Of a stretch of DNA of 64,000 nucleotides, positions 1 to 64,000 are shown piece after piece (the first letter of the stretch is position 1; each line of letters opens with the position of its first letter). The position numbers and the translations under genes are program-made. Location of the stretch: contig NADL03000699.1 of the NCBI GenBank assembly GCA_002205965.3, positions 1-64,000 of the forward strand, given 5' to 3'. Below the pieces are notes generated by a model, which worked only from the letters and a program-made list of their open reading frames with translations, searched no databases and had not been told where the DNA came from. This DNA is from Kappaphycus alvarezii (lineage: Eukaryota > Rhodophyta > Florideophyceae > Gigartinales > Solieriaceae).

Positions 1-520
1 GGGTTGCATCATTCCAACCGCGCGTTCCGCTACAATACTGCACTCGGCACATCTGCAAAACTCTACTGCACCCGAACATGGACTACCGTAAGCGGTGTAG
101 AACGAGTATGCGAACGACCAACCTCCTTGAACGTGCATGATTCCTACCCAGTGCCCCATATCTTTATCCATATACAATCATACGGGATGCCGCGTTTTCC
201 CCGTGGGTCACTTCAAGCAAAACCCCTTCCAAATCTACTCGGCCGCACCAAGCGGTAAAACCCAGCACGTCACTACCTATTTCATAAACATTACTATCCA
301 TGACAATCCTCCGGAAGAACGATGCATCAAGTCAGCGTTCAAAAAAAACAGAAACGCGGCGCCTGCTTGCCATCCACGCCCACCGTATCGCTCTTTCATC
401 CAGGCATTCTCAAGGGGTTGTTGTGCGACCACCAGCCCCCCCATTCTCATCTCTGCATCCCGTCCTCACAACAAACCTTCCCCACATTCAAACAACCTAC
501 CTGAACCCACGATGAACTCT
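1..520. other. Intergenic, no supported gene
   Basis: No recognisable protein is seen here on either strand. The only reading frame that looks mildly protein-like is a 45-residue one on the minus strand at 164-301, starting MDSNVYEIGSDVLGF; I do not recognise it and it could be an exon or chance. Plus-strand frames here are proline, serine and histidine rich and look like non-coding translation. Confidence 0.4.
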
Positions 521-853
521 TTACCCAATCTCCGCAATAATCCTCGCCACGACTGCATTCTCCACTTCACCCCCAACGCCCAAATCCACGGATGCAAACA
601 CGGGCATTTTATACCTGGTTGCAAGTTTCATGGCCACTTGATTCGATGTGGTAGATGTCTTTCCAGATAAGACGGTAGCGGTTGCCGCGGATGGTCCGGT
701 ACAGGGATGCGAGAGAGACAGAGATGGGAGAGAGGCGGGCGTATTGGAGGATGATGATGCTTGTACCCAGATGAACAGTGAGTCGCGCAGGTGGAGGATT
801 TGATAGCGCGCGTGCAAGTCGGCTATCTGTTCGCTAAAGGCTTTGACTTGCAT
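521..853 (-). CDS. PSMG4: Proteasome assembly chaperone 4-like protein (PSMG4/PAC4)
   Basis: A 110-residue uninterrupted reading frame that resembles the PSMG4/PAC4 family. In that family PAC3-PAC4 heterodimers help build the 20S proteasome alpha ring in the cytosol and nucleus. What I see: a short N-terminal strand/helix, then DSLFIWV at residues 24-30 (the family has a near-identical DSLFLWV block), a serine/proline-rich insert at about 32-60, a small-residue block LSGKTSTTSNQVAMKLATR at 62-80 matching the family's G-x-T-S-x-T-S...A-x-x-LA-x-R block, VFASVDL at 85-91 (family VFVSxxL), and an ENAVVARIIAEI helix at the C-terminus (family VExRIxxE). The length fits the family (roughly 110-125). 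The start methionine sits just before the conserved first strand. The identification is from memory of motifs, not a search; the insert is lineage-specific. Confidence 0.72.
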   Translation of the reverse strand: MQVKAFSEQIADLHARYQILHLRDSLFIWVQASSSSNTPASLPSLSLSHPCTGPSAATATVLSGKTSTTSNQVAMKLATRYKMPVFASVDLGVGGEVENAVVARIIAEIG

Positions 854-1423
854 TTTGACAAGGGGACGCGCGCTTTGGCACGGGCGGTGGTGCCGTCAAG
901 CGGCTGCGTGATGTCAACGCCTACGTTATGAGCATCGTTGAAGGATGCTGTGATCCATGTTTTACTGTAAAGCGGTAAATGGAACTTGAGTGCTGACAGC
1001 GCCCTGTATGGCTACAAAGGCCTGGCACTACTGTACAGTACTGTACAGCACAGCACAGCAACGCGCACTAGAGTTGCCAGTGTCTCACCGCCCTTGATGC
1101 AGTAGGCGTGCTACTGTATAGCACTGTATCTCAACACGATGCTTGCTTACAGTTCATCTTGGACTGTAAGTGTAACATTGGTACAGCCTAATAGTGCGCT
1201 CGTTCATCACGCGCGATCTTAACAATAATGACGCACATTCAGCCCGTCGCCCGTTTACTTCAAATCAGAAGATTGCTACGCGACATCAAACCTCCAGTCG
1301 CGCTGTTCCCAACCATTACTTCCGCAACCAAGGAAACCCCAGTGCTTCCAGTACCAACCAAATGATAATCCTGGTCCACAACATCATCCTTTCAATGTAA
1401 TACTTCCATATCGCATCCACTCA
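854..1423. other. Intergenic between two minus-strand genes
   Basis: About 570 bases between the divergently spaced starts and ends of two genes on the same strand. No coding signal is seen. It contains a short run of the window-wide CAGTACTGTAC-type motif around 1030-1050 and further ACTGTA words around 1108-1120. It should hold the promoter of the 521-853 gene and the 3' end of the mannosidase gene. Confidence 0.5.
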
Positions 1424-3070
1424 TCATGAAACAATCCTTACGGGGTGTGCCTCTGTATTATACACCCATTCCGTCAAAGGCAACCTGGTTCCTGTCAGTT
1501 TCCTCTCATCAAACAGAAGGAAAAAGTACTTTAGCGTCTCCGCAATCGCAAACGAATGTAGCTTGCCAGAGTGTAACAAGCCGTTTTTCTCCTTTTGCAA
1601 AAGGTGCATCGTCGAAGACAGCATCCCATCAGGTTTTCCCCGTACTTGACTGTACTCCCGTATTGACTTCCACATTTCCAGACCCCACCTCTTGTACTCC
1701 CCAGTCTCGTTCGGATCAATCGCATCCATGTAATACAAGGCCTCCACAATCTCCGGTCTCAACAGGTTTGTATCTTGCCATTCCGCGGGCCTCACATTCC
1801 CATTCCCAAAATCCGTCACCTCCCCTGCCAATCCGTGGTACATCCCTCTTGTCATCGCATAGCAGCTCTTCGTCAGCTCCCTCGCTCTCGTCATGTAATC
1901 GTTTTGCCCTCTTGCAAACACGCCTCCACCCAGCCCATGCAGCGCTGCATACGCCAAATTCCCTGGAAGGAAACATGTCAAGTGATCCATCTGACGTTTG
2001 AATGAATGTTCAACCCCTATTCTTTTCTCTCCTACGTACATGTAGCCCCCCTCGACACTCACCAACTCCTTGAACACTCCCTCAATAGCCTTTTCATACA
2101 ACGCCTTGTACCTCTCTTCTCTCTTCCCAAAGGCCACCCAACTTTTCACAAGCATTTCATAAAATGAATCGACCATCCCCGCAACAGTCAACCTTCTCCC
2201 GCGAAACATCCCGTTTTGCACATCAAAGGTGTCTGTCACCAAACCATCGGCCATCTTCTCAGCCGCCCCTACTAGACTATCCTGGCACTTGTCCACTAAT
2301 TCCTTATATGTACCAATCCCTGTAATCTCACTCAGTGTTCGAAACTCCAACTGTAACGTCCCGGCCTCCGCCGGATTACTAATCATAGCTCGCGATCCCA
2401 CCATCCGATGCACACCCCTCAGCGTCTCATCACCTTTTGTTTCAAGTGTACCCAACCACACTGAGGAATCAGGGCATCCAGTTCCTGTCAAGTTAAACTT
2501 GGTTGACAAATGATCTCCCAACTCCACAGCCTTCTCCTTCCATAAATCATCCCCAGTCAGCTGGTATGCAGAGTTCAACCCTCCCAGGGCGCGGATGACA
2601 ACCTCAAACATACTCACCATTCCCTGAGCATTGCCGAAATCCAACTGTTTTGCCGCCCACTCCCGTGACCTTTCGTATTCTTCCTTCAACCCCATCATGA
2701 GCAGGGTGTCCAAACTGTCCACCAAGGTCAATCCAATACCAAACCAATCCTCGCACCTCCCAGATGCGGGAATGAGTTCATCTTGCCCGAGACATTTGTC
2801 TAGATATTCATTGTAGAGAACCTTGGTGACGTTGCGAACATCGTGCTGCAGCTGATTCAGATGTACTGGAATGTTTACCGCCGCCAGTCGAGGCACAACC
2901 GGTGGGAAAATGGCAGCTTCAGGCGAGGTAAAGATGACTAGTAGCACGAAATTGATAACGAGAAGGAAGAAGACTGTAGCAGCACGGAGTGGGCGAGAAA
3001 GAGATTTTCGCAGGCGATGGAGCTTTCGCGGCTGCGGGTCTCGTCCCCGAGAGAAAGGAAAAAGACGCAT
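1424..3070 (-). CDS. Glycoside hydrolase family 47 alpha-1,2-mannosidase
   Basis: A single uninterrupted 548-residue frame for a class I alpha-1,2-mannosidase, which trims mannose from N-glycans in the ER or Golgi lumen. It is a type II membrane protein: a basic cytosolic tail (residues 1-30), then a hydrophobic anchor at about 31-48 (AATVFFLLVINFVLLVIF). All GH47 landmarks are in order: LVDSLDTLLMMG (116-127), MFEVVIRALGGL (154-165, with the catalytic Glu156), AEAGTLQLEF (234-243), MDHLTCFLPG (361-370, catalytic Asp and the disulfide-region Cys), LLRPEIVEALYYM (436-448, catalytic Glu), SFAIAETLKYFFLLF (506-520) and the calcium-binding NTEAHP (538-543). The length is normal for the family. 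No intron is needed. Which subtype it is (ER mannosidase I, Golgi mannosidase I or an EDEM-like protein) cannot be settled here, but the short stem and complete active site favour a processing mannosidase. Confidence 0.95.
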   Translation of the reverse strand: MRLFPFSRGRDPQPRKLHRLRKSLSRPLRAATVFFLLVINFVLLVIFTSPEAAIFPPVVPRLAAVNIPVHLNQLQHDVRNVTKVLYNEYLDKCLGQDELIPASGRCEDWFGIGLTLVDSLDTLLMMGLKEEYERSREWAAKQLDFGNAQGMVSMFEVVIRALGGLNSAYQLTGDDLWKEKAVELGDHLSTKFNLTGTGCPDSSVWLGTLETKGDETLRGVHRMVGSRAMISNPAEAGTLQLEFRTLSEITGIGTYKELVDKCQDSLVGAAEKMADGLVTDTFDVQNGMFRGRRLTVAGMVDSFYEMLVKSWVAFGKREERYKALYEKAIEGVFKELVSVEGGYMYVGEKRIGVEHSFKRQMDHLTCFLPGNLAYAALHGLGGGVFARGQNDYMTRARELTKSCYAMTRGMYHGLAGEVTDFGNGNVRPAEWQDTNLLRPEIVEALYYMDAIDPNETGEYKRWGLEMWKSIREYSQVRGKPDGMLSSTMHLLQKEKNGLLHSGKLHSFAIAETLKYFFLLFDERKLTGTRLPLTEWVYNTEAHPVRIVS

Positions 3071-4230
3071 GGCTAGAATCGATGTGGAAGGTTGACCTCA
3101 CGTCGGTACCTTCCAAAGCGACATGGTTATGAAATGAGGGATCTTTGCGTCAAGGGGCTTTGAGTATACACAGTTTTAGGGAGAAGTAGAATACTCGGAC
3201 GCCGATACATTTATGGGTGCATTATGGCAGGCATGGCAGGCAATGCGGTATTCGACGCAGTCATTGAGTGGAGAAATAAGCCTTGTCATTACTCGGCGGA
3301 ATACAGCAGTACAATAAAAGAGAACTGCTTCATATCTACTTGTTCTGTTTCGTACACGCACAAGCTCTCTCAGGGCAGTTTTTTCTCAATGTGTTCCGAG
3401 TACAGTACTGTACTGTACAGTATCCTACGTGCGGAACGATTGCATTCGCGAGAGTAAAGTGACTTACACCTGGAAAGCTGCAAATCGATACCGTACAATT
3501 GTACAGTACCATACGGCCCTGAGTCTCATGAAAGAAAAACTGTAAAGAGAGCGGGAGACCATGATTGAGAGCTTGCTTACAGTGCTTCTGCTACATGGAC
3601 GCCGCACGGCAGCGGCTGAAGCGATACGGGTGTCTACAGAGGGGAATAGAAGAAACTTAAACCTCATTAAGCAAGAAAATATCACTACTGTACCATACCG
3701 AAACTTTCGTCGGCCAACGCCGCGATGGAAAAAACTCTCATTGTACGCGTGATGCTTACAGATAGCGATGACAACGAGGACAGCTGTATAGTGTCGTACA
3801 GTACGTATTGTGCAGTACAGTACGGTTGATCCGTCTACAGTACAGAATGTGTGTTGAGGCAAATCGATCGTAAAACTACAATATACTGTACTGTCAGCAG
3901 TGGTTTGCAATCGTCCGACCCGCGTCGGAGTGCTTTACAGTAATTTAGCCACCTCGCCACTCGCATTTCCCGAGGAGGCAGGCACGAATTGTTCAGTAAG
4001 CAACCACCCGCGTTTTCTGACATCTTTCCCTCACAGGCCCTCTACCTTACCGCACTTGTAATCTTCTCTACATATGGATATTTGCTCGCACAATCTCCTT
4101 TCCAGGAGCTTGTACTCTCAGCGTGCCGTGTTATTACGCAATGACACCTCAAGATGGGTTTGCGTTCCCCTGTGATAAACATTGAGAATGCTGGCCGCTA
4201 GGATAAAAGGTACTCTCAAAATATTCAACT
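3071..4230. other. Intergenic with dispersed GTACAGTAC-type motifs
   Basis: No gene is supported. Several stretches carry TACTGTAC/GTACAGTAC words (around 3400-3422, 3490-3515, 3795-3850 and 3880-3895). Frames crossing the region have low-complexity compositions and do not match each other or any family I know. The first few hundred bases upstream of 3070 would contain the mannosidase promoter. Confidence 0.45.
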
Positions 4231-7200
4231 TTTCCAAGGATCGGAAGTTCACTGATGATGGAGGGATTTGAAACCATCAAATTACATCAATCCACACCGC
4301 GCTCCGTGATTATGATGTTTTCACTCCACAGGGTGCCTGTAAAAATTGGAAAAATAATTTTACAAGCATTGAAAAACTATTTAATTGGTTATTCATATCG
4401 AATACAGTGATGAAAAATTGTGGAATTGTTCCACAATTTTTTTTATCAGAGGTCAAATTTTATTTATTTATTCTGAATCACCAAAAATAATTTTATCTAT
4501 TTTTCACTGGCCCTTTTTTATACTGTATTACACATGAAGAAATTCTTATGTCTTTCAGTTGGTTTTTACATTCTGCACTTATAATTACTGCAATTATATT
4601 GCCAGCAAATTACTGTTTGGATTAATGCTCACCTGGATAATTATTCTTTAATTATTGTTGAGCTTGAATTTGCTCCACTATAATTATTATACTGCTGGAA
4701 TCATCTTTATAGCTTTGTACTCTAATCTGAGGTATAAATAGTCTTAGGCCTTTAGGTAATTTTAGCAAGCCTCGGGCCATCGAACCATCCCCGTCGATCA
4801 ATAAATATTGGTTTTATTTTTCTTTTTATTCTCAGTTCTATTCTGGTACTTTATTATTCTTTTATTTGGAATTACCTATTTTGGATCTACGCGTATCATT
4901 TAATTTTTACACTGGCCTTAAACGCGAACAGAAGACCTCAGGCTTCATTTTTGGTGATCCCGCATGGGACTTTCGCTTAGAGCACCTTAATTTGCAAATG
5001 ATTTTAAGAACTAGGCTTTATCTTGTTGTTTGAGGAAGCTCGAAGCCTGATCCGGGCTTGATAGTTTGACATTACAAAAGATCATGGGACAGACTTAAAA
5101 TCGAGGCTCTGTGTCTATCTCGATCACCTGGTCACGTAGATCAAGACGCTCACCACGAAAGGCTCTCGAAATTTATGTTTCGAGAAAGGAAAGACGCTTC
5201 ACCTACGTTTCGTCGCTATATATTTGGCAGGGGATTAATTTGTTATCAGTAACATCAAGACGAAAAGTTTTACTAAAATATGTTTTTGACAGCCTTGAGA
5301 GAGAAACTTCAGCTAAATAAAGAGAGGAACCGGATAGTAACTCTCCAAGCTAATTTGGATGCTCCAACTCTTATCAAAAGGTTTATTTACAGCACCATGG
5401 AAGAAATATAAATTAGAAACATTGAGAGTTCATCCAATATAGGGTCGACACTATTTCATTCAGTTTCAATTCTCCTCTGCACAGGCAGAAACCCATTTAG
5501 CGACGGAAAAAGAATACAATAGCACAAGTGCAGATCCAGCAAGAGTTTTTCAAGCTTCCACCGCACACCTTACATTTTTTTATTCGTCTGTGACAAACTT
5601 TCCCGCTGCAACACCAGGATTAATGTCGTTAATGATCTAGCTAATGCCATCGATAATCTCATCCAGCAAATGGAAGATCTCTGCTCTCAATAAATACAGG
5701 AAGGACAAAGCAGCGAAAGGGACTAAGAGATGGCAGGCCATCTCTAATCTCCAAACCTCCATCAATCCGAGGCCTAAAGGTTACCAAAGTAAAAAAAGAC
5801 AATTTAAAAGAGATTTTGGCTCTGGAAAAAATAGATAGGGCACTCATTTGCAATCATTTAAAGGAAATTTCTCTATTTACAGAGGATCGAAAAAGAGTTC
5901 CCGTCTCGGTTACCAATTTTTTGACCCTCCTGGTACGCTTTTCCACCTTATAACATATGCAAGTCATTTTTATTGCGCTTGATTTCGTCCTCTTAAACGT
6001 TCCAGCACTTCTTGGATTTGATAGTATAGGCTTGTCCTCGCTCCTATCCGATGTTTTTAATGATCTTATCGTAGCAAGCATCATTAAATATCTCGCCGAA
6101 GATGGAAAGAAAATGTTCCCTGACTGCCCGGAGTTTACAACTTCTCCCCCATACTAGACACGTCCCCGCATCAATATTTGCCCCTGTCCCTACCTAATTT
6201 CCGAACCCCCAGATACTCAAGCTACATGGCCAGCTCTCTCATCCATCTGCCACGAAGCATTTTTCACTCAAGAGAACACATCCGAAGGATTTGACTCAAG
6301 ACACCTATATGTATTTGCGATGAATTCTCAGAACCTATGATACCTGTCAAAGAAAAGAAGACGATCCAGATCGCTTCTAAATTTCTTTTGGTAAAGATAA
6401 TAAAAGATTTAAGGAACGCGTCATGATAGGCATGATACACTTAGAAAACATGCTAGTCCCACAGATAAATGGCCAGATATACGCATTTAAGTAATTATCT
6501 TTTTACGAACGTCGCAACACAGAAACTATGGGATCGAGTGCTAATAATATTTCCACACTGGGTTGATGAAATACATATGTATTGACCAGTTTACTAATCA
6601 TGGGAAACTTCCGTATCAGTTATTCGTACTTCCAGAGTCGGCACAGAGAAATCTAAAATAAAAATCCCACAAATTCATTGGAAATAGGGAACGATACCGA
6701 CAAAATTTGCGGAATAACTTCCTATTATGGTGTAACTTAAAGCTTAGATCACTATCCCAATCACCTGATTCGTCAAGGATCTGAATGATACTTTGGAACC
6801 GGTAGGATTTGCTACCTTTTCCTTCGTTTTTCTGGAGTATCCTTCGACTTGAGTCTTTTGGGAGCCGCCCATTGCCAAACATAATTTACAGACCCGCGAT
6901 GACCTCGCCAATGAAGTCTTACAGAATATGGCGAAAAAGATGACCGGGCTCTGGGTAAAACGCGACATACGTCATAACGTCCACTTCACTGCTAATTAGG
7001 ACTACCCAAGCGGTCAATTAGTTCCGATTTTACGTTACAGGCAGATTTATAACCAAATTGGAGAGTAGATAATACCTTATACTGTCAAAGTTTTCGAACG
7101 CAACAAAAAGCTAGACCGAATCTCCGGTACTGATTCTGATTCTGTGTCTAAGCCTTTCAGTTTCGCACAATTCAATCCCTACTCATCACCGTCCAACTCA

Positions 7201-10085
7201 TTTGCGCAGTGTTTCCCCAAATTTATTCAGTCTTTTTCGCTTAAATATCCTCGAATTCTGCCTGGGAGGAGAATGGTATTTTATTTAATGAAGATCTACG
7301 CGCCTACTGGCCCTCATTGCTCACTAACCGAGATAAAAGAGGGAATGTGTAAGAATGCAAAGGTATTTTGGGCTGCAGCTTCTTCAAATTAACTGTACGA
7401 AAAGATATCACCCTTGCCGGAAGTGGGGCACTAGCCGTTTCATTCATCGCGATCAAGTTGATTGAAGACGGTATTATAAAGTTCAATGCTTGGTAATTCA
7501 TCAGCAGACACTGCAAAAAGCAGAAAAAGATGATATTATAGGCAGCTCAAACCCCTCAGCCTCTCTTCGTAAGATTAATTTTGGCTTCCGTTGCTATCTA
7601 TAGTTTCTAGGTGTGGACTTAATATTCGACAAGAATTCTTAAAATAAACCGTTCTTTTCATAGGGAAATTTTATATCAAGAACACAGCTCTAGAATTCAA
7701 GCTCGCACCGTACTAATATTTAGAGCTCTTGAAATCTCTCCATGGACTATGTGGTAAGAGATATCTCTAGTTCCAGGCTCTCGATGAGCAATAAAGTAAA
7801 GCCTTTCCATAATAAAACTCCGAAAAGACCCAGATATGTAATTATCCACAATTGATGGAGTGATACAAGGCCTTTCTAGGACTTTAGTTGAGATGTTCTT
7901 CGTCTTTGATGCGGATTTCGAACGGTGCGCATTTACCCCATTATATCGATTTGAGATGGCCAGGGACGGACATAAACCTCTGAATTTCACTGGTTTCCAT
8001 CCAATCTTATCTAAATATGACACGGAACTCCTCGAGGTGGAAAAAAAGAGATACGTAGATCTTGTAGTTATTACGGCCGACCTTTATTTGTATAAATTGT
8101 TTTCGCAATTTTAATCCACTTTGCTAAGCAGTCCTACAATTTTCTTAATCATCAAATTAGCAATTGCGATTTTTTTATCATCCTCGCTCATACTGCATGA
8201 TATGTTGGCCCTGGAGACATTGAAATAAGATATATGCAAGCTTTTAGACAAATTTTTGTACTATTAATATATTTACTAATATTCAGAACTTGGCACTTGG
8301 CACTGGGAACTTAGCTGCGAATACTGCGGTTAGCTTAGGTTCTCAGGTTTCGTAAGAATTCTTAACGACTTTATTAGATTCGAATATAGTTTGTACCATT
8401 ACCAGAACAATGAAAAAAATCGTCTTGACTGTGGTGGCGATGAGTTTGGGATTTATCAGTTTTGTATTCAATTTAAGTCATAAAAGAAAGATGTAATAGA
8501 GTGATTCAATAAGAAAGAGTACTAGGTATATTTTTTCCTGCTCAACATTTCGATAAACTCCATATATAATAAAGAAAAATTTATGTGCAGCAGAAGTCAA
8601 TCTAAAGAACAAACAAACGGAAAAATTCATTTATTCCGAGTGATGCATCACAATTTCTTTGGCATATTTATTCAGGAAGAATAGAATAATTTTTGCTGTC
8701 TAAAATCGGTATCAAAAAGTTCAAAAACTGAACTCATTAGGGGAAGCCAGGATCATCTACAATTGAAAAAGGTAGCCCTACTCCTCCTACAATCACCATC
8801 AATTTTTGGTTGGTTTCTTGCGCAAAATCAGAACTGGGATTGTTGTTCTGAATATTATGTAAATAATTTTGGTTTTATTCTTGCTTCATACTGGGAGACT
8901 CGGCGGACATTTCACAATTCTCAAACTTTTTGAAAATGAATCTTTTTGTTTCTTGTTTTTCTTTGAATTTCGTCTTTCAAGTATTTCTTTGAAACCTCAG
9001 AAAGCTGTTGCAAAACATTACCAACTTTGATGGCGGATTTTTTCAAGGAAAATGAATTTTAGATTGTGACAGTCAATTTCTAGTAATCCTCGCAGCAAAG
9101 GGACGACACGCGGCGATATGTATCGTGTAATGATTTTCTCACCTCTCTAAATTCGCTCCAAAATTGCGACTATTTTGAGGATGATGAAATCCAAGCAAGA
9201 ACTTTTGGTGGACTCCCGAGGGCAGTTTTTCCAAGTAGATGGATCAGAAGCGGGCATTAGAGGGGTCTTGAAATGTATCCAGATGTCGTATTATCTGATT
9301 CTATGTGTCATATGAATGGAGACACATTCGAAGCGCTGCATTCTTTTTGTGAAGAACAGCTTCCGTAACAGCTCCAAGTCAAACGAGACAAACATGTAGT
9401 TAACCATATCGTTTCAAGAGAAAATATTTTGAGCTCCAGAGAGCTGCTGTCCTACTCCTTAGATGCACTGGTAGGTCAAACGAAAAGGTAGCTGGCATTA
9501 AAGGAATTTTCAAACGTTATGAAGTTTCAATAGGAAAAGAATCAAACTATTTTTGTCATTTCCTGCAAGCGGCACACAAATATCTTGACATGTGTTGTCT
9601 GGAGCTGTTTTCACGACTAAATGCTGAACATTATGGGCTGTGACATGGTTTAATACTTGGTTTTTCAATCTTGCGATGTATCAAAAGAGGAGCTTGGCGG
9701 CTCTGTTGAGGCTGTGTTACTTTGGTTTAGTTATATGTCGTTCTTTCAAAGAGTTGAGATCGGATGGGGATTATGTTGGAAGTTCCCCTTAAAAATGAGA
9801 TTAGAGTCCGATGGAATTTATGGAAATTATAGGTCATTCTTCTGTGATATCATAGCAAGAATGATTTCAAACAAATTTCCTTAACAAAAGCTTAGATCTA
9901 CACTTGTTTCGGCCGCATTTGCTGTGATTTTTTGAGCCTTCAAGCCCTGTAGATATAGGAATTGTATTCGGATTTCGTTTCTTTCCTATAAACGCTGCAA
10001 ATTTACACTGAGGGATATTTCGGTTTTTGTTTCTCGATTCCAGTAAAATTTTGATGACTAAATTCTTCTGTCTCTGCACAGACTT
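4231..10085. other. AT-rich decayed repeat block, nothing identifiable
   Basis: Base composition falls sharply compared with 1-4 kb, and all reading frames are short. I could not find a convincing transposase, reverse transcriptase or host domain. A faint trace at 5957-6070 (plus) reads FVLLNVPALLGFDSIG, which is reminiscent of the region after a retroelement protease, but I would not call it. The block looks like an old transposon graveyard with accumulated C-to-T/G-to-A decay, comparable to the neighbouring degenerate copia element. Confidence 0.4.
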
Positions 10086-10089
10086 ACTG

Positions 10090-11070
10090 ATTTATTCATC
10101 CTGCAGTGAATCTTGCGGTGAACAGTTGTTCTTTTTGGGTAACAGGATCCCAGTGGACAATAAAAAAACCAAAAAAATTAAAACAAAGACTCACAGGCTG
10201 TTCAATGCCCCCTTTTCTCTGTAAGCACACCATGGTGAAGTGTCACAATTCGCCGATGTCGAAAAGAAATCAGATTGGAAGGGATGGAGACATTCCTTTG
10301 ACGACTGGAAGGTATAATTTCCTCTTGGACGTAAGGACGGACCGTGTTTCGCGGAATGCTGTAACCTTGCAAAGAATAATGTCGAAAGAACCGAAGACAG
10401 TAGGGGTGCTATCCCGGACAACGAGCGATATAGAGGTGAGTTAGCAGCGCTGAGTGTATACTTTGGAGATAAGGGTGTTTCTTTAACGAAAACCTTGAAA
10501 TCCCTATTTTGTATGTAGACGCCGGATTCCAGGGAGCTAAGTGTGATTAAATATCTCAGATGGACAATAAAAGGGGTAGCAATATATGGATAGATAGGGA
10601 AAAAAAGCAGAATCCGGGCGGATAAACGCGGCTGTAGCTGAACAAATTACTCGCAATGGAGTTGCGGAATTATAAGTTGAGAATAAAGTTTAGAGTCGAC
10701 ACCATGGATGTTTATTCAGGGGCCAGGTAGATGAGAAAAATCCCCAACGGGTCGGTAAGTAAAGTATATATGAGCCAAAAATAAATATACAATTGTGAGA
10801 TTAGTTAAGTCGGCACTTGGCCCAATGAGTGGCTTTCGACTGCAAAAATATTAGGTCTGAGTTGGGGACCGAGTTATCCGGACTACGTACCATGGGTCCA
10901 GATGGGTGATTATACAGTAATGTTATCAATTGTGGATGAAAGTTTACATAAAGTACCTAACTGCACAGTGTAGTACTTGCTGTTAGCAATGAGCGAACTT
11001 TTCCAAAATTAAATCAAGAAAAGCTGATAAAATTATCAGCTCGGCCAGTAGCAGTATAGTGATAGTATCG
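10090..11070 (+). repeat. Unclassified dispersed repeat A, copy 1 (decayed)
   Basis: Alignable by eye over about 950 bases with 41150-42150. Shared landmarks in the same order are TTCGCCGATG/TTCGCCGACG, CATTCCTTTGACGACTGG/AATTCCTTTGACAGCTGG, GAAGAC..AGGGGTG, CCGGGCGGATAAACG/CCGGGCGAATAAACG, GGATGTTTA, GACACTTGGCCCAAT-like and ATTGCTCTACAC. In its first part it still encodes, with a stop, a peptide matching the other copy (FADVEKK..WKG...SFDDWK). The rest is non-coding and looks like an LTR or 5' leader. I do not recognise the family. Confidence 0.6.
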
Positions 11071-12850
11071 ATTGCTCTACACTTCGGTCTACTCCTTTTT
11101 CCTTTCAAGCTATTGTTTTTCCATTCCAGCACTGCATTTTAGAGTTCACGGTTCGAAGAGTTTGCCTTACATCCATCTCTCACAGCGCCCACTATCTCAC
11201 CAAATTTTCCCAGTGTAGTCTGGAATTTTTTTCGCGAGACCTGGCATTATGATTGCAATGTAACATAAATTCCCCCGCGATTATGGATATGTATTACTGC
11301 CTGGATATCATTTCATGTTGAAGTTGATTTTCAATCTTCTGTTCAACTGGATAGTGATATATGAGAGCTGCGGTTGCTACATCTGCGGAAACATTTTCTA
11401 AACGCTTTCATTTCTGCAAAGCAGCGCTACATGTCGTCTGTTGCACAGAGATCGACGAGAGCTCAAAGAGATGACGTTATTTTGCTGGATATAGCAGTAA
11501 ATGATGTAGCAGGAACGTTTTTGGATTGGTGGAATGCGTACGTTGAACGAGATACGGGGTATCTTTGATGCAGATGATGCGGAAGTGGGGATGATTACGG
11601 ATAGATGCATAGTTAGCACATCTACATTTCTGTTTAATTCTACTCTCGCCATTTCTGCAGCGGTGCAGTTCTCGGAACCATGCTCTTTGGGCACAGTTAA
11701 TTGTTTGTGTTACGGGTGATTTTTACCCAATTCCTGCATCAAATTAAGCAGAAAATCAAGGCAAAATATTTTTTACCACATTTTAAAGCTGTTCTTATTC
11801 AACTGAAGTGGTGTAATAATGCATTCACCTTGTACGGCATATATACCCATCGCGAGAAGTGTACTATGGAGATATCTATTCAGCCAGTCCTCAGGCTCTT
11901 CATAGACTCAAAAAGCTATCAGATGATCATCGGAAGGTACATGAATTACCTGAATTTCAATATCTCCGCATAACTACATAGGATTTCTTTCTACAGTGTA
12001 CATTGATAATGATAGATCACGGAATATTGCGCACATTATACTGTTTTTCACCTCAAAATAAATCATGGCCTGAGAATGATGATGGGTACGGGTTTCACTA
12101 ATTGCGTCTGGAGTGTATATTTGATGAATTTCTGACGTTTAAGCACACTTTACAGTAGAATTGATCGAATGCAAAGGAGCAATGAAATTATTTAAAGGTG
12201 CGCACCGTACTGCTATGAGCTGCGGGCAGCGGATGGAACAAATAAAGCACCCATGGAAGGAATCAGAATTGAAGGGAATAAATCAAGTAGTACATGAGGG
12301 CGCAAAGGAAGAAATAAGTATGGAGCATGATTCAACACAAGGTAGATGTGTATTGGCATGCAGTTTTGCTGATAAAGGCTAGAATAGTGACTGTCTCGGG
12401 GAGGGAGCAAGAACACAGTACGAGAGCATCTTCGTGCGAGTCAACAGCCGCTAGGATCTCCGAAGCGACTCGCCCTCTGTGCTGCACATAATACGAAATT
12501 AAAGCACTTTTCTCAGTTCTACCCCGTAATTCTTAACACAATTGAATTACTCTGATTGAACGGCTAGTTCAGCTCTATTTGACCCCCACTTTCCCGATTA
12601 AAGACAAAGATCTATACAATTTCCTCCAATAAGTCCTGAGTAATGATTTTGTTCTTATTTATTAATCAGTGGAAAACATAATTTTGTCCAGATTAGAGTA
12701 ATGGGGATACGGTAAAACCTAAAACTTGGATGGTGACTAAAACTTATCCCGAGCCTGCATCAAGATGATCATCAGTTGATTAATGCACGCATACAATTGG
12801 AATTACAAGCACTCAAAGGCAATGTGACATTTTTTAAAGAAGACTACTTC
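11071..12850. other. AT-rich decayed DNA, no gene seen
   Basis: Only short frames without family resemblance. It probably continues the element whose leader-like part is repeat A copy 1, but I see no domain that shows this. Confidence 0.35.
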
Positions 12851-12854
12851 AAAC

Positions 12855-13320
12855 GTTGGATAAGGGATCATTTATTATTATCAGGAGAATCGAAAGCCGA
12901 ACGATAGCATGAAACAGCGTTACACTGAAAGTCATTCCTGAGATGGCCCGAACAGCATTGAAGATTTTGATTCTTTCGTTCACTGTTTCATGCCTTACTC
13001 GGAGCACGGAATGCATCCGCCTCGTGGACGCCTCAACAATACCTGGATTAATGCATCTTGAATGTGTATATGTAATCGGTATCCGCAATGACAAATTCAT
13101 TGTTGTTCGAATAGTGCAGCATTTTAGATTTGAATGCTCGTAAATCAGGAAAAGAGCCACATGGATACGGAACATTGCAACAAACAATATACTCTAAACA
13201 AATTGACAGTACAATCTCCTAACACAATCTTGGACCACGGAACTAATTCGAATACCATGCAGAACTGAATGGTGAGGGTGCAGAACCCGTGAAATCAGTT
13301 ATGTCCACTGAAAAGTAAAT
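12855..13320 (-). pseudogene. DDE-superfamily transposase relic (copy 1)
   Basis: Reading the minus strand from about 13320 down, stop-interrupted frames give SVDITDFTGSAPSPF, then SAWYSN, FRGPRL, EIVLSIC, VPYPCGSFPDLRAF, and finally VRHETVNERIKIFNAV and FHAIVRLSILL. Each block matches, in order, the better-preserved relic at 30628-31100 (SVDGTDGRINEPKPF, WYSHKF, FRGPGQ, PRHETVNQGFKQFF, FFHAVANIVQVAL). The family is a DDE-type (IS5/Harbinger-like) cut-and-paste transposase; VDxTD holds the first catalytic Asp. At least two stops and frame breaks make it inactive. The assignment to a DDE family is from motif memory; the pairing of the two copies is seen directly. Confidence 0.65.
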
Positions 13321-15605
13321 AAACCCCAGCCGGAATCTAAATCAAAACAAGATCCCCATTCAATAAAAAAAATTGAATTATTGGGGTTCAGACAGAAGTG
13401 AAAAGGAAAAATAGCAAAAAAAATAACAAAATAGATCTTTTGACATGCAACTCTTACAGGTGCTCCACTCTATGCCAAGACCAATTCCTGAAGGTCTTCT
13501 CGTTTCACATCAAAAAGAAGAGCGTTGACGGGCTCAGTGCTGTACTTCAAAAATTGGAACACCCATAATAGATGATCAGAAAGTGATTTCGTTGAAACTT
13601 CTCCACAAAGCATGGTCTACGTAGTAACTGCAACAGTTGTTGAATCCTCAAAAAGGACCTAAATATTCGATCTGGATGTATCTCAGATCCTAAGAAAGCA
13701 TAAAACTGCCCTCCAAATCAAAAAAGCCCAGTTTTTTGCCATTTTAAAACTAGTTGTGATCTATCTACAGTTTAGTTCATGCCGCTAGCAAATTTAAAGT
13801 ATTTATGGATTAAATTAAGAATATGAAAGCGCAAAGATTTCCGCGTCAAACTGCCAGTTTTCTTTGCTGGAAATTAAATGTGTCACATCAGATTTTATTT
13901 TACAGCAACTTCATTAATAAAATTTTACTTGATTATGCGCATTTCATAAATCAGTAATAAAAGACATGGGAATAGATTACATTGCTTTTTAACAAAGACT
14001 ATTTAATTCATAGTCAATCAGTGAACCAGAATACTAAAATTGCATAACATCTCTGTACATTATTATCCCATGAATTTAATCTATGGAATTATTCGACTTC
14101 TACACCAATTTGGAATTTTTGCTTTCTAATTTATATAGTACTTCGATTTTGCTCCGTCTTCTTGTGAACAATGTCCTTGGAAACCCGAATTATTTATTAC
14201 TCATAGTTTAAAATCCCAAAATTGGGTAAATAAAGAAAATCAGATAATTCTTTTGATTACTAAAATCTTCTCAATGACAGCCAGTTACGAGAAAAATTTC
14301 CACAGTTTCGCAAAAATCCACTTCTAATATCGCAAAAAATTACACATAAAATCATTACGTACTGTATTTTACCCCCAAAATAATCATTCAGGAGGCTCTT
14401 TCGCACGGAACTCGGAAAAATTTTGATTTCTTTGTCTTTTTGTTGTAGAAATAGCTCATTCATACAATCTAAGTGAACCTTGCTCGAATATTTGAGAGCG
14501 ATAAAGACTAAAGTTGTCGCAATGAGTTAAAGTTGGCTTATTGGGGTTTAAAAAAACGGCCTAATGCAAAGTGTGAAAAAATTAGATTTCAATTTATCCT
14601 TTTCTACTTTTAGCTAAAAGTATGTCATGGTATTTGAATAGATTTGCCCGAACAAGTGCGGGCAAATGATTTAGTTTTAGAGCATAAACTGGGTAAACTC
14701 AGTACCAAATTCAAAAAGTTGAATTATAAATTTCTCGACAACTATGGTCCGTTATACGATGATTCCTTCTTGTTTACAAATTGTATGAATTTTTAAAATT
14801 ATTATGAAAAGTTGGATATTCCTATGTTGCGGAACCGTGCACAATAGACTAACTAATGATGAAATAGCGATAATAATAAAAGAGATTGATGAATTGGAAT
14901 CATCTCCACGCATGGATACCTGGAAGGAGACAACTTTTCCCCAATATTTCAAAAGAAATCATCTTATTTCTATTCGGACGGAATTGGGAAAAAAAATCCA
15001 AAAAGCTTGGATGTAACCGTTCTTCACTATAGTCGTTTTGGTGCTGGAGAGGTTTTTATTCGAGTTCTTGAGAGAGGGAGGGAGTTGAAAGTCATGATTA
15101 GATGACCAAAGCCACTTGCCGACCTGCACATAAATTAGCTGATAGCTACAGATGGAAAGGGATGGATCGTTGTCATCCTAGATTTATGGTCTTCTAAAAT
15201 TCTCCCAAGGCTTTAAAAGAGCGGTTCTCGGACAGAACTGACTCGGTTTGATTGAAATGATAAAGGTATTTACCCAATCAAGAATTACGTTGACGTTGCT
15301 TAGTTCAGTAGGGCTTATAACGCTATGCTATCTTTTCACTCCCTTCCGTATGGATGAAAGTCCGCTGCTCGAACGATTTTTGAGAATTACAGTACTATGG
15401 ATATAGCAGGGGGAGTACGGTAAATACTTTTTTTGCCATACCACAGGGTAAAGTATCGAATAATTCACTGCAATTGCAACAAAGTTTGCCCCTGATATTT
15501 TTGGTAGCTATTTAAGTAAAGTACAACACAGTAGAACAAGCCATTTGTACATCTCTACGATGTAAAAATGTCGTTCGGACGATGGAAAAGTTAGGAGACC
15601 ACACA
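13321..15605. other. AT-rich decayed DNA, no gene seen
   Basis: No frame longer than about 70 residues that resembles a protein family, and no inverted-repeat ends found by eye. It probably includes the rest of the decayed DDE element and other old insertions. Confidence 0.35.
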
Positions 15606-15609
15606 GTGA

Positions 15610-16205
15610 GCTTTTATGCCTCTGCATTTTGGTCTTAAACACCGACATGACACGCTACGCAGCGTCATTACCAATCGTAACCCCAATACAGCATACCTGA
15701 ACTGGCAGATCGGGGTCCCGCTTCTCATGCTAAGCACCAAGCTGCGACCCGCTGACATACTTTCACACCTAGCAGCAGCTCTGTCCGGCACAGTGGTTCG
15801 CCCAAGCGCCTGCGATGTCACTATTGTATCTATTTTAAAGGATGAGGTACGACCAAACGCTACTTGCGAAGTGGTCAGTGCTGCCAAAGATTCGCACCAA
15901 GATAAGGTGACTGACCTGGAGCAAAAACTGTTGCAATTACCCTCCCGCCCTCAGAAAACACTGTGCGGGTCCCTGATTTTGATTTTCGATCCATGGACTT
16001 TGATTCCGTGGGTTCGCTTTCCTCTACAACCATCCTCTTCTTGAAGAGTCCTTTCCCGCGCGTCACGGAGAAGTTCATCACATCCGTGGGAGTTATCCGC
16101 ACACGCATCTACATGCGCATTAGTGGACAATATGGTCATCTATTGAATAATATATTTTTCGAGTGTCTCGCTGTACGTTTCCGACGTGGACAACCCGGCT
16201 AGGTC
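15610..16205 (+). pseudogene. Reverse-transcriptase element C-terminal fragment
   Basis: A 5'-truncated tail of the same family as 48190-49110. Direct block matches: FGLKHRHDTLRS with FGPRHRHGSLCY; VPLL....RPADIL with VPLL....RPADIL; CDVTIVSILKDEVR with FDITVVSPFNAAVR; DKVTDLEQKLL with DKVTTLERNLA. After a frame change, FDFRSMDFDSVGSL..TT..FL..PFPRVTEKF and GVIRTRIY match the tails at 48850-49000 and 40060-39850. This is the C-terminal, zinc-binding and nuclease-like region found after the RT domain in a family of non-LTR-type retroelements. At least one frameshift is present. Confidence 0.7.
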
Positions 16206-16575
16206 TTGGTCAGCAATATAGTCTGATCCTGCAGCTTAAACCGGAAAAAATAGCACCACATAAAGTTATTGTTTTCGGAGGCCCTAATACAGGTGTGGTT
16301 TGTGTAGATACTAGCTACGGTTAGCATTCAATCAGTAACTTGGGGAGCACGTGGTACTGTTTATATTCAGGGAACAGTAGCTCAGCACAAAATGGCTGCC
16401 TCGCTATGTCCTTCAAGGAAAGTCCCTAATAGGCCCCCTTTTACAGTAAAGTGTTAGACCGCTACCTGAGCGTCGTTAAATAGCCAATTACGGCATCGCT
16501 ACATATAGAATAACTGACTGGGCTATTAGTTACTTTGCAGTTGGTATTTTTGTGATTGTCAAAGCAAAAAATCAG
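16206..16575. other. Short spacer, no feature seen
   Basis: Between the RT-element tail and the first LTR-like repeat. It may be the 3' untranslated part of the RT element; no coding or repeat signal is visible. Confidence 0.3.
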
Positions 16576-16895
16576 TGTGGTGCTTGCGAGCGACCCTAAA
16601 AATAGCGAGAAGGTTTCTGCTTGGTAGGTTGAGTTCTGTACTGATAAAATTGTTGAGTTTTACCTTCCCTTTACCAACTTAGGAACGTTCGCCCCAATAA
16701 CTGTACACAACTCCGGTACGGTACTATAGTTACAACATGCACAGAAATTTGTGCCTACTATAATAAAGACCTACCGAGAGTATCCACAAATATCTGCAGA
16801 AGTAAACATATATATATTCTATAGCTAAGGTAGACTGAATTAAACATAAAGTATCATTAAAGTATCTGATTTATAGATAGAAGAGTATTAAACCT
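16576..16895 (-). repeat. 3' LTR of the degenerate copia element
   Basis: Aligns by eye with 21876-22190: GTGCTTGCGAGCGACCCT with GGCACTTGCGAGTGACTCT, GATAAAATTGTTGA in both, ACAACTCCGG in both, GAGTATCCA.AAATA in both, and AACATAAAGTATCA with AGCATAAATTATCA. The two copies differ at many positions, so the insertion is old. The boundaries are approximate. Confidence 0.75.
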
Positions 16896-17099
16896 GGTAA
16901 ATAGGTGCAAAGATGAGCAATGTGGTAGGTAATAACACCTGAGCAAAGATATTTTGTCTATAACCCCTCTTTCTCTCCCAAATTCTTGCTCTAACATACT
17001 TCAGATCTTATTATCCATTGTTCAACTCGTAAATCTCACATGGATTGAGAATGATCTCTGATGCGTTCTTCGTATTTCCCAAACCCCGTTGTTTTAAGA

Positions 17100-18309
17100 G
17101 CAGAATTGTTCTACTTAATAACAAAACCAATTGCAGAAATCTCATTGCTTTGATAAGCATAACCAACAACACTTATTGGTATCATCATTTATTTCTCTAA
17201 GATTGAACGCTTCGTTAGTAGGCTCAAAGAGCCTGTGAAAATCGATAACATTACTCCATTATTACATCAAATAGGCTCTTAGAGTCTTTGAACGTCAATA
17301 AAGGTACATTTTCTACCATAATTGACTCTAGATCGTCCTTAATAATGCAAGACGCATCAAAATCATTAGCGAAAGCGTTGAATTATGCACCTAGGACAGA
17401 AATAGCTAGTCTATGGCTTTTACAGCTCTACTTGTCGATACCGAGTAAAATGTATCATAGTTGCGACATGTTTAAACCGTTATTAGCAAAAAAAGAGTCC
17501 GCGTAGACCTTTAACCTCAGAGTATTGAAGTATAGCTTGTATGACGCAATAGTTACAAATGATTTTCCTTCAGATGGCTGTCGATCTTGTTAATGCGACT
17601 TAGTGCATCCCGAGATAATTTGCTCTCAGCCATTTGAGCAGCCATATTGACCCCGCAACATGTATTTGGCCTCGTATGTCTAAGTCAGGACAAGCCAGCT
17701 TGTGTCTCAAAAATAACTAACACTAAAGAAATATCCATCGGACGGAAGCATATTGAGATTCATTGCATGCTGATTTAGCTAATTTAGAAGCCTGAATCCG
17801 TCCTTTTGAGTCTTAGAACAGCAAATATAGTATCACCATACCCTCTTTCTCTGGATACGAACTTTTGTAAATTTTTTTCACGAAATTTCTGAAACTGATC
17901 ATTCCTGCAGGACAAGTAATCATCTACATACGTCCCGATTATCCCTACTAGCTCAATTTTTTCCTGCTTGTAAATAAGGAAAGATAACGATTTGTCGGCT
18001 TCATTCCTAAGTCTTGTCTTCGGAGGATATTCATAGTCTACTACAGAATTGTACAGAGTCCATAAGTCCGTTTAAAGGTTTAAATAATTCAAGTAAGTAT
18101 GATTCGTGTAGCTTCAGTTCGTTGGGAGACTTCAGGTAAAACTTCCTCAAAAGGTTTCCCTTGGACTTTAAGTACGCTATCTTCACTTCTTGCGACCAAA
18201 TGTTGAGTAAAAGTAGCGTTGCGATCGCTGCATGAGTTCTAGTCGAACTTTGCCTCATAGTAGTAGCATCGTGAACTAGAATTATTTTATCTGTGTCTTT
18301 GTAACCCAA
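17100..18309 (-). pseudogene. copia reverse transcriptase and RNase H remnant
   Basis: The open part (18309-18031) reads HDATTMRQSSTRTHAAIA, then EVKIAYLKSKGNLLRKFYL and ELFKPLNGLMDS, which is the classical copia RT core (D-V-x-x-AYL, LLKL-KPLYGL). Further down the minus strand, EKIELVGIIGTYVDDYL carries the YVDD-type active site at about 17910-17950. The RNase H part follows (SFANNGLNMSQL, AISVLGA, FDASCIIKDDL, TFKDSKSLFDVIME) at about 17510-17240. Stops interrupt all segments. Confidence 0.75.
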
Positions 18310-18599
18310 AACTACAAATAAAGCCTTCGTATATTCTTCATTCGAGTTTAAATTCTTTGCAGAAAGTAATTACATTCCTCTCAACACATTTTTTTCTGCG
18401 GGCATATCCCTTTTTAGTACCTTTCTCAAGTTTCGTTCTTTATCAACCCTGTGGTTATCCATCTTTGAAATTCTTAAAGGAAGGAGAGTATCATCTGGGG
18501 TCTTTTGGATAAAGGAAATCTATCATATTAATTACGACCAATATCCGCGAAAATCCTCGAAATAAGGCTTATCTTGGGCCCTGGAATGCTGAACATCTG

Positions 18600-19620
18600 A
18601 CCTATCACGATTCATAAATAATAGCTTACCTTAATTACGAAAAATATCGTAGGATCCCGTACACCTGTATAGTGCAGATTTTTTTTGCCATAAATGACCA
18701 TTTTATGACCTCAAATAGCTCGTGATTAGAGTTATTTGATACCTAAGAATTCAATGAAGTCCGTATACTCAACTCTGATGTTATGGTTTCCATTTCTGCA
18801 AAGAGAATCTATACGGATTTCTTCTGCTCAGCTTGGTTCGGGATCTGGCCTTTCATGTTGGAGAATATTTATGTGATACCGAATACGAGGAGGAACGGAC
18901 TTATTCCGTCGGGGGTCATCGTATCGTTCACTGCTTTGATTGAAAGCATTAGGGAGAATTCAAGTTCAACTGTTGGCTCTGAATATCTGATCTTCTGGTA
19001 CATATACGGCACAGAAGAACATTACAAAGCTTTCTCGGACCAATAAAATTATGGCTCTCGAAACCTGATAAGGATATTTTAATTCCGTTTTCGTCGTAAA
19101 TGAATTCCACGCCTTCGACCCGAATTGACTTCCTTAGTGAACTCGTATACGATCGTGGTGACCAGTTTATATTGTCTTTTTACAATAGAGGATAGCATTC
19201 CAGACTGCCTGTGCTAATATGCTATGCAGAAAAATTACATCCGAGAAATGCGTTTGGGTGCCAACTACATGCAGTACAGGCAGTCGGGGTACATAATATA
19301 CAAAGAAATATGCTGGTTAAATACTATACAGCTCGGTATGATGACCTGGAAAGATCTCAGCCTAGGCTCAAAGTGTTGTATTGTTTTGCGAGACTCGCTA
19401 CTTTCCTCAATTACTGTAGTTTGCGAGTCTACTGCGTTACTTGCTCTGTTTCGACAACAGATATCAGATTGGAATTTTCTTTGCCGAATGATGGAAAAAA
19501 TGTAGATCGAGACGCCTCAACAGCATCCCAGTCATCAGTGCCTCATCTGCACTCCATTAGACTTCCAAGTGACCCCTTTTGCCGACAATTGATAATTTTC
19601 AGTTCGCTGACTTAGACACC
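18600..19620 (-). pseudogene. copia integrase remnant
   Basis: Only the C-terminal conserved block is clear: LSIKAVNDTMTPDGISPF followed by LLVFG (about 19000-18840, minus), matching the copia integrase block K-A-x-N-D-T-x-x-P-D-G-L-x-P-x-LLVFG. Between about 19620 and 19050 the minus strand is full of stops, and the catalytic D,D-35-E core cannot be traced. Confidence 0.55.
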
Positions 19621-20184
19621 AATACAGTATCAACGTTATCGACAATTACTGTATAAGACTCGGGTATATATATTCCAATATGGAGTGGTGTATTGAAGTC
19701 GACTACGTCCAATGTGATACATATGATACCGTCATCTGGAGTCGGGAGTCGAATTATTATTCTACTAGTGGATTCGAACAGACTATCTCAAAAATTTAAG
19801 TACACATTGTGTGACTGGCGTTTGAATTTGATTCCAGCAGGCTTACAGTAGACCATAGACCGGTTTTTTCATGACTGACTTATCTGAGCCCCCGTTTCGA
19901 GACAAATGCAGTCGAACTTGAAACCGGTTTGTTCATTCTGATATCATTGGAATTGAGATAAATAATCTCAATTAAAATACTTTCTGGTTCTAAGGCTACT
20001 CAATATTTCTGTTCTATTTCCATTTTGCGGGTAAAAGGTCGTAAAATAACAATCTTATACGACAGCAGGCGGGTTAATTTTTCATTTGCTGGCCTATTCG
20101 AGTACCTCCTCCCAAAAAATGCAAGCGCATTTAACAGAGAATTTTACGAAGATTTAGTGTGGAAGAGGCGTGAAAACTGTTCTA

Positions 20185-20942
20185 TTAATTCATGAGATCA
20201 ATCAGCACCTCATTCTGCGCCATTTCATCACGAAGATAGTGATATTCATTATCATCATCCATGAATTTGCAGAATAAATCTTTGGCGGATTGGGGCACGT
20301 CACCGTCCCTATCACCATAGTCGATATGATCCGTTTCTAACTCGACGAAAAGCTCGAATGGTGCTTTTTTTGGAGGCCTTTTCAGGGCCCATATAGAAAT
20401 TCGTATGGTATTACTGTACCTTAAGAGTAGCGTTCTGGGATAGAGGTTCGGGGCAACCTGAGGCTTTGAAATCAGGGCATCCACACCCTCAGCAGTGTAT
20501 ATCGCTGGTGTCCACCGAATTAGACGTAATGCCCCTGTTCGAGCTTGATCTTTACATGTATAGAATACTTGCCTTACCATACGTGTCGTAATTGTTACTC
20601 TTACGGTTATTGTTAGGGATTTAGGTATATCTTTCCTGCTCTTTATAGAAAATTTAAGATACCCTGCGAAACATTACTGGGTCAATCTCATTTGTTGAAG
20701 AAAACAGAAGGCTTTTCTAATCCCTCATGCGTCCAGATTTTCCTCTTCTTCGAACTGTACTGCAGCAATGAGCTGATATAGGAGATTATCTGCGTTTGCT
20801 CGGCAACACGCATTTTTTGCCTAAGAGTATCAAACGACTGGGGACTGAAGTTACTTTGTCCTGTGCCTCCCTGATCTGGAGGGTTCTCGACCCTGAGGTG
20901 AAAGTTTCGATATCTCCTCATGGAATATTTCGAGAACTTCAC
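20185..20942 (-). pseudogene. Presumed gag-side ORF remnants of the degenerate copia element
   Basis: Two open stretches, 20942-20688 (84 residues) and 20580-20185 (131 residues), lie where gag and protease are expected between the 5' LTR and the integrase. The second ends in an acidic tail (ELETDHIDYGDRDGDV). I recognise no CCHC knuckle or protease DTG motif, so the role is inferred from position only. They could also be part of an unrelated nested insertion. Confidence 0.35.
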
Positions 20943-21875
20943 TTAAGGTACAGTCGGGTAAAACAAACTGACTAATCGGATTGGTGGTTCCTTTTTATCT
21001 CACGACGAGTGATGCATCTGCGGCCAAAGCGATGGTCAACGAGGTCTTTCAACTATTGCAAGTCACGTTGCACAGATTGTGATAGCGCCTGGTCTGAAAA
21101 CCATGGATGGTTGCACTCTTGTTTACCCCTGCTCGATCTGAGAGGCAACCGTCCTGCTTTCGGCGATGACGTATTCCCGGTTAGTTTTTAAGCTCTTCCA
21201 ACACCCTTTTAAACACTATGTGTGTCTGATGTAGCACAAGGGGCAGCTCCTGAATGGCAAACGACACAGGAATAACTTTGGGTGTCTTCCGGGTTTCAAA
21301 TTGCACTTCTAGAACTTCTTATTCGTCCTCCAATTCAGCCTGGTTAGCCGTTCCCAGTGATTACGCAGTCTCGTTGGTCGATGATTCGACACGGGTCGAG
21401 AATCTTCTGTAAATGACGGAATTACGGTCCCTAATTGGCAGATTGCGATTGGGCAAAGAATGTCATGATGCAGGTCTGATTGACAACTAAAGAGAAACTT
21501 TGCAGTAGTAAGACCCGAAGGGATATCGATGCGCTCTGAGTATTGGTTGGTGTAATTTTCGGACGGTTGCCAATACGCAGCTACCCCTTCAGCGAGCTTC
21601 CTGACCTACTTGAGTCACGCGATTATCGCTGGGTATGGTGCAATACGAATCAATGCAGCGATTTCAATGCGATTTATAGGCACTACCAAGTGTTGAAAGA
21701 ATATAAAAGTAGTTCGTGTGGTTAGAGTTTGCATTCTTTCACGTAGATATAGAAAACCACTGTACACTATAGCTGATAGGATTAGTCTCACTGGAAATTG
21801 CGAAAGCTTAATTCTAGGATGACCTGAAACCACTGGTAAATCCTGAACGTTATAAAGTTCAAGGCAAGAGAATCG

Positions 21876-22190
21876 TAGTGGCACTTGCGAGTGACTCTGA
21901 AATAAAAGGTTTATGCTTTGGTACGTTGAGTTTTGTGTTGATAAAATTGTTGATTTTTCTCTTCCCGTTACCTAATCGGGCGCGGTCACACCACAACTTA
22001 TGTACAACTCCGGCATCGCACCCTAGCTCTAGAATGCGCGGTAAGTTGTGCTTACTACAATTAAGATCTACCCAGAGTATCCATAAATACATACAGAAGC
22101 AAAAATATATAGATTTTATGACTCAGATACACCGAACTGAGCATAAATTATCAATAGAATATCTTCTGTCTAGGTAGTGTAGAATAGCCC
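21876..22190 (-). repeat. 5' LTR of the degenerate copia element
   Basis: The partner of 16576-16895 (shared words are given there). On the minus strand it is the upstream LTR, so it would have carried the promoter. The boundaries are approximate. Confidence 0.75.
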
Positions 22191-24627
22191 CCATGAAAAT
22201 AATACAGGGCCGAGGAACACGGTAAGGCACAGCGCATATGAAATAATTTTTCTATAGGTGTACAAACTCCATTATTTGCATTGTAGATCCTGTCACACGA
22301 TTTTAATTCGAAGTAACCTCTGTTAAGGTTGTAGAAATTTTAGGGGTCCAATGTTGACCACTCTTCAATGAAAGCGGCTTAAAATTCTGACGCAGTCTAA
22401 AACTGTGGCAAAATACAACAAAATGATAGCTCTAGCACTCACTATAAAGTTTCTATGGAATCTAAATCAGGGCTTTTCGCTGGAAACTATATTACTGAGA
22501 TACATTCATCTCTAAATTATTCTCTTTTTACTCGAGCAGTATGACTAAAGGCATAATGTGTTGGAATTTGTATCCAAACTGGTGAAAAATGTTAGTAGAC
22601 GGAAGTATAAATTCCATTAAATTCTATATATTCTTTGCTGTGTTCTGTTTGCCTCGAATAATGGCAATTTGACGAAAAAAATTCTATGGAAACGTACCGC
22701 AAATCATAACTGATCCCTGAACTTGTTAAAGACTGACCAAAGTCTCCTTTTCCTTTTTGAAGTCATATTAGTAACTGTGCAGGCCATCTGGGCCATCCAG
22801 ATTGAAGTTTCCCATCAACGAAAGCACTGTTGCCCCAATCACGCGACGTCCACGTCGCCATGTCCCGCGCCCGACTGAGACGAGCTGAGATATGTCTTGG
22901 GGTCAATTAAGGTTCTCTTCTAACCTTCTTATACTCCAAGTAAGCATCTGTGAAGAGTATTTGCAGTGTTTATCTCTTAAAAATAGGAAGCATAATTGGT
23001 TGGCGAATGTTCCGGGTTTAAAGGCTTCTCGGAGCAGCCTTCTAGTATATTAGGCGCTCAATTTTGCCTCGATTCCTCTTTTTCATGTTCATTGTAGGTC
23101 TCTGAAGACTTTAGGACCGTGTAAATTGGCTCCGTAAACATGTTGAGACATGTAGCGACTTCAGAGAGACAATGCTTCTGTTCAAGACCGGCCAGGGCTT
23201 AGTCTATGTGAAGTTCGGAAAGGCGCGGTCCTCGATCCATTTGAAATAATCGAATGGGAAAAGGGCTACTTTTGAAGTCTTTCTAAAAGCAGAGGTAGCA
23301 GATAGGTGCGTCGGAAACGGTGGAAATAGCTTTTTTATCTTTATATTCTATAAGGGGTTTACCCTCCGGTAGCCCTTTTCAATATTTTTTAATAAAATTA
23401 TTCTGCTGATGTGAAACTTTTCCCTGCATATATTGCTGGGACTTTTTTGGGAATATGATACAACAGTTTGAACGTGACGGTGATCTAAAAATAATCTAAG
23501 TCTGTTTCTCAAAAATGCATCACTTTGGATGATTACCACGTGGAGACAGCCGCCTTACAATCTCTGCCACAGCTGCATCTGTTTACGGCAAACTACTTTG
23601 ATAAATCCCACGTAAGAAACTTACCGATTCCCCAAGGAGACTTGCAATAAGATCAAAACCGGTTTAACGGGGCTATATGACCATCAACTTGGAAAAATGG
23701 CAATTTTGGTTTCTCACGTTGTTTTTTTCTTCTTACTCCCGCCCTTCATTTACTTCATGACCCAGTTGAAAATCGGGGTCATTCTCGTTTCAACTTTTTT
23801 TATTATATTGCGCCATTTTTCATTTACAGTTGTGAAATAACATTTCTGCGTCCTTTGGTCGCTCTTTGCTTTGTTGCCATACCACATACAAGTCACGCAG
23901 CGTGATATTATCTCCACTGCGTCGAATATCACGATTATTTTTGCGTCTACAGGACAGTTGTCAATGTTAAGGGTTGCCAAATTAGCTGTCGACTGAACTC
24001 AAGGTCCTCTGAATGAAATTGCAACGAGAAGACTTTATCAATAATTTTAAGTTACAGAGACCGGCCAACCGACCAATCAACTGTTCAGAAGCACATATGT
24101 ACCCTCTAAACCGTTCTTTTGAAGAATAATAGATCCCGAGAAGCTGTACCATTTCGTGAAGATTGAAAATATCTCAATTTCAGCGTGATTTGGGATGAGG
24201 TGCTGGAATCTTAACCATCTGATGAAAATTGTCTGTTTTAACTGTTGCCTTACCTAACCCTCTTGGCTTCAGCATTTCTTTCCAGGAAGCCACTTACGCT
24301 ATATGCGAGCAGGAACGCGAAGTCTGCCGTACGCCATATGTTGGTAATATTATCTTCAGTTTTTGATTAAATATGTTTGTGTTTCTCGACTGTTTAATTC
24401 ACTCCAAGAAAATGATGTCTACTAAGTTTTAATTAAAACTAAGCCTTACTGCAGTACCGTAAAAAAGGAGGGATGCTCTAAATGCATTTCGCGTACAATG
24501 TAGCGAATACGGTAATTGAAGCGTGTTCGGAACAAAGACGAAGCCTCATTGAAACCCCATTAACCCCTAGCTCAAACGCACATACGGTACCGTACTGTAC
24601 AGTACCATTGATCTTACTCCGTACAGT
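22191..24627. other. AT-rich decayed DNA upstream of the copia insertion, no gene seen
   Basis: Short frames only. A stretch at 23352-23405 (CCCTCCGGTAGCCCTTTTCA onward) looks weakly like the mariner inverted repeat at 58330-58390, hinting at an old related insertion, but I could not find a partner repeat. Around 24580-24612 there is a GTACCGTACTGTACAGTACC motif cluster. Confidence 0.35.
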
Positions 24628-24944
24628 TGTGAGACCTACGACGTATGAGCGCAGCTATTGAAGAGGGCGCGTTAATTAGAAGAACATTTTATTGCCGAAT
24701 AAAATGTCGAAAGGACGCTGCCCCCCAAACAGTGTTTGTCAGCACGAAAGACCCTTGCCAAAGGGCACAGCACAATGATAGGAGAACCCAACCTTGGCTC
24801 GAATAAAGAGAGAACGGTGAGGGAAACGCGGGAGAGAGCGACTGAGTCTAAGGCAAGCCTTGTGCTGAACGAACCACCACACATTATAGCTCACTGCGAC
24901 GATAACTCCACGACATGTCCGACAATACCGCCATGCCTCATACA
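24628..24944 (+). repeat. 5' LTR of copia element
   Basis: Starts TGTGAGACCTACGACG and ends about CCATGCCTCATACA, so it has TG...CA ends. It is 317 bases, against 294 for the 3' copy; the difference is mainly an extra 20-odd bases around 24748-24770. The bases right after the end (GTTATGGGCACAGAGG) are where a tRNA primer site should lie; I cannot name the tRNA. Confidence 0.88.
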
Positions 24945-25257
24945 GTTATGGGCACAGAGGGTTCTGTGCTCGCAGAACTCAATAACAACAGTAATGATGC
25001 TCCTTTTTCGTAAGTAATGTGACTTCGAAAGTTTATTATCGCGATGAACTCAGGTTTTGGATGCACATGGTTAATGAGATGGCAGAAGTTGAAAAAAATG
25101 GAAAGAGTTGCGCAAGGCATCTGGATATATTATTTATCGTTCACTTCATCCGACAGCGCAAGCATTGCTGAAAAAGGTAGTGGCCGACCGTACGTTGTCT
25201 CTCTCTGTCCAACAGGATGAACCGAACAACTAAAAGCTTATCAAGGGCATACTGGGT

Positions 25258-25868
25258 GTGATTGCCAAAGAAACTCCCACGGAGTCAATCAAAAAAGAAG
25301 TAGACTTGCTCACAGCCATACACAGTTGCTCCCGCAATGACAAGGAAACTGTTTCTGCTAGCACAACTCGATTTATGGGCGTTGCTGCCAGTTATGCAAA
25401 CCACTCGGTGGAATCGGCGACGCAACGAGCAGACTGTTTGCTATTATGATGCTTAGAAAGGCACATCTCACGCCAGACAACATGAACTCCCTCGTGTTCC
25501 AACTCACGGCCTCATGTACTTCGGATAAAACGGAACACTTAGGACAAATTCAGGCTACCAATGGACAGCTCACCTTTCTTCTAGGCTTTTTGAAGTCGAC
25601 GCAAGACTCGGAGACAGACGAGGCCAAATCCTTTAGGCAAAAATCCCAAGAGGAAGCAAAGAAGATACAGGACCAAAGTTTCAATAAGGTTACAATGTTT
25701 ACCCTACACATCGCTGCAGAATATCTCTCCCACGTTGAAGGCAAACAGAAACATATTACCAGTACCCAAGCAACTAAGACTCATGGTTCCATGCTTAGAA
25801 AAAGGAATAATGTCCCCTTCCCCGGTGGAAGATTAGATATGAAGAGACTCAAGGGGGAGAAAAAATAA
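25258..25868 (+). pseudogene. copia gag (broken)
   Basis: Two adjoining frames (25258-25449 and 25446-25868) make up a gag-like region between the 5' LTR and the protease. It is rich in charged and polar helix-forming residues (SETDEAKSFRQKSQEEAKKI). No CCHC zinc knuckle is visible. The assignment rests on position and composition. The four-base overlap suggests a frameshift rather than two genes. Confidence 0.6.
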
Positions 25869-25899
25869 AGAGCATGCAACAAACTTGACCATTGGTTGA

Positions 25900-27640
25900 G
25901 GGACCGTGAAAAATGTCGTGCCAAAATAAAAGCAAGTAGAGATGCTAAAGAATTCATGATACCTCCACGCCGATCCCGGACGAGAAGCCACCCAGTAAAG
26001 AAGGAGCGAAGAACGAATTGGTTTCGATGTCACTTTTTCGGGATTGAGGTCAATTGGGCTCCGGACTGACCTCAATCCAATACTAGACGAAGGAGCACCA
26101 ACGTCGATGGGCGGAATGGAAGAGACAACAGCATTTTGCGATACCCTCGGCATCCAGCTGACACTGGATCCCCCACGGGATCATTATCTCCATGGATGGG
26201 GTAATCACTCAGTGAACGCTAAGCCTATTACGTGCACTTGGAACTTGATCGCAAACGATGTCAACCATCGCCCCACAGTGATACCATCGACCTAGTACAC
26301 GGCTCCTCACCACTTCTTATTGGACTAGACGTGAAGAGATTCGCCAATACACTCACCCGATCCAAGCCACAGGTACTCTGTTTCAAGCGCCCCATGGATA
26401 CTGCCGAACGCAAGTTCCAAACGTATATAGAGAAAGACGGCGATGGAAACGATAGACTTAGAATGTAAATAATCTCACATCGAGCATCCAAGCTCAACAC
26501 GTTGATGTCAACCTCCACCCTGCGCCTGAACAAGAATGCGCTGGAAAAGATACACCGCTTCACCTACACAACAGCGACTGAGATGAAAGCTATACTGAAG
26601 GAAGCTGACAAGCTGACAGAGGAACTCAGCCGAGCATGTGACTACATCCACGATGCCTGCGATATCTGTGCCTCCACTGGACGCCCAGCCTATAGTAAGA
26701 AAGTTTCACTCTCACACGTGAATGAAGAATTCAACGAGACAAAGCAAGCCAATTTTCTCGTAGTATACATAGCGAACGTCAAATAAGAAGTCATAAACAT
26801 TATGGAAGCCGGAAAAAATACGGTGAGAGGTCGATTATTACGAAGAAAGACGCAGCCGAGATGTGTAACAAGCTGGGGACAGTGTAGATATAACATCATG
26901 GAGCCCCGAAGTACTTCAGTTCGGACCCTAAATTCAGCCATCCAGTGCTAAAAAAGCTCATGAACTCACACAGTATCAAGATGGAAGATCGCCCCGCAAG
27001 ATGCTCCACTAAGAATGGCAAGGTAGAACGCGACAACGGCTTATTCAACTCCATACTTGCTCGAGTCTCTAAAGAGAACACCATGGCTTCGCCAGCAACC
27101 CTTATTGCATGAACATCTTTTCTGAGCAACTTGATTCATGGTAACTCAACGTTGAGCAAATTTCAGCTCGCTAGAGGATACTCGCCGTCACTGCTATGGA
27201 TACCAGCCACTCGTGTTCCAGAAGAACTGTTGAGCGCTCACAAGCGCACAACAGCCACTCGCGCTCTGCAAAAAGTCCTGAAATCACGCAACAACCACCT
27301 AGTATCGCTACATTCCATACGACCAGGAACTTCCATATGGATCTATTATAACACATCAAAACAGAACGACCAGGTGAGGTCGGTGAAGGCTACATTAACC
27401 CGAACCAAGTCATTCTACGTTCGATGTAGACGATCTAACCAAGGTCCCCCCATGAAGATCGTTTACGAACACCATCTGCTTGCTCCTGAAGGCCAACTAG
27501 CTTGCGAATTACAGGAGAGGATATTAGAAGATATCCTTGCAGACGAAGCACCAACAATATCACACAACCTCCAGGATAACGCAGAAGCACCGAACGAATC
27601 CGAGCAGATCATGATCGATGTATTCGGCGCGGACGGTTAA
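25900..27640 (+). pseudogene. copia protease and integrase
   Basis: Protease: ILDEGAPTSMGG at about 26080-26115 is the retropepsin D-[TS]-G-A block with Thr/Ser replaced by Glu, which should be inactive; LLIGLDVKRFANT follows at about 26310-26345. Integrase: KIHRFTYTTATEM and CDICASTGRP at about 26540-26690 form the zinc-binding H-H-C-C region; VSLSHVNEEFNETKQANF opens the catalytic core; FQLARGYSPSLLWIPATRVP and IRPGTSIWIYYNTSKQN (27161-27365) are the C-terminal part in the 27131-27640 frame. Stops between 26470-26500 and around 26790-27130 break the chain. Confidence 0.75.
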
Positions 27641-27655
27641 ACGGACGACAAAGCG

Positions 27656-29405
27656 ATGAACGAAAGCTTTCACAGTTCCTTCTTTTCCACAATAGTAAAT
27701 GGTGATGCATCACGAGACATTGGGCAGGACAGCGCGGAGGGACTCGAGCAAGCATTGGATGTGGAATTAAAGTCTGATGAGCAATCAGTCCTCAATGAGG
27801 TATACAACGCTATTGGAAGCAAACAAGTCACCGCAAAAGAGTGTACTGTGCACTGCAATGGATATTCGACAAAGCAGTTGAGGAGGAAATTGATAAAACG
27901 TGGAAAGGCGCCAACATTGAGGTACCGAAACACAACTTTCCCGTAGACGCTAACGTTATTAGCTCCCATGTGGTGTACAAAGTAAAAAACGAAGAAAAGG
28001 ATCAGAAAAGAATGAAATCCAGGCTGTGCCCGCATGGAAACCGTGACAAAGAAAAGTGAAATATCAGAAACGATTTCTCCAACGCTCAGTTCGACGTCAT
28101 ACGCCTTGTTTTATCTTTGACATCAATCATCGGCCTACGGCTTGGATGTATCGACATAAAAGGAGCCTATCTCTAAAGCGGGCCCATCAACAGAGATCTA
28201 TCCACCCAAGGAGTCGAGAGGCCATCGCGGAACACCGTGGAAGTTGATCAAACTCCCGTATGGCATCAGCGAGGCAGGAAGACAGTGGGCTAAGGTCATT
28301 GAAACATTGTCTTTGAATGAAGCGAAGTTTTCTCGTGCGTTCGGCGTCAGTCAGCGCTCCATTAGACGAAAAAAGAATGGGTCCATGGGGCTATTGCTTG
28401 TCAAGATAACGGATGACCTGCTGATCTCTGGGTCGGTACACGATATTCGAAACTTTGCAACCGAAACTGATCAATGTTTTAGTATAAGCAAGACGATCAT
28501 CGACGATGAAATTAAGTTCAATGGGTGCAGTATAAAACAGGACGAAGAATGCAATATACAGATATCAATGCAAGAATATGTAGACTCCATTAAGACAATA
28601 AAACTCAGCAAAGCACGAAAGGCTATGACGAAATACATGGCACGAACAAGTGAAATTCGGTCGTATCGTCAACTGGCTGGAGAACGTATTGGTTAGGATG
28701 TGGTGCACTACCACAAGCGGCATCTCTTGGATCATTTATGCAGCAAAGTATTAGCAGACTGACAGTTTCACATTTGATAGACGCGAAAAAGATGCTTCAT
28801 GAGCTTCGAAACATCCGACCGGTAATTAACTTTCGACGTCCCAACGGCAAGACTCCAGCCATTGATATAGTCTCTTTTTCGGATGCTTCGTTCAACATCT
28901 TACCGAATCAGATATACGGCCAGACACGAATAATCACTGGACTGAGATACAGGACAAATAACGATGCAACGACGTACCATATGATAGACTGGTGCAGCTC
29001 GAAACAGAAACGAGTATAAAATTCATCATATGGCGTAGAGATAATTGCTTGCACAGAAGCAGATGACAAAGTATTTTACTTGAAGTCTACGCTGCAGTCT
29101 TTTTCTCCAACGGACGAGTTTCTACACATCCTGAGTGTTGATTCCAACGTCTTTTTTGACACTTTTGCAACGTTTCACGAAAGAAAAGTGTAAGGCTATG
29201 ACAAACAGTGCAACGATTACGGGACTCTTTTGAATCACATGGGATAGATTTCCTTCGTTGGATACAAGGGATGGTCAACATTGCTGATGCTCTAACGAAG
29301 TACAACCCTAACATGCACACATTACTGAATCTAATTGCTTCTACTGGATCATTGACGCTTCCAGACCATAATTCTTTTAGCCTTAACAGCAAAGCATGGA
29401 AATGA
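27656..29405 (+). pseudogene. copia reverse transcriptase and RNase H
   Basis: RT begins near 27860 with NVISSHVVYKVK and CPHGNRDKEK (27841-28059 frame). It continues after a broken stretch at 28244 with IKLPYGISEAGRQWAKV, then LLLVKITDDLLISGS (28386-28432; the catalytic pair is DD preceded by Thr, where copia usually has Y-V-D-D). RNase H is at 28840-29080: SFSDASFNILPNQIYGQT, MIDWCSSKQKRV and, after a frame change, GVEIIACTEADDKVFYLKS. Three or more frame breaks make it non-functional. Confidence 0.8.
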
Positions 29406-29441
29406 GAGTTATAACAAAAATCTTGTTGCAACTGGAGGGTA

Positions 29442-29735
29442 TGTGAGACCTACGACGCATGAGGGAGCTATTGAAGAGGGCGCGTTAATTAGAAGAAATT
29501 TTATTGCCGAATTCAATGTTGAGAGGACGCTGCCCCCAAACAGCATTTGTCAGTACGAAAGCACAATGATAGAAGAACCCAGCCATGGCTCGAATAAAGA
29601 GAGAACGGCGAGGGACACGCGGGAGAGAGCGATTGAGTCCAAGGCAAGCCTTGTGCTGAACGAACCACCACACATTATAGCTCACTGTGGCGAAAACCCC
29701 ACGACATATCCGACAATACCGCCATGCCTCGTACA
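29442..29735 (+). repeat. 3' LTR of copia element
   Basis: Begins TGTGAGACCTACGACG like the 5' copy and ends near CCATGCCTCGTACA. The two LTRs are roughly 90 percent identical by eye, so the element is clearly younger than the one at 16.6-22.2 kb. Confidence 0.88.
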
Positions 29736-30627
29736 ATAGTACAGTAAACACCCCACTTACCCATTAACCCCTAAGGTTATATACTATTACTGTAATTTAC
29801 TGTATGTGCCACGTTACTTTTGGGCGCTGTACTGTACTGCTGTGACTTATCACACACGTTTCAAGCGAGAAAACGATGAGAATGCAAGTGCGGGACGGAT
29901 TGAAGTCATATATCATTGCATTCGTTCACGAACATTAAGTGCAAAGTCGGATATGCCTGAGGGAGACGAATGCAAGCTCGGTCGGGCAATACGATGAGGA
30001 TGTAGGGCTCGTAGGGAAACTCGTGGATAGAGATATAAAGACTTAAAACGCGGACCCTCTCCGTTGGATTGAGAGAGGTAAGCCGGTACCTGGTGCCGAA
30101 TACGTTTGCCCCCACAGCCCTTCTACAGCTGCGTGTATCTTAACTCTATAACATAATCTGCAACTACACAGGTACGTTCCATCTGTGTAAAGACTACGCT
30201 TACATTAAATACTAGAATGGACAAAATTGCCTAGTGTGGAAGACAGCACACAGCGCATTTTGTCTAACGGTTCCTGCACTCTGGGGTCATCGGGAAAAAA
30301 GCCAATATCAACAGAATGTCAAGGCGTAGACTGACTGAAACAGTAAGTCTATGATTATGTAAGGACTCTCAATTACAAAAGTAGAAAATAGGGGTGTGCT
30401 GCAGCTGACTAGGTTCAGTTACTGTTAGTATCAACAGTTGCATTTCTGAACAAACCAAACCAGGAGCCATGTGTTATTTCAAATGCTTTTTAGTCAGTTT
30501 CTTTAATTTATTCCCTACTTGTCAGCACCATCAGTCTAATATGACGTCTTTGAAGCTTACATGTTTCAAAAACAGTCAAAAAGATCGTTCAAAAAGACCA
30601 CACTGGTCACAGTAGAGACAAATTCAT
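29736..30627. other. Intergenic or old repeat, no gene seen
   Basis: Flank of the copia insertion. It has a GTACTGTACTG motif near 29828, but no frame with family resemblance and no inverted-repeat partner for the DDE relic that follows. Confidence 0.35.
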
Positions 30628-31100
30628 TTATTTAAACGTTGAGCAAATGTGATCCTGTGCTAGAGCTACCTGCACTATGTTCGCGACAGCATGAAAGAAA
30701 ACACGATGCGAACTTCTATTGTGGCGAAAAGTACTCTTCAAAACAAAGAACTGCTTAAACCCCTGATTAACCGTTTCATGCCTCGGCCTGATCTTTCTAG
30801 AAAACGCCGCATCCGTGGTGCATTCAGAAACACAATTTCTACCAACGTAACCTTTGTCGGCAGTCACCGACTCATCGGCACCCGCAAAATTTTCAACCGA
30901 AAATTAAAAGAATTCCTGTCAGGCCAAACACCAGCAGCAAACGGCCCATGAACCCAAATAATGTTACTACGAAAATACACAACCCTATTTCACAGCGCTG
31001 ACCAGGTCCCCGAAATTTATGGCTATACCACATACGATTAAAGGGCTTTGGTTCGTTAATTCTGCCATCTGTGCCATCCACGGAAATAAAAGACCCCAAA
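30628..31100 (-). pseudogene. DDE-superfamily transposase relic (copy 2)
   Basis: Minus-strand blocks in order: SVDGTDGRINEPKPF (first catalytic Asp), WYSHKFRGPGQ, EIGLCI, then after a frame change WVHGPFAAGVWPD, ADKGYVGRN (second catalytic Asp region), PRHETVNQGFKQFF (catalytic Glu in HET), and FFHAVANIVQVAL. This is the catalytic half of an IS5/Harbinger-like DDE transposase. At least two frameshifts occur (around 31000 and 30880). No N-terminal DNA-binding part is found upstream. It is homologous, block by block, to 12855-13320. Confidence 0.75.
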
Positions 31101-31689
31101 TAACTTGAAAAGGCTCATTTGAGATGAAAAATTAATCTAAAATAACGTTAGTATAAAACACACCTTTTCATTAAATAATAAATGAATTAACTTACAACCT
31201 CAATGTTAGCTAAAAAATCAATAACATTCCATGATCATTTTCGGTATTTCTTCTCATCTATTCCTCCTATTGCTGCGCAAAAAATGTCGGTGTCGTAGGT
31301 TTTCATCTTTAGCGACGCCCAGAGCAGGTGCTCTGGGCGTTGCATAAAATTAGAGAACCTCTGGCCCAGAATACTCCATTAGCGTCCACAAACTAATGGA
31401 AAACGTAAATAGGGCAATAAACCTCGCAGTGAACAGCGTTGTACTAAGCTCAGGAGCCCGTTTCATCATTACAGCACTCAGATCGCCGAAACGAGCTTCA
31501 GAAACAAAAGAAATAATCCAATACCTGACTTCAATACCCATGGGGACATCTGTCTGCATGGGTATTGCACTTCATATAGCAGTCCAAGTTTGTGCTTTGC
31601 GTCTCCAGGCGATGTTCATCGGTTAACAACCGAAGCCAATTTTTTCGTAAAACATTTTCAATTTTTTTATTTCATAAACGAATCATGCC
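31101..31689. other. No gene seen
   Basis: Frames at 31350-31626 exist on both strands, but neither has family resemblance. It probably belongs to the decayed transposon whose catalytic half lies just before it. Confidence 0.35.
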
Positions 31690-32135
31690 TGTCGTGATGC
31701 GAAAAAAGTTACCCTTTTGTTCAGGAAACGGTAAATTTTTGCAGACTTGACTGAGAAAACAGGGTGACTTTACTCATATTTTTATGCCGCGACGCAATAC
31801 AGCGGTAACTTTACTGTAAACTGCTTTACCAATGCAGACTGCCACGGAAACTGAGAATTGCGCTTAAATTATATAAAGTTACAGACTATAAAGATTGATG
31901 TTTTGGACAAAAACGCAAAAAAATCTATATTTTGTAGAGGCGTAACTTTTGTTCCAGTTTTAACCAGGCTTTTAAAGTTACTACGTCTATGTCGCCTGTA
32001 TTGATGGCAACAAAGTTACCTGAGGGTCTTTTAAAGATAAACTATGTACGCCCAGCTAAGCGGTTGAAAATAAATTGAATGGACCAGAGTTACCGCTTCA
32101 GTTTATCCAGTAACACGTGGTGTTTCGGTAAATTC
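31690..32135. repeat. Array of AAAGTTAC/GTAACTTT motifs in both orientations
   Basis: About ten occurrences of AAAGTTAC or its complement (allowing one mismatch) within 430 bases: near 31707, 31768, 31803, 31828, 31880, 31945, 31977, 32013, 32090 and 32140. Both orientations are mixed. Such subterminal arrays are typical of transposase-binding regions in DNA transposons (hAT, CACTA). No terminal inverted repeat was found, so the owner is unknown. Confidence 0.5.
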
Positions 32136-32233
32136 ATAACTTTTCCCGCCAAAAAAATATGTAAATATTTGGCTCATTTCTGCATTGCCAAACTGAGCCT
32201 CGATCATCATTCTGAGTTACATTTATTGCAGCC

Positions 32234-32680
32234 ATGAGTCAAAGAGGAGAAAAGTCCCTACCTCCGAAGCTAACCAGATCAAACCCGGATGTTCGCTTCT
32301 TGCACAGAATGGTTGAGTCTGGGCAGATAGGTGGCAATGATGAAGCCAAGTCTGTTTACAATGCCCATAGCAGATTCTCCAAGTACAATCTCAAAAAATT
32401 TCGCACATTATATCACCAAATGCTCGAGAATCTTGGTGTCAAAAGACCAAGGAAAACAGTAAGTTAAGGCATACAACTATTTTTTTTGTTATTTTTACTT
32501 ACCCTAACCGCGCATGCAGCAGAATTTGTGCTCATGGGCGACAAAGATATGGCACCGAGATGGTCTGAAGTCTTTGGATCTAGAAAGCGCATATTTTCTC
32601 ATATTGATGAGGAAGGGAGTGATTCGCAGTCCGTTAGGGGAAAAATGTTGGGTTATTTTAATGCATGGAAGATGTGATCG
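32234..32680 (+). CDS. Small unknown protein, possibly two exons
   Basis: Exon-like frame 32234-32467 begins MSQRGEKSLPPKLTRSNPDV and ends KRPRKTVS; it is basic and helix-rich. The last codons overlap a good splice donor (ACA|GTAAGT at 32459). A CTAAC branch-like word at about 32504 and a CAG at 32517-32519 (or 32520-32522) would close a 61-64 base intron, the kind of short intron found in compact genomes. The downstream exon's frame is uncertain (both alternatives stop by 32699). It lies next to the motif array, so it may be a transposon-encoded protein. I do not recognise it. Confidence 0.3.
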
Positions 32681-32705
32681 GTTATATCCACGCAGTTGAT
32701 GCGTT

Positions 32706-33262
32706 ATGGAGTCCGCTAGTGACATGAAAGATCGTGAGGAGCTAATTCTGGGAGCAAAGTCTTTCAAACCACTTTCCTTGATTTCTAGTTGGAGGAAAAC
32801 CTTTACAACGCGACCATGTTTGTCTTTGGCAATACTGTTACCCTCTGGTGTTCAATCAAATTATAAATTGACCGTTGTGAATGGGGAAATAGTCTTCAGT
32901 TAAAAGTTATGTGGCCTGCGCAGTTGACTGACATTAGACAGCTTCATCAATTGTGGCTGTTTATTGAGGGTAGGCAAAAGGTTAGTAGGTACCACTCGAA
33001 AATAGGAGGGTTTGAGAATTCACTACGTTGTATGCGGGCGTCGCCGTCTAAACCGGTGACGTCCGTGGCAAACATTCCTTTGCCTTTCAAGGTTGAGAGC
33101 TCAATTGAGCAAAAACCCTTGACCAGGTCAGAAACAGGAACACGCATAGTTTATGTTGATCTCAAATCAGCATTTGATTCCTATGCTGGAGTAATAGAAC
33201 AAACATCATTCCGTAACAGGTCTGACCCGGTAGTTGGAGGATCATCCGTAACACACAGTTAG
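32706..33262 (+). pseudogene. Unrecognised broken coding remnant
   Basis: Two open stretches (32706-32903 and 32909-33262, the second 117 residues) are separated by a stop. The second contains TGTRIVYVDLKSAFDS, which looks superficially like RT motif A, but no motif B or C follows. It is better regarded as the rest of the unknown gene that starts at 32234. Function not assigned. Confidence 0.2.
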
Positions 33263-33493
33263 GTTTACATTAAACTGACATGTTTATCTAGAGGTCTACG
33301 GAGGGTTGTGGCCAGAGGTAGGCACCCCATTATCAGTCCCGATTTACTTTCATTGTTTTTCGATTCTTGCAGCCCAAGACTACAATCATTTGCAACAATT
33401 TGACATGCCATTGTTTCTCATAACGGAAAATTCTCTTTTGCAGAAAGAAATGCAACTGACTCTTATATTTTTAACGTGATCTCGAAGCTCACC

Positions 33494-33517
33494 GAGTGCG
33501 AGTGCGAACTCGCACTC
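33494..33517. repeat. Perfect 10-bp hairpin with GCGA tetraloop
   Basis: GAGTGCGAGT, loop GCGA, then ACTCGCACTC. The stem is perfect, and the loop is of GNRA type if transcribed. It stands alone between decayed elements. Confidence 0.5.
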
Positions 33518-33689
33518 TGCAGAACAGTGCTGTAACATTACGTCTCGTATGAATAGTCCTAATCCCGGTAATAGGTAAGAACGAATAATGCTCATGATGC
33601 TGGTGTATTGTAGAGCTTACTATATTGTCTAGTTTACTGTACAGTTCAGTACAGGATGATATTAGACGCGGTGGTCCTGTTAACGGTGG

Positions 33690-34025
33690 GGGGGAATTGG
33701 GTTGTTCTGGGCCTTCTCACCTCAGAATGAGAACCTTTCACCCCCTTACCAGCTTGAACGCAGCCCATGCGGACAAGCTACGAAAATACCAGGGATTCTT
33801 AGCCAGCTTACCTGGCAGGAACAGACTCGTGCCCATTCCTATCTCCACACTCGGGGGTAGCATCCCGAAGCGTTCCGCCACATCACGGAGGTAGCCCGAG
33901 CGGTCGCCAACCGAGCCCTGGACCAATACTCCAGGGTGAGGACAATTCTCCTCCAACGACATGCGGCGTTGATGGTCACCTCCAACGCAGCTTGCTTGTC
34001 AGCCGGTCTACCAGCTACTTTCTAG
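33690..34025 (+). pseudogene. Reverse-transcriptase element 3' end fragment
   Basis: LNAAHADKLRKYQGF and LVPIPISTLGG, then after a one-base frame change WHPEAFRHITEVARAVANRA and LLQRHAALMVTSNAACLSAG, ending with TAG at about 34022. This is the end of the C-terminal domain of the non-LTR-type RT family (Ala-rich helix, F/L-x-P-x-x-x-x-T-x-G-G, and a QRxA...N-A-x-C-L-x-x-G block), as remembered from many eukaryotic RT proteins. Only the last 100 or so residues are present. Confidence 0.6.
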
Positions 34026-34251
34026 TTGGTACACACGCTCAAGCACTTGCAATATAGGTCCTGCCAATGGTTTCATTACAAGTACAGAGGACTCCCAACC
34101 TTTCCACCCTGTTAACGGTGATGAATGTTGCAGTTGTAAATTCTGTCAATTTTCCCTCCAGCTCCTGTGAGCTATAACTGTACATCGCGCAACCCAGAAC
34201 AGTTACGTATCTTACAGACGGTACAACATACCGTGCAATCCTCTGTGCCTA

Positions 34252-34690
34252 GTGTCTATTGGACCGTTGTCCTCATATGAGGACAACTTTTAGCACCTTT
34301 TTTTCAATACAAATTTTTTTATCTCAGCGCATTTCTTGTCCCTCCGCATTAGTTCATGAGTGAGATGGCCGAATAAAACAAACTTTTCAAGATTGTTGAC
34401 GGCGGTGAATGCTATAGCAGTTTTCCCTTACCAGCTTTCGCTCTTCGCAAGAAGTTGTGAAAACGGCTTCATTTTGGAAGGAAATATAGTTCGTATTATC
34501 GTGGGGGGTTTTAGAAACGAGGGGGCATGTACAGTAAGAATTACTGTACAGTAACTTAACAAAAAAACCTTTTTTGCAGTAAAAATTTCGGGCTTCGAAT
34601 ACATTTACTGTTCCAAAATGTAACGGAAACTGTCCTCATATGAGGACAAAGTGTGTCTCATATGAGGACAGAGCATGGTCCAATAGACGC
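34252..34690. mobile_element. TA-flanked MITE with GTCCTCATATGAGGAC palindromes
   Basis: The terminal inverted repeat GTGTCTATTGGACC (34252) pairs with GGTCCAATAGACGC (34677-34690), one mismatch, and both ends are bounded by TA (34250-34251 and 34691-34692), as expected for a mariner-type target duplication. The inside is AT-rich and non-coding. A 16-bp perfect palindrome GTCCTCATATGAGGAC occurs at 34269-34284 and 34632-34647, and a near copy lies at about 34655-34669. Confidence 0.7.
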
Positions 34691-34692
34691 TA

Positions 34693-35044
34693 GCAGTCCT
34701 GAGTGAAAACATACTGTATGTACAGTAGTGTGGCCCTTGCCCAGGATCATTTCACAGTACAGTGTCAACTGAAATGAGTTCGACGTTTAATAACGAGCGA
34801 GGGTGGCTTTAACCATCTTTAAACATTGTAAGGTTGCACTGTCGGAATCGCTGTTTATAGTTGTTGCGCCAATGTTCATGACTACTGTACGAATGCCTCA
34901 CCGCGCTTAGATTATCATCACATACAGCGCGAGTTCACCTCTTCACTCAACTGCGTACCGAAACCAGGCCTCGTTTTCATCAGATACATTACTCCACAAA
35001 AGGATCGCGCTGACCCGTTGAGTCCCTGAATAATGACATACATA
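34693..35044. other. Intergenic
   Basis: About 350 bases between the MITE and the 3' end of the coiled-coil gene, with TACTGTATGTACAGTA-like motifs near 34712 but no gene. Confidence 0.4.
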
Positions 35045-36937
35045 TCACTCTAGTCGCTTTCTGGGTCTACCGCGCTTTCTCTTTGGAGTCTTATCCTTTT
35101 CTGAACCATCCGTGTCGCCCTTTTTCTCAACTTTCCCTCGTTTGTTTTGTCCTGATCCTCTTTTTGGTGTGTCACCTTCCTCGGAGTGTACAATTCCTTT
35201 CTGTCTCTCCGCTGGGGTCGAGCTTATGTCCGGCGTTGACATAATGTCACCTTTCAAAGAATTGTCCTCAATTTCCACCACGGCAGCTGCTGAGCTGTAA
35301 ATTTCTCTTCCCTCCTCAGGGCTGTTTACAGCCTGTCCCAATTCGAGGTTCCGTTCCCCACTGAATGCGACGGATTCCTCATATTCAACCGCGGAAATGG
35401 GACTAATGCCCTCGCTCCCAATCACAGGTACCTGCAACATATTACTCAGAGGTTCGGTCCCGCCCTCTCCAGTCTTCAAAGAATCCAGAACTTCGTCTAT
35501 TGCCCCTTCTTTTCGGTTCTGTTGATGTTCCTGCAATAGCAATGCAGCCTCTGCCTTTTTTAGTCCGGCTCTTATCAAGTCTGCTTCCGCGCCCATTTCG
35601 GTCTCCACTCGTTCAACCACGTCTACACTTTCCTGCATGATATCGCTCGTCGCAATCTCAGCCCTTGCAATCTCAGCTGAAAATGCAAGCTGCTCTGCCT
35701 CCAAGTTATTCTTGATCTCTTCTAGTTTCAAATCTGACTGTCGTGAGTCACCCCCTCTCGCCCTTTCATTCTCCGAGGCGGAGATCAGTTGCTGACTTAC
35801 ATCTCGCAGTTGTGCATCGCGTGTCGCCAGAAGTGACCGAAGCTCATCGCTCTCGTGAGCCACAGTGTTGACGAACATATCCCGTTCTCTCAACTCTATT
35901 TGCAAATCTCTTAATTCTCTCTCCATATCATGAAGGGCCGATCGCAAATTCTCAGCCTCAGCGCTACTCTGTTGAAACTCTTCGTTTCGCAATTCCAACT
36001 CATCGCTTTCGGCTCTCCTCTCCTTGAGCTCTTGTTGTACACGTTCTAATTCCCGCATCGTTTCGTCAAGGGCAAGAGCAGCAGCCGAAACTTGCTCTGT
36101 CATGGTACTAGCTCGCTTCTCCATTTTCACAATTTCTTCGTTTAGCCTGTCGTTCTCCATTCTCACATTTTCGACCTCTGTTTCCCGTTGTGCAATACTC
36201 TCCTTAAGCCGACTTTCACGCTCCGCAAAGCCGTCAAGCTTTTCTCTTCCCCATTTCCTTACGTCGTCCAAAAGCTGAGTAATTTCTTCAACCTCCTTCT
36301 CTCGCTTTTCTACATTCCATGCAACTTTAGACATTTCAGTACCAGCGTGCTTTCTTTTCTGTTCAACGGCGCTTGTGCTTTCCTCTTCCTCTGCGAGATA
36401 CCGTTTGATTCTCTCTAATTCTATCTCAGCCTTTGCTGCATCATCTAACGCTTTCATCATCTTATCGCGGCTATCCCCCAAACCCGCTAGTGCCTTCTCT
36501 GCAGAGTTTGCGCGCATAAGGTTTTCGTCCAGGTCATCCTCCGTGATCTTCAACGCCCTTTTGCTTTTATCCAAAGCAGTCCGTAATAAAGAAATACTTT
36601 TATCAACATCCCGCAAATCTTCCTCCAAATCTTGGGTGGATTCGTTTCCAGGTGCTCTCGTAACACGGGCCAGGCCTCTTGCAAAATCTGCAAGCAACGC
36701 CACTGCAGCAAGTAGAACACCTAAGACCGCCTCTGGACCACTGAATAAAGTTGGTAACCCGTCACGGGATGGACGAGCCAAAAACCCCGCCGAAGTAGAA
36801 ACTGGTGATGATTCGTTGCGATGCGGAGGATTGGCACACAGAGATGGGAATTTTCTGCATACTTGAGCACTTGAAAATCGCGGTGGAGCAAGAACGTGTC
36901 GAGAGGGTATCGCGGGTATGAATGCGTTCGTTGACAT
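35045..36937 (-). CDS. Plastid-targeted-looking coiled-coil protein with C-terminal AT-hook
   Basis: An uninterrupted 630-residue frame. Residues 1-60 are rich in Ser, Pro, Ala and Arg and poor in acidic residues (MSTNAFIPAIPSRHVLAPPR), as in plastid transit peptides. A hydrophobic segment at about 69-90 (PEAVLGVLLAAVALLADFA) could be a membrane anchor. Residues about 102-480 are a long heptad-like coiled coil rich in Glu, Leu, Arg and Ala. The tail (480-615) is acidic and disordered, and the last residues contain KRKRGRPRKR, a canonical AT-hook core (RGRP, about 622-625). This layout (transit peptide, membrane segment, long coil, DNA-binding C-terminus) is that of plant MFP1, which tethers plastid nucleoids to thylakoids; I see no sequence proof of homology. 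A nuclear-envelope or nuclear protein is the alternative. Confidence 0.85.
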   Translation of the reverse strand: MSTNAFIPAIPSRHVLAPPRFSSAQVCRKFPSLCANPPHRNESSPVSTSAGFLARPSRDGLPTLFSGPEAVLGVLLAAVALLADFARGLARVTRAPGNESTQDLEEDLRDVDKSISLLRTALDKSKRALKITEDDLDENLMRANSAEKALAGLGDSRDKMMKALDDAAKAEIELERIKRYLAEEEESTSAVEQKRKHAGTEMSKVAWNVEKREKEVEEITQLLDDVRKWGREKLDGFAERESRLKESIAQRETEVENVRMENDRLNEEIVKMEKRASTMTEQVSAAALALDETMRELERVQQELKERRAESDELELRNEEFQQSSAEAENLRSALHDMERELRDLQIELRERDMFVNTVAHESDELRSLLATRDAQLRDVSQQLISASENERARGGDSRQSDLKLEEIKNNLEAEQLAFSAEIARAEIATSDIMQESVDVVERVETEMGAEADLIRAGLKKAEAALLLQEHQQNRKEGAIDEVLDSLKTGEGGTEPLSNMLQVPVIGSEGISPISAVEYEESVAFSGERNLELGQAVNSPEEGREIYSSAAAVVEIEDNSLKGDIMSTPDISSTPAERQKGIVHSEEGDTPKRGSGQNKRGKVEKKGDTDGSEKDKTPKRKRGRPRKRLE

Positions 36938-37189
36938 CGCAGAGGTTGACCTTTGTGTTACAGCTGCAAGTCAGTCCTTGCCAGAGCCGGGAGATGGCCA
37001 GATGCAACCCGTGATTTCAAGTTGTTTTTTTTTCTCGCCATTCTCTGTGACAACGAAGCGAGCTTTCACAGGTCACATGAAGCCCAGTGAAACCTCGCTC
37101 TGTGCTGTACTGTACAGTACTGTACAATATAATGCTGCTGCCAGTGCAATATACAGTACTGTACGGTAGATCCGGCGAGAGATCAGCTT
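36938..37189. other. Promoter-side intergenic with GTACTGTACAGTACTGTAC motif
   Basis: The upstream region of the coiled-coil gene. CTGTACTGTACAGTACTGTA at 37106-37125 and TACAGTACTGTACGGTA at 37152-37168 are long self-complementary words of the window-wide motif. Confidence 0.45.
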
Positions 37190-39408
37190 CTACGGAGCTG
37201 TAAAAACTGCAGCGAAAAACAGCATACTGTACTATGGTAGTACACTGTAAAATACAGAATTAACGTGTGCATTATATTTCTGGGACGTTGCAGAGGTGCA
37301 TTTGGACCTCTGTCGGTGCCAGGTAGTAGCGGCAGGGTCTCGAATTCATACCAATCCATTCCAATCCAAGCCTGCAGCGCGCAACACATGATAGGCGAGG
37401 ACGTTGCGGATTGAGTTGTGCCGGTGGATGCGGCCGAAACCCGAGGAACAGATATCAGCCGCATGGTCGCCATAGTTATCCAGTGGATTCTCACTTTGTT
37501 GACACTGGAGCGCCATCGAATCCGTGTAGACTGGAAGCCCGAGGTGTCGACGCCGCATTATGCTCCAATATGCAGCACAGACTTTCGATGCCGTTGTCGG
37601 GTGCGCCTGGAGGAAGGCGGGGGCAGCAGTGTTTCGAAAGCTAGGGGGCGGATCCGGCGGCGATTGCTTTGCGTACTGTAAACAGACGGACAGGGCACAT
37701 CTTTCCACATAGCATCTTCTGAGAACACCTTGGCCCTGGCCTATTCATTCATACACATTTACATAAGGTGCAGCTATTGCTGGGTGTGGCAGCAAGGGTG
37801 GCAGGGCCATGGGTGCCTAGGTCGTTGTGTACAGGGTTGCCACTGATGTGTCGCACAAAGTCTCGCAGCGTCGAACGGGCTCGAGCGAGACGGAAAGACC
37901 GAACCCAGCGGAAACTTTTGCCCAGGAGCGCCATTGATCTAGCGGTGCTGTACGTTGCTGTCCGCTGGCGTCCAGGGATAGCTTCCAGGAGGCTGGCGGC
38001 AACAGCGGCAGGTAGAAACGGAGCGACCAGCGAGAATCCTTGACCTCCATGGCGTGGCGGGAGACACACTTGGTCCCACCCATCGTCCGAGATGGCGATA
38101 TTATGGAGGGACGTGTGTGTCGAGCGCTGTAGCGAATCCAATTCGACCGCAGGATCGGCAGAGTGTGCGGGGTCGGCCAGCTTGAACGCATGATCGACCC
38201 GGCACGCCATGGCACATGGGCGATGCATATGAAATCGGGCCTGGGGATCCTGGACTTGTTCGAGAAGATGCAATACGCGGCGACATTCGACATTATGCCT
38301 CGTGGGAAAGCTATGGTAAAGGTGGAGTTACCTATGGCAGCGCCCAGCAGCTCGAAACCATCCTGGGAACACTCCGAGAACGGGAATTCCGCCAGGAAAA
38401 ACGCTCGGCCCGTGGCCCCCGAGTGTGGCCAGTAAATGCATGTCTTTGTCGCGTTGAGGAAGAGCCCAAACGACGGGCCGAAGCGATTGAGCAGACGCAG
38501 GACGCGCCGAAGACCACCACGCGTCCCATGACGGTGCCGTCATCCGGGTACCACTGGTTGAGAATTATGCCCTCCTCAGCTGCAATCTGCCGGAGAAGCG
38601 GCTGGGTCATAAGTGAGAAAAGCAGCATGCTCGCCGGGTCTCCCTGTTGCGTGCCCTGAGCACTAACAAGAGTAGTACGGTCGCGGTTTGGGATTAGCAA
38701 GGGTGGCTGCGTGCGACCGTAAAGCAAGTCCACGAAGCGTGCGAGTGTTGGGGCTCGTGTCGGTAGTAGCTCCAACATCGATTGCCGATCAACACAATTG
38801 AAGGCATTGTGTGCATCAATGAGGACTGTGGTGACTTGCGGGTGAGACGAGACATGTTTGAGCATAACTCTGGCATCGTGAACGATGGCATCAATGCCAG
38901 CCTTTATCCCGTTAGCCGTCTGGAAAGGGGCTAAGAACTCACGGGAGGCGTCAGTCGCCGAAGGGAACAGGGTCTTGGTAACTAGGCGCCGGAGGACGGA
39001 ACCCTCTGCGATTGGCCGTATCTTTCCAGGCTTCACCTGGATTGGTAGCAAGGTGGCAGCGGAGAGCAGGGGGAGGATATCATCCGGGAGCTCCCCATTA
39101 GCGATGCGTGTGACGAGTTTCGTGAGGACGCTGATGCCACTGACACCACTGTCAGGGCTGACGGGGGTCGTGGCCAGCAGATGGAAACATCGGGAGGGCG
39201 TACGTTCCGGGCCTGCGGCAGTATCATGTGGGATGCTGCATGCAGCCCGTGCGACGGCAGCCTCCGTAATGCGCGGGGGGTGGAGGGAGGCTGTTAAGTG
39301 AAAGTGGAACAATCGACCGAGCTCGAGCAGGGTGGAGGTCACGGAGCTTTGCGATTGTGCCAGGGTCGTTGACATCAGCCAGCGGGGAATCATTGCACAT
39401 TGGTGCAT
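37190..39408 (-). pseudogene. Non-LTR-type reverse transcriptase element, broken
   Basis: The main frame (39408-38332, 358 residues) carries an RT: TVLIDAHNAFNCVDRQSM is motif A, QGTQQGDPASMLLFSL is motif B, and NQWYPDDGTVMG is motif C with Ala of YADD replaced by Pro. Frame changes follow: PSFGLFLNATKTCIYWPHSG and FELLGAAIGN (about 38480-38330), LPPRHGGQGFSL (38045 area), then at 37708-37346 AYWSIMRRRHLGLPVYTDSM, a zinc-binding C-x-Q..GDHAAD..CSSGFGRIHRHN block, and VLRAAGLDW. No endonuclease domain is seen. At least three frameshifts make it inactive. It belongs to the same family as 15610-16205 and 48190-49110. Confidence 0.82.
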
Positions 39409-39641
39409 AATGCTGCGTCGACACCTCGGGCTTCCAGGCTAAACGGATGCGATTACGCTCCAGTGTCAACACTGAGAGAATCTACTGGATACCCGTGGCG
39501 ACCATGCGGCTGATACCGTATCTGTCCCTCGGGTATCGGCCGCATCCACCGGCACAACCCAATCCGCGACGTCCTCGCCTATCATGTGTTCCGCGCTGCA
39601 GGCTTCGACTATGAATTCGAAACCCCGCTGCTAATATCTGC
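39391..39641 (+). pseudogene. Inverted fragment of the same RT element (zinc region)
   Basis: The plus strand reads HWCIMLRRHLGLPG, GDHAADT, GIGRIHRHNPIRDVLAYHVF and RAAGFDYEFETPLL. This is the same segment as 37340-37585 on the minus strand, so the two stretches form an inverted repeat of about 245 bases at roughly 80-85 percent identity that encloses the RT domain. The fragment begins where the RT frame's first methionine lies, so the RT gene's 5' part is fused to this inverted piece. Confidence 0.75.
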
Positions 39642-39686
39642 TAACTGCTAATATCTGCTAATGCAGATATTAGCAGCGGGGTTTCG
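39618..39686. repeat. Perfect 24-bp inverted repeat hairpin
   Basis: Bases 39618-39641 are exactly complementary to 39663-39686, with a 21-base loop. The loop itself contains another copy of TGCTAATATCTGCTAA, giving a mixed tandem and inverted arrangement. The left arm is the end of the RT-element fragment (encoding ETPLL). Confidence 0.85.
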
Positions 39687-39715
39687 CGAATCACAGGTGA
39701 CTGGCACCGAGTCAG

Positions 39716-39797
39716 TAAAGTATCATTGCAGGTTTCTGCAAAGTATCATTGCAGGTTTCAGCAAAGTATCATTGCAGAAACCTGCAATGATACTTTA
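39716..39797. repeat. Perfect 21-bp inverted repeat with three tandem units
   Basis: Bases 39716-39736 are exactly complementary to 39777-39797. Between them the unit AAAGTATCATTGCAGGTTTC occurs again at 39740, and its first 15 bases a third time at 39763. It sits 30 bases after the previous hairpin and has the same architecture. Confidence 0.85.
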
Positions 39798-39844
39798 TGG
39801 CATTAGTATAACAGGTGTCTGCTGCAGGATCCGACTATATTGCT

Positions 39845-40060
39845 AGCTAAGAGCTAACAGGATGGTCCACGTCATCCACGTTCAGCGACATGTGCGAAAA
39901 AATAGCTTGCGCAATTGACGACCAGATAGTGCAACTGATGCGGCTCAACATGCGCGTGCGGATCACTCCGACAGGGGTGCTGAACTTCTCCGCGATACGC
40001 GACAGAAGACCCTCTACGGTATGAAGAGGAAGGTGGCAAGAGAAGGTACCTACTTGTACA
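39845..40060 (-). pseudogene. RT-element 3' terminal fragment
   Basis: The minus-strand frame contains LSRIAEKFSTPVGVIRTRML and SSIAQAIFSHMSL, matching FPRVTEKFITSVGVIRTRIY at about 16050-16115 and the tail after 48900. It is the last part of the same RT family, separated from the main body by the hairpin cluster. Confidence 0.65.
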
Positions 40061-41149
40061 GTAATACTGTACAGTATTTGCCAACGATATGTTGTGGACC
40101 CAGTACGCACCGTACCGTATTAAATTTGAAAAGTTTAAATCAAATGGTTTTACGGCAGTGGTCAAAGACCGGTGCCGCGAATGGTTAATGTAATTTTGTT
40201 ACACTGTAAAGTTACGATCTTTTACAGTGACCAAAACATATTACACTGGTTCCAAACCGTAAGGCCTCATACGTCTGTGTGCTCACTTAGAAAATCGTCA
40301 ACAAAAGGAGTACTATATTGTGCAGTACTGTACTGTACTGTACATGTACAGTTGTTAAATAAGCTGTGGGTGGTAGAGAGTAACTTTAAAGCATCAGTAA
40401 AAGAGAGAGAGAAGGGGTGATAATGGCGTGATTATGTTACACAGAAAGAGTAGGCGAAAGTGGCAGCGCAGCAAGAAACCGTTTTGCTGTGCCAGCGCAG
40501 CACCTGTGACAGCTCAGCAGAAATGCATAGATATTTTATGATATTATTCTAGTACCGAATGCTACTGTAGCCATAAAATTTAATTTCTATGGTGGACTAG
40601 TTCTACACTGCACTGCAGTGCACTTCCGAATACAATGCAGACGGGCTACAAAAAAGTCTATATAAAAATTTGCGTGCGAGTAGCGGAGCAATTCCAGGAC
40701 AAGAATCATCAGCTATCACACAGAAGAAGTAGAACTTTTTTCTTAATGCAATGAGAAGAAACCAACTGGTCGAGCTCAACGGTCAGTAGTTGTGTCAGGC
40801 TTTGTAAGCTCGGCTTTTTGGGCTTACAGTAGACTTCCACCAGCAACCTTGCTGCGTGCTACACGTGTCATTCCTTTTGGGCAGGGATACTGCAGATGAG
40901 GCTCACTCGGGCTAGTTGAAAATACTGTAGGTAGGCAAGAGAATCGGCACAAATTGCCGGCTACCTCTCTTCACATGGGACGAGGCCGCTTTTCGGACCT
41001 TTAATACTCAGACGAACCCGGTCACTGAAACATACAAATCGTAACCAGTGTACGAAATACACTTTACAAGCCAAACACACAGTTCAGTCGACCCAGCGTA
41101 TGCAGTACGTGTCAATAATCATGCAATCAGTGCGGTCAATTCATGTTGT
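40061..41149. other. Intergenic, no gene seen
   Basis: Contains a GTACTGTACTGTACTGTAC run at 40325-40341. No frame with family resemblance. The start of repeat A copy 2 may lie a little earlier than 41150. Confidence 0.4.
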
Positions 41150-42150
41150 AGTGCAATGCGCGGTGCGCAGTTCTTCTCGTCTAGAAACTGAACACCGTCA
41201 GAAAGGGGAAAACCGACACACACACGAAGAGCTATCGGTTGTTCGCTGTACCTTTTCTTTTAAAGCATCGTACGATACAGTAGCACACTTCGCCGACGGC
41301 GAGGAGAATTGGAGTTGGAAGAACGGGGATAATTCCTTTGACAGCTGGACGTTATACTTGTCTTCCGAGTTGAAAGACAAGACTGTGGTCTTGGGAATGT
41401 TAAAACTCGGTATGGGTCGATTGCGAAGAATTGAAGACGCCAGGGGTGTAATACAGGACAGAAAAGATGTATTATTGGCTCAGCTGTGCTGATTATCTCC
41501 TTTACAGATAAGGATGTTGTCACTAACGACAACGTTGAAGTTTCTATGTTTATATAGGCGCTAGAGTCCGGGGCGCCAAGCATTGGTGAAAATCACAAAC
41601 CAACAACAAAAGGGATAGTATAATATTGGATAGGGGGGTGAATAGAAAGAGAGACCCGGGCGAATAAACGTGGCTATTGTCAAAGTTGCCGTTGGCAAGG
41701 TTTCTGCAAAGTCAGAAGTTAAATTCAGAGCGGAAACCGGGATGGATGTTTAATCTGGGGCCCTAGGGGACAGATAGGGATAAATACTAGTTTACTAGGT
41801 TTAGGTTATCGGGGACGGTGGGTTGAGTGGGATTAGGGTCAACCAAGTTAGAGAGATCCAAGTTAGAGATAAGTAAAGTAGACACTTGGCCCAATAGATG
41901 CCTTTCACTTGCGGAAATATCAGGTCCCATTTGGGGCCGAGTGGTCCAGATTGCAAGGCCTTAAGCCCCATCGGGTGAGGATACAGTACCAAAAAAATTA
42001 TTAGGTGACAAAAGAAAATTGCCCTAACTGTACTGTACATACTGTATAGTACAGTGCCTGCTGGTTAGCAGTGAATCAGATCAAAAAAAGATCACAAAAT
42101 TAGGTCTGCAGATGGCAGTACAGTATGTGTGCCAATTGCTCTACACAAAA
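41150..42150 (+). repeat. Unclassified dispersed repeat A, copy 2 (better preserved)
   Basis: The partner of 10090-11070. Its first 340 bases stay open (frame 41100-41492, 130 residues, including SYDTVAHFADGEENWSW and SFDSWTLYLSSELKDKTVV), and that peptide is partly conserved in the decayed copy. After the stop come TATATAGG (about 41550-41557) and a long non-coding leader with GATGTTTAATCTGGGGCC. This arrangement suggests the end of a coding region followed by a promoter/LTR-like part. I do not recognise the protein. Confidence 0.6.
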
Positions 42151-44167
42151 AGCCGCGTAGATTTTGCACTTGTCCTGCAAAATCTCGCAATCACGGATTG
42201 ATAACTGTACGACGAACACAGAAGTCACTTGTTTTCGTTCACAATTACAGTACTTTTGCGCCCGATCTTATTACTGTAACTGGGTGGCTTTCACAAAAAT
42301 TTTCGAGAAGGGGGATTCGTGTGCATTACTGCAGGCATTATCGTACAGTATGCAATGCTGCACATGCAGGCATTGCATGCGATATTTCTCATCGTTCGAA
42401 ATTCTATTGAAGGAAAGTTTTTCTTGAATGCATTCCTTAGCAAGAGAGAGAGCCAAAATCTTTACTTTTTACTTCTCTTGAGTGTTTGTAGCAAATGTAA
42501 ATGGGGGGTTAATTTACTGTGGTAGATATGTGGGTTGGTATCCAGTAAATCTGTACCAAATTGAAGGTCATGGTCTAATGCACTTTTCCAAAGCGCTAAC
42601 CGGCCCACTAGCATTTTTTTGTAGCAACAGATCTCATTCGCCTCGAGGCCCTCGACGAACAACTGACGCTTGAACAAACGAACGAGACGGTGCGCCTCGA
42701 ATTCCATCGAGCCTTCCCGCAGTACGGCAAACCATGGTACCCAATAGCGGCAAGGCGCACCAACAGTAGGGAACAAAGAATAATGTAATTAAGCATACAG
42801 TAATTACACAAACCATAAATCCCAAGTTGAAATTCGGTCAACATACAGTATGTAGTGTACAAATGCAGTACAGTACAGCACAGTGCTGTACGAGGAACGT
42901 TGTGATGTGCAATACAGCCCTCTTCCGATTGTGCTTCGACTTGACTTACTGTACTTACAGTACTGTACTTTAATGCAATAAAATTACTACTGGGTCGTTG
43001 CGAGTATCAACAATTCTAGTTTCTACTATGATAGTACTGTAGTGTCGTTTGGTGATGATGCCAGCATCAACAAAAAACAGTCGCTGGACCATGCCATGTA
43101 CGGTGCTGTACTGTACTGTACATAGGATTCGTCTAGAGATGGCCCGTATTATTTTCAATTAAAAAAATGCAGTTGTGTTGCAAGAAAGTTTGAGTCTTCC
43201 TGTTACACAAAAAGTTTCCATGGGGGAAAATGTGGGGAGATTTAATATTTGAAAAATATGGTCGGTTGTGGCCCGGAATATCCTACTGTGTGCGTTGATT
43301 GGCGCAGAAGACAAATGCCACGTTTGTGTCGAGTCAGGGATTGCCCTCTGTTCTGTTACTGTCCCTGTCAAGGACAGTACTATCCCTGTCAAGGACAGTA
43401 AGGGCAGGTAGGACAGTAAGGGCAGGTGAAGCACGTAACAATACAGTACAGCACAAAGTTCAGGAGTTTCTCCAGGTCATCGACCTGTCACGATGTGCTG
43501 CATCATGCTTTCATTGCTGGTCCTCAACAGTTTGCTTCAAGTCCGCAAGCCAAAATTTACCTGTTTGTCTGTGTCAATGACCGTTTGGGTGGCGTGTTCT
43601 CCAAAGGTGATCGTTAAGCGACAGGCAAAGAATTGATGCAATTCCATAGCGGTGACAACTGGTGCGGGCCATCTAGGACAAGAGGCTATGCATTCCCATT
43701 CGTTTCTGCGAGGTAAGCGCGCGCAAGGCAAATCCCAGGTCGCAGGCAGAGGTCGCTCTTTCAGTTCCTGCGCAATCCGCGTCAACCGTAATAAACAAAG
43801 TCAATAAAAGAAGCCGCTCGGATTACGCAAAACGCACAACGCTGCTGGTCGCAGCTTCACACAGAGCAAGAAAACGCGGCGCTAAACAAGAACAGTCTGA
43901 ATATGCTGTAGCACGACAAAAGAGCATACACAGCCGCCAGTATTTTCCCCAGTCTTTACACAAACTAAGCAGCATCACATTGACGTGCTTTCGAACCCTG
44001 TCCCGACGCGCCCGAAACAAGCAGCGGTCGTCCGAAAATTAGTTGATTAGATACACAGCTGGTACTGTCGTTGCCACTCACAAGACTATCCTCTCTCCTA
44101 CCAAGGCCGCGGCCATGTGCTTTCCCTTTGTTCGAAAAAGATTATCCCAAAACTAGAAGATGCGAAA
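42151..44167. other. Intergenic, no supported gene
   Basis: Many short frames on both strands, none recognised. A plus-strand stretch at about 42615-42785 (IRLEALDEQLTLEQTNETVR) is protein-like but isolated. A small mixed repeat at 43355-43430 repeats CTGTCAAGGACAGTA and GGACAGTAAGGGCAGG. GTACTGTACTGTAC runs occur near 42030, 42960 and 43105. Confidence 0.4.
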
Positions 44168-44446
44168 CTAGAGTCGAATACTTCTTGGCGGAAGTACTCG
44201 TACGTCGTCGTCTTCGGCAATCTCTATTCTCGAAGCTTGTGCAATTGCGGCATCGACGCCCTTTGCCAAAGTCCTTGACATAGCGCCCACTCCACCCATT
44301 CCAAGTGTGAACACAGCAAACGCTAACATGGCAACAAATACGAAAAGAGCGATGCCGGAGCCAACACAAAACCAGAAGCATGCTTCACGAATAAGCGGTG
44401 ACATGTTGAGGATTGGTGATGAGGATTTGGTACGCTTTGACACCAA
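44168..44446 (-). CDS. Possible small single-pass membrane protein
   Basis: A 92-residue frame with one strong hydrophobic stretch at about residues 26-50 (CVGSGIALFVFVAMLAFAVF), followed by a small-residue and basic segment and an acidic patch (EIAEDDDVR). Composition and hydrophobic pattern are more protein-like than the surrounding frames, but I recognise no family and there is no second copy to compare. It could be a chance frame. Confidence 0.3.
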   Translation of the reverse strand: MVSKRTKSSSPILNMSPLIREACFWFCVGSGIALFVFVAMLAFAVFTLGMGGVGAMSRTLAKGVDAAIAQASRIEIAEDDDVRVLPPRSIRL

Positions 44447-45190
44447 CGGCCCACTTGTGAGCGGAAAGTAAGACGGGATTGAGAAGGCAAGGGATATATA
44501 GAGTGAGTGTCAACCAAGTTAGCGTCGGAGAGAACAGGAAATCGCAGAGCCCGGCAAATGAAACGGTTTTCTCCCGGAAGTGTGATTGTGACCGCTTGAA
44601 AAGTTTTGAGGAAAACGATGTGATGGGCAAGTGAGGGACGGGGAGGGGGGCGTTAGCAGTGATCCGTGGGTTACGATACAGGCGGGCTTCACTTCGGAAT
44701 GGCGGCCTGACCAGAACGCCCACTAATAGTATTTTTCGGTGATGGCCGTGGCACTCCATCAACGAAGGTTTACAGTTCAAACCCCTTAAATTCGAAAATG
44801 GAAATTAATAATTAGAAGTATGGAATCGGGCGTTACCTTTCGCGGTATTTTGTTGTGAACGAGAGGTTTTCTTTGGAGGAAGTTCTGTGACCGTTTTTCA
44901 ACCTCGTTATGTATACCTTGCGTGACAAACCAGAGAAAAGTTTACAGATGTTTTGCCCAGTTCTTAATGTAAAATATTCCGAAAAAAATCACAGTGTACT
45001 GGTACCTCAATATTTTTCGACGCAAAAAGACAACAAAAATTTACAGGATCCGTTTCAAAGTAACCTAAAAATCTTTTATATTTTTGAAACCAAATCACAC
45101 TGAACCAGGAGTGACCTGCAACCACTGTCGGAAGTGACAGTGACATCGCAGGGATTGTGCTGTTATAATTTACCACCAATGGCTTTTTGC
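44447..45190. other. Intergenic, no gene seen
   Basis: GC content falls toward 45 kb. No frame with family resemblance. Confidence 0.35.
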
Positions 45191-45240
45191 ACAGTACAGT
45201 ACAGTACAGTACAGTACAGTACAGTACAGTACAGTACAGT
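45191..45240. repeat. (ACAGT)10 microsatellite
   Basis: Ten perfect, uninterrupted ACAGT units. The unit is the same word that recurs, usually as a self-complementary GTACAGTAC/TACTGTAC run, throughout the non-coding parts of the window. Confidence 0.97.
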
Positions 45241-45759
45241 ACTACATAAACATTTTAGTATGACTCATGTAACAAAATTCCCTTTATTTCCGTAGGCTGG
45301 CCCTTGCCCTCTTTCTCCGTGAGGACCGAGCGCAGCAAGCCCACTCGCATTTTCGAGGACGGAAGCATGTCCTGAGCACAAGATGGCGACATGTGACCTC
45401 CATGTATTTGCGGACCCCTGCAATATCGCCAGGACGTATAAATAGACCAATTCTTCATTAAATAGAGACAAAATTTTGCCTTCAAACCTCTCGTGAGACA
45501 ATGTACTCCACATGCCCCACTACAATACACTGCCGCTAGAGGAGCAATCGGTACCACAATGTCACTGCGACAAAGGATTGCCCATTCGTCTCTACAAAAA
45601 TCCACCCTTCAAACCTAGCCTTGATGAAAAAACCTAGGCAGCTTTACACGCAGAAATTGTCCCTTCGCGAAACTGGGCTCAAAGAAAGGTAAAGTAATCC
45701 AAACCCGGAATTCATGGGGGAAAGTCGGCCCCGATGAAACGAGTAGTAAAGAGGAAAAC

Positions 45760-46313
45760 GTGGCTATGCAGGCCTCCTGCGTGCTACTCACAACAAGTCC
45801 CCGGAACATGGACCCCGAATACTGGCGGCAACCCTGGGTTGAAAGAGGTGGCGCTCCGTTGATGAGCGCTCGCTTGCATTTCAAGATCATTTTCACGTAT
45901 GGGTTTAGTTTGATGGCAGTGGTAGTTGGGAGCCTGGTTTTGCTCTTAGGCACATACTGTACTATTGGAGATGATAGCGCGTAAGGTAAAAAGTGAACAA
46001 ATTCCTCCGACGAGAGAACTGCGATTCGTGCTGTTGTTACCATTACCGCTTCAGTATTCCTTGTGTCTCGCAGTGGAAGGGGAAGCGATGCGCACTGCAA
46101 AGCGATGCAGTTTCTCAGTGTGCACTTTTACTAGATTTCGGATTACATTGTCACTTACAAGCACAAGTTCCACGCCAATTCTTGGCCAAAAAGCTTTTGA
46201 ACGCGGCTGTGCAGCGTATTCGCGACACCCAGCTCCATCGATACTGTACCGCAGATCCAGCGAGTGTACTCTGTCGTACTGAGGAGTCTAAATCCGCAGT
46301 AGGGGAGGACTAG
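45760..46313 (+). CDS. Possible small membrane protein, perhaps with one intron
   Basis: Frame 45760-45984 encodes MDPEYWRQPWVERGG and LHFKIIFTYGF followed by a hydrophobic segment SLMAVVVGSLVLLLG. It ends GDDSA at a TAA that overlaps a donor-like GTAAGG (45981). Downstream, the 45993-46313 frame contains VPRQFLAKKLLNAAVQRIRD, a helix-like stretch in a region with acceptor-like CAG words (46041-46130). Joining them across a short intron is plausible but not proven. No family is recognised. Minus-strand frames overlap it and look like its shadow. Confidence 0.3.
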
Positions 46314-46479
46314 AAGCTGACGCGGAAGTTGTGCATGGAATGCATCTGTAGTTTCAAAACTGTGTTTTGGCATCCTCTCTGAGCCACACCTGGGTCCAAT
46401 GAGAAGAGTTTGTCAAGACTTGGTCATCAAATGCACCAACGTTTAGAGGTCTTTCCTGAGCGAGTCCTTGGCTCTGAGA

Positions 46480-47935
46480 ACCACAAATTTTATTCGCTGG
46501 ACTAAGATTGCTTTTCAATAAGTTGGCGTGATAATTTCTGCCACAGCAATACAGCTGCGCTGTTCTCCTGGATCTGTGCCTGCCGCCGGAACCTGGGCTT
46601 CCGTACTTACTTCAGCCTCACAAAACATCGGCCAGGTGGCCCTCTCTCTCACCTCATCACCTCCTGTATGACCTGCCATGCGACGACCTCTCTTCGGATG
46701 CTATCAAGGTTCTTAGCAGCCGGATCGGTACGCCGGCTGCCTGCACTTTCTTGGCCCTCAAAGCCCGGCAGAAGGCAGAGTCACTCTGGACATCCTTCTC
46801 CTCCATGAACAACCCTCAGATCTAATACCATATTTTCTAATTTCTCTGCCTCCTAATGTCTGGTCTAAAACCCGTCTCACATTACCTCACCAACCAAAGC
46901 CTTTGATAATGGGTTGCGAAGTGCTTTCGAGCGAGTTCACCGGAAGATGTCTGACATCGCATGGCTTCAGGCCACGCTGCCATTCCCGCATGACTTCGGC
47001 GTCACCCTATGCACTCCCATCAACATCACTGCCTGCACAATTTCCAACCTTACAAACATGCCCCTCATTCAACAATTGCTGCGACCAATCTTCACGTATA
47101 TAGCCAGACTTCTGGCCCAATCCTTCGACACCCTGGCCATTAGATTGGACCTCCCTGCAGGACTATGACTGGACGCACTCTTATCACGCTCCCACCACCT
47201 TGATCACAACGCCGCCCGTTCCCTCCAGGAAGAGATCCCCATCCCTTCCACCCCGCCAGTCTCTCCTTGCTACAATCATCGGTCCCTACCGCCTCTTCTT
47301 CTCATCTTTTCACTTATCTGGCCTCTTCTGCCCCCTGGAGGACTTCTGCTCTCTTCTCAACACTCCCGATGCCTTCCACCGATCTATATACCTTCGGGGA
47401 GATATGACGCGCAATAGTCGACCTTCATTTAGGCGACCCAATATTCTGCGGCCTCCAGTGCTGCGCTACCGTGCCTGCCTTGAAGGTAAGTATACTGTTC
47501 CCCCTCTCCTCGATACCACGGGCCATCACGCAACAACCTGCAAAGAAGGTGTGGGTGCGGTGCGTTGTTACAACGTTTTCGGGATATTCTATACCGCGAA
47601 CTTGGGCCATTTTCCTCACCGTATTTCGGGAGCCGGCTATTGCCCTTGAACTCCACAAGAGCCCAGCCGAGCAGCTCGCACTGGACGTCTTCATCGACGC
47701 CCCCCTTTTCGCGCTCTCATACGGATTTAATGTGGACATTGTCAGCCCTCACTCCGCTCCATATCCCAACCAGGCAGATAGGGGTCTCTCAGCACTGACA
47801 CAGGCCGAACGGCGGAAAAGGAAATACTGTGCGATATCGCGTCGTGCCGAGGGTACTAAACTTGTACTTGTCGCCATTAACATCTGCAGACTAGTTGGGT
47901 CAATCGGACTCCAGGCTGTTATGACCTAAGCTTCC
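46480..47935 (+). pseudogene. RT-element C-terminal half, decayed copy
   Basis: Blocks of the non-LTR-type RT C-terminal region on the plus strand: SDIAWLQATLPFPHDFGV (about 46950-47005; family LQATLPxRxGGLGL), VLRYRACLEGKYTVP with LLDTTGHHATTCKEG and RFRDILYRELG (47460-47610; zinc-binding C..D-x-x-GHHA-x-x-C), then LALDVFIDAPLFALSYGFNV, DIVSPHSAP, ERRKRKYCAISRRAEGTKLV and GLQAVM (47660-47930). It is a different subfamily from the copy that follows, judging by GHHA against GDHA. Several frameshifts. The 5' part with the RT active site is not visible. Confidence 0.65.
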
Positions 47936-48189
47936 TCGCAATCGATCGTCAAGGAAAACTCCCCCGTTCTGAATCCCGGAATCTCAAGACATGTGTCTTG
48001 GCGTTTGGTCTGCACTACACTGCGGTCAGTTACCTCAGTTACCTGACGGAATATCCTTGGACACAGCCGCTTGCATATTTCAAATATTAAGGAACTCAAC
48101 CTTTCCCCCACTGCGGTCATGCTGAATCACCGAAAACTGCGCACATGCCGTATACCCCTCCTTTTAACTCTACTGTCTGCAATTAAAGC

Positions 48190-49110
48190 TTTCTTTGGCG
48201 CGGGCAAGAGTACATTGGCACTACGAAGCCTGGGCGACTGCCCCAAACCCGACCGCTCACAGCGACGCCGACGTTCGACATCGCATCCGTGGCTTAGCGT
48301 TCCGCCGCAGCCCCGCTGCGGCGTTTCTCTTCGCTCACCCCACGGCAGCTACGAAGGTGCACACCACACACTGGCAGACCATGCTCCACCGTCACCTCGG
48401 ACTGCCAGTGTATGACTCGATGCCCCTCAACTGCCACCACTGTGACCATTCCCTGGACGCCCTCGGGGATCACGCCGCCGACCCCTGCTGCCCTGGTTTC
48501 GGCCCTCGTCACCGCCATGGCTCGCTCTGTTATGCGTTTGCGACACCCGTTACCCGCGCCGCGGGTCTGGATACTCGGCACGAGGTTCCGCTCCTCGTCC
48601 CGGACACTGAGCCCCGGCCCGCCGATATCCTTGTACAACGCCCCCCAACCCCGGAAGGCACAACGTTGCGCCCCATTGCGTTTGACATCACTGTCGTCTC
48701 CCCGTTCAACGCCGCAGTTCGCACCAAGGCGACCCAGGTTGCCGGTGGCGCTGCTGAAGTGGCGGCCCGCGACAAGGTTACAACTCTGGAACGCAACCTC
48801 GCCTGACGCCTCCCCGCTCCCTCAACTGTCCCATCTTCTGCGCCATACACGCCGAATTTCACGTTTCGACCTCTGGCATTTGATTCCCTGGGTGCCCCTT
48901 ACCCTGGTACTACTGCATTTCTCGAGGAGTTAGTTCCGCGCATCGTGTCCAAGTGTCACTCGACACTTGGCGTTATCCGCCGCCGTATCTACAGTACCAG
49001 CAACTGTACCAGCAACTGAGTTGCACCCTGTGGTCATCTATCGCTCAAGCTATCCTGTCCCGAGCCCCGATGCGCATGGATGACGAGGCACACCCGTTTA
49101 GATCCAAGCC
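48190..49110 (+). pseudogene. RT-element C-terminal domain, largest intact frame
   Basis: The 203-residue frame 48195-48806 holds AAFLFAHPTAATKVHTTHW, MLHRHLGLPVYDS, a zinc-binding block (Cys80, Cys83, GDHA at 91-94, Cys98, RHRH at 105-108), RPADIL (141-146), AFDITVVSPF (162-171) and ARDKVTTLERNLA at the end. After one frame change the tail continues to about 49000 (GVIRRRIY). The composition is GC-rich and high in arginine and proline, like the 37-39 kb relic. No RT core precedes it, so it is 5' truncated. It ends about 30 bases before the mariner inverted repeat. Confidence 0.75.
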
Positions 49111-49140
49111 GTACAGTTAGGACGTGCGCAGTCCCCTGTA

Positions 49141-49210
49141 CAGTGCCAGAAATTCAATTAGGACACCCTCTTTTCACCAATAACATGAGAACCAATATTT
49201 CAATTATAGC
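49141..49210. repeat. Mariner left inverted repeat, outer segment
   Basis: GACACCCTCTTTTCACCAAT and ATGAGAACCAAT match the complement of 58440-58521 (GACACCCCCTCTTTTCACCAAT, ATGAGAACCAAT). The segment stops at ATAGC (49206-49210), where the palindrome starts; the repeat resumes after the second ATAGC at 56360 (GAGACTTTGCCAGACCTATT against GGAACCTTGCCAAACCCATT). Confidence 0.92.
49206..49210. repeat. Target-site duplication ATAGC, left copy
   Basis: ATAGC immediately before TGATGGAAAGGG of the palindrome. The partner copy is 56355-56359. The undisturbed partner inverted repeat has a single AAAGC at the aligned position, so the pentamer was duplicated on insertion. Confidence 0.9.
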
Positions 49211-49424
49211 TGATGGAAAGGGATAACGGAAAAATGGAACGTTACGGAAGGTGGAACCGTCCGTAACCACCAGAAGACCAAACTCCCCTTCCAGCAAAAT
49301 CTCACTTCGTCCGAGCCACCTGAAAAAGACAAAATAGGGGATTTTAGTACTGTAGGAGTTGATTTTTATTGCAATTTTATGAGTTTAGTACTGTCTAGCG
49401 AAGAATTGAAAAAATTTCGCTGTC

Positions 49425-49432
49425 TATATAAA
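49425..49432 (+). promoter_or_regulatory. TATA box of left arm retroelement end
   Basis: TATATAAA about 215 bases inside the outer end, followed by CCCTGGTTCTAGCGG and a GC-rich leader. The position fits the U3/R border of an LTR. The same box occurs in the right arm at 56096-56103 on the minus strand. Confidence 0.6.
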
Positions 49433-49737
49433 CCCTGGTTCTAGCGGTCGGGCAGACCCTCGACACCAACAAGCACCAACAAAAAAATCCTGCAACCGAG
49501 AAAGCAACCAACTCAACCTGCCCCCCTTCCTCTCCCTCTGTGCACTACTAACCGACCCTCAGACCCCGCTCAGTGTCCGTCGTCGGGCGGCGTCGCTTGT
49601 GTGTATGCAAGGGCGTCATTCGGCGATACCTGAGAGTTTAGTCTACCTAAACTCCCTCGCTACAGAGGGCGGAGCACTTCGTGTGCACAGGTAAGCAAGG
49701 AACTGTTGGGGCAACTTCGCCCTAGTGGCATAAAGAG

Positions 49738-49856
49738 GTGGTGAGGTAAAGAAGTGGGAAAGAGGTAAAGAGGTGGGAAAGAGGCAAAGAAGTGGAAAAG
49801 AGGTAAAGAGGTGGGAAAGAGGGAAAGAGGCGGGAAAGAGTTAAAGAGGAGGGAAG
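49738..49856 (+). repeat. Purine-rich minisatellite (AAAGAGGTGGG-type units)
   Basis: About ten degenerate copies of GAGGTAAAGAGGTGGGAAA in the leader before the first ORF. The mirror copy at about 55675-55795 in the right arm is identical as far as I can see, including the order of the variant units. Confidence 0.85.
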
Positions 49857-49866
49857 CAGTGGATTA

Positions 49867-50712
49867 ATGCAGGAAGGCAACTCCGCTGGTTCCGCCCGTC
49901 GTCACACTCACCCTAACAGCTCCTCCGCAGGAGAGCCGACCTCGCCAACACCCAGTGGGTCGTCGGAACAAATTGACAAAATTATCGACTCCGTCATCGA
50001 AAAGGGACAGAACGAGCCCGAGGGTAGGAGCAATCGGTTGGAAACAGACTCCCAAACGTCGAGGGAGTCTGTGTACCCGGGAAGCAGGTTCATAGACGAC
50101 GAGGCGGAAGAGGGTAGCGAAGAGGACACCGAAAAGGAGGTAGAATTCGTAGGCAAATCCAGGGTTAGTCGGCGGCCGAGAAGTTCGAAAGGTAGGACTG
50201 GAACACTCCCAACGGTACCTAGAAAGGCAATACCAACGGACATCTTTGCACTGGGAGCGGCTTCGACGCATCGACAGGAAAGGGCGGTCGCCGGTAGAAG
50301 GAGGGAAGGTAAACTCCCGCTGGCACGACAAATTGCCCACAAGCCGCGCACCTCCAATCCCACTACCGGACCATCCACGGTCGACGTCGGTCGCGCCTGT
50401 TTAACGGCACTCTAGGTTAGTCAGGACAAGGGGAGAAAGAAGGCCAGAAGGAAGAAGAACGTAACGAGCCACCACTGCAAGGTTTGCAACTTCCGAACGC
50501 CGAGCAAAGACCAGTTTGAGGCCCACAAAGCCGGTCCTAAGCACCTCAACTCCGTAATTCGTCACACCAACCCCTCCGATCCCTCTGTCTGGACCAACCG
50601 CCTCCAGTGTGAGTGTGGCACTCGTGTAGGCTCGGAAGTTGACCTGCGCCTACATCTTTCCAGCCGAAAACACCGGAGGAACCTAGCGTACGGGAACAAC
50701 GAGAAATCCTGA
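49867..50712 (+). CDS. Retroelement acidic ORF with U1-like zinc fingers (left arm)
   Basis: An extra ORF upstream of gag. The first part (49867-50415, 182 residues) is acidic and disordered (EEGSEEDTEKEVEF at about 81-94). The frame meets TAG at 50413 and then continues open in the same frame as VSQDKGRKKARRKK, a basic patch, to 50712. That extension has two U1/matrin-like C2H2 fingers: HCKVCNFRTPSKDQFEAH with GPKHL, and LQCECGTRVGSEVDLRLH with SRKH. The product may bind nucleic acid or protein. Small indels between the arms change the frame between the two parts, so the exact join in the parent element is uncertain. Confidence 0.6.
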
Positions 50713-50779
50713 ATCTCATCTCTGCTTTGAATTGATTACAGCCCCGAAACAGTGAACTAGCGTAGAAACACCGAACCTA

Positions 50780-51604
50780 TTGAATTATTTAGAGGGAAAA
50801 AAGAGGGAAAAAAGGAGAAAAAACAACCCAAACACTTTTACAGTACAACGAAACCTATCCCTTCAGCACCGCGCAAAATTTGGTGCCATTATGGTACTCT
50901 TGTGGAGGGACTCCCAACACTCTCCAGAAGGGGCTTCGTCCGGACCCAGTGTACAGTTTTTCTCAGGCACTGGAGATGTCCGTCGGTTTTTCTTCTACTT
51001 CGAAAATGTTGTCATGGCGGGGAAGGCGAATGACGAAAAAGCTTTGAAACTACTGGCACATTTGGACGGCCCCGCTTTCGACTTCTATTATGATGCCTTC
51101 GCGAGTAATGGTTCTCTAACCGAAGAAGCAAAGAACTATGATCTCGTAAAGCCGCAAATGATAACAAATTTCGCTGCCGCAGAAGAATCGCAAGATGTAA
51201 TAAGGCAAGCACTAGAGGCCGAGTTGGATGTGGAAGATATTCCAGGATCGCTCAAACCCATAAGCAGGCTTTATGATAAAGACGGGTTTGACGATAGGGC
51301 AAAGTTTGGACTTTTGCGTTCCACTGCCTGCCGCCATAATGAAATAGCCCAGTTCCTGGCTTTCAGGGGGCCCAATGACTATGCAGGAATTGTTCAAGCC
51401 CTACGGGACTTCTGGTTTAATCGATTGACCTTCATGGGTTCTTCTTCTGCCCCAGGGCCATCCCATTTTACACCAACAAGACTGATGGTCCGCCCAGATG
51501 CTCGCACGAGGAATATCGAAAGTGAGGTCGATGCATTATCCGATGACTTATCCAAGTTAACATTGCTGATGAAAAACAGAAAAATGAGACCGGAAGCAAA
51601 TCGG
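50780..51604 (+). CDS. gag capsid-like protein (left arm)
   Basis: A reading frame open to 51805 whose first 275 residues are gag-like: SGTGDVRRFFFYFENVVMAG, then LKLLAHLDGPAFDFYY, FGLLRSTACRHNEIAQFLAF and FWFNRLTFMGSS, the helical pattern of Ty3/gypsy gag. Translation probably begins at Met38 (50891). The 51299 region has one G more than the right arm, which keeps this copy open where the right one is broken. The zinc knuckle that should follow in frame is one base off (next entry). Confidence 0.75.
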
Positions 51605-51795
51605 TGCAATTACATGGGGCACAGAGGGAAAGGTTGTTCTCTTACTGTCGGGAACGTGGTCACGGCGCTACAAGTTGTCCAAAGAACCCCCATCGCGACA
51701 CTAGGTGTACTAGCTGTGGTAAGGTGGGTCATTCAGAGGCAACTTGCTGGACAACGGCCAGAAAAACGGTGGAAGATGGGGAAGGTAACAAACCA
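51604..51795 (+). pseudogene. CCHC zinc knuckles in -1 frame (left arm)
   Basis: FSYCRERGHGATSC, then CTSCGKVGHSEATC. The second is a perfect C-x2-C-x4-H-x4-C knuckle; the first has Phe where its first Cys should be. They lie in the -1 frame relative to gag. The same frame relation occurs in the right arm, so it predates the palindrome: either an old mutation or a programmed shift. Confidence 0.75.
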
Positions 51796-52015
51796 GGAAA
51801 GGTAGTCGGCTGTGGCATTCTTACGGCCAGCACGGTATTCCACCACAAACTCATATTCTGCGAGAAAACCAAGCCAGCGGGCCAGTCTACCGTGAGTGTC
51901 CCTCTTTTGGGAGGCTTGACGCAAAGTTTTGTGGTCCGTTATGAGTGTAAAGGAGGTTGTTGACAAAAGATAGACTCTAAGCTTTCGCAAAGCGAAAATT
52001 ACAGCCAGAGCTTCC
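51795..52015 (-). pseudogene. Antisense gypsy RNase H fragment (left arm)
   Basis: The minus strand reads EALAVIFALRKLRVYLL, SFTLITDHKTLRQ, LARWLGFLAEYEFVVEYRAG and KNATADYLSW, the typical C-terminal half of gypsy RNase H (TDH-x-x-L, RLARW, E-Y-x-F-x-x-x-Y-R-x-G, N-x-x-A-D-x-L-S). It is opposite in strand to gag and protease on either side and replaces whatever joined them. The same fragment is at 53515-53735 in the right arm. Confidence 0.88.
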
Positions 52016-52444
52016 TAGGAAACCCAAAGTTGTCAGCCGGTCTAAAGTCGCTGCTGCAAGACAACTTCAGGAATATGTAAGGCGTTACGACGTCCTGTCT
52101 GAACTGGCAAATGCTAATTGCGGCCTAACATTTGGGCAACTTTTGAGAGGTGAAGCGGACGAAGCCAAGAAGGTGGTCCGAAAGTTATTAGGGAAACCCT
52201 CGCGGGCACGTGCGTCATTACTTACACAGCTATCACAGGATAACGACATCACAGACAGGCTGCTACGATTAGCGAAGCTTAGGATATATGGAACAGAAGT
52301 ATGGGCTCTGTTGGATTTCGGTGCAATTCCTGACGTAATGTCGAAAGAATTCATAAAAAAGCTCTGCATCATCCCGGAGAAAACTAGTCGAACTATCACG
52401 GTAGATAATGGTATCATGGCTTCTTGTGTGGGTACTGTCTCCGG
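51981..52444 (+). pseudogene. gypsy protease region, truncated at palindrome centre (left arm)
   Basis: Reads LPRKPKVVSRSKVAAA, YDVLSELANANCGLTFGQLL, then VWALLDFGAIPDVMS (52300-52344), the retropepsin D-T/S-G-A block with Phe in place of Thr/Ser, and IMASCVGTVSG at the break. The frame then runs into unrelated spacer sequence and stops at 52484. The right-arm copy continues normally past this point. Confidence 0.78.
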
Positions 52445-53085
52445 TAATCCCCTGCTTTCAGCATACTGTCGATCTCTTCCTTAACGATGGCGTTATGTCG
52501 TGGCGCCATACGTCGTGCCCTATGATAGACCGGTGTAGAGTCAACTAGCTCGAATCCATGGGTTACTGGTACTGAAGAGGGCAAATTTCAGTTATTTTCC
52601 ATGCCAAGATTCCAGTTTGTTTGAGGGCTTCATTAATACTGGCTTGGAATCCTTCTGGAAGATGATCCAACTTTGCTTGTAGCGCTCCTCTCAGTTCTTC
52701 CCTCTCATCTTCTGATTCGTCCCCGTTTGTGATGTCAGCCGACTTTGCTGACCAAGTGAGACTACCTCCATCCCTGATTGACAGTACCAGATCGTTCTTA
52801 CTATCAGAAGTTTCCGTAAAAAAGTCAGAATCGGAGGTGAAATCTTCGCATGGAGTCCCACTGAAATCACCCTTCTCAATCTTTGTGTCAATCGCTTTAA
52901 ATTATGGTTCCAATGGAAGGTGGACTTCTTTCTCCTCGTGGCGAATTATGAACGAGTCTGACTCGAAGTCCATCAATCCTCGAAGATTTTTCATAGTTGG
53001 TCGTCCAATAATGAGATCAAATGGTAAGTCCTCGACAAACAAATAGTTCAAAGGTATTGTCAGATCTAAGAAGGTTGTGGGGGCA
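52445..53085 (-). pseudogene. Asymmetric palindrome centre: protease end, linker, RT start
   Basis: Present only once. On the minus strand it continues the right-arm protease frame to 52902 (PTTFLDLTIPLNYLFVEDL, IGRPTMKN), followed by a linker (HLPEGFQASINEALKQTG at about 52670-52620) and the first RT block THGFELVDSTPVYHRARRMA, then HNAIVKEEIDSMLKAGD, which runs up to the junction at 52445. Gypsy RT starts with exactly such a P-x-R-x-x-x-x-P...I-x-x-M/L-L block. The rest of RT is missing, and the sequence turns directly into the left arm. Confidence 0.8.
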
Positions 53086-53549
53086 CCGGAGACAGTACCC
53101 ACACAAGAAGCCATGATACCATTATCTACCGTGATAGTTCGACTAGTTTTCTCCGGGATGATGCAGAGCTTTTTTATGAATTCTTTCGACATTACGTCAG
53201 GAATTGCACCGAAATCCAACAGAGCCCATACTTCTGTTCCATATATCCTTAGCTTCGCTAATCGTAGCAGCCTGTCTGTGATGTCGTTATCCTGTGATAG
53301 CTGTGTAAGTAATGACGCACGTGCCCGCGAGGGTTTCCCTAATAACTTTCGGACCACCTTCTTGGCTTCGTCCGCTTCACCTCTCAAAAGTTGCCCAAAT
53401 GTTAGGCCGCAATTAGCATTTGCCAGTTCAGACAGGACGTCGTAACGCCTTACATATTCCTGAAGTTGTCTTGCAGCAGCGACTTTAGACCGGCTGACAA
53501 CTTTGGGTTTCCTAGGAAGCTCTGGCTGTAATTTTCGCTTTGCGAAAGC
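52902..53549 (-). pseudogene. gypsy protease (right arm)
   Basis: A complete protease-region frame, including VWALLDFGAIPDVMS and, beyond the arm, FDLIIGRPTMKNLRGLMDFE, the usual flap and C-terminal I-I-G region of retropepsins. The active-site Thr/Ser is Phe, as in the left arm, so the mutation predates the palindrome. Confidence 0.75.
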
Positions 53550-53735
53550 TTAGAGTCTATCTTTTGTCAACAACCTCCTTTACACTCATAACGGACCACA
53601 AAACTTTGCGTCAAGCCTCCCAAAAGAGGGACACTCACGGTAGACTGGCCCGCTGGCTTGGTTTTCTCGCAGAATATGAGTTTGTGGTGGAATACCGTGC
53701 TGGCCGTAAGAATGCCACAGCCGACTACCTTTCCT
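53515..53735 (+). pseudogene. Antisense gypsy RNase H fragment (right arm)
   Basis: The same reading as 51795-52015, here on the plus strand, within a frame open from 53540 to 53797. It again lies opposite to its gag and protease neighbours. Confidence 0.88.
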
Positions 53736-54749
53736 GGTTTGTTACCTTCCCCATCTTCCACCGTTTTTCTGGCCGTTGTCCAGCAAGTTGCCTCTGAATG
53801 ACCCACCTTACCACAGCTAGTACACCTAGTGTCGCGATGGGGGTTCTTTGGACAACTTGTAGCGCCGTGACCACGTTCCCGACAGTAAGAGAACAACCTT
53901 TCCCTCTGTGCCCCATGTAATTGCACCGATTTGCTTCCGGTCTCATTTTTCTGTTTTTCATCAGCAATGTTAACTTGGATAAGTCATCGGATAATGCATC
54001 GACCTCACTTTCGATATTCCTCGTGCGAGCATCTGGGCGGACCATCAGTCTTGTTGGTGTAAAATGGGATGGCCCTGGGGCAGAAGAAGAACCCATGAAG
54101 GTCAATCGATTAAACCAGAAGTCCCGTAGGGCTTGAACAATTCCTGCATAGTCATTGGGCCCCCTGAAAGCCAGGAACTGGGCTATTTCATTATGGCGGC
54201 AGGCAGTGGAACGCAAAAGTCCAAACTTTGCCTATCGTCAAACCCGTCTTTATCATAAAGCCTGCTTATGGGTTTGAGCGATCCTGGAATATCTTCCACA
54301 TCCAACTCGGCCTCTAGTGCTTGCCTTATTACATCTTGCGATTCTTCTGCGGCAGCGAAATTTGTTATCATTTGCGGCTTTACGAGATCATAGTTCTTTG
54401 CTTCTTCGGTTAGAGAACCATTACTCGCGAAGGCATCATAATAGAAGTCGAAAGCGGGGCCGTCCAAATGTGCCAGTAGTTTCAAAGCTTTTTCGTCATT
54501 CGCCTTCCCCGCCATGACAACATTTTCGAAGTAGAAGAAAAACCGACGGACATCTCCAGTGCCTGAGAAAAACTGTACACTGGGTCCGGACGAAGCCCCT
54601 TCTGGAGAGTGTTGGGAGTCCCTCCACAAGAGTACCATAATGGCACCAAATTTTGCGCGGTGCTGAAGGGATAGGTTTCGTTGTACTGTAAAAGTGTTTG
54701 GGTTGTTTTTTCTCCTTTTTTCCCTCTTTTTTCCCTCTAAATAATTCAA
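53735..54749 (-). pseudogene. gag and CCHC (right arm), frameshifted
   Basis: Gag is split into 54749-54183 and 54216-53930 by loss of one G at about 54230 relative to the left arm. The CCHC knuckles (53926-53735) lie in the -1 frame as on the left, including the Phe in place of the first Cys. Confidence 0.78.
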
Positions 54750-54816
54750 TAGGTTCGGTGTTTCTACGCTAGTTCACTGTTTCGGGGCTGTAATCAATTC
54801 AAAGCAGAGATGAGAT

Positions 54817-55660
54817 TCAGGATTTCTCGTTGTTCCCGTACGCTAGGTTCCTCCGGTGTTTTCGGCTGGAAAGATGTAGGCGCAGGTCAACTTCCGAGCC
54901 TACACGAGTGCCACACTCACACTGGAGGCGGTTGGTCCAGACAGAGGGATCGGAGGGGTTGGTGTGACGAATTACGGAGTTGAGGTGCTTAGGACCGGCT
55001 TTGTGGGCCTCAAACTGGTCTTTGCTCGGCGTTCGGAAGTTGCAAACCTTGCAGTGGTGGCTCGTTACGTTCTTCTTCCTTCTGGCATTCTTTCTCCCTT
55101 GTCCTGACTAACCTAGAGTGCCGTTAAACAGGCGCGACCGACGTCGACCGTGGATGGTCCGGTAGTGGGATTGGGGGCGCGCGGCTTGTGGGCAATTTGT
55201 CGTGCCAGCGGGAGTTTACCTTCCCTCCTTCTACCGGCGACCGCCCTTTCCTGTCGATGCGTCGAAGCCGCTCCAGTACAAAGATGTCCGTTGGTGTTGC
55301 CTTTCTAGGTACCGTTGGGAGTGTTCCAGTCCTACCTTTCGAACTTCTCGGCCGCCGACTAACCCTGGATTCGCCTACGAATTCTACCTCCTTTTCGGTG
55401 TCCTCTTCGCTACCCTCTTCCGCCTCGTCGTCTATGAACCTGCTTCCCGGGTACACAGACTCCCTCGACGTTTGGGAGTCTGTTTCCAACCGATTGCTCC
55501 TACCCTCGGGCTCGTTCTGTCCCTTTTCGATGACGGAGTCGATAATTTTGTCAATTTGTTCCGACGACCCACTGGGTGTTGGCGAGGTCGGCTCTCCTGC
55601 GGAGGAGCTGTTAGGGTGAGTGTGACGACGGGCGGAACCAGCGGAGTTGCCTTCCTGCAT
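54817..55660 (-). pseudogene. Acidic ORF with U1-like zinc fingers (right arm)
   Basis: The first part, 55660-55124, is 178 residues. It differs from the left arm after DIF because of a missing base, ending RSTSVAPV in another frame. The zinc-finger part (about 55100-54817) is intact as sequence but displaced by one base (AAGGGA here against AAGGGGA on the left). Confidence 0.6.
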
Positions 55661-55674
55661 TAATCCACTGCTTC

Positions 55675-55795
55675 CCTCCTCTTTAACTCTTTCCCGCCTC
55701 TTTCCCTCTTTCCCACCTCTTTACCTCTTTTCCACTTCTTTGCCTCTTTCCCACCTCTTTACCTCTTTCCCACTTCTTTACCTCACCACCTCTTT
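55675..55795 (-). repeat. Purine minisatellite (right arm)
   Basis: The mirror copy of 49738-49856, with units in identical order. Confidence 0.85.
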
Positions 55796-56095
55796 ATGCC
55801 ACTAGGGCGAAGTTGCCCCAACAGTTCCTTGCTTACCTGTGCACACGAAGTGCTCCGCCCTCTGTAGCGAGGGAGTTTAGGTAGACTAAACTCTCAGGTA
55901 TCGCCGAATGACGCCCTTGCATACACACAAGCGACGCCGCCCGACGACGGACACTGAGCGGGGTCTGAGGGTCGGTTAGTAGTGCACAGAGGGAGAGGAA
56001 GGGGGGGCAGGTTGAGTTGGTTGCTTTCTCGGTTGCAGGATTTTTTTGTTGGTGCTTGTTGGTGTCGAGGGTCTGCCCGACCGCTAGAACCAGGG

Positions 56096-56103
56096 TTTAT
56101 ATA
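56096..56103 (-). promoter_or_regulatory. TATA box of right arm retroelement end
   Basis: The complement of TATATAAA, mirror of 49425-49432. If both are active, transcription would run inward from both ends and give self-complementary RNA. Confidence 0.6.
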
Positions 56104-56354
56104 GACAGCGAAATTTTTTCAATTCTTCGCTAGACAGTACTAAACTCATAAAATTGCAATAAAAATCAACTCCTACAGTACTAAAATCCCCTATTTTGTC
56201 TTTTTCAGGTGGCTCGGACGAAGTGAGATTTTGCTGGAAGGGGAGTTTGGTCTTCTGGTGGTTCCGGGGGTTCCACTTTCCGTAACGTTCCAATTTGTTA
56301 CGGAAGGTTCCAACCGTCCGTAACGTTCCATTTTTCCGTTATCCCTTTCCATCA

Positions 56355-56359
56355 ATAGC
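56355..56359. repeat. Target-site duplication ATAGC, right copy
   Basis: Directly follows CCATCA at the palindrome end. Pairs with 49206-49210. Confidence 0.9.
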
Positions 56360-56478
56360 GAGACTTTGCCAGACCTATTCTTTCTATCTATTATATAAAG
56401 AAGCTGTCTTGTGTTCAATCGCCAATTATTTTTTAAAAAATATCTAAAAAGGCTGCCAAGGATGGGGAAATCCGATTA
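56360..56478. repeat. Mariner left inverted repeat, inner segment
   Basis: Continues 49141-49210 and matches the complement of about 58327-58445, for example TTTTTAAAAAATATCTAAAA against TTTTTTTAAAAATATCTAAAA and GGATGGGGAAATCCGATTA against GGAGGAGGGAATCTGATTA. Confidence 0.9.
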
Positions 56479-56604
56479 AAACATTTTGTCAGTATGTAGT
56501 ACTGTAGTATTAGGGTGTTCCCGCCAATTATACCCCTTTAAAGTACTGAAACTGCTTCCTGGCTGTTTGGGACTTGACCCAAACAGCCCACCAACACTAA
56601 CAAC

Positions 56605-58190
56605 ATGGGTCGAAAGCCCAGATTGACGGAGAGAGGAAAAGGAGAGATTGCTGAGCTTCATAAGCTCAAAATACCTGTCACCGAGATCGCGAGACGTGTT
56701 AAACGTTCTCGTCCTTGTGTTTCGTTGTTTCCCCGGAACCCTGAGATCTATGGAGTGAGAATAAGATATAAGAAACAACTGCAAAATCAGTGATGCTTAC
56801 AAGCGCCGCCTACTTCGCGAGGCCTCAAAATCGCTGACAAACTCAGACAAGCTCAAACTTGACCTATCTCCTACCGTCTCTAATCGCCATATACGCCAGC
56901 TATTGGCCGCTGCACCCATCTGCAGTATAAGAAGTTGAAACTGAGCCCACCCTTCACAAAATCTCACATTTGAGCTCGTCCGGGTTGATTTCGGGAGACA
57001 CACAACTGGTCTCGTCAACAGTGGGCTCGTGTGGTGTTTTCCGACGAAAAAAAGTGGAATTTAGACGGACTGGATGGATATTAATCCTACTCGCATGACC
57101 TTCGGCACGAAGAAACAGTGCTCTCTCACCGGCAGAATGGAGGTGGCGGTATGATGGTTTGCGGAGCATTGTGGTGTAGTGGCAAAGTGCCTCCGATCGG
57201 TGCTCAACCAGCGGGGTATTTGAAGGAAAGTGAGGCGACAGATTTACCCGCCGGGTTCGGTCGGTGTGATCCCCATGGCAATACAAATGGCGAGCGCATG
57301 GCTGTACTGTACAGTGCACCTTGGTGAGGAATCCGAACGGTGGTTGCAGTCCTGTTGTTAGCGTACAGTAAGGGTTTTAGTGTAATTCGTAATATTTTAA
57401 TAAGAAATTGGTACCCCTTTGCCACGGACCATTAGGGTCTGGGGCCGGGACCAATCGGACTCCGGGCGGACTTAGCAGATATTTAATGCAACCACCGTCT
57501 CAGTGCCCGTCAAGTAAAAGGCAAGCACCCTTTACCTCTTGTAGTACCCGTCATATTTACTAATACCCTTTTCCTTCACGGTTTACTCAGTGCGGTTTAT
57601 CCCTTTTGGCTTCTATCGCGCCGTCGTCGACACTGCGTATCTCCCTTGACCGCGTTCTGGCAAGCTCGTCCCGAGAGTGAGCCTGCCTCTTCCTTGTGTT
57701 TCCCTTATCCGTCCGTTCGGTGGTCCCTCGCAGGTAGAAGACCCTACCTACAACGCTCTACCGAGCTATTGAGATCCTCGCGTTACCGACCGGAGACGTC
57801 TGGAAAGTAACAAGAGTGAACCCTTATTGTATTATACCTCAAGCATTTTGCGAGAGTGATTACTCCGAAATCGTATTTCTTAATGGCCGTCAAAACACTT
57901 CTAAGTATTGCGATTCATTAGAGGCTTATCTTTTACCGTTTTCGGCTTCTATGTTCCAGGGAGCATGGCAATTGCAACAAGATAACGCCACTATACACTA
58001 AGATAATTTGACTTTGGAGTGGTTTTCGTCGAAAAATATGATGGATATGCCATTGCCAGCACGCTCTCCATATTTAAACCCTATCGAGAACACATGAAGG
58101 GTGCTTTCTGGGATGGTTTATGCTAATGGAAAGCAGTTTGACACCATCGCCGACTTAAAGAGTTGCATTATTTCAGAATATGGTCAGCTG
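56605..58190 (+). pseudogene. Tc1/mariner transposase, frameshifted and interrupted
   Basis: The N-terminal helix-turn-helix is clear: MGRKPRLTERGKGEIAELHK, then ITEIARRVKRSR-like (PVTEIARRVKRSRPCVSLF). After a frame change: RRLLREASKSLTNSDKLKL and NRHIRQLL (second HTH). DDE core: VVFSDEKKWNLDG-like reading (57040-57070, first Asp), GGGGMMVCGALWCSGK (57120-57200), then beyond the nested MITE YCDSLEAYLLPF, WQLQQDNATIH (second Asp, 57975-58000) and PARSPYLNPIENT (58055-58095; third residue region). At least three frame breaks. In the PYLNPIEN block the usual Asp of PDLNPIEN is Tyr. Confidence 0.82.
57366..57829. mobile_element. MITE nested in the mariner transposase
   Basis: CAGTAAGGGTT at the left and AACCCTTATTG at the right (one mismatch), each bounded by TA. 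The 464 bases between have no coding sense and are GC-richer than the host element. Length, TA target and short inverted repeats fit a mariner-type MITE. Confidence 0.65.
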
Positions 58191-58326
58191 AGGCGGGAGT
58201 TGCGATATAACCTGGGGAAAAGCATGAAAAAATCGATGCCGAGAGGTGCTCGAGAGGAGGGAAAGGAATAATAAGTACCAAAACACAGGTTTACTTAATG
58301 TTAATGTGGTAAAAGCACTACCTGTC

Positions 58327-58521
58327 GTAATCAGATTCCCTCCTCCCTGGTAGCCTTTTTTAGATATTTTTAAAAAAATAATCAGCGAATGAATACAAGG
58401 TTTAGCCTCTTTATGTAATAGAAGGAAAGAATGGGTTTGGCAAGGTTCCGCTTTAGTTGAGTTATTGGTTCTCATTTTATTGGTGAAAAGAGGGGGTGTC
58501 GTAATTAAATTTCCGGCACCG
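58327..58521. repeat. Mariner right inverted repeat
   Basis: An intact inverted repeat of about 195 bases, used above to show that the palindrome interrupts its partner. Ends GGCACCG followed by TA. Confidence 0.9.
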
Positions 58522-58574
58522 TAGATACTGAATGCATTAAACTTCTTTTCTCTTGTCAGTTGTCCCGAGAGATA

Positions 58575-59845
58575 CACTGCCGCTAATAATTATGAAGCAC
58601 CCCCCAGAATGCAGGCGTATATGCTATACACGTGTATTTTTAAAGACTAGTACTGGATATGAATTCAGCTCACTCTTAAACTAAGGAAACCAAGGAAGTT
58701 TAGTACAGTTCGTGCAACTGTAGTGCAAAAAGTATAAAAATGTCATTTTGGGGGCAACAGTACATTGTACAGTACAGTAATTAGAAAGCACTTCTACGAT
58801 ATAGAGGAAGATGTTAGTAACGTTTCCCTGCATCTCAAGGAATTTCATTCCCTCTCATCGTACTTCTCTCATCCTACAACAACTTATTAACACAAAAATG
58901 TCGCGCGGAAAAGCCTTTACGTTCGTAAGGGATTTTCCGCGACATCGAGAAGGAAAAAAATACTTGAACTACACCAGGAAGAAAAATCTGATGCCCAAAT
59001 GGCAAATTTTATCGAAGTAAACCGAACCGCAGTCCAAAACGTCCTCAGAGATCAACAAGAAAGTCACTAAAAGCCTCTCCTGGGCTGTATATAAAACCAT
59101 TCGAAGTGGGCAAGAGACTATGTTACATGGAAACATGGAAAGTGAAAAAAAAATTATTCGCCGATGAGAAACGCTCTTGGGAAATGGGAAGACGTATTTG
59201 GTTGTTTTGAATGGAAAATAGACAAAAAGACCTATTTGAAGGTGATGGAGGATCACCTTCTTCCTTTTTCGGACAATGTACCAGCAAAACAAGAGTCCCA
59301 TCCATTTGAGTAAAGAATCGAAGGAGTGGTTTTTGGAAAGTCAAATTAGTCTAATGTACTGGCTCGCGCGGTATCAGGGCTTGATTCTTAAAGAGAATGT
59401 TTGGGAATGGCTAGTAATAAAAGCTTAGGCGAATGCAAGGCAGTTTGGCTCAGTTAAAGAGCTTTATATTTGTGTAAAACAATGTTGGAGGTCAATGCCC
59501 AGCTCTGTTGCTCATTCACTACTTTTCATCAACGCTGAATAGGTGTATCGAGGTGCTTGAGCGTTCCGGAGGAGCTAATCATTATTTATAAGTGAACAGA
59601 GTGGCCGAGAAGCCCGTGAAGGCCCTGCTCTGCTGAGTTAAGAAAAGGTGCTATATAATTACAGTTGCACCCAAATTGACATTTTTATACTTGCTGCACT
59701 ACAGTTAACTAACTGTGAAAAATTACTTTCGTGCCCACTGTTTAAGAGTGCGCTGAATGTATATGAAGTACTACTTTTTAAAATATATGTCTATAGCTGA
59801 TGAAACTTTGTTTTGCGGGGTGCTTTATAATTATAGGCGGCAGCT
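58575..59845 (+). mobile_element. Second Tc1/mariner-type element with long inverted repeats
   Basis: Left end TA then CACTGCCGCTAATAATTATGA. Right end CATAATTATAGGCGGCAG-like (TTATAATTATAGGCGGCAGC) then TA at 59846-59847. The inverted repeats run about 215 bases inward; the inner ends are AGTATAAAAATGTCATTTTG on the left (58732) and, on the complement, AGTATAAAAATGTCAATTTG on the right (about 59690). It is 1271 bases in total with a decayed transposase. Confidence 0.85.
58898..59580 (+). pseudogene. Decayed transposase of the second mariner-type element
   Basis: Starts MSRGKAFTFVRDF in the 58811-59020 frame (MSRGKA is a common opening in the family, equivalent to MGRKP in the other element). 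The DDE end is recognisable in separate frames: EDHLLPFSDNVPAK (59250-59287), LAWPARYQDLNPKENVWG-like (about 59360-59415) and CKAVWLS. Stops are frequent; the central part is short or deleted. Confidence 0.6.
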
Positions 59846-59847
59846 TA

Positions 59848-60886
59848 TTTACTTATTGCCTACATAGAGTTTGCATCATCACCTAGTGTCAACAGCGTTC
59901 CATAAAAGTGCATAACCTGTTTATAGAACACCGCAAAATAATTCGCAGTAAAAAAGAATAATTTTCGAATTAAAAAATAAGCATTTTGGAAAAAGAGCTC
60001 GCCTCGCAGATAGACAACTGTTTTCAGCGGACCAAACCCCAGCCAAAAACCAAACCTAGAGCTCCAAACCTGGTCAAGGCATTCGGAGTAGAGTTGTCTT
60101 TAGAGCGACTGGAAAAAACGAATTGAAACAAGCTAGTAAGACAAAAATGACACTTTTTGGATTCAGAACCTTCTACCGGGAAACAACCTACAAAAACAGC
60201 CCATCTAAAATGTTGCAATAAATAAATATTTAAAACTGTACAGAACGCAACTACTTAAAAGTGTACTCTATTCATATGTTCGACACCTCACTATATGCAT
60301 ATATTCATGATGATCGCAGACTACAGTAGCGAGTACAAATTTTTCGTACTATTTGAAATTTCGTAGAAATATCGGGCCATCGAGAAAAACAGCGAATGCA
60401 GGCTGGAAATGGCATGTCCCACGAAAACGTACCTGACTGTTACTACTGCTATCTGCACCATGTAACCACGCCCTCACCGACAGTCAGCTCTTATAATTGC
60501 GGGAAGTCATCACTGTACTATATTCACATCGATAGCGGCCACTACATTGCATTTCCCTACCACCTGCCCCTCAAAGGACCCTTAAGACGCACATTTAATT
60601 CCGACCAAACACGATTTATAATTTTTCTGCACCATAGTATTCACTTGCAAGATTACCCTGACGACGTAGCCCTTTAGGCGGCTTTTAGTCAAGAGATAAG
60701 TAAATGTTTACCACACCGGCGGAAAGACTACTCAGTTAAGGCAATCCCACCGCGCCAACCGGAAACGTAAAATTGATGGACAAGTGTTGAACATCTATTG
60801 GGCAGCATTAAACATTGGAATAAGATTTACGTTTTGGTCCGTCCATTCCCAACGGAACGCTCCCGTGTACCGACGGTAAACTCCAA
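59848..60886. other. Intergenic, no gene seen
   Basis: AT-rich. One 93-residue frame at 60396-60677 has no recognisable features. It may contain the 5' end of the Harbinger-type element that follows. Confidence 0.35.
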
Positions 60887-61079
60887 ATGAAGATGCCTTC
60901 CTTCTTCATCCAACGCCAAAGACACCGTATTTCTTCTCGCAAACCATTTGTGCCTCCCTCTCAAAATGAACACAATCTCGTCAAATGTCCTGCAATTGGA
61001 CTGCAATGCTCGGCTATCCTGCATCTGCGGCGCCCAATCAAAACAAAAGTGTTCACACTATTTACTGATCGACTACGCG

Positions 61080-62104
61080 GTGCAATCTCATCCGAGAGCG
61101 AGGAAGAGGACGGATTAATTGATGCAGTTATTTCCACTGTCTCGATCGCAATTAAAGATGAGAATGCATTGTGGGAGGTGGGTAGTCACGCTGAAGCTAA
61201 ACCCTGGGGTGGGTCAAAGCCTGGTCGTCGTCCAAGTTGGGATATAAGGAGCACGGTCGGGGGGAGCAAGTCGATCTTGACTATTTACAACGAAACTCCC
61301 CAGAAACACCTATTATGTTAGAAGAGGAGTTTGAGAGGCATTTTTCAGTTACAAGGGCAATATATGAAAGGGTGCGACGTGACGCTATTGATTTTAGTCC
61401 TCTTTTCAAACAAAAGGCCGCCGCTCTCGGGGTATTTGGGGGCTTGACAGTCCAAAAGCTAACAGCTGTGCTCCATTTGTTAAGGGGTGGAATGACTGCT
61501 GAAAAAGTCGTAGAGTACGTTCTTCTATCTGATAGTATAATTTTGAAGTGTTTATTGTGTTTCTGTTCTGCTTTTACCACTATGCATGAGAAGACGAGGT
61601 TACGAAGACCAGACGTAGATTATATTAGACTGATAGAAGCAAATTACACAGAACTTGGCTTTCTGGGCTGCTTAGGTTGTGTTGGCTGCTCTTCGTGGTT
61701 TTGGAATAAATGCCCCATTAACTGGCGGGGAGTTTACAAAGAGAAAGAAAAAATCGCCAGTATGTCAGATGGAGGTGGTCTGTGATGATAAACTACGAAT
61801 TTGGCATTCAATATTCCACACATCGGGCTCAAAAACGAAAATTCGATTCTAGCTCAGAGCAGCTTCTTCAAAGTCATTCGAGCTGGCCGCTGCCCCCCTT
61901 TCAGCCCACGACAAATATTGAAGGTATGGAGCTGTCATGGTTCTATTTTCTAGCGGATGGGATCTACCCCTATTATCGTCTTTTCGGTAAAAACTACCCA
62001 AATACCCGGAATTGTAGGGAACAAAGGTTCAACAGGCAACGAGGGTGTGCTAGAAAAGGGCTAGAGGGATATTTGTGGTACGGTATGGACAGTTCGAGAT
62101 TATA
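61080..62104 (+). pseudogene. PIF/Harbinger transposase relic
   Basis: Blocks typical of PIF/Harbinger nuclease: SKPGRRPSWDIRS, then after a frame change DLDYLQRNSPETPIMLEEEF, FKQKAAALGVFGGLTVQKLT, AVLHLLRGGMTAEKVVEYVL, ELGFLGCLGCVGCSSWFWNK, CPINWRGVYK (61237-61785), then IWHSIFHTSGS and WFYFLADGIYPYYRLF (61920-62000) with RKGLEGYLWYG as the remnant of the R-K-x-V-E-R-A-F-G-V-L block. The first catalytic Asp of the family block GSIDCxHWxWKNCP is replaced (GCVGC). Frameshifts occur near 61260 and 61790. No accessory Myb-like protein was identified. Confidence 0.8.
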
Positions 62105-62176
62105 GCAAGGCCGTCCAGACTGCATAAGTTGGAAGACATGGAACGAGTTTTTAGAGTATGTTGAATTTTATACAAC

Positions 62177-62542
62177 ATGATAGCAGATGAGGGTGGGTAC
62201 AGTGGAACAGGAAAGTTTCGGCTTAAACGTGACCAGGGTGGAAAATTAGAGAATCACGCTTTGCCTCTAAATGATCTACAGCGGCCAACGCATACTTACC
62301 ACCTTGACAACCTGTGGCGTGAAAAGTTAAATCCTATTCAGAACCACGAGCAGAGCTTCAAGCTACAGTACTCCTCGGCTGAATATGTTTGGAATGCACA
62401 AGAGAATACGAAGGTTGAACCAAATAAAGTGCAGGCACCGTCGACCTCAACTGAATACATAACGCACAATGATGCTGCTGCAATTTGCAGCCATCCGCCG
62501 GGGTCATCACAGGTGATTATAATTCTTCGTTTCAACATGTAA
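62177..62542 (+). CDS. Unrecognised ORF downstream of the Harbinger relic
   Basis: 121 residues, starting MIADEGGYSGTGKFRLKRDQ, polar and rich in His, Asn and Gln, with no hydrophobic segment. It follows the transposase relic directly on the same strand, so it may be a broken part of the same transposon. No domain recognised. Confidence 0.25.
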   Translation: MIADEGGYSGTGKFRLKRDQGGKLENHALPLNDLQRPTHTYHLDNLWREKLNPIQNHEQSFKLQYSSAEYVWNAQENTKVEPNKVQAPSTSTEYITHNDAAAICSHPPGSSQVIIILRFNM

Positions 62543-62669
62543 TGAAACTTTATTCGATCAGCAAACAGTGACTGCAGACAATTTGGCGATTGGGGGGATT
62601 GTGAGGCATTCGCAGGAACCGACCTAGAATTTCCATGCACTTGTCAGCGAGACAAAGCCCATAATACTG

Positions 62670-63074
62670 TTGATGAATTTAATATCAATTGCACCAGTGG
62701 TTAGTTTGGTAAAAAACAAGGACGGCCCTGTAACAACTAACTGCCTTGTTACCCGATACATCATTGGGATCCTACGTTCTCGCATCTTCAGATGCACAAT
62801 GACGGGGGTGGTCTATCCTTTCAAAGAAAACCGGCTCGCGATTCTTCAGAGCGGTAAGTTCGATCCCATACTGCGCCAAGCTCCTTTGGAATTAGTCCGT
62901 TATGCAGCTAGTCAGTACCGAAGCAATGGGGAGTTGATGAGATGGAATACTTTAAAAGAGTTCTTGAATAGACGGAGAGGTGATTTGGATGTATGGAACG
63001 TTGTTGTGGATAGTTCTAAGAGAGATGGGGAGTTATACAAGGTGTGCAGGGCATGTACTGACGCATTGCGTTGA
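62670..63074 (+). CDS. Unrecognised ORF
   Basis: 134 residues. It begins with a moderately hydrophobic stretch (LISIAPVVSLV) and has a basic, helix-like C-terminal half (LELVRYAASQYRSNGELMRW, LKEFLNRRRGDLDVWNVVVD). Its composition is protein-like. No family recognised; it could be a host gene exon or a transposon protein. Confidence 0.3.
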   Translation: MMNLISIAPVVSLVKNKDGPVTTNCLVTRYIIGILRSRIFRCTMTGVVYPFKENRLAILQSGKFDPILRQAPLELVRYAASQYRSNGELMRWNTLKEFLNRRRGDLDVWNVVVDSSKRDGELYKVCRACTDALR

Positions 63075-63639
63075 TTAGTTTCTATCGATCTCGTCGATTG
63101 CACAAGAGTTATGGTTTCGCGCCAGCGAAATACTGAATGCTGATTGGGGGCCTACAGTATGGGATTACAGCCCGAAAATGTTTTGGAGGCTAACCCTAGG
63201 TCGGCCCAAAAGATGGGCTGATTTTTGGAATTTGGGCGAGTGCGGTGGGAATGAAAATTTCCAAAACTTCCGCCGAAATCCTTTTTGACTGAAATTTTAT
63301 GTTTTAGATACCGCGATGGAATTGCCCTAAGAGATAAATGGATGCACCATGATTGATTGAGGAGTCAGCTTACAGCTCCAATGTCTCACAATTGTACTCT
63401 ACACAACTATACTGTAATTAAGGTAGCGGCACTGCTCTGTAGTCTAAATACGATATTACATCATCGGAGTAGCCTTTCAGGCCGACGGTAGGGGTAAAGG
63501 AGAAATAAAAACAGTAAAGAGATTAAAGGTCCTGCTGTTTATATCCGTACAAACCCACTCATCCGTATTTTGGCTGGGATCCATCGTATCGGAGTTGTGC
63601 GATAATCCGAATGGCCGCGGCACTACTTGAATTATTACC
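63075..63639. other. Intergenic, no gene seen
   Basis: Separates two unrecognised ORFs. No repeat or coding signal noticed. Confidence 0.35.
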
Positions 63640-63927
63640 ATGACTAATACTCGTGGTTATGCGGGTGCACGCCTGAACGCCCATGCTGGATTTAAAAAGT
63701 CAATTTATCAGAGCAAGACGGAAAATAAAGCCGCTCAACAGATCTTACGAGATGTGCGGCTCACTCTGGAAATGAACCGCGCTGGAACAGAGTCGGACAG
63801 AAGCGATATTTTCATGACGGTTCGCATGGGAATTCTACCGAAAGGTGTCATATTCATCAACGAATTTCTGGTTGAACAGTATGCTAAAGAGATTGGCTCA
63901 GTTTTAAAGCTCTCCGACATTCAATAG
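63640..63927 (+). CDS. Unrecognised ORF near the window edge
   Basis: 95 residues, starting MTNTRGYAGARLNAHAGFKK, basic N-terminal half, then TVRMGILPKGVIFINEFLVE. Balanced composition without low complexity suggests it may be real, possibly the first exon of a gene continuing past the window. No family recognised. Confidence 0.3.
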   Translation: MTNTRGYAGARLNAHAGFKKSIYQSKTENKAAQQILRDVRLTLEMNRAGTESDRSDIFMTVRMGILPKGVIFINEFLVEQYAKEIGSVLKLSDIQ

Positions 63928-64000
63928 CTGCAGTATACACCATTATAATTGATTTCATCGTTTCTATCGTGCCTTCATCGAACAATTTTTTCGCTGAAAA

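Follow-up and report, generated by a model that had tools for sequence, protein, structure and literature searches.

How can an LTR retrotransposon enter a genome as a single piece of DNA whose halves mirror each other, so that the same end of the element lies at either border? This question is raised by a unit at positions 49211-56354 of the window, by which we mean the whole 64,000-nucleotide stretch of Kappaphycus alvarezii DNA that was analysed (contig NADL03000699.1, positions 1 to 64,000, forward strand; assembly GCA_002205965.3).

A single insertion with inverted arms

The unit is flanked by ATAGC at 49206-49210 and again at 56355-56359 (forward strand), and it interrupts a terminal repeat of a Tc1/mariner-like element, the first part of which is found at 49139-49210 and the second at 56360-56478 (both forward), with the intact partner repeat at 58328-58523 on the reverse strand. 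When 49100-49210 was joined to 56360-56500, leaving one ATAGC, the joined flanks and the complement of 58328-58523 could be aligned along ~195 nt, and the alignment scored 208 with one ATAGC versus 199 with two. The preliminary description had proposed a single insertion event with a 5-bp duplication and an empty site that could be rejoined in this way, and the exact ATAGC on both sides together with the alignment bears this out. Two nested or neighbouring insertions are ruled out by the single target-site duplication (TSD) and the empty-site alignment, and an inverted duplication after insertion is ruled out since the TSD touches the U3 end on both sides. That a 3.2-kb inverted repeat should be bordered by an exact 5-bp duplication by chance is not a serious option. 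The host element has terminal inverted repeats, as the alignment indicates, and one ORF piece from between them was assigned to HTH_Tnp_Tc3_1 in Pfam (E 6.9e-8); a further two ORF pieces gave no Pfam match. The host transposase was matched in its HTH domain and not in its catalytic domain.

The two inverted arms of the unit, 49211-52445 (3,235 nt) and 53085-56354 (3,270 nt), are separated by a spacer of 639 nt. Their alignment shows 9 substitutions and five 1-nt indels, and a 36-nt block within the U3 tandem repeats is absent from the left arm; it is because of the indels that an ungapped comparison of the arms looks poor. At the outer ends of the unit the first 38 bases are identical to each other. 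Followed inward from its border, each arm consists of LTR, PBS, gag and protease in turn, which means that both outer ends are U3 ends.

In the left arm, the LTR (49211-50891, forward; TGATGG...GGTGCCATTA) has its U3 end outward and is delimited by the U5-PBS boundary, and the adjoining 18-nt PBS (TGGTACTCTTGTGGAGGG) occupies 50892-50909 (forward). A gag-like segment with a zinc knuckle follows (51023-51806, forward; 93% to the related locus L020, in whose homologue the knuckle is matched under the Pfam cut-off), then an RNase H fragment in antisense orientation between gag and protease (51797-52015, reverse) and a protease segment (52010-52445, forward) that matches L020 3895-4329. At 52445/52446, with ~1 nt of shared sequence, the polarity switches from sense protease to antisense RT. 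The single-copy spacer (52446-53084, reverse) covers protease to N-terminal RT and is continuous with the right arm, which comprises a protease segment (53085-53520, reverse; Asp_protease E 5.6e-4, under the curated cut-off), the RNase H fragment, which is antisense relative to this arm's element (53515-53733, forward), a gag-like segment (53724-54506, reverse), the PBS (54620-54637, reverse) and the inverted LTR (54638-56354, reverse), again with its U3 end outward and ending CCATCA.

The parent family and its other inverted loci

Judging by its sequence, the parent family is a Ty3/gypsy-type LTR retrotransposon. Four of the eight pieces of L020 and L009 matched above a curated Pfam cut-off; the matches in these pieces include RVT_1 (E 1e-25), RT_RNaseH (E 8.1e-23 and 8.5e-38) and Integrase_H2C2 (E 2.5e-17), together with rve under its cut-off (E 2.8e-5). 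The order PR-RT-RNase H-IN is found in these relatives, as read from coordinates and with a weak protease match under the cut-off. The PR-RT piece of L020 had 57 protein homologue matches, two of which carry an organism name, both distant. The putative tRNA-type PBS of 18 nt begins TGG at the LTR end, and L012 carries a longer tRNA-like stretch with a B-box-like T-arm, for which no Rfam match was obtained.

The family's LTR is ~1.6-1.74 kb long (shorter forms 0.7-1.2 kb) and runs TGATGG...CCATTA. Its ends were defined from 27 LTRs that were lined up out of 40 LTR places fetched: 20 are parsed solo LTRs, with an exact 5-bp duplication in 14 and four of the five bases duplicated in 6, five are 3' LTRs with a PPT-like tract before them, and two were unparsed. 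The parsed LTRs have the U3 end TGATGG, and their U5 end is CCATTA in 22/25, the other three being CAATTA, GCATTA and CCCTTA; CCATCA was the U5 end in 0/25. These ends, and the PBS lying inward of each window LTR, uphold the earlier proposal that both ends of the unit are U3. The unit resembles Ty3/gypsy LTR retrotransposons in its putative PBS beside the LTR, its 5-bp TSD, the PR-RT-RNase H-IN of its relatives and the family's solo LTRs. Unlike them, it has inverted LTRs with U3 at both outer ends and no PPT beside either, the PBS lying on the inner side of each LTR and ATAGC on the outer side, and its element part stops in RT, with no complete RT and no IN. L009 is a relative with direct LTRs and the TSD GTAAT.

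Across the 336-Mb assembly, 46 LTR starts were found at ≤2 mismatches, and the only inward-facing pair within 10 kb among them is the window unit; the search for other units with the same end at both sides, as suggested in the preliminary description, returned none among these starts. Inverted junctions of a similar kind do occur elsewhere. U5-PBS junctions gave 15 matches at ≤3 mismatches and 6 at zero mismatches, and all six of the latter lie in polarity-inverted structures at four loci (two in the window, two in L015 and one each in L012 and L019). At L015, whose arms are 99.2% identical over 752 nt, precisely 18 nt of PBS stand before the inverted LTR begins (with one more base ambiguous), and the break falls exactly at the PBS position where plus-strand strong-stop DNA should end. 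At L019 the LTR-PBS continues into RT in antisense. The RT of both L009 and L020 also carries, at the position of this junction, the final 9 nt of the 18-nt PBS (8 as in L019), and the junction is compatible with a plus-strand strong-stop end. L020 has an inverted LTR joined to sense interior. One end is truncated in each of L012, L015, L019 and L020, and two intact U3 ends are present in the window only.

Formation of the palindrome

We consider it likely, with a probability of roughly 0.6, that a template switch produced a linear palindromic cDNA which integrase inserted via its two U3 ends. A Ty3/gypsy-type element (long LTR, tRNA-type PBS, gag-PR-RT-RNase H-IN) would have been reverse transcribed with polarity-inverting template switches, such that synthesis of the plus strand (U3-R-U5-PBS-gag-PR...) departed from the minus-strand DNA template and continued on a plus strand, whether a displaced one, a second one or the same molecule, until the U3 start was reached again. 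This would yield a linear palindrome with a U3 terminus at either end. In a normal integration the element's integrase brings the U3 end, TGATGG, together with a U5 end that is almost the same (TAATGG when read on the complement); here it may have used two U3 ends for insertion into the Tc1/mariner-like element with the usual 5-bp duplication. We infer which of the strands served as template, that a finished duplex preceded integration and that both joints were made by integrase rather than repair. Since the central junction lies off the PBS and shares ~1 nt, an end-joining scar is equally possible at the centre.

One antisense RNase H patch is common to the two arms; it was found, with its neighbours, at no other scored place (25/25 candidates scored) and has short shared sequence at both of its borders. 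A direct source copy was not found: the nearest LTRs were 94-96% identical among 40 scored of 102 candidates, and the nearest interior was 95% identical (25/25 scored), with no near-identical source. The patch proves no self-copying, because a lost source could have carried it. With the gapped U3 end set aside, the arms differ at 9 places in the LTR; at 5 of these the state is private to one arm and at 4 it is also present in another copy, so that two different templates may have been used. In the tree of the window arms the shared branch was 0.024 versus arm branches of 0.003 and 0.002. Such a long shared branch could suggest arm-to-arm gene conversion, but the ordinary direct-LTR element L009 looks alike as a control (0.031 versus 0.0017 and 0.0018); since its LTR pair is also near-identical on a long shared branch, the identity of the arms is no special evidence. 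Window-private changes in gag and PR-RT comprised 15 synonymous and 40 non-synonymous ones, a rough count made in a single frame that meets 6 and 4 stops and is partly read out of frame; we give it no weight.

The junction with ~1 nt of shared sequence would also be expected if two truncated cDNAs from one particle had their U3 ends concertedly joined to the target and their broken inner ends, one in protease and one in RT, joined by host end-joining. Unequal truncation would explain the 639-nt spacer, two U3 ends would be available with no prior palindromic duplex, and the 4/9 differences matching another copy would be accommodated. The RNase H patch common to both arms would then require a patched source or sources, and the L015 and L019 junctions fit strong-stop ends, indicating switching during synthesis; we regard the two-cDNA origin as rather unlikely. 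The preliminary description had favoured a snap-back cDNA, in which the plus strand folds with a 639-nt loop, copies itself to U3 and is later opened from a hairpin to a linear duplex. Near-identical arms with a unique patch are what self-copying predicts, but a hairpin offers one integrase end where concerted integration needs two, so that an extra opening or copying step must be assumed; furthermore, foldback would depend on ~1 nt of pairing, and 4/9 LTR differences occur in other copies. The palindromic cDNA is retained as the best reading and the hairpin step, which we consider improbable, is not; the single-copy spacer would be left just as well by switching from one plus strand to another or by the union of a pair of truncated cDNAs.

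An assembly or read artefact, such as a fold-back read, might account, through consensus errors, for three one-base gaps of the right arm (50253, 50430 and 51297) and for the clustering of arm differences at 50155-50442. The exact TSD, the clean empty site, the asymmetric spacer and the 36-nt arm indel argue against it, as does L015, a second palindrome-like locus in the same family, and we hold it to be very improbable. Foldback (FB-like) elements have long inverted repeats with a target duplication, as does the unit, and a class of them using gypsy ends had been the alternative first offered. Such a DNA transposon family would need several complete copies at different sites, but the 46 LTR starts yielded one inward-facing pair, its relatives comprise solo LTRs bounded by U3 and U5 and an element with direct LTRs, and the ends of the unit are themselves retroelement U3 ends; this explanation is scarcely credible.

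Implications and known systems

We can speculate, tentatively, that the family habitually mis-transfers plus-strand strong-stop DNA onto plus strands, giving inverted-LTR cDNAs that integrase might accept via two U3 ends. Escaping LTR-LTR collapse to solo LTRs, these could come to dominate the surviving copies with internal sequence, as a self-protecting but replication-dead form. The unit is a naturally occurring example, resolved at the sequence level, and it suggests that the integrase of an LTR retrotransposon is able to insert a DNA carrying U3 at both ends and that cDNA of inverted polarity need not always be a dead end. Whether strong-stop mispriming forms palindromic cDNA, and whether inverted-LTR insertions persist by escaping LTR-LTR excision, are now testable.

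In 1980 Shoemaker et al. reportedly described an MLV DNA circle in which a segment is inverted. Among the titles and opening lines of abstracts covered, mostly outside subscription journals, we recognised no case of a palindromic LTR element integrated with U3 at both ends. HIV minus-strand strong-stop DNA is described as being able to self-prime (PMC4668388). As far as these accounts go, aberrant retroviral DNAs resemble the window unit in arising, with polarity inverted, from reverse transcription or integration, but they are unintegrated or circular, whereas the palindrome in the window is linear and sits in the genome with U3 at both ends and a TSD.

Architecture and insertion site of the palindromic unit

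The unit occupies 49211-56354 and consists of a left arm (49211-52445) and an inverted right arm (53085-56354), 639 nt apart. Read inward, each arm carries the LTR, an 18-nt primer binding site (PBS), gag with a zinc knuckle, an antisense RNase H fragment and protease, and the spacer continues the right arm through protease and then reverse transcriptase (RT). Polarity switches at 52445/52446, where antisense RT is joined to sense protease with about 1 nt in common. The RNase H patch stands in place of a gag-protease linker of about 190 nt, and roughly AGGYAGT and TCC(T) are common to the patch and its neighbours at the two borders. In a patch-region search with all 25 candidates scored, the full arrangement was found only in the two window arms; at six other loci (C133, C567, C733, C736, C753 and C770) gag and protease lie about 190 nt apart without the patch.

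ATAGC is found on both flanks, as the preliminary description had stated. The pairwise alignment it proposed was run, and removal of the unit plus one ATAGC rebuilt the terminal repeat of the host transposon, about 195 nt of which align with the complement of 58328-58523 (score 208 with one ATAGC, 199 with two). Since the first 38 nt are identical at the two outer ends, and since the U5 end of the family is CCATTA (22 of 25 parsed LTRs) and not CCATCA (0 of 25), both outer ends are U3, in agreement with the earlier claim. The host had been called mariner, which holds at the Tc1/mariner-like level: it has inverted repeats, and one ORF piece between them matched the Tc3 transposase HTH model (E 6.9e-8), and two further pieces gave no match. 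To the extent that an assembly can tell, the palindromic insertion is real.

The parent family

The assembly (336 Mb, 884 contigs) was searched with the first 310 nt of the unit, and 40 of 102 candidate places were scored. Sequence was fetched from 40 places, in stretches of 9-10 kb for the first 20 and of 2.3 kb for the rest. Flanks were lined up for 27 of these 40: 14 had an exact 5-bp duplication, 6 matched at 4 of 5 bases, 2 were unparsed, and 5 were preceded by a polypurine-like tract and are therefore 3' LTRs. Among the 2.3-kb loci, 10 LTRs were long (about 1.6-1.72 kb) and 10 shorter (about 0.7-1.2 kb), the latter lacking part of the middle. Because parts of RT, RNase H and integrase were detected by Pfam models in loci L020 and L009, the family belongs with Ty3/gypsy-type elements. 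In the relative L009 the two LTRs run in direct order (99.6% identity over 571 nt, target-site duplication GTAAT), and the 5' LTR lacks U5 and the PBS. Three loci, L053, L054 and L056, share one 5' breakpoint in the element interior and are therefore probably copies of one duplicated stretch.

The long LTR also contains an open reading frame for roughly 300 aa (49807-50712 in the left LTR of the window), a protein gene within the LTR that is missing from the short-LTR forms. It is broken in the window copy and full-length in 3 of 11 translated long LTRs (L018, L021 and L025, with 306, 321 and 301 residues), and its product has C2H2 zinc fingers (zf-met, E 7.4e-10). With pairwise dN/dS of 0.51-0.62 (3 of 3 pairs) and most variation at third codon positions in 5 of 8 comparisons, constraint on the frame is modest.

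Inverted junctions and the origin of the unit

Allowing up to 2 mismatches, the LTR start has 46 matches in the assembly, five of which (C99, C488, C610, C805 and C855) are known from the match alone. Among these starts, an inward-facing pair within 10 kb occurs only in the window, and a direct pair only in L009. The U5-PBS junction has 15 matches with up to 3 mismatches. Six are exact (two in the window, two in L015, and one each in L012 and L019) and the remaining nine all carry 3 mismatches. For the latter, structures cover C567 (L057), which is normal, and the 82-89% sister group C753 and C770, normal in order and polarity from patch-region matches alone; C488, C502, C645, C679, C705 and C782 were left out. 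Direct LTRs can recombine to solo LTRs, whereas inverted LTRs cannot. The large inverted share among PBS-bearing copies may reflect survivorship and is no measure of the rate at integration.

Plus-strand strong-stop DNA stops after 18 nt of the tRNA owing to a modified base. In L015 the order is LTR, PBS, about 285 nt of leader plus gag, then an inverted LTR that starts exactly where the 18-nt PBS ends (one base ambiguous); its arms are 99.2% identical over 752 nt and the inverted LTR lacks its outer part. In L019, about 377 nt of antisense RT directly follow the LTR and PBS. At the switch place, L009 and L020 also have in their RT the 3' terminus of the PBS, TGTGGAGGG, and L019 itself matches 8 of these 9 bases, so that the exact switch point lies within them. 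Since L015, and less sharply L019, break where strong-stop should end, they speak for template switches made in the course of synthesis in this family. They do not bear directly on the window, whose junction lies in protease/RT. L012 has an LTR, two tandem 35-nt copies resembling a tRNA 3' end and ending CCA, and an inverted truncated LTR. This stretch (L012:6150-6450), which exceeds the 18-nt PBS and had no Rfam match, suggests that the primer tRNA was copied past the usual stop. In L020, gag to RNase H in sense meets an inverted LTR where U5 borders the PBS; the far end is truncated and, compared with the empty site in L014, just CGA (3 bp) is duplicated. In L058 (1056-1200) a sense RT fragment is joined to the PBS start in place of the LTR, without inversion.

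Normal transfer of plus-strand strong-stop DNA goes by the PBS (PMC4668388), and in retroviruses the sites on which integrase acts, one in U3 and one in U5, form an imperfect inverted repeat (PMC12789967). We propose that the plus strand quit its minus-strand template and copied a plus strand back to U3, which would give U3 at both ends. If its first part were kept paired with the minus strand and its second with the copied plus strand, a nicked linear duplex would arise from the outset, and a one-ended hairpin would be avoided. Integrase would then take two U3 ends, which is plausible since the U3 and U5 ends of the family have T(G/A)ATGG in common. The main rival is that two truncated cDNAs were co-integrated and then end-joined. 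Judged by its sequence, the window unit appears to be aberrant reverse transcription caught as a complete U3-U3 integration. The preliminary interpretation, a snap-back cDNA, was right in outline; its snap-back step is unproven.

Arm identity and other features of the window

Gapped alignment of the arms shows 9 substitutions and five one-base indels; in addition, the left U3 lacks one block of 36 nt. Excluding this block, 8 of 14 differences, among them two positions at which the right arm lacks a single base, fall within less than 300 nt (50155-50442 versus 55087-55372), a cluster that could consist of consensus errors. Within the LTR (gapped U3 end excluded), 5 of 9 differences are unique to a single arm, and at 4 the state is known from another copy; they may stem from subsequent mutation, from errors in the consensus or from two templates. 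In the LTR tree the window arms share a branch of 0.024 (own branches 0.003 and 0.002) and those of L015 one of 0.036 (0.001 and 0.004). Gene conversion between arms, first read from the long common branch, was dropped since the ordinary element L009, as control, gives the same pattern (0.031; 0.0017 and 0.0018). Therefore, either homogenisation acts on LTR pairs whatever their orientation, or several insertions derive from sources now absent, and arm identity is thus no clock.

Elsewhere, the window holds a glycosyl hydrolase family 47 gene (1424-3097, minus strand, E 6.9e-107), another RT in a GC-rich stretch (38332-39438, minus strand, RVT_1 E 3.5e-7) and a match to the Plant_tran transposase model (61201-61785, plus strand, E 9.4e-6).
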